21,110 nt of DNA, from IMG/VR virus record IMGVR_UViG_3300042691_006598, positions 1-21,110 of that record; one strand, 5' to 3'. Of the stretch, positions 1 through 21,110 are shown one piece after another (position 1 is the first letter of the stretch; each line of letters begins with the position of its first letter). The notes beneath the pieces were generated by a model. The model made no database searches. It saw only the letters and a list, made by a program, of their open reading frames with translations, and was not told the origin of the DNA. The position numbers and the translations under genes are program-made. This DNA is from a virus.

Positions 1-213
1 ATGGAGCCATTCCAACAGCTTAAACCTTTACTGGTGAACCCTGACTGGACTCTTTTTGAAACATACTTGGCGGCTGAAAAAAGTCGCCTTGTTATTCAAC
101 TCTGTAATTGTAAAGAGGACGAACTTAAGAGTCTGCAAGGCCAAATCAAAACAATCGATTCGATTCTTAGGTTAAAGTCAACACTCAAAACTGAACAAGA
201 ACGCAAACGCTAA
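1..213 (+). CDS. Small phage head-region protein, 70 aa
   Basis: The reading frame opens with ATG at the first base of the window, so its SD lies outside and an upstream in-frame start cannot be excluded. The product is highly charged and probably all helical: an N-terminal part with NPDWTLFETYL at about residues 13-23, then a helix with ELKSLQGQIKTIDSIL at about 41-56, and a Lys/Arg-rich end. I recall small proteins of this style (W, then a short helix, then LQG.I..I..LL) encoded between portal and scaffold genes in many tailed phages, and the position just before the scaffold gene fits. No enzymatic motif is visible. A head-assembly role is inferred from position only. Confidence 0.7.
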   Translation: MEPFQQLKPLLVNPDWTLFETYLAAEKSRLVIQLCNCKEDELKSLQGQIKTIDSILRLKSTLKTEQERKR

Positions 214-266
214 CTCTTGTTCTCAACATTAGACTAGAACTCTTGAAGACTTGAGAACCAAAGGTT
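212..266 (+). promoter_or_regulatory. Symmetrical intergenic element before the scaffold gene
   Basis: The 84-base gap between the first gene and the scaffold gene is the longest non-coding stretch in the window. It holds an 8-base inverted repeat, GTTCTCAA at 219-226 and TTGAGAAC at 251-258. It also holds an 8-base direct repeat, AACTCTTG at 212-219 and 238-245, and bases 212-226 form a perfect mirror repeat. A short alternative hairpin (AACC, loop AAA, GGTT, 256-266) would compete with the larger stem. There is no T-tract, so it is not a classical terminator, and I see no convincing sigma70 promoter. It could be an RNA-processing or regulatory site for the scaffold and capsid message; the function is inferred. 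Confidence 0.35.
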
Positions 267-297
267 ACCTCAGCTTCAGACCCTAGAAGGAGCTTTT

Positions 298-1128
298 ATG
301 CCACAATCGTATTCAACGCAGAACATCCTCGGTGCTACACCTTACCGCAACCCTCGACATGAACAAGAGGCAGCGGCTTTAGCTGAGCATGACAGATCGC
401 ATCAAGACCAGAGTGCACAAGGTCAGGTTACCGATACAGAGGTGAAACCAGAACATAACTGGGAGAAGCGTTACAAAGACTTACAATCATACACTGCCAA
501 GAAGATCAATCAACTTGAGGGTGAGATTCGTAGTCTACAACAGCAGAACGTCCCTCGACTTGAGGTACCTAAGACCCAAGAGGAATTAGATGCTTTCAAA
601 GGGAAAAATCCTGAGATGTATGCTGTTATTCAATCGATGGCTAACACGCTGTTCCAATCGCATATCGCTCAATATGATCAGAAACTTGCGGACATGCAAG
701 GTACATTACAAGCGAGTGCCCAAGAGAAAGCAGTGTTAAAGTTGAAGTCAGCTCACCCAGACTATGAAAAAGTAATGAACTCCGATGAGTTCCATAGTTG
801 GGCAGCTACTCAGTCAACTCAAGTTCAAGATTGGATCTATCGTAACCCAGACAATGCTGACCTTGCGATCCAAGCGTTATCGTTGTACAAATACCATAGT
901 GGTGTGGGTCAAGCAAATCAAGGTACGACTACTCAAGGTAACCAAGGTGGGGACTTAGCGGTAAATACTCGCAGCTCACAGGTTGACCAAGGTGCTATGA
1001 ATAGAAATCATCCAGCTTACATTTGGAAAGAATCAGAGATTGCTCGAATGAGACCTGAAGAGTTCCATAAGTGGGATGAACACATTGCATTAGCCCAGAG
1101 AGAAGGTCGTATCCTCTTCGGTCAATAA
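298..1128 (+). CDS. Capsid scaffolding protein
   Basis: Predicted internal scaffold that templates procapsid assembly by the coat protein encoded next and is then removed or degraded. The 276-residue product is hydrophilic and rich in Gln and Glu. It has a disordered N-terminus (about 1-55), a coiled-coil region with KRYKDLQSY and KINQLEGEIRSLQQQN (about 57-84), and a helical centre with MYAVIQSMANTLFQS (about 107-121). A Gln/Gly-rich linker follows (about 205-230). The C-terminal segment WKESEIARM...F..WDEHIALAQREGRI is the type of basic, amphipathic, coat-binding end common in phage scaffolds. An AAGGAG SD lies a few bases before ATG. The gene stops 24 bases before the coat gene, the classic scaffold-coat order. 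No protease motif is visible, so no self-cleavage is claimed. Confidence 0.88.
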   Translation: MPQSYSTQNILGATPYRNPRHEQEAAALAEHDRSHQDQSAQGQVTDTEVKPEHNWEKRYKDLQSYTAKKINQLEGEIRSLQQQNVPRLEVPKTQEELDAFKGKNPEMYAVIQSMANTLFQSHIAQYDQKLADMQGTLQASAQEKAVLKLKSAHPDYEKVMNSDEFHSWAATQSTQVQDWIYRNPDNADLAIQALSLYKYHSGVGQANQGTTTQGNQGGDLAVNTRSSQVDQGAMNRNHPAYIWKESEIARMRPEEFHKWDEHIALAQREGRILFGQ

Positions 1129-1152
1129 GTTTAATTTAAGAGGTAATTTCAA

Positions 1153-2118
1153 ATGGCTAAGTTTAATGGTGCTTCAACTACCAACTTCGGTGGTAACGTA
1201 GTAAACAACGCGTTCTCACCAACTATCTTCTCTCAGCGCGTACTGAACTTCTTCCGTACAGCTTCTGTAGTAGAAGGTATTACTAACAACGATTACTATG
1301 GTGAATTAGGTTCTTACGGTGATACTGTAAAAGTTATTCTGGAACCAACAATCACTGTATCAGCGTACACTCGTGGTGCTACTGTTACTTCAACAGCTCT
1401 GCCAGCCAACGAGATGACTCTGGAAATCTCTCAAGCTAACCGCTTCCAATTCCAAGTAGATGACATCGAAGTTAAGTTGTCACATGTAAACTGGGAAGCA
1501 ATGGCTACTAGCTCAGCTACGTACACTCTGAAGAACGAGTACGATAAAGAAGTTCTGACCTACATGACTACTGTCGCTAAGTCAGGTAACTACTTAGGTG
1601 ATGCTGCTACGGCTAACGGTGTTATCGATACTTTCACTACTGCTGCGTTGGCAGGTGCTGCTCCAGTTCTGGCTGGCTTCGGTGGTGGTGTTGCAGTGGA
1701 TCCTCTGAACATTCTGTCTCGTCTGGCTCTGGTCTTAGACGAAAACGAAGTTCCAGAAGAAGGTCGTTATGTTGTTGTAACCCCACGTTTCATGGAGTTA
1801 CTGGCTCGCACTGATTCTAAGTTGCTGTCTACTGACTACAACCAAGGCGAAGGCGGTCTGAAGAACGGTCTGGCAATGTCAGGTAAACTGCGTGGCTTCT
1901 CTATCTACAAGACTAACAACTGTCCTAAGTTCTCTGCTTCTGTTGATTTCATTATCGCAGGTCACATGAGCGCTGTAGCAACAGTTAGTTCTATCGACAA
2001 GGTTGAGAAGATTCGTTCTGAAACTACTTTCGCTGATATCATCCGTGGTTTACACGTGTATGGTCGCGGTGTAGTTCGTGCAGAAGCTTTAGCGGTTGCT
2101 GCTGTTCGTTACTCGTAA
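1153..2118 (+). CDS. Major capsid protein (HK97-fold type)
   Basis: Main shell protein of the head. The 321-residue product shows the pattern of a widespread phage coat family. An N-terminal arm contains FSPTIFSQRVLNFFRTASVVEGITNNDY (described here as about residues 21-48; key residues F, R, FF, ITN). YGDTVKVILEPTITVSAYTRG follows at about 55-75 (key residues GDTV, EP, RG), then a stretch ending FQVDDIEVKLSHVNWE at about 99-114. These motifs typify HK97-like coat proteins of several podo- and siphophages. Codon choice is visibly different from the neighbours, favouring CTG, CGT, GGT, AAC and TTC, as expected for the most highly expressed phage gene. An AAGAGGT SD precedes ATG. A strong terminator follows directly. 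No cleaved prodomain is evident. Confidence 0.96.
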   Translation: MAKFNGASTTNFGGNVVNNAFSPTIFSQRVLNFFRTASVVEGITNNDYYGELGSYGDTVKVILEPTITVSAYTRGATVTSTALPANEMTLEISQANRFQFQVDDIEVKLSHVNWEAMATSSATYTLKNEYDKEVLTYMTTVAKSGNYLGDAATANGVIDTFTTAALAGAAPVLAGFGGGVAVDPLNILSRLALVLDENEVPEEGRYVVVTPRFMELLARTDSKLLSTDYNQGEGGLKNGLAMSGKLRGFSIYKTNNCPKFSASVDFIIAGHMSAVATVSSIDKVEKIRSETTFADIIRGLHVYGRGVVRAEALAVAAVRYS

Positions 2119-2134
2119 CAGCTAGGTAATCCCC

Positions 2135-2168
2135 AAGGGACCCGAGGAAACTTGGGTCCCTTTTTTTT
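2135..2168 (+). terminator. Rho-independent terminator after the capsid gene
   Basis: A 12-base-pair stem (2135-2146 with 2151-2162, one G-U pair) encloses a GAAA tetraloop at 2147-2150. Eight consecutive T residues follow at 2161-2168, the first two of which are also in the stem. This is a textbook intrinsic terminator. It would cap the abundant scaffold/coat message, and the tail genes downstream need read-through or another promoter. The next SD (AAGGAG) lies only a few bases past the T-tract. Confidence 0.93.
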
Positions 2169-2186
2169 CACCTAAGGAGCATTGCA

Positions 2187-2918
2187 ATGTATACATTTTT
2201 AGAAGTTGTTAACTTGGCCTTACGGGAAGTCAATGAAGTCCCTATGACCGAGCAACAGTTAGCTAATGCAAGGGGTTTACAACAGTTTGCTAAAGAGACT
2301 GTCAATCGTGCGTTCTTTGATATTAGTTCAGAAAGCGAGAAGTGGCCTTGGTTACAACAGACGGTAACTAGTGTACCGGAACAAGAGATACGTAAGTTAG
2401 CCATAGGGACTCAATGGTACGACACGGAACCTTTAGTAGGTGGTTTACGTCAAGAGCCTGATTGGTTCACTTTCCTGTTAACAGATAAGGACCTTACTTC
2501 CACTGATCCACTGGTTATCGCTAGTAAACCAACCATCGTTAAGAATCTTAAGTACATTACTTATGATGAGTGGATTGCTAATTTTAGGACGGATGATTTC
2601 GCAGGTAACACAGGTGAACCTGAGTACATCATTAAGTATGGCACAGGTAAGTTTGGGCTTTCCCCTGTCCCAGACAAAGAGTACTGTGTTGCTTATAACG
2701 TTCGTAGTCAGGCAGTACGTTTCCGTTTGGCTACAGATGTTATTCCTATTCCTGAGGATTTCGTTAACGTTCTTGTGAGCCGTATCAAGTACTTCCTCTG
2801 GTTGTTCAAGGAGAACGATGTACAGGCTAAGTTTTCACTAGGGGAATACCAAAGTGGCTTAATCAACATGAAGAGGTCGCTCTTAAGTAACAAAGAAGAA
2901 AGAATGAGGGCGGTGTAA
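2187..2918 (+). CDS. Tail tubular protein A-like / head-tail adaptor
   Basis: Probably forms the ring between portal and tail nozzle, like T7 gp11. The 243-residue product begins with FLEVVNLALREVNEVPMTEQQL at the N-terminus (key elements: LN.AL.E.NE.P). It continues into a helix with ANARGLQQFAKETVNRAFFDI at about residues 26-46, a pattern typical of the TtpA/gp11-like adaptor family. The C-terminal half is beta-rich followed by a helical end (RIKYFLWLF, EYQSGLINMKRSLL). The length is close to that usual for gp11-like proteins. It starts after an AAGGAG SD just downstream of the capsid terminator and is followed one base later by the TtpB-like gene, the standard podovirus pairing. A DNA-ejection gatekeeper role is inferred from the family. 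Confidence 0.82.
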   Translation: MYTFLEVVNLALREVNEVPMTEQQLANARGLQQFAKETVNRAFFDISSESEKWPWLQQTVTSVPEQEIRKLAIGTQWYDTEPLVGGLRQEPDWFTFLLTDKDLTSTDPLVIASKPTIVKNLKYITYDEWIANFRTDDFAGNTGEPEYIIKYGTGKFGLSPVPDKEYCVAYNVRSQAVRFRLATDVIPIPEDFVNVLVSRIKYFLWLFKENDVQAKFSLGEYQSGLINMKRSLLSNKEERMRAV

Positions 2919-2919
2919 T

Positions 2920-4566
2920 ATGGCTAATCGGATGCAAGTAATTGCCGTCCCTTGTCGGGGAGGTCTGAATACTTCAAGTAACAACCAAGAGCTCTTAAGT
3001 AAACCCGGTGAAGCCATAGAGCTCGTTAACTTTGAATGTAGTAAAGAAGGCGGATATCGTCGTATAAGTGGGTATACCCCATTGACTACCACGGTTCCTA
3101 ACACAGGTCACATAAAGGGTGTTATTAACTATAGAGGTATCCTAGCGGCCCGTGGTGATGGGTTGTATCACACTACGGACAATTCTACATGGGTACAAGT
3201 GAACCGTACGATGTCTAATGTACCTATCGGTTCCGTTGGAAGTTCTCCTATTGTAGCTAGACCTAATAGTGTTCGTTACATGTTTGTAAGACACTACTAC
3301 AACAATAAAGAGTATATCTACATGGTGGACGGTGTGAACCTTCCAGCGGTATTCTCGTTGACTCCCGGAGGTCTCTATCGATATGCAACCTTCAACGGAG
3401 ATTCTCCAAGTAACCCTCTGCTAGGCGCTAAGTACTGCACTATGTTTAAGAACCAACTGATACTCGCTGGTATGCCTGCGTCTCCTACTAGTATCTTTTA
3501 TAGCTCCGTAGCCAATAGTGACTTAGTGAACCCTGAGGATGCTACAAAGGAAACACCTCAAGAGAACTTTAACGGAGCAACAGCAGGGTCCTTGAGTTTC
3601 GGTGACGTAGTTACAGGTATAATGTCTCATAGGGAAACCTTATACGTGTTCTGTGAACATAGTATCTTTAAGGTTCAAGGGTTAGACTCAGGTGAAGTTG
3701 TGTCTGTTCCAGTGACTAGGGATATCGGATGTATCGATGGTTTCACTATTCAAGAGGTTGGTGGTGATTTAGTGTTCTTGGCTCCTGATGGTTTACGTAC
3801 AATAGCCAAAACAGAAAGACTGGACGATATTGAACTTGGTGTGATTAGCCGTAAGGTTTCTAAGGTAATAACTCCTAGAGTACGGCAGGCCCCTAGGTAC
3901 CTCTTTACTTCAACAGTTATACGTGAGAAGAACCAGTACAGACTTTGGTTCACTGATCTAGAGAACCCTTTAGAAGCACAACGTGGCCTTATAGCTGCCT
4001 TTACTTTCATAGCTGAAACACAGGCGTTCGAGTGGGCCTTTAGTGAGACTCTGGGACTTAGTGCGGTTGCAGTGGACAACGGTTATCACCAAGGAGCCGA
4101 GCGTATTATCCATGCTAACCATATCGACGGTACAATCATGTTACAGGAATCAGGGTTTACCTTTAACGGAACAACCATTGATTACCTGTGCCAATTTGCC
4201 TTCTCAGACTATGGACAGCTTGGAGTACGTAAGACGATACATAAGGTACTGATGAATTCAAAAGCTGAGGGTTATGTCGAAGCAGGTCTTGAGGTACGCT
4301 ATGACTACAATGGTAAGGATGTGTATCAACCTGCTATATATCCTTTGGAACGTATGTTAAGCCCAGCTATCTTTGGCGCTAATGCTTCGGTGTTCGGAGA
4401 TCCAATTGTGTTGTTCGGTGCTTCTACGTACGGAGACACAGATGTTTATACGGAAGGCTCTGGTTTTACTGTTTCTCTACGTGTGAAATCACTGAAAACA
4501 ATACAAGACGCTTGTTTCGACATTCAAAGCTATGAGGTCGATCTGACTTTAGGAGGTAAGATATAA
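2920..4566 (+). CDS. Tail tubular protein B-like nozzle protein
   Basis: Probably the main nozzle protein of the short tail, analogous in place to T7 gp12 or to P22-type stabilisation proteins. The 548-residue product is almost entirely beta-structured. The N-terminus carries the recognisable sequence PCRGGLNTSSNNQ at about residues 9-21, then NFECSKEGGYRRISGY at about 36-51, a motif set seen at the start of many marine and LUZ24-like podovirus nozzle proteins. Repeated short beta-blade-like stretches follow (for example GILAARGDGLYHTTDNSTWVQ, positions 3136-3198), consistent with a propeller platform. The start ATG lies one base after the upstream stop with a GAGGGCGG SD-like sequence. The gene ends in a TAATG overlap with the next, implying coupled translation. 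Confidence 0.8.
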   Translation: MANRMQVIAVPCRGGLNTSSNNQELLSKPGEAIELVNFECSKEGGYRRISGYTPLTTTVPNTGHIKGVINYRGILAARGDGLYHTTDNSTWVQVNRTMSNVPIGSVGSSPIVARPNSVRYMFVRHYYNNKEYIYMVDGVNLPAVFSLTPGGLYRYATFNGDSPSNPLLGAKYCTMFKNQLILAGMPASPTSIFYSSVANSDLVNPEDATKETPQENFNGATAGSLSFGDVVTGIMSHRETLYVFCEHSIFKVQGLDSGEVVSVPVTRDIGCIDGFTIQEVGGDLVFLAPDGLRTIAKTERLDDIELGVISRKVSKVITPRVRQAPRYLFTSTVIREKNQYRLWFTDLENPLEAQRGLIAAFTFIAETQAFEWAFSETLGLSAVAVDNGYHQGAERIIHANHIDGTIMLQESGFTFNGTTIDYLCQFAFSDYGQLGVRKTIHKVLMNSKAEGYVEAGLEVRYDYNGKDVYQPAIYPLERMLSPAIFGANASVFGDPIVLFGASTYGDTDVYTEGSGFTVSLRVKSLKTIQDACFDIQSYEVDLTLGGKI

Positions 4567-5297
4567 TGTCTACATATACTAGACAATCCGCGTTTTCCAA
4601 TGGGGACGTAATTGATGCTCCATTGTTTAACGCGGAGTTCGACCAGTTAGTGGAAGCTTTCCATGGATCTACCGGTCACACACATGATGGTACTGCTGGC
4701 GGAGGTTCACCTGTACCGTTTATTCAGAAAGGAACTAGTGGTGTTTATGTTGACACTAGTAACCCAGCGGCACACAAGATCGTATTTAAGATTGATGGCG
4801 TTACTGTTAATACGGTCGATGCAGCATATAACGTAGTTACCTCTAAGATAAAACACACTCCAGTGTCTACTGGCGTACCTGTGGCTCTCAATACTTACTT
4901 AGAAGGACTTGAGGTAGCTGTAGGGGATGCCGCATCGGATGCCGCTAGTGCTGCAGAGAGTGCTGATAGAGCTGAAGCAGCTGCAATGGTTCTTGGTGTT
5001 CCTGTTGTACTTGCGGATGGAGCTACGTACAGCATACTGAATACCATGGTTCAAGTGGATATTATATGCTTAGGTAACGCTACTATTAACTTACCTACAG
5101 TATTGACTCCGGGGTACCGCTACAGTATTCGTGTGAGCTCCTTAGCTACTGAAGGAAAGAAAGCAACTATTATGAACCCTACGTTTAACATTGTAGGTGA
5201 TGTTAGGACCTTAGTACCCGGAGATAACCTTGAGTTATTACCTAGGGACTTTGCTGTACTTGATGTTATCTCAACAACTCATTTGGAGGTCATTTAA
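4566..5297 (+). CDS. Tail fibre / tail-fibre adaptor protein
   Basis: A 243-residue protein. Its N-terminal part, NGDVIDAPLFNAEFDQLVEAF (about residues 12-32) followed by GHTHDG (about 37-42), is a recurrent signature of phage fibre and fibre-adaptor proteins that dock on the nozzle. The two histidines of HTH could bind a metal as in other fibres, but that is speculative. A beta region follows, then an Ala-rich trimeric coiled-coil candidate (DAASDAASAAESADRAEAAA, about 120-139). A C-terminal beta domain of about 100 residues may trimerise or hold the next fibre. There is a TAATG overlap on both sides and AGGAGG-type SDs. It probably links the nozzle to the Asp-box protein encoded next. No catalytic motif is seen. 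Confidence 0.75.
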   Translation: MSTYTRQSAFSNGDVIDAPLFNAEFDQLVEAFHGSTGHTHDGTAGGGSPVPFIQKGTSGVYVDTSNPAAHKIVFKIDGVTVNTVDAAYNVVTSKIKHTPVSTGVPVALNTYLEGLEVAVGDAASDAASAAESADRAEAAAMVLGVPVVLADGATYSILNTMVQVDIICLGNATINLPTVLTPGYRYSIRVSSLATEGKKATIMNPTFNIVGDVRTLVPGDNLELLPRDFAVLDVISTTHLEVI

Positions 5298-6493
5298 TGG
5301 CTAACTTCACTTTATCTTCTATGGAAGGTTCGGCTGCTGGGGTACCTATTGGAGCTACTATTGAGCTGTTCCAAGGTCTTCCTATAGATTTTACACATAA
5401 TGGAGCTCGTTATTTACGACACAATTTCATTGAGACGGATACGTCTAAATTTGATACTACTATATTTAGTGAAACCCCAGCTACAATTTTAACCCTTACA
5501 GGATTTCCCGGAGACGCAGGAGCTAGGGATGCATTTGCAATGGTTAAAGGCGCTGGTTCTACAATTGTAGCTTTCTTTGCTAAAGACGGCATGTCTACTA
5601 CGGCTTATAGATCGACAGACGACGGAGTTACTTGGTCGAGTCAACTATCAGTAAGTAGCAGTCGACTTAGAGGTGTTGTTTATGCTTCATCTTTAAACAT
5701 GTTTGTTGTTATAACAGATAATGGTACTGTGGAGACATCCACTGATGGTGGGGTTACATGGCAGAACAGGGGTGCTCTTGTAACTACCGCAGGTCACCGT
5801 GATATTCACTGGAATGGTACGACATTTGTAATAGTAGGCCCCGGTGGTGTTATCCAAACATCGACTAACGGTACCTCATGGAACGCTCGTACATCTAACG
5901 TAGCCTTCAGTTTTGGTAGTGTTATGTTTGGTAACGGTACATGGGTGGCTATGGCTACGCTCCAGAACGCTGGGGCTTGTGTGTCTACGGACGGAGGTGT
6001 AACATGGACGGCTGTTAACCCCAATTTCGGCGGCACAGCATACCCGAGTAATGTTGTGTTTGATGGTTCTAAATTCTTATGTTATACAGAGGAGACGTCA
6101 AATAACCAACGTGGAGTTTACACTTCAACTAATGGAGTGACGTGGACAAAGACAGTACACTCTCCTAACTTCTACAACGCCAGTGCAAGTTCTTTCTTTA
6201 CTCTAGCGTACGTTGCCGGGTTTTTTATTGCGACAGGACCCTCTGGGAGCGCTCTTCTTTGGAGATCTCGTGACGGTGTTAAGTGGACTTCTGTATCACA
6301 CACAAACACTACAGGTTCTAGTATTATATGCCATCGTTTACGGACATTAGACGCAACAAGGATATCCGTTTCTCAAGGTATATTCAACGGCACTCAAAAC
6401 TTTTCTACTTTGAATAATACGTTCTACGCAGGTAACCCCACAACATTAGCTTCGAGTACGTCCGGTGTTTCTTCTTACGTGAGGATTTCATAA
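5297..6493 (+). CDS. Asp-box (BNR) beta-propeller receptor-binding candidate
   Basis: The 398-residue product contains six Asp-box turns of the S-x-[DN]-x-G-x-x-W type: STDDGVTW (106-113), STDGGVTW (148-155), STNGTSW (189-195), STDGGVTW (230-237), STNGVTW (277-283) and SRDGVKW (324-330). Their spacing of 41-47 residues is what a six- or seven-bladed beta-propeller gives. The N-terminal 100 residues are different and may dock to the adaptor. The family includes sialidases and sugar-binding propellers. I do not see the Arg triad and Tyr/Glu pair needed to call an active sialidase, so glycan binding is the safer inference. It overlaps its neighbours by one base (TAATG) and has a GGAGGT SD. Most likely a tip or side-fibre protein that contacts the host surface. 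Confidence 0.8.
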   Translation: MANFTLSSMEGSAAGVPIGATIELFQGLPIDFTHNGARYLRHNFIETDTSKFDTTIFSETPATILTLTGFPGDAGARDAFAMVKGAGSTIVAFFAKDGMSTTAYRSTDDGVTWSSQLSVSSSRLRGVVYASSLNMFVVITDNGTVETSTDGGVTWQNRGALVTTAGHRDIHWNGTTFVIVGPGGVIQTSTNGTSWNARTSNVAFSFGSVMFGNGTWVAMATLQNAGACVSTDGGVTWTAVNPNFGGTAYPSNVVFDGSKFLCYTEETSNNQRGVYTSTNGVTWTKTVHSPNFYNASASSFFTLAYVAGFFIATGPSGSALLWRSRDGVKWTSVSHTNTTGSSIICHRLRTLDATRISVSQGIFNGTQNFSTLNNTFYAGNPTTLASSTSGVSSYVRIS

Positions 6494-6774
6494 TGTCAAC
6501 AGTAATTCAAGTACATCAAGTTATCCAACCAATCCGAGTGATCTCCGTTGGTTCCTTTAGACGCCGCTTGTCCTTAACTGAGAAGGTGGCTATTCAAGTA
6601 TCAGGCGATCCAGTGGTTCAAGTGTTAAACGCAGACCTCTTGGCTTCCTCTTTCGTTGACTTAGATTTCCCTGAGTTAATCGAAGGCCTGAACTATCTTG
6701 TCAGCGTAGGCATCTTGGAAGCCGAACGGTTACCAGAGGTTCTCAAGGACGGTACTCAAGATGAGCTGGTTTGA
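6493..6774 (+). CDS. Small helical phage protein (F.RR.(S/T)..E family)
   Basis: A 93-residue protein with the pattern SFRRRLSLTEKVAIQV (about 22-37), then a region with VDLDFPELIEGLNYLVSVGILEAERLPEVL (about 56-85; key residues D, P, L, GIL, R, L). I recognise this as a common small phage protein that sits just after tail-fibre genes. Members share F..R(F/L)(T/S)..E, then a D.P.....L..L...G(I/L)L core. No biochemical function is established to my knowledge; chaperone or adaptor roles are possible. It starts in a TAATG overlap with the Asp-box gene and ends overlapping the next gene by 14 bases. A helical module of similar layout occurs in the protein at 19030-19689, beside the second fibre. 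Confidence 0.75.
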   Translation: MSTVIQVHQVIQPIRVISVGSFRRRLSLTEKVAIQVSGDPVVQVLNADLLASSFVDLDFPELIEGLNYLVSVGILEAERLPEVLKDGTQDELV

Positions 6775-7042
6775 TTGGTTCCTTTTGTTCTGTATCGTTA
6801 TGTTCTTTCTGGTACCTAAGGATTCCTTTGTATACCCTTTCTTTCGTAACGTAGCAGTAGCAGTGGATCAATTGTTTAATGCTCTGCTATTTGGTGACCC
6901 TGATGAAACCATTAGTTCCCGTGCTTACAAGGGTAAACTAATGGGTAACAGATGGTGGGGCCTCTTGTCCGACTTCCTAGATTTCCTTGATAAGGACCAC
7001 GGGAAAAAGACAGTAGAGTGGGACGAAGGTAGACGCAAGTAA
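6761..7042 (+). CDS. Small membrane protein with GDPDETISSRA motif
   Basis: The 93-residue product starts with a hydrophobic segment (FDWFLLFCIVMFFLVP, about residues 4-19), probably one transmembrane helix. Next comes a short amphipathic stretch, then GDPDETISSRAYKGK at about 46-60, W65-W66 and FLDFLDKDHGKK at about 72-83. The DPDET(I/L)SSR(A) plus FLD.LD..H combination recurs in small phage proteins of many tailed phages near structural or lysis genes. No activity is assigned to it that I know of. The start overlaps the upstream gene by 14 bases, so translation is probably coupled (the SD is weak). It is the last gene before the ejection cassette. A membrane-associated accessory or lysis role is possible but unproven. 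Confidence 0.8.
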   Translation: MSWFDWFLLFCIVMFFLVPKDSFVYPFFRNVAVAVDQLFNALLFGDPDETISSRAYKGKLMGNRWWGLLSDFLDFLDKDHGKKTVEWDEGRRK

Positions 7043-7107
7043 CAAGACGGAGTGAGGGGCCCTCGTGGTTCCTCTCTTTGTATCACAGATTTAAATAGGA
7101 GGTCCTC
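7043..7107 (+). promoter_or_regulatory. Leader of the ejection cassette
   Basis: A 65-base gap, one of the few real intergenic spaces. It contains a small GC-rich hairpin (GAGG, loop GGC, CCTC, 7054-7064) and an 8-base direct repeat CCTCGTGG at 7061-7068 and 7104-7111. The second copy spans the GTG start codon of the next gene. A very strong SD (AGGAGGT) lies at 7097-7103. There is no T-tract good enough for a terminator and no convincing promoter. The repeat over the start codon could allow translational control, but this may be coincidence. Confidence 0.3.
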
Positions 7108-9129
7108 GTGGCTTACAACGTAGAACGTCAAATCATAGAACTCGATAGGGAGGATCGTTTGTGGCCTCCACCTGATTTAAAATATGAAGGAGCCCCTGTT
7201 ATCAGGGAGGATGTAGGACTACCCTCATACGTACCAATATCTAAAGAAGCTCAAGAGAGCTATAAAGGGAGCACTCCTTCTGATATCTACGGGATTCCTG
7301 AGAATATTGGTGGATTGCAACCTACAAGAGATCCCGATGTTCCTTATTATGGAGATACGGCGTTTAGTAATAGAAACCCAGAGTTAACAACAGATCAATG
7401 GGGTGAGCCTACATTCTCAATACCCGGTAAGGGACAAGCGTCAACGGGTGGTTTAGATATATACAAGCCTCCTACAGAAGGTGGTGTTGGTGGTATAGGT
7501 GCTCCGGTACCGGGGACTACACCGGGGACTACACCGGGGACTACACCGGGGACTACAACACCGGGGACTGGAGGTACCTCTGGCTCAGGTTCAACCTCAA
7601 CTACGACAAGCGGCCTCACAGGTGACGCTAAGAAACAAGTAGAAGCTATTCTTAAGGACCCTGTAAAGTTTATCAAGGACAATAACCTAGAGCAGAAGTA
7701 CACTCCTCAGATGCTTACAGCGGAAGAGTTAATGGATCCTTCTAAGTTTCAGGTAGGACCTACGGGTCAATTAACTGCTGTTACTGGAGGTATTCCTAAC
7801 TTAGCTACAGTAGGGGATGTCACGCAGACTACCTCGGGTCCTTTGGACAAAGTTACTGCAGGGACAGCTACAGGTACCACAGCGGTATCTCCTGATAAAG
7901 TAACTGCTGATAGTGTAGTTTCGGCTCAAGCCAAGGCTGCTGAAGATATTAAAGTAGCTGACTTTGCGGCTGCCTTAATTGACCCATCGAGTCTTAAGAA
8001 AGCTGTAGATGAAGTAGCCAAGTTGGACCCAATGAAAGCAGCTTCTATGTCTGAGCACATGGACCGTTTACTTGAGGATCTTGAGTCAGGTAATGTACCA
8101 CTATGGGCTCGTCCTGCGGTTACCAAGGTAGAACAAATGTTAGCTGCTCGTGGTATCAGTGCTTCTAGCGTAGGCAGGGATTCTCTGTTTAACGCTATTA
8201 TCCAAGCTGCAATGCCTATAGCTCAACAAGATGCTACGTTTGAACAGGATGCTAGAAAGACTACTTATAACGCTAAGGTTCAAGCGATTCTTAGTGATGT
8301 TAATATGGACTTCGCTGCTAAACAGTTCAACGCCAATAGTATCAACCAAACGAATCAGTTCAAGGCTCAACTACAAGCCCAAGTAGATATGCAGAACGCT
8401 GCTCGTAAGGACGCAATGGCTCAGTGGAACGCCAGTGAAGCTAATAAGATGGGCATGTTTAACGCGAGTAATAAGTTACAAGCGGACCAATTGAACGCTC
8501 AACTAGCTGCACAGGTTGGTATGTTTAATGCGGGTGAAGCTAATAAGCTAGGTATGTTTAACGTAGGTAATCAGCTACAAGCGGACCAATTGAACGCTCA
8601 GTTGACTATGCAGAACCAACAATTCAATGCAAGCGAAGCTAATAAGTTAGGTATGTTTAACACAAGTAACCAGTTACAAGCTTCTCAGTTTAACATTCAA
8701 ACGGCTATGCAAGCAGGGCAGTTCAACGCTAGTCAAATAAACGCTATGACACAATTAACAGCTCAGCTTCAGGCACAACGTGAGCAATTCAACGTCCAAA
8801 TGGCTTCACAGATTGAACAGTCAAACGTTAACTGGAGACGACAAGTGAACCAAGCGAACACCGCAGGTATTAATGCTGTAAACCAAGCTAACGTACAGAA
8901 TGCGTTTAACTTGAGTAACCAAGCGTTAACCTTCCTGTGGCAAGAGATGCGCGATAAGGCTCACTGGGAGTTCCAAGCGTCTGAAAGTGAGAAGGACAGA
9001 AAGAATCAACTAGAGGCTGCCTTATTAGCCAGTGAGGCTGCTATGGGCGGTGAGATAGGTAAGATGATTTCCAATATGATGAATGGAAGTAACTTACTTA
9101 AGAACTTGTTCTCTGGATGGGGAGAGTAA
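7108..9129 (+). CDS. Large internal/ejection virion protein with 11-residue repeat array
   Basis: The 673-residue product starts at GTG, chosen because AGGAGGT lies directly upstream. The N-terminal third is Pro/Gly-rich and probably disordered, including a PGTT repeat linker (about 135-154). A Thr/Val region (about 215-275) and a helical region (about 275-400) follow. Residues 406-603 are an uninterrupted array of eighteen 11-residue units of the form (Q/M)-F-N-A-x(7), rich in Asn, Gln and Ala and predicted to form a long helix. A helical end of about 70 residues follows. Asn/Gln/Ala helical repeats of this style occur in other phage virion proteins whose role is undefined. Position and size suggest an ejected internal protein or a fibre-like rod. 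No enzyme motif is seen. It is the first gene of the cassette, followed two bases later by the next gene. Confidence 0.75.
   Translation: MAYNVERQIIELDREDRLWPPPDLKYEGAPVIREDVGLPSYVPISKEAQESYKGSTPSDIYGIPENIGGLQPTRDPDVPYYGDTAFSNRNPELTTDQWGEPTFSIPGKGQASTGGLDIYKPPTEGGVGGIGAPVPGTTPGTTPGTTPGTTTPGTGGTSGSGSTSTTTSGLTGDAKKQVEAILKDPVKFIKDNNLEQKYTPQMLTAEELMDPSKFQVGPTGQLTAVTGGIPNLATVGDVTQTTSGPLDKVTAGTATGTTAVSPDKVTADSVVSAQAKAAEDIKVADFAAALIDPSSLKKAVDEVAKLDPMKAASMSEHMDRLLEDLESGNVPLWARPAVTKVEQMLAARGISASSVGRDSLFNAIIQAAMPIAQQDATFEQDARKTTYNAKVQAILSDVNMDFAAKQFNANSINQTNQFKAQLQAQVDMQNAARKDAMAQWNASEANKMGMFNASNKLQADQLNAQLAAQVGMFNAGEANKLGMFNVGNQLQADQLNAQLTMQNQQFNASEANKLGMFNTSNQLQASQFNIQTAMQAGQFNASQINAMTQLTAQLQAQREQFNVQMASQIEQSNVNWRRQVNQANTAGINAVNQANVQNAFNLSNQALTFLWQEMRDKAHWEFQASESEKDRKNQLEAALLASEAAMGGEIGKMISNMMNGSNLLKNLFSGWGE
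7510..7569 (+). repeat. 12-base tandem repeat coding for a PGTT linker
   Basis: Four perfect copies of CCGGGGACTACA run from 7510 to 7557. An extra ACA follows, then a fifth partial copy (CCGGGGACT, 7561-7569). In frame they encode Pro-Gly-Thr-Thr units in the disordered N-terminal part of the large protein. The unit length is a multiple of three, so copy-number change would alter linker length without a frameshift. Confidence 0.95.
8323..8916 (+). repeat. 33-base repeat array, 18 units, with 99-base higher-order period
   Basis: Eighteen consecutive 33-base units, each encoding 11 residues that typically begin (Q/M)-F/L-N. Units 4-6 (8422-8520), 7-9 (8521-8619) and 10-12 (8620-8718) repeat as three-unit blocks: ASEANKLG-type, then SNQLQAD-type, then QLNAQL-type. 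DNA identity is high between blocks; GCGGACCAATTGAACGCTCA is shared by the first two. Flanking units are more divergent, as in an array that grew from its centre. Confidence 0.92.
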
Positions 9130-9131
9130 TA

Positions 9132-10334
9132 ATGGGATTATTTAGTAGTATAAAGAAAGCCGTAAGTAAAACTTGGGGCGGTATCAAGAAGACAGTAAAG
9201 ACCGTTGCTCGTACTGTAAAGAAGGTAGCCAAGAAGGTTGCTTATGCAGTTCCCGGTGGTAAGGCTTTATGGAAACTCGGTACTAAGGTAGGCCAAGGTA
9301 TAATGAAGGGTGTTGGTAAGATTGTAAACAAGCTAGGACCTGTAGGTATGATGGCACTATCCTTTGTAATCGGACCTGCTGTAGGAGCCCTATGGGCTGG
9401 CTTTGGAGCTGGTGCACAGGCATTAGCTGGTATGAGTAACGTATTAGCTAGTACCGTAGGTAGTATTGGTCAGGGTATCTTTGCTGCCGGTAATTTCGTA
9501 ACGGGCACATTAGGCGCTGTTGGTGAAGCCATCCTAGGCGGTGCTGGTAAGGTTATAGCTGGCGAGGGTTTCTCTTCTGCTGCAAACCATTTCGCAACTA
9601 ATATCACTAATGCATTCACAGGTAAAGCTGGTATGGCTGCTGTTCACGCCGGTGCTGCTCAAGCGGCGGCTACTGCGAGTGCTGAGGTTGCTTCAGGTGA
9701 CTCTTGGTTCTCTGCTGCTGAAGGTGCTGCTAGAACTTCACAGTTGTCTTCTATTAACCAAGCAGGTATGGAAGCTGTCTCAGGGTTACAAGGGTTAGGT
9801 AGTGTAGGTGCTGAGGCTATCGCAGGCATGGATCCAGAGATGCTAGCTAAGTTTAGTCCTCAGGCTTCCATGGTTCAACAGAACATTCAATCAGCTACAA
9901 TGAGTAGCCCTGCTAGCGGACTTGATCTGAAGGGACAGTTCACCCCTGATGCACTCAAGCCTACTTTAAGTAATCCTATGAGTACATATGGTGACGGTAT
10001 GGCACAGGCGTGGAAAGCAGGAGCTACGGATTCCGGTATCATTCGTAACACAGCAAGTAATATCGCTATAGGTAACAACACGTTCACAAACATTTCGCCT
10101 TCTAAGTCGTCTGCTCTTGATAGTATTGTGGACAACGCTAGTTCACTTAAGAGTCTATTAGGCGGCAATAAGGAACAATCTGGTTACCAACCTTACGAAG
10201 TAAAACCTATACAATCAACTATTGCTAAGGCCACTAATGCGTCTGGGCAAGGGTCCGCAGGTTTCTCTCTGTTAGGTGGTGTACAAGGCCTAGAGGAATC
10301 CCTGCGTAGATCACAATCTATGATGTTCGGCTAA
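9132..10334 (+). CDS. Membrane-active internal virion protein candidate, 400 aa
   Basis: The start at 9132 is chosen because GGGGAGAG lies about 6 bases upstream. An in-frame ATG at 9117 lies inside the previous gene and lacks an SD. The N-terminus is strongly cationic: residues 7-36 place Val/Ile at 18, 22, 25, 29, 32 and 36 with Lys/Arg between, an ideal amphipathic helix. Further Lys/Gly-rich sequence extends to about 68. Residues 70-150 are an Ala/Gly-rich hydrophobic region with several possible membrane helices (for example MMALSFVIGPAVGALWAGF, 73-91). The C-terminal half is Ser/Ala/Gln-rich, low complexity. This layout suits a protein that is packaged and then inserts in the host membrane during DNA entry. 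No family name is recognised with confidence. Confidence 0.72.
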   Translation: MGLFSSIKKAVSKTWGGIKKTVKTVARTVKKVAKKVAYAVPGGKALWKLGTKVGQGIMKGVGKIVNKLGPVGMMALSFVIGPAVGALWAGFGAGAQALAGMSNVLASTVGSIGQGIFAAGNFVTGTLGAVGEAILGGAGKVIAGEGFSSAANHFATNITNAFTGKAGMAAVHAGAAQAAATASAEVASGDSWFSAAEGAARTSQLSSINQAGMEAVSGLQGLGSVGAEAIAGMDPEMLAKFSPQASMVQQNIQSATMSSPASGLDLKGQFTPDALKPTLSNPMSTYGDGMAQAWKAGATDSGIIRNTASNIAIGNNTFTNISPSKSSALDSIVDNASSLKSLLGGNKEQSGYQPYEVKPIQSTIAKATNASGQGSAGFSLLGGVQGLEESLRRSQSMMFG

Positions 10335-10344
10335 GGAGAAACTA

Positions 10345-10974
10345 ATGAGCGTAATGCAACAACTTAAATCAATGGCAGGCCAGCCTTCAGGATTCCCTAA
10401 GTTTTCCCAAGGTGGTGTGCCTAAACAAGCTATGCAAGACGCTGAGGCTATGATGATGACTGCTCCTATTCCGGGGCAGTCCTTAACACAGAGTCCAGAG
10501 TCTAGATTACCGTATGAAACTCCTCCTAAGTTCTCCGACATACAAGAGTTCATCGATGAGACCTTTATGCGCTTTACTGATCCAGACTCCTTACCGGACC
10601 TTCTGGAAACAATGAGACTAGGGTTACCTGTGGAGCATATTGCTGAGAAGTACTTAGAGAACAGATTTCAGAAGGGTGAGATAACCCCTGATCTAGTTAT
10701 GTTATGTATTGAGCCTGTGATCTACATGTTGATTTCCCTAGCTACTTACGCAGACATAGACCCTGTGTTGTATCCAGAGGACCCTATGATCGACGAGGAA
10801 GCTACCCCTGTTCATACAGACTTCTACCGTAAGGCTACTCAGAGTATGCTTAAGGAAGACGTTGCAAACACAGAGAAGGTTACTGTTAATGATTTACAAG
10901 CGCCTACCAATGTACCTAAGAGTCTCCTAGCTAGATCTAAGGAAGCGGTAGCACAAGTTAAAGGAGCTGTATAA
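10345..10974 (+). CDS. Internal virion / structural protein, 209 aa
   Basis: The N-terminus (1-60) is Met/Pro/Gln-rich and probably disordered. The central part, IQEFIDETFMRF (about 65-76), LLETMRLGLPVEHIAEKYLENRF (about 86-108) and GEITPDLVMLCIEPVIYMLISLATYADIDPVLY (about 111-143), is helical. It resembles a conserved protein of phage structural cassettes whose hallmark is TPDL...I.EPV...L..LA..A.IDPVLY. The C-terminal 60 residues are charged. It is similar in size to T7 gp14 (196 aa) and occupies the matching first-small-then-two-large order, which suggests an analogous core/ejection role by position only. AAGGAG SD; the stop overlaps the next ATG as TAATG. Confidence 0.7.
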   Translation: MSVMQQLKSMAGQPSGFPKFSQGGVPKQAMQDAEAMMMTAPIPGQSLTQSPESRLPYETPPKFSDIQEFIDETFMRFTDPDSLPDLLETMRLGLPVEHIAEKYLENRFQKGEITPDLVMLCIEPVIYMLISLATYADIDPVLYPEDPMIDEEATPVHTDFYRKATQSMLKEDVANTEKVTVNDLQAPTNVPKSLLARSKEAVAQVKGAV

Positions 10975-12884
10975 TGGGTTTCAGAAGTAGAGCTTTGTTA
11001 ACCGGTGTTGCCACTGGTTTCCTTAAAGCAAACAATGATAGACATGCGGAACTCAAGGCTCGTGTTGTTGAGCTGGCGGACCGTAAGGCTGAACTGGATC
11101 GAGAGAGAGCCAAGAGTGAAATGACACGTTCTGTTGAAGCGGCTGCTACTGAAAGTGCTAAATATCAGGAACTGTTTGGGAAAGGACATATAGATGCTGA
11201 GGGTAACTACACCACAGTATACTGGGATGATGCTTCTCGTGCAGAATGGCAACAGCATGGTAACGGTAAGTCCCATAAGGAATACGCTGAGACATTTAAA
11301 CAAGGTAGACCTCAGAAGTTCGTTCGTCAATATAAAGATGTAGGTGAAATTCAGAAAGGTTTCCAATCTATATACGATTCGATTGACGCTAGACAACGAG
11401 CGGAGTCCTCTGTTAATCCTTTGACTAACATTGAGAACATGTTAGGTGGTAGTGTGTTGTCGTTATTTGGTAGAGATACTGATTTCGAACAGAAGGCTGA
11501 GCAAGTGAGTGTTCCTACAGTTGATCCTATGACACATGCGGCTCCTAGTGCTGTTCATGAAGATAAAGGGTTGACTTATAATCTACCTAAAGAAAAGCCT
11601 GCGCTAACACAGCTCGTTAAAAATATACAAGGTAAGTACGATAGTATTCAAGTAACTGATGACAACAAGGTGTCTGTAACTGACACTGGTGTCACTGCTA
11701 TGATAACTGATCAGAACGGTAACAGTCTACGAGGTTCGTTGGAGCAGATGATAGACCCTGTTTGGAGGGAAGGTAAAGACTTCGTATCTGACAAGGGTGT
11801 ATGGAAGAATACTGACTTCGATACAAACGGTAAACCTGTGACTACGTACGGTTATATTGTTGACGGTAAGTTTGTTGTGGATCCTAAGCTTCGTGACACT
11901 AAGGTCGAGGATGAAACTAGCGCGTATCCGTTCAAAGGTGAACATAACATCAAAGCAGTTAACGGTGCTATGGTAACGGTAGATGCTGCCCAGTCTGCCC
12001 ATAGAAACCTTAATATCATGAGTAAGGTGTATAACCCATCAGATTACGGTAGTGAGCGATTTGTTTCGGACGGTATGAACATAGCTAGTGCGCTTGGTCG
12101 TATATTCGAACCTGACTTCAGCGCAGGTCCTAAGGAGCAGAAAAGAGTTATTGAGTTAATCAGACAAAGTGATGGATACAACCAATTATCGCCTGAGCTT
12201 AAAGTCGCTATTGAATCCGGTGATCCGAAAGCTATAAAAGAAGCAAACCAAAAGTACGCTGGAGAACAATTTGAACAGTTTAAATTAGAGATGAAGAATG
12301 CTGCTAACTTATCTGATGAAGATAAAAAACTACTAAGCGAGTTGAGGGTAGGTCAAATAGATGCTCATGCTTTGGCGGCGGCCCGTGATGTAATTCGAGC
12401 ATGGACTAATGGTGATAATAAACCAGCATTAGGGGCTGTACAGGAATTAACTGAAAGTTTAAAACCGGGCGCAACTGCAACTAAGTTCTCATCTATAGTC
12501 GAGACGTACAAAGTAAGTATGGTGCAACAAGTTCAACGTAGTTTAGGGGTTAAGTGGTCGGCTTCGGAATACTCACACGGTCAGTCACCTGATAAAAAGT
12601 TCCTTGAGTTACCGCGTGCTTTACAGACTAAGCTAGGGCTACCGGGTACTGAACTACGTAGGGACCCTGTAACAGGTGATTTCCTTATGATAAAAACAGG
12701 TATAGATAAAGATAAGAATATCGTACGGTATTACGTAACTGCGAACGATCAATCTATCTACAAAGCTATCCTGCCTAAGAAAGGACAAGAACTTACACCT
12801 CAACAAGCGGATGATTTTAAATATGGGCAAGCGCTGGAAGCTGATTTTAGTGAACGCTTTAATCAACACGGCAGGCCTTACTGA
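10974..12884 (+). CDS. Large internal virion protein, 636 aa
   Basis: The N-terminus has a short hydrophobic stretch (ALLTGVATGFL, 7-17), then a charged coiled-coil region rich in Glu, Lys and Arg (about 20-65). The middle is mixed alpha/beta with many Asp/Lys/Thr stretches, including VTDDNKVSVTDTGVTAMI near 225-242. The rest is helical with a more globular C-terminal part (about 510-620). No lysozyme, protease or nucleotide-binding motif is visible. Its length and place between a small and a very large structural gene parallel T7 gp15 (747 aa), an ejectosome component, but no residue-level homology is claimed. Translation is coupled to the previous gene through TAATG, with an AAAGGAG SD. The coding sequence ends 12 bases before the 1612-residue gene. 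Confidence 0.7.
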   Translation: MGFRSRALLTGVATGFLKANNDRHAELKARVVELADRKAELDRERAKSEMTRSVEAAATESAKYQELFGKGHIDAEGNYTTVYWDDASRAEWQQHGNGKSHKEYAETFKQGRPQKFVRQYKDVGEIQKGFQSIYDSIDARQRAESSVNPLTNIENMLGGSVLSLFGRDTDFEQKAEQVSVPTVDPMTHAAPSAVHEDKGLTYNLPKEKPALTQLVKNIQGKYDSIQVTDDNKVSVTDTGVTAMITDQNGNSLRGSLEQMIDPVWREGKDFVSDKGVWKNTDFDTNGKPVTTYGYIVDGKFVVDPKLRDTKVEDETSAYPFKGEHNIKAVNGAMVTVDAAQSAHRNLNIMSKVYNPSDYGSERFVSDGMNIASALGRIFEPDFSAGPKEQKRVIELIRQSDGYNQLSPELKVAIESGDPKAIKEANQKYAGEQFEQFKLEMKNAANLSDEDKKLLSELRVGQIDAHALAAARDVIRAWTNGDNKPALGAVQELTESLKPGATATKFSSIVETYKVSMVQQVQRSLGVKWSASEYSHGQSPDKKFLELPRALQTKLGLPGTELRRDPVTGDFLMIKTGIDKDKNIVRYYVTANDQSIYKAILPKKGQELTPQQADDFKYGQALEADFSERFNQHGRPY

Positions 12885-12896
12885 TAGGAGAATTTA

Positions 12897-15800
12897 ATGG
12901 CTGTAAATATGAACCCAACTAACACTGCGATATCTAGTACTAAGGCAGGTTCGTTAGTTATGCGACCTACTCAGGTTGCTAGTGTGTCGAATGTTGATGA
13001 ACCTGAGGAAACGTTGGATAACCTTACGGCCGTAGCTCCTGAGATAAAACAGCAGGACCCTAATGTCGTATTACCTTCTTCACAATCACAAGATACCTCG
13101 CAGGAGCCTCAGGTAATCCCTGAGGTTCCATCGGAGGCTATTACTGAACCTGTGGAAATTACTGATGAAGAACCTCAGATGTTTGACCCAGCAAAACCAG
13201 TAGCTCATGCATCACCAGAGGAGTCTGAAGAATACCTAGCTGAAATGTATGGTGATATTGAACTAGCTGCCGAAGACGACAGTTCTATTTATGATATCGA
13301 ATTAGATACTGAAAGTGATTTGGTAAAGGAAACCTACGAACTCCGTAATGAAAAGAAAGCTCAAGAAGTGGCTAATAAAACTATGGTAGGGGCAAAAGAA
13401 TCCTACACAGCAGATGATATGGTCAAGGTTTTTGAGGGAAGTAAGTTCTCTGCGTTACAGAAAGCTAAAGAAGAGTACAGTTCATGGGAAAACATTGGAA
13501 AACGTTTTGCATTGAGCACCCTTGAGTTTCCTCGTTATTTAGCTACTATGCCTGACGCAGCGGCTGTTTCTTTAACGTCTGCTGTTACAGGTAAGGATTT
13601 TAAGAAAGCTACAACTATGTATGAGCGTGCATTACGCGGTGACGGCTTGCTTACTGCACTTACTAGCTGGGCTTATGATAACTGGGTTACCGATCCTGTA
13701 TACGGGCGTAATGGAAAGAAAACCGTAGATCAGAAGTTTGAAAATGACTTGATTAGTGACATTGAAAAAGAACACGGAGTTAAGCTTGAAGAGGACTATC
13801 TCTTTTGGCAAGGAATGAAGGAAGCAGGAGGAACCGCTGTTGTGGGTGGTGTTTTGTCTGGTTTTAAAACTCTAACTAAAGAAGGTGCAAAACGGACAGC
13901 CGCTGGGTTACCTCAGGTAGGTAAAACAGAGGCTACTGGCTTTGTTGTAAACGAAGGTGTTAAGGCCGGTACAATGGCTGTAGCCTCTGTTGCCGCGTCC
14001 GCTAAGGCACTAGAGGTATTCCATCCAGAATCAGCTGAAGGTAAACTATTAGTAGGTATGTCGGCAGGTACAGCTGCTCCTGTTGCTTTGTCGGCTGCAA
14101 ATGCGGCTATGTCGAAAGTAGTTCCTTATACATTATCAGGTATGGCTATAAGGGTATCCCGTGTTGTACTTAATAAAGTACCGGAGTTACATAAGAACCT
14201 TACGTTAAACCGAGAAACAAATAAAATAATGCGTGTCGAAGGTGTTGATTATCCTACAGCTTTACGTAGATATTACGAACGTAAGGACGCTCAGGACGGT
14301 TCGACAACGAAGGAACTTGCATTTAGATTGTTAAACGACACGGAAATGACAGAATCAGAGAGACTCGATGCAGTTAACACGTTGATAAATGCTGCTGTTA
14401 GTGATCCGTATAGTAGAGAAGCCGCTATCTTACGGGCAGCTAACCAGACTTTGGGTAAGGACATCGATTCTTTAGGTGACGCGTGGACTCAAGCGGATTT
14501 ATTAAGTTCTGCTTTCGATAACGAGGATTTCAAAGTAACAGCGATGGACATGTACCAAGGTAAATACACTGAAGAATTTGTAAATCTTCATCAGTCCTTG
14601 AACGCTGATACTATCGTTAAAGACCAAGTGAAAATGCTAGATCTCATTAGAGGTCAACTACAAAAGGCTACTGATTTATCAGATTTGGAACGTGGTGAAT
14701 TATCATTAGCGGCTAAGACCCTTGAAAAGAGTATTCAAGAACACATGCAGTCTACTTTAACTGAACAACAGGCTAACGTAGCGGCAGCTCTTGATTATCA
14801 TACCGGAATGAAATATGACCCTAATGCTCCTGCTACGGATTCTTTAACTGGTGTAAGAGGCGCTCTGGAAGGTATTAAAGGCTTAGTTAAAGGGATGTTA
14901 CGTACCGGTTATGCTTCAATAGATTCTTTAGGTGTACATAGGTCTACCTCTGCTTATAAGGAAATCAATAACTTCTTAGAAGGGATGGACAGAGCTAACC
15001 CAGCGTACAGTGAGATTAAGAAGGCATTCAGTTCTTTAACAGCAGATTCCGTTGGTAGAATCTTTGGTGAGACTAACGACCCTACGTTACTTATAACTGG
15101 GGCACAAAAGAACCCTACCTCGTTATTTTCTCCAGCTGCCTTGAACGCTACAGACGCATTAGTGTACCTAACCCCGGAGCAGTTCACAACACTAACAGGT
15201 GTTAAGGTAAGCAAGGAACCTAAAAAGGCTAAGACCTCAATAGCGAAGATCACATCTATTAAGTTACGTTCTTCTGATGATGGTGCTTTCGTTGTTGAAG
15301 CAGCTTCTGATGCTAAGTTAAGCGCTGGTCTGGGACAGTCTTCTCTTATACCAGTGTCGTTTAACTCTGCCGATATCTCCCCTGAGGGTTTGATTCGTAT
15401 TAATGATCAGTCCGGCTCTGTTATTGAACTAAACGTCAAGCAACAATTAACCAAAACGGGAGATGATAGACATAATATCGCGTTGACTCAGAAGGCAATC
15501 GTAGATGCTCGTAAAAAAGGGAACCTAAGTACCGAAGGTCCTTTCTCATCCTTGTTCCCTAAGTTCGATTCTACAAAACTGCCAGTGTCGTACATGGAGT
15601 TAGACCAGTTCCAGAGAAGGATACGTAAGTTGCGGAGGGACGCCCAGTATGCTCTCCGTACTGATGAAGCTAGCGTGTACGAGGAGTTAAACGGTATATT
15701 AGAGCAGAGTATACAGCACATGTTAAAGGACGATCCAGATGCTCTTAACAATAGAAAACTAATGGATACTCTGTACGGTGATTCTTTTATACCTAACTAT

Positions 15801-17735
15801 GAGGCAGCCAGTAGTTTAGTAGGGTTAGCTACTGCTAAGGAAAAGAATAGAACATATAAAGCGTTTACGTCTGCTGTACTTAGACAAACAGAAAGCGTAC
15901 CTGAGCTTCGTCAGAAACTTCTAGATGTACTGAATCCTGAGACATCTAAGTTTATGCGAGATATTTCTAGTAAGGATGCTACAGGTAAACTTCAAGAAGC
16001 TCTTAAGATGAATGAAGGTAAGCTTAGGGAACTAGCTACACAAGGTAAAACCGTAGCCTCCAGTATGCTTGATATTAAACTTACTGACATCTTAGCTAAT
16101 ACTTATAAAGTAATAGGAACCGACAAGAATCCTAGTGTTGCTTTAGTTGAGTCCATTAAGGCACTTAAGGAATCTCCTGATTTCCAAGCGTTATACATGG
16201 CGTCTCAAGGGACTGATTCTGCTAAGATGATAGATGTATTACTCAATCTACCTGACGATGCAGATCTAAACGGTGTTCTGAAGAACCTTCAAGATCACAT
16301 AGATAGGTTTGATTCTCTTATGTATAAAGACGTATCAGCTATGAAAGACCCTGCTAACACGGGGGCTGTCCTTAATCTGGTAAGTAATATTGATAAGTTA
16401 GATGAAGTACAAGCCGATCTTATAATCAACGGTGACTTGGGTAAAGCTGCTCCTCATATGATTAAGATTGTGATGGAGGACGCGTTGAAAATGTCTGATG
16501 ATGGATTAAGTGTAGCTTCTATTGACGCGGCATTGCGTAAATATGAGAAAGGACTTGAGCGCCTTCCGGGAGGAGCTGACGCTATATTACAACTTAAAAC
16601 ATTAAAGGGAGCCCAAGGTGTTTTAAGTAGACTCAACGCGACTGTAGGTAAAGGTAAATCGGCGGATGTTGTTGAACATAACACAGTGGTGGACAGGGTT
16701 TTAGGTTGGATACCTAGTGTATTCTCCGACTTCAGATCCGCTAACAAAGGGATAACTAGCTATCAATTCGCTGCCGTGTCTAGTGTTGTTAATATAGCCA
16801 AAGGTGAATACAGAGCTCTTAAGAAAACAGAACAGAAGGCCGCAACAGAATTGATTGTAGCTGCCTTGAGAGATAAGGGAGTGTACGAGCGTGTTATGCA
16901 GTTTGATAAGTCTATGAAGGACGCATCTCCTGCAGAGAGATTACGTGGTTTGTCTCTTATGTTCCATGCTGCTAACGGGGCTCGATTAGGTGCTTTGGAA
17001 GCTATGATAACGTACTCAGACCCTACGTTAACTGATGAGGAACGTAGAGAAGCTTTACATAACTCCCCTGAATACAAGGAAGTGGAAGCTGAAGATTTAG
17101 CTGCGGAACAAGCTTCTTACGGTAACCGTCCAGATGGTACTCCAAAAGGTAAAGGGTTCCTAGGTGAACTTAAGACAACAAACGGAGACGTTATGACTGA
17201 ACTATCTTTCTCGGTTGAGTTGGATGGTAAGGAAGTATTAATGCCTGCCATAGTTCCAACGTTGTCTAAGAGTGAAATAAAGCATCTTCAGGAGACACAG
17301 GAGATAACGCCTGAGATACAGAATAAGGCTGTGGATCACGCTATGGGTCGTATTAAAGAAGGAAAGAGTCCTTTCTACGAGGAAGGAGAACAGGATAAGC
17401 CAAAGGAAATCCCTAAGACCCTTCAGAGACCTGAGTCACAAATGGAAGCCTCTGATGAAGCTATGTCTTGGTTAGAGTCTATGGCTGAACCAGAGACCTA
17501 TGAGTATGGTCTAGCAGGTCCTATCACGGATGACATGGACGCTAATGAGGCTGCGTTTACCAAACAGGTACTCAAGTTCTCCGAGTTACGTTCAGCGGGA
17601 TACACGAAGGAACGTGTTGTAGATATGATCAAATCCATGAAAACAGCAGATAACCAAGTTAAGGATACTATGTTAGAAGCTGCAGAAGAAGCCTATCGTG
17701 TAGACGAGAAGCCTACTAAATATGAGGAGAATTAA
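12897..17735 (+). CDS. Giant internal virion / DNA-ejection protein, 1612 aa
   Basis: Largest gene in the window. Residues 1-150 are acidic, Pro/Gln-rich and probably disordered. A helical region follows. Residues about 305-425 are Ala/Gly/Val-rich with possible membrane-interacting helices. The long remainder is mainly charged helix. Near the C-terminus, residues about 1408-1494 form a recognisable phage module: NRPDGTPKGKGFLG, a beta region, PAIVPTLS, then a helix with AVDHAMGRIKEGKSPF. This module recurs in unrelated phages, alone or at the end of large structural proteins. Size and last place in the cassette match T7 gp16 (1318 aa), but the transglycosylase (SLT) motif of gp16 is not visible. 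SD TAGGAG before ATG. It probably forms part of the trans-envelope channel; this is inference. Confidence 0.75.
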   Translation: MAVNMNPTNTAISSTKAGSLVMRPTQVASVSNVDEPEETLDNLTAVAPEIKQQDPNVVLPSSQSQDTSQEPQVIPEVPSEAITEPVEITDEEPQMFDPAKPVAHASPEESEEYLAEMYGDIELAAEDDSSIYDIELDTESDLVKETYELRNEKKAQEVANKTMVGAKESYTADDMVKVFEGSKFSALQKAKEEYSSWENIGKRFALSTLEFPRYLATMPDAAAVSLTSAVTGKDFKKATTMYERALRGDGLLTALTSWAYDNWVTDPVYGRNGKKTVDQKFENDLISDIEKEHGVKLEEDYLFWQGMKEAGGTAVVGGVLSGFKTLTKEGAKRTAAGLPQVGKTEATGFVVNEGVKAGTMAVASVAASAKALEVFHPESAEGKLLVGMSAGTAAPVALSAANAAMSKVVPYTLSGMAIRVSRVVLNKVPELHKNLTLNRETNKIMRVEGVDYPTALRRYYERKDAQDGSTTKELAFRLLNDTEMTESERLDAVNTLINAAVSDPYSREAAILRAANQTLGKDIDSLGDAWTQADLLSSAFDNEDFKVTAMDMYQGKYTEEFVNLHQSLNADTIVKDQVKMLDLIRGQLQKATDLSDLERGELSLAAKTLEKSIQEHMQSTLTEQQANVAAALDYHTGMKYDPNAPATDSLTGVRGALEGIKGLVKGMLRTGYASIDSLGVHRSTSAYKEINNFLEGMDRANPAYSEIKKAFSSLTADSVGRIFGETNDPTLLITGAQKNPTSLFSPAALNATDALVYLTPEQFTTLTGVKVSKEPKKAKTSIAKITSIKLRSSDDGAFVVEAASDAKLSAGLGQSSLIPVSFNSADISPEGLIRINDQSGSVIELNVKQQLTKTGDDRHNIALTQKAIVDARKKGNLSTEGPFSSLFPKFDSTKLPVSYMELDQFQRRIRKLRRDAQYALRTDEASVYEELNGILEQSIQHMLKDDPDALNNRKLMDTLYGDSFIPNYEAASSLVGLATAKEKNRTYKAFTSAVLRQTESVPELRQKLLDVLNPETSKFMRDISSKDATGKLQEALKMNEGKLRELATQGKTVASSMLDIKLTDILANTYKVIGTDKNPSVALVESIKALKESPDFQALYMASQGTDSAKMIDVLLNLPDDADLNGVLKNLQDHIDRFDSLMYKDVSAMKDPANTGAVLNLVSNIDKLDEVQADLIINGDLGKAAPHMIKIVMEDALKMSDDGLSVASIDAALRKYEKGLERLPGGADAILQLKTLKGAQGVLSRLNATVGKGKSADVVEHNTVVDRVLGWIPSVFSDFRSANKGITSYQFAAVSSVVNIAKGEYRALKKTEQKAATELIVAALRDKGVYERVMQFDKSMKDASPAERLRGLSLMFHAANGARLGALEAMITYSDPTLTDEERREALHNSPEYKEVEAEDLAAEQASYGNRPDGTPKGKGFLGELKTTNGDVMTELSFSVELDGKEVLMPAIVPTLSKSEIKHLQETQEITPEIQNKAVDHAMGRIKEGKSPFYEEGEQDKPKEIPKTLQRPESQMEASDEAMSWLESMAEPETYEYGLAGPITDDMDANEAAFTKQVLKFSELRSAGYTKERVVDMIKSMKTADNQVKDTMLEAAEEAYRVDEKPTKYEEN

Positions 17736-18011
17736 ATGGACTGGTCAACAATTGCGGCAGTTGCTGGTGTCACCTTTACGGTAACAGGTGCACTAGGTAG
17801 TCTTCTGTTGAAAGCTTTTATTAACCCTGTGCACCAACAGGTACTTAGTATCGAGGGCTTTATGAAAGATCATGAAGATAGACTTAGGAATCTTGAGAAC
17901 CAGAGTGCGGCTCATAGTATTCATTTGGAGAACTTAATGAAAGCTGTGGACCGCTTGGTTACTAAGATCGATGAGCTAGTATCATTTGAGAAGACAAAAC
18001 AAAAGGAGTAG
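17736..18011 (+). CDS. Membrane-anchored coiled-coil protein (holin- or spanin-like)
   Basis: A 91-residue product with one N-terminal transmembrane segment (IAAVAGVTFTVTGALGSLLLKA, about residues 6-27). A coiled coil follows (HEDRLRNLENQ..., HLENLMKAVDRLVTKIDELV, about 45-83), then a Lys-rich end. This one-TM-plus-coil layout is common in phage proteins annotated as holin accessory, hemolysin-like or inner-membrane spanin subunits. Nothing here separates these options. It begins directly after the stop of the 1612-residue gene (TAAATG) with a TGAGGAG SD, and is followed two bases later by a second membrane protein, which favours a lysis role. Topology is uncertain because charged residues flank both ends weakly. 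Confidence 0.7.
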   Translation: MDWSTIAAVAGVTFTVTGALGSLLLKAFINPVHQQVLSIEGFMKDHEDRLRNLENQSAAHSIHLENLMKAVDRLVTKIDELVSFEKTKQKE

Positions 18012-18013
18012 GT

Positions 18014-18463
18014 ATGTGGAGTACTATCGTTGACATCCTAAGTCGTCCATTGACTTCTTGGGTTGAAGGTAGGGAATCACGTAAGTACCTTAGAGAGGAG
18101 GGTAACCTTGAGATAACTAAAGCCAAGGTTGCCCTTGAGGTTGCTAAGTATACCGCTGAAGCTGAGAGGCTCAAGGCTGGTGACTTAGCTGACGCTGACT
18201 ATGATAAGCAGGCTCAAATGGAGAAGAGGTTCACCTTAGCTGATGAACTTCTTACCTGTTGTGTTGTGCTTCTAGTTACAGCGCACTTCTTCTTTCCAGA
18301 GGAACTTAAGAAAGGCTGGGAAGCCATGGGTTACTCTAGTGCACCTTGGTGGCTTGAGTTCATAATCGTAGGCATGTTCGTTAGTGTCTTTGGCTTGATG
18401 CGACTCTTTAGAGCGTTCAATCCGTTTGGTAACAGAGATAAAGGAGATAGCAAGAATGGCTAA
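18014..18463 (+). CDS. Holin-like two-membrane-segment protein
   Basis: A 149-residue product. The N-terminal half is soluble and helical (WVEGRESRKYLREEG at about 16-30, then EITKAKVALEVAKYTAEAERL at about 33-53). The C-terminal half has two hydrophobic helices: LLTCCVVLLVTAHFFF (about 79-94) and LEFIIVGMFVSVFGLMRLF (about 113-131). The end is basic and polar. A helical Arg/Lys/Ala/Glu N-domain followed by C-terminal membrane helices, next to another small membrane protein, resembles holins of the three-TM gene-transfer-agent type and related phage proteins. I see only two clear TM helices. AAAGGAG SD. The last 8 bases overlap the next gene. A holin function is plausible but unproven, and no endolysin gene is adjacent. 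Confidence 0.7.
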   Translation: MWSTIVDILSRPLTSWVEGRESRKYLREEGNLEITKAKVALEVAKYTAEAERLKAGDLADADYDKQAQMEKRFTLADELLTCCVVLLVTAHFFFPEELKKGWEAMGYSSAPWWLEFIIVGMFVSVFGLMRLFRAFNPFGNRDKGDSKNG

Positions 18464-18842
18464 CCAATTATACCCTAAGGCTAAGCAAGCGTTCTTAGGG
18501 GCCCTTATTGACATGGATACTGATGATATCCGTGCATGTTTAACTAGAACAGCGTATAACGCATCACATGAGTTCCTGTCGTCTATTACGGACATCGTAG
18601 CGACCTCAAGTCAACTTACGTCTCCAACGATCACTGACGGTGTGTTTGATTCTGCTGACTTTGTGTATCCCTCAGTAGCCGCTGGTGCTGCCACTAACTT
18701 CATTGTGCTCTATAAGAACACAGGGACCGCTGGTACAAGTAGACTGATTGCTCATATTGATACCGCTTCAGGGTTACCTGTGACTCCTGATGGTACCAAT
18801 ATTAACGTTAACGTAAACGCTTCAGGGTGGTTCACATTATGA
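18456..18842 (+). CDS. Conserved small virion protein (tail/decoration type)
   Basis: The start at 18456 is preferred over an in-frame TTG at 18426 because AAGGAG lies at 18441-18446, 9 bases before the ATG. The 128-residue product has LYPKAKQAFLGALIDMD (about 5-21) and ASHEFLSSI (about 36-44). Further on come FDSADFVYPSV (about 64-74), LYKNTGTAGTSRLIAHIDTASGLPVTPDG (about 84-112; key residues LYK.TGT, SRLIA.ID, GLPVTP.G) and a C-terminal aromatic end (GWFTL). This is a well-populated phage family found near fibre or tail genes in many tailed phages. It is probably a beta-sandwich virion component; its exact role is not established. It overlaps the previous gene by 8 bases and the next by 4 (ATGA). 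Confidence 0.88.
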   Translation: MANQLYPKAKQAFLGALIDMDTDDIRACLTRTAYNASHEFLSSITDIVATSSQLTSPTITDGVFDSADFVYPSVAAGAATNFIVLYKNTGTAGTSRLIAHIDTASGLPVTPDGTNINVNVNASGWFTL

Positions 18843-19018
18843 TTAACATGCTAAAGGTTATGTGGTTCAAGTGGTTGAGACATCGTACGTTAAGTAAGGT
18901 GGAAACTTTGGGTATAGAAAGAATTTATCTAAAGGAAAAACAACTGGAACTTAAAGAGAGAGCTGAGGTTTACTTAGAGAAAACTAAGGAACTAAAGCGT
19001 TTAACACATCAAGATTAG
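18839..19018 (+). CDS. Tiny basic coiled-coil protein, 59 aa
   Basis: The start is the ATG of an ATGA overlap with the previous gene, with GGGTGG as a weak SD upstream. An in-frame GTG at 18827 is less likely. The product has a short amphipathic basic N-terminus (MLKVMWFKWLRHR, about 4-16). A charged helix follows with LKEKQLELKERAEVYLEKTKELKRL (about 31-55; Leu at heptad-like spacing). No family is recognised. It sits between two virion genes and could be an assembly or regulatory peptide. Being short and lacking known motifs, it is less certain than its neighbours, although the tight ATGA overlap and full use of the space before the next SD support translation. Confidence 0.6.
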   Translation: MINMLKVMWFKWLRHRTLSKVETLGIERIYLKEKQLELKERAEVYLEKTKELKRLTHQD

Positions 19019-19029
19019 GGGATACATAA

Positions 19030-19689
19030 ATGAGCGGATTATCAGAAGCAATTGAAGCTAAACGTGGGTTACCAGTTAGTCAAATATTAGAGGAACTCAA
19101 GGCCGAAACAATTGACGTTGTAGGTCCCATTGAGGGTAAGGACCTTAGGGACGTAGTGACTGTCCTGTGTAGTGGTTTAGATTATAGACTATCTCAAGCC
19201 CCTGATAGTCCGCTTAAATCCGCTTTGGTACGTGCGTTCAATAGTATGAGCATTGCTGAATTTGGTTTTAACTTAGCGGACCCTGTGGTGGCCTCTATGT
19301 TAGATGCAGGTGTGGAGGCAGGTCTTGTAGACGTCAATGAGAGACTGTGGTTCTATGGTATCGCTACTAAGCAGGTGCCTAAGTATCCTAATGTTGAACT
19401 CAGGGATGTATTAGCTGTGATTGAACCTGAGAAACTTGATGGTACTTGGCATGAAATCGAAGAAACCTCAGGTCAATCTTTTCAACTTCAGTTGAACACC
19501 AGACCGCCTGAAACAACGCATATTGTCGTGCAATGGCAAGGCGTTGACGGTGAGTGGTATCACGCCACAGCATTACATGGCTTATTAGCTCCGGTGCAGT
19601 ATCGAGCACAGCTTCCGTTCTATGGCGTACCACGCAAGCTGCGCTGGCGCTGTGAGTATTTGCTGGACGGTCAAGTGATGGTGGCTTGA
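19030..19689 (+). CDS. Fibre-associated protein: helical N-domain plus beta C-domain
   Basis: A 219-residue product. The N-terminal ~138 residues are helical, with LRDVVTVLCSGLDYRLSQAPDSPLKSALVRAF (about 39-70; key residues DYRL..APDSPLK) and FNLADPVVASMLDAGVEAGLVDVNER (about 80-105). This is a pattern I recognise from small phage proteins beside fibre genes. Residues about 140-219 are a different, beta-rich domain (FQLQL, HIVVQWQGVDGEWYHA, RKLRWRCEYLLDGQVMVA) that resembles a fibronectin-like fold. Codon use changes near the domain border (about 19444), moving to more CCG, GGC, CGC and CTG, matching the next gene. It probably links the virion to the lectin-like fibre encoded one base downstream. 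AGGGGA SD. Confidence 0.75.
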   Translation: MSGLSEAIEAKRGLPVSQILEELKAETIDVVGPIEGKDLRDVVTVLCSGLDYRLSQAPDSPLKSALVRAFNSMSIAEFGFNLADPVVASMLDAGVEAGLVDVNERLWFYGIATKQVPKYPNVELRDVLAVIEPEKLDGTWHEIEETSGQSFQLQLNTRPPETTHIVVQWQGVDGEWYHATALHGLLAPVQYRAQLPFYGVPRKLRWRCEYLLDGQVMVA

Positions 19690-19690
19690 T

Positions 19691-21110
19691 ATGTCGTTTT
19701 ATTGTGCGTTTAACGCAACCAGCTTTGACGCTGCAGGTAGCCTCTCCTTTCCCTTGTGGACAGGCGGCAGCACGACAACATCTTGGGAAGTTGAGGTTGA
19801 TTTCTCTGTAACATCGCTTGCATCACAAATAACTCTCGTCGGTAACACGGGTGCTGTTAGTGGTGCCTTTGATATTTTTACAAACGGTGCTATCGGGCTG
19901 CGTGCGTGGGTAGCGTCCGCAGCAGGACTTGTTGTTGTTGGTAACAGGTATACGGCAAAAGTGACAAGGGAGGGTACAAATACCCTTCGCGTGTATTTAA
20001 AACTTGCGTCAGAGTCAACTTACGGTGCTGCTGTTGCAACGTACAGCACAGCCAACACGATTCCTTACAATGCGCTAGGCAGAAACCAAAACACGCCCGT
20101 TGTGAGGGCGGTCAACTTTTACGGCGCAAAACTCACTGGTGGGACGTATGGCGAAACTTGGAGCGGATTGAACGCGCCATCCACGGGTACAACGTGGACT
20201 GGTGCAAACGGTAATCAAATAACACTACAAGGGACGCAAGGCACCGCCGATGCTTGGTGGGTTTTCTACAACTCCATCACCAACACCAGAAGCCTTTACC
20301 CGCTCAACATTCCATCAGGTACGCCCGTATCAATCGACATAAACAACTACTTCACTGGCGCAACTAGCTACGCAATCCAGTCAGGTTCACTACCTGCGGG
20401 TCTAACGCTCTCTGGCAGCATCATCAGCGGGACTGTTGCAGCTAATGCCGCGAGTCAGTTTACGATTCGGGCTAGTAACAGCATTGATTTGCTGGATGTT
20501 GTGAGTGTTGTGCAGGTTGGAACTAATTGGGCGTTAAGTTTCGATGGCGTTAATGATGAAGTTACTTTCCCAGACGTATTGGCGGGTGCTAGTACATTTG
20601 AAATCAACTTTGACCTGACAATCAAAGCTGCACCACTTAGTTACAACTCTTTGTTGTCGAATAATAACTCCTCTGGCGGGACGGCAAGAAACCACATATT
20701 TACGCGGAGCAACCGCGCTATTGAGGTGTCTTGCGTTATAGGTGGCGTTCGAAGGGTGTTCGAAACATCCGCTGGTGTATTTACATTTAACCAGCGCGTT
20801 TTGCTAGACCTGCTATATGACGGCGCGAACCTAACTTTGCGTGTCGACGGTGTGGTGCGCGGCAGTGTTGCTGCCACCGGTGTATTAAACACAATCAGCG
20901 GTGTCGGTGATAGAGGATTTACACGAGTTGGTAATAACGCCTCGTTGGGCTACCCTAACATTGATTTGTATTCTCTACAGTTCAAAGCGGAGGGTTCGAC
21001 TGTCCGCAATTACATTCCAAGTGGGTCAGGTAATGCACTCGTTGACACGATAAATAGCGCGAATAACGGCACTCTAGTTAACTTCCCCACCGACGATAGC
21101 GAATGGATAG
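19691..21110 (+). CDS. Lectin-like tail fibre protein, partial (3' end outside window)
   Basis: The frame stays open for 473 codons to the window edge, so the C-terminus is missing. Residues 1-190 form a first concanavalin/LamG-like beta-sandwich. Residues about 200-276 look like a putative Ig domain of the He_PIG type (YAIQSGSLPAGLTLSGSIISG..., about 227-247). Residues 279-432 are a second LamG-like domain (ALSFDGVNDEVTFP at 281-294, LTLRVDGVVRGSV at 381-393). A segment ending NGTLVNFPTDDSEWI (459-473) follows, of a kind seen after lectin domains in phage fibres. The order suggests a carbohydrate-binding fibre. Codon use (AAC, GGC, GCG, ACG) differs from the rest of the window, suggesting recent acquisition. 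ATG one base after the previous stop; the SD is weak, so coupling is likely. Confidence 0.82.
   Translation, partial: MSFYCAFNATSFDAAGSLSFPLWTGGSTTTSWEVEVDFSVTSLASQITLVGNTGAVSGAFDIFTNGAIGLRAWVASAAGLVVVGNRYTAKVTREGTNTLRVYLKLASESTYGAAVATYSTANTIPYNALGRNQNTPVVRAVNFYGAKLTGGTYGETWSGLNAPSTGTTWTGANGNQITLQGTQGTADAWWVFYNSITNTRSLYPLNIPSGTPVSIDINNYFTGATSYAIQSGSLPAGLTLSGSIISGTVAANAASQFTIRASNSIDLLDVVSVVQVGTNWALSFDGVNDEVTFPDVLAGASTFEINFDLTIKAAPLSYNSLLSNNNSSGGTARNHIFTRSNRAIEVSCVIGGVRRVFETSAGVFTFNQRVLLDLLYDGANLTLRVDGVVRGSVAATGVLNTISGVGDRGFTRVGNNASLGYPNIDLYSLQFKAEGSTVRNYIPSGSGNALVDTINSANNGTLVNFPTDDSEWI

Follow-up and report, generated by a model that had tools for sequence, protein, structure and literature searches.

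We found that a large protein encoded by a 21.1 kb virus record from IMG/VR (IMGVR_UViG_3300042691_006598, 21,110 nt; this whole stretch of DNA is called the window hereafter) belongs to a phage family whose central array is almost certainly, judging by its sequence pattern, a proline-free helix of hendecad (11/3) repeats locked in phase. The same pattern strongly supports that changes in array length were retained only as whole 11-residue steps, because the helix phase is held along the entire array. By analogy with known systems, chances are about even that this protein is a hendecad coiled-coil rod or tube of a podovirus ejection cassette, similar in its working to protein H of phiX174. The gene and the parts of its product, by position in the window, are as follows.

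7097-7102, + strand: Shine-Dalgarno motif AGGAGG of the repeat gene, read from the sequence
7108-9129, + strand: coding sequence of the repeat protein, 673 aa, GTG start, with homologues found by tblastn
7108-7959, + strand: Pro/Thr/Gly-rich N-terminal tail of low complexity, residues 1-284, whose length varies freely across the family
8011-8232, + strand: conserved head segment, residues 302-375, ending AARGISASSVG...AAMPIAQQDA and holding the N anchor of the phase test (residue 369)
8212-8820, + strand: phase-locked span from the PIA motif to the QSNVNW motif, 202 residues = 18 x 11 + 4
8323-8916, + strand: 18 hendecad units of the sequence-only reading, residues 406-603, supported by self-match and wheel analysis
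8422-8718, + strand: three 99-base blocks of 3 units (33 residues) each, with 68-72% DNA identity
8527-8547, + strand: hinge predicted by AlphaFold2, residues 474-480, aligned with the family mid-array motif LLS(N/D)QAAxNAA
8818-9012, + strand: conserved C cap QSNVNWRRQVNQANTAG...LTFLWQEMRDKAHW, residues 571-635

A sequence-only reading of this DNA had described 18 contiguous 33-base units without an indel at 8323-8916, and both the unit count and the self-match of the protein (z of 8.5 against shuffles at lag 11) bear this out. The 99-base super-period that it proposed was also recovered, with a z of 14.9 at lag 33 and with a TRF call at 8434-8681 (2.5 copies, 76% matches, 0% indels). Lags 22, 44 and 66 gave z values of 6.7, 8.6 and 10.4, all lags from 11 to 66 in steps of 11 stand 6.6 to 14.9 SD above shuffles, and neighbouring lags are mostly depleted. 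The register extends past these coordinates on both sides, and 22 units were counted. As for the start (Q/M)(F/L)N ascribed to every unit, its first residue holds in 18/18, but the exact pattern is present in only 11/18; the third residue is N in 16/18. The description of the central three-unit blocks as nearly identical was overstated, since they agree at 68-72% of bases and at 22-23 of 33 residues. Each pair also differs by 6-10 synonymous codons, so that the duplication of the blocks is not very recent. The idea of a recent expansion stands in part: 10 units are present in the closest relative (L017) and 18 in the window protein, yet the copies have already diverged to about 70%. An antisense match at 8436-8729 was set aside: it arises from the repeat itself and contains 5 stops. 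Within the N-terminal tail, positions 7509-7557 hold a perfect 12-base tandem repeat, ACCGGGGACTAC, in 4.1 copies, which encodes Pro-Gly-Thr-Thr repeats.

The phase of the array was measured between two flanking anchors, (L/M)PIA (residue 369 in the window protein) and Q(S/A)NxxW (residue 571). With anchors matched by pattern, the distance equals 4 modulo 11 in 72/72 of the first proteins; with profile-based anchors the same holds for 107/107 proteins examined, all of which keep the 11-residue phase. The distance takes 17 distinct values among these 107 proteins, from 114 to 752 aa or 10 to 68 units, in agreement with the earlier expectation that unit number would differ among relatives. On a tree of the flanking domains the array lengths require at least 24 changes; the tree was built on 121 columns, which leaves many of its forks open. 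Proline is absent from the arrays (0/27,533 residues) versus 2098/31,077 residues (6.8%) in the N-tails. The mid-array motif LLS(N/D)QAAxNAA lies in a single phase in 52/52 proteins that have one detected copy; it is preceded by 2-18 units and followed by 8-14, and the two arms vary independently in length. Small indels and proline are both lacking, which speaks for selection that keeps the helical phase unbroken. Whole-unit steps could nevertheless partly reflect unit-wise recombination besides selection. Taken to its extreme, this would make them a mere mark of tandem duplication, by unequal recombination of 33-base units and with no structural demand on phase, as the duplicated 99-base blocks of the window and an internal duplication of about 20 units in one relative (L057) might suggest. 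We regard that explanation as very improbable, since adjacent units share only about 40% of their bases and are poor substrates for slippage, since none of the 107 proteins has a small indel in its array though their tails change freely, N-tail and C-tail lengths being spread over all residues modulo 11, and since the 27,533 array residues include no proline.

Structure prediction agrees with a helical array held in phase. The AlphaFold2 monomer of residues 285-673, from a 62-row alignment, has a mean pLDDT of 75 and a pTM of 0.31, with helices at 354-473, 481-600 and 604-668 and a low-confidence break at 474-480. Helix rather than disorder, as first proposed for the repeat, is therefore supported at the level of prediction, both by the all-helical array of the model and by the lack of proline in the family. 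Neither of the outcomes named beforehand as contrary to a rod, relatives that lack the periodicity or a prediction of disorder, came about. The single helix of 198 residues and ~30 nm that had been imagined is retained as to its helical nature, but the low-confidence hinge would divide it into two helices of ~120 residues. In a 28-unit relative (L064) the predicted array is also mostly helical, and its break directly follows the conserved mid motif and lies away from the centre of the array. The hinge stays a suggestion of the models, because the L064 stretch where few sequences align is itself of low confidence. Across models pTM ranges from 0.29 to 0.31, so no tertiary or oligomeric arrangement can be taken as reliable. 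A simple matched helical hairpin is ruled out by the independent variation of both arms. In PDB, Foldseek found nothing below E = 1 for the predicted model; the T7 chains 9jz0_0 and 8e4g_a, which look like gp14 and come from particles that had ejected their DNA or were infecting, appeared at non-significant E values of 4.7 and 7.9.

The length of the rod bears on another explanation. An alpha helix rises 1.5 Å per residue, and the family arrays would measure 17-113 nm if straight, those of 422-752 residues (63-113 nm) being above envelope width. The earlier idea that the length suits the crossing of a Gram-negative envelope has to be modified, as this range fits no one envelope width. Stepwise change that differs between groups is what would be expected of a length ruler, with unit number tuned to the envelope width or the channel length of the host. 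However, arrays that reach 752 residues, ~113 nm if straight, go beyond any Gram-negative envelope and make an envelope-width ruler unlikely; the independent arms (2-18 and 8-14 units) also argue against it. Altogether, we consider a ruler very improbable.

The surface of the helix gives information on how it may pack. Around an 11/3 wheel the positions follow the order 1 (Q/L/M), 5 (Q/S/A/N), 9 (Q/A), 2 (F/A), 6 (N/A/Q), 10 (I/V/M/A), 3 (N/D/E), 7 and 11 (charged), 4 (A/L) and 8 (Q/N). Bulky residues make up 2.9% at positions 5/9 versus 29% elsewhere; in the window protein alone the counts are 0/36 versus 50/162 (p = 1e-5). Charge is concentrated on positions 3/7/11, and two hydrophobic seams are present on the 11/3 wheel in 12/12 proteins. 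For the window protein, Slicky01 and HTVC104P, the two-seam wheel appears at 11/3 and not at 7/2 or 3.6. This pattern suggests that each helix bears an uncharged Gln/Ser/Ala amide strip between two hydrophobic seams, with a charged outer face. Such a surface, it is suggested, is what several parallel copies would require to form a closed tube whose bore is lined by amides, and we infer that the strip faces a bore. The two-seam harmonic was dropped as a proof of a barrel, and the test of the bulky-free strip was used instead: the trimeric control, P22 gp26, is also dominated by the second harmonic, so two-seam dominance on a hydropathy scale fixes no oligomer number. In that control the bulky residues form one contiguous stripe in a heptad pattern.

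The genomic context places the repeat gene at the head of a set of four further genes in the window.

9132-10334, + strand: basic, amphipathic protein of ~400 aa that contains a single hydrophobic segment; Slicky01 and the pelagiphages HTVC103P, 104P and 115P have homologues located after their repeat gene
10345-10974, + strand: 209-aa protein without a Pfam or PHROG match, better conserved than any other neighbour and present downstream of the repeat gene in 12/12 relatives compared
10974-12884, + strand: 636-aa protein in a gp15-like place in the cassette, by order and size only
12897-17735, + strand: 1612-aa protein in a gp16-like place in the cassette, by order and size only

In all relatives inspected, the repeat gene sits in an operon of small, middle and large internal proteins, the functions of these neighbours being putative. 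It is followed in every one by a small or 400-aa protein, then by proteins of ~165-210 aa, 300-930 aa and 800-1640 aa, and this order is kept from CHOED to the rhizobial phages. A small-middle-large order recalls the usual ejection operon of podoviruses (PMC8954989). In the window it resembles T7 13-14-15-16; no homology was detected by BLAST between the window proteins tested and the T7 proteins of that region. The Slicky01 counterpart of the 1612-aa protein matches PHROG 'virion structural protein' models, and no relatives of the 636-aa protein were found in IMG/VR. From this gene position, the repeat protein is presumably a virion component.

Other tail genes lie upstream, at window positions 2187-6493. 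Among them, 2920-4566 matches PHROG 'amidase' and has relatives annotated 'dimodular nonribosomal peptide synthetase'; both names look doubtful, and its place suggests a tail tube protein. The gene at 5297-6493 matches sortilin/BNR-type propeller repeats and its product is a possible receptor-binding or glycan-active tail protein. In HTVC115P a 'toxin-activating lysine-acyltransferase' (L008:3661-4110) lies directly between the repeat gene and that of the 400-aa basic protein, and in CRP-738 a 'putative acyltransferase' (L131:1-119) lies upstream; it is possible that these enzymes acylate a virion protein.

Two other roles were also considered. The repeat protein might be a tail needle, a fibre shaft or a plug, that is, a two- to four-stranded coiled-coil rod outside the phage or in the tail channel, with no tube for DNA. 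A long phase-locked coiled coil near tail genes would suit this, and P22 gp26 offers the example of a long trimeric coil used by a short-tailed phage. But the likeness to gp26 ends at being a long phage coiled coil, as the needle is a heptad trimer with one contiguous hydrophobic stripe, features that wheel tests did not find in the repeat family, where the two seams are separated by an amide strip free of bulky residues. The repeat gene is moreover grouped with the large downstream proteins, and no receptor-binding domain was seen in its product, so that we judge a needle or fibre quite unlikely. Alternatively, it could be an internal core or scaffold element resident in the head, where it would pack DNA or bridge portal and core, and the geometry of head or portal would set the number of units. 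In mature T7 virions gp14 does connect the portal to the core (PMC11784390), and the predicted hinge would suit a folded resident form. However, known podovirus core proteins are ejected (PMC8954989) and a purely architectural role does not predict an amide strip, which leaves a resident role unlikely as well.

Of the characterized systems, the tube of phiX174 H comes nearest in design as a working model. In phiX174 H (PDB 4JPP) hendecads begin with Q, as in QKELTKMQLDN, and N, Q and R side chains make up most of the bore lining (PMC7354561). H and the repeat protein share 11/3 repeats that start with Q, an amide-rich polar strip, a helix of ~120 residues and a phage of a Gram-negative host. 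They differ in that H has 3 hendecads followed by heptads, forms a decamer and belongs to an ssDNA phage, whereas the repeat family carries 10-68 hendecads and is found in dsDNA podoviruses. BLASTP between H and the repeat protein detected no homology (E about 1), so the resemblance is one of design and not of membership. With T7 gp14/gp15/gp16 and P22 gp7/gp20/gp16 the likeness lies in how the genes that follow are ordered, in the approximate sizes of their products and in a helical, hinge-bearing protein. However, in 88-residue windows the best self-match at lags 7/11/22 is at most 13 for T7 gp14/gp15 and P22 gp7/gp20 and 25 for the window protein. Profile comparison of the repeat protein with T7 gp14 showed no homology (hhalign probability 5.3%), and a resemblance between the ARGISASSVG turn and the gp14 turn was set aside as an impression. 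The undecad coiled coil of NadA (PMC6191539) is also an 11-residue coiled coil, but one of a bacterial adhesin reported as trimeric.

The family is widespread. By tblastn, relatives were found in 17 phage records with the window protein as query and in 26 with the CHOED homologue. They include HMO-2011-type phages of Roseobacter, SAR11 and SAR116, Vibrio phage CHOED, Aeromonas phages MQM1 and 1233, Pseudoalteromonas phage Slicky01, and Rhizobium and Sinorhizobium phages; of these, Slicky01 and MQM1 have been imaged or described as podoviruses. In IMG/VR, at least 562 stretches found by profile search were confirmed to code for relatives. A search of host genomes gave 13 matches, all in uncultured or metagenome-derived assemblies, which are probably viral contigs binned with host assemblies. 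One family member of 1679 aa (L057:1317-6353) carries a 68-unit array of 752 residues with an apparent internal duplication of ~20 units. Annotated relatives are almost all labelled 'hypothetical protein'. Searches of the repeat protein against Pfam, PHROGs and PDB profiles gave no usable match, and the sole BFVD match at E <= 0.001 (Foldseek) was W8FPS3, which at 460 aa is as long as the CHOED homologue. For the family as a whole, the sources searched yielded neither virion proteomics nor a structure of any member.

Bringing these observations together, we propose that the repeat region encodes an 11/3 alpha-helical coiled-coil rod, several copies of which would pack side by side with the amide strip lining a bore; both this oligomeric state and the role in ejection are what we infer. 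The protein would be carried in the virion of the short-tailed phage as the first member of the ejection cassette, where the mid-array hinge may allow the rod to fold within the head. During infection it would leave the virion with its cassette neighbours and line or prop a channel for DNA across the Gram-negative envelope, like the tube of phiX174 H. A broader proposal, which we advance tentatively as the less probable side of an open bet, is that dsDNA podoviruses of the ocean carry a convergent, extensible, all-hendecad tube for DNA delivery, of ~17 to >100 nm, H-like but unrelated, whose length evolves by 11-residue steps. Such a tube would have been missed so far because nearly all members are annotated as hypothetical.

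HMO-2011-type phages rank among the most abundant viruses of the ocean (PMC9038755). How they cross the envelope is undescribed in the literature that we found, and the repeat family would mark their ejection machinery. The phase lock in 107/107 proteins also constitutes a clean natural experiment on indel constraint in 11/3 coiled coils, over 10-68 units. Furthermore, if the tube is true, two unrelated virus groups would have converged on amide-lined hendecad helices for the movement of DNA.
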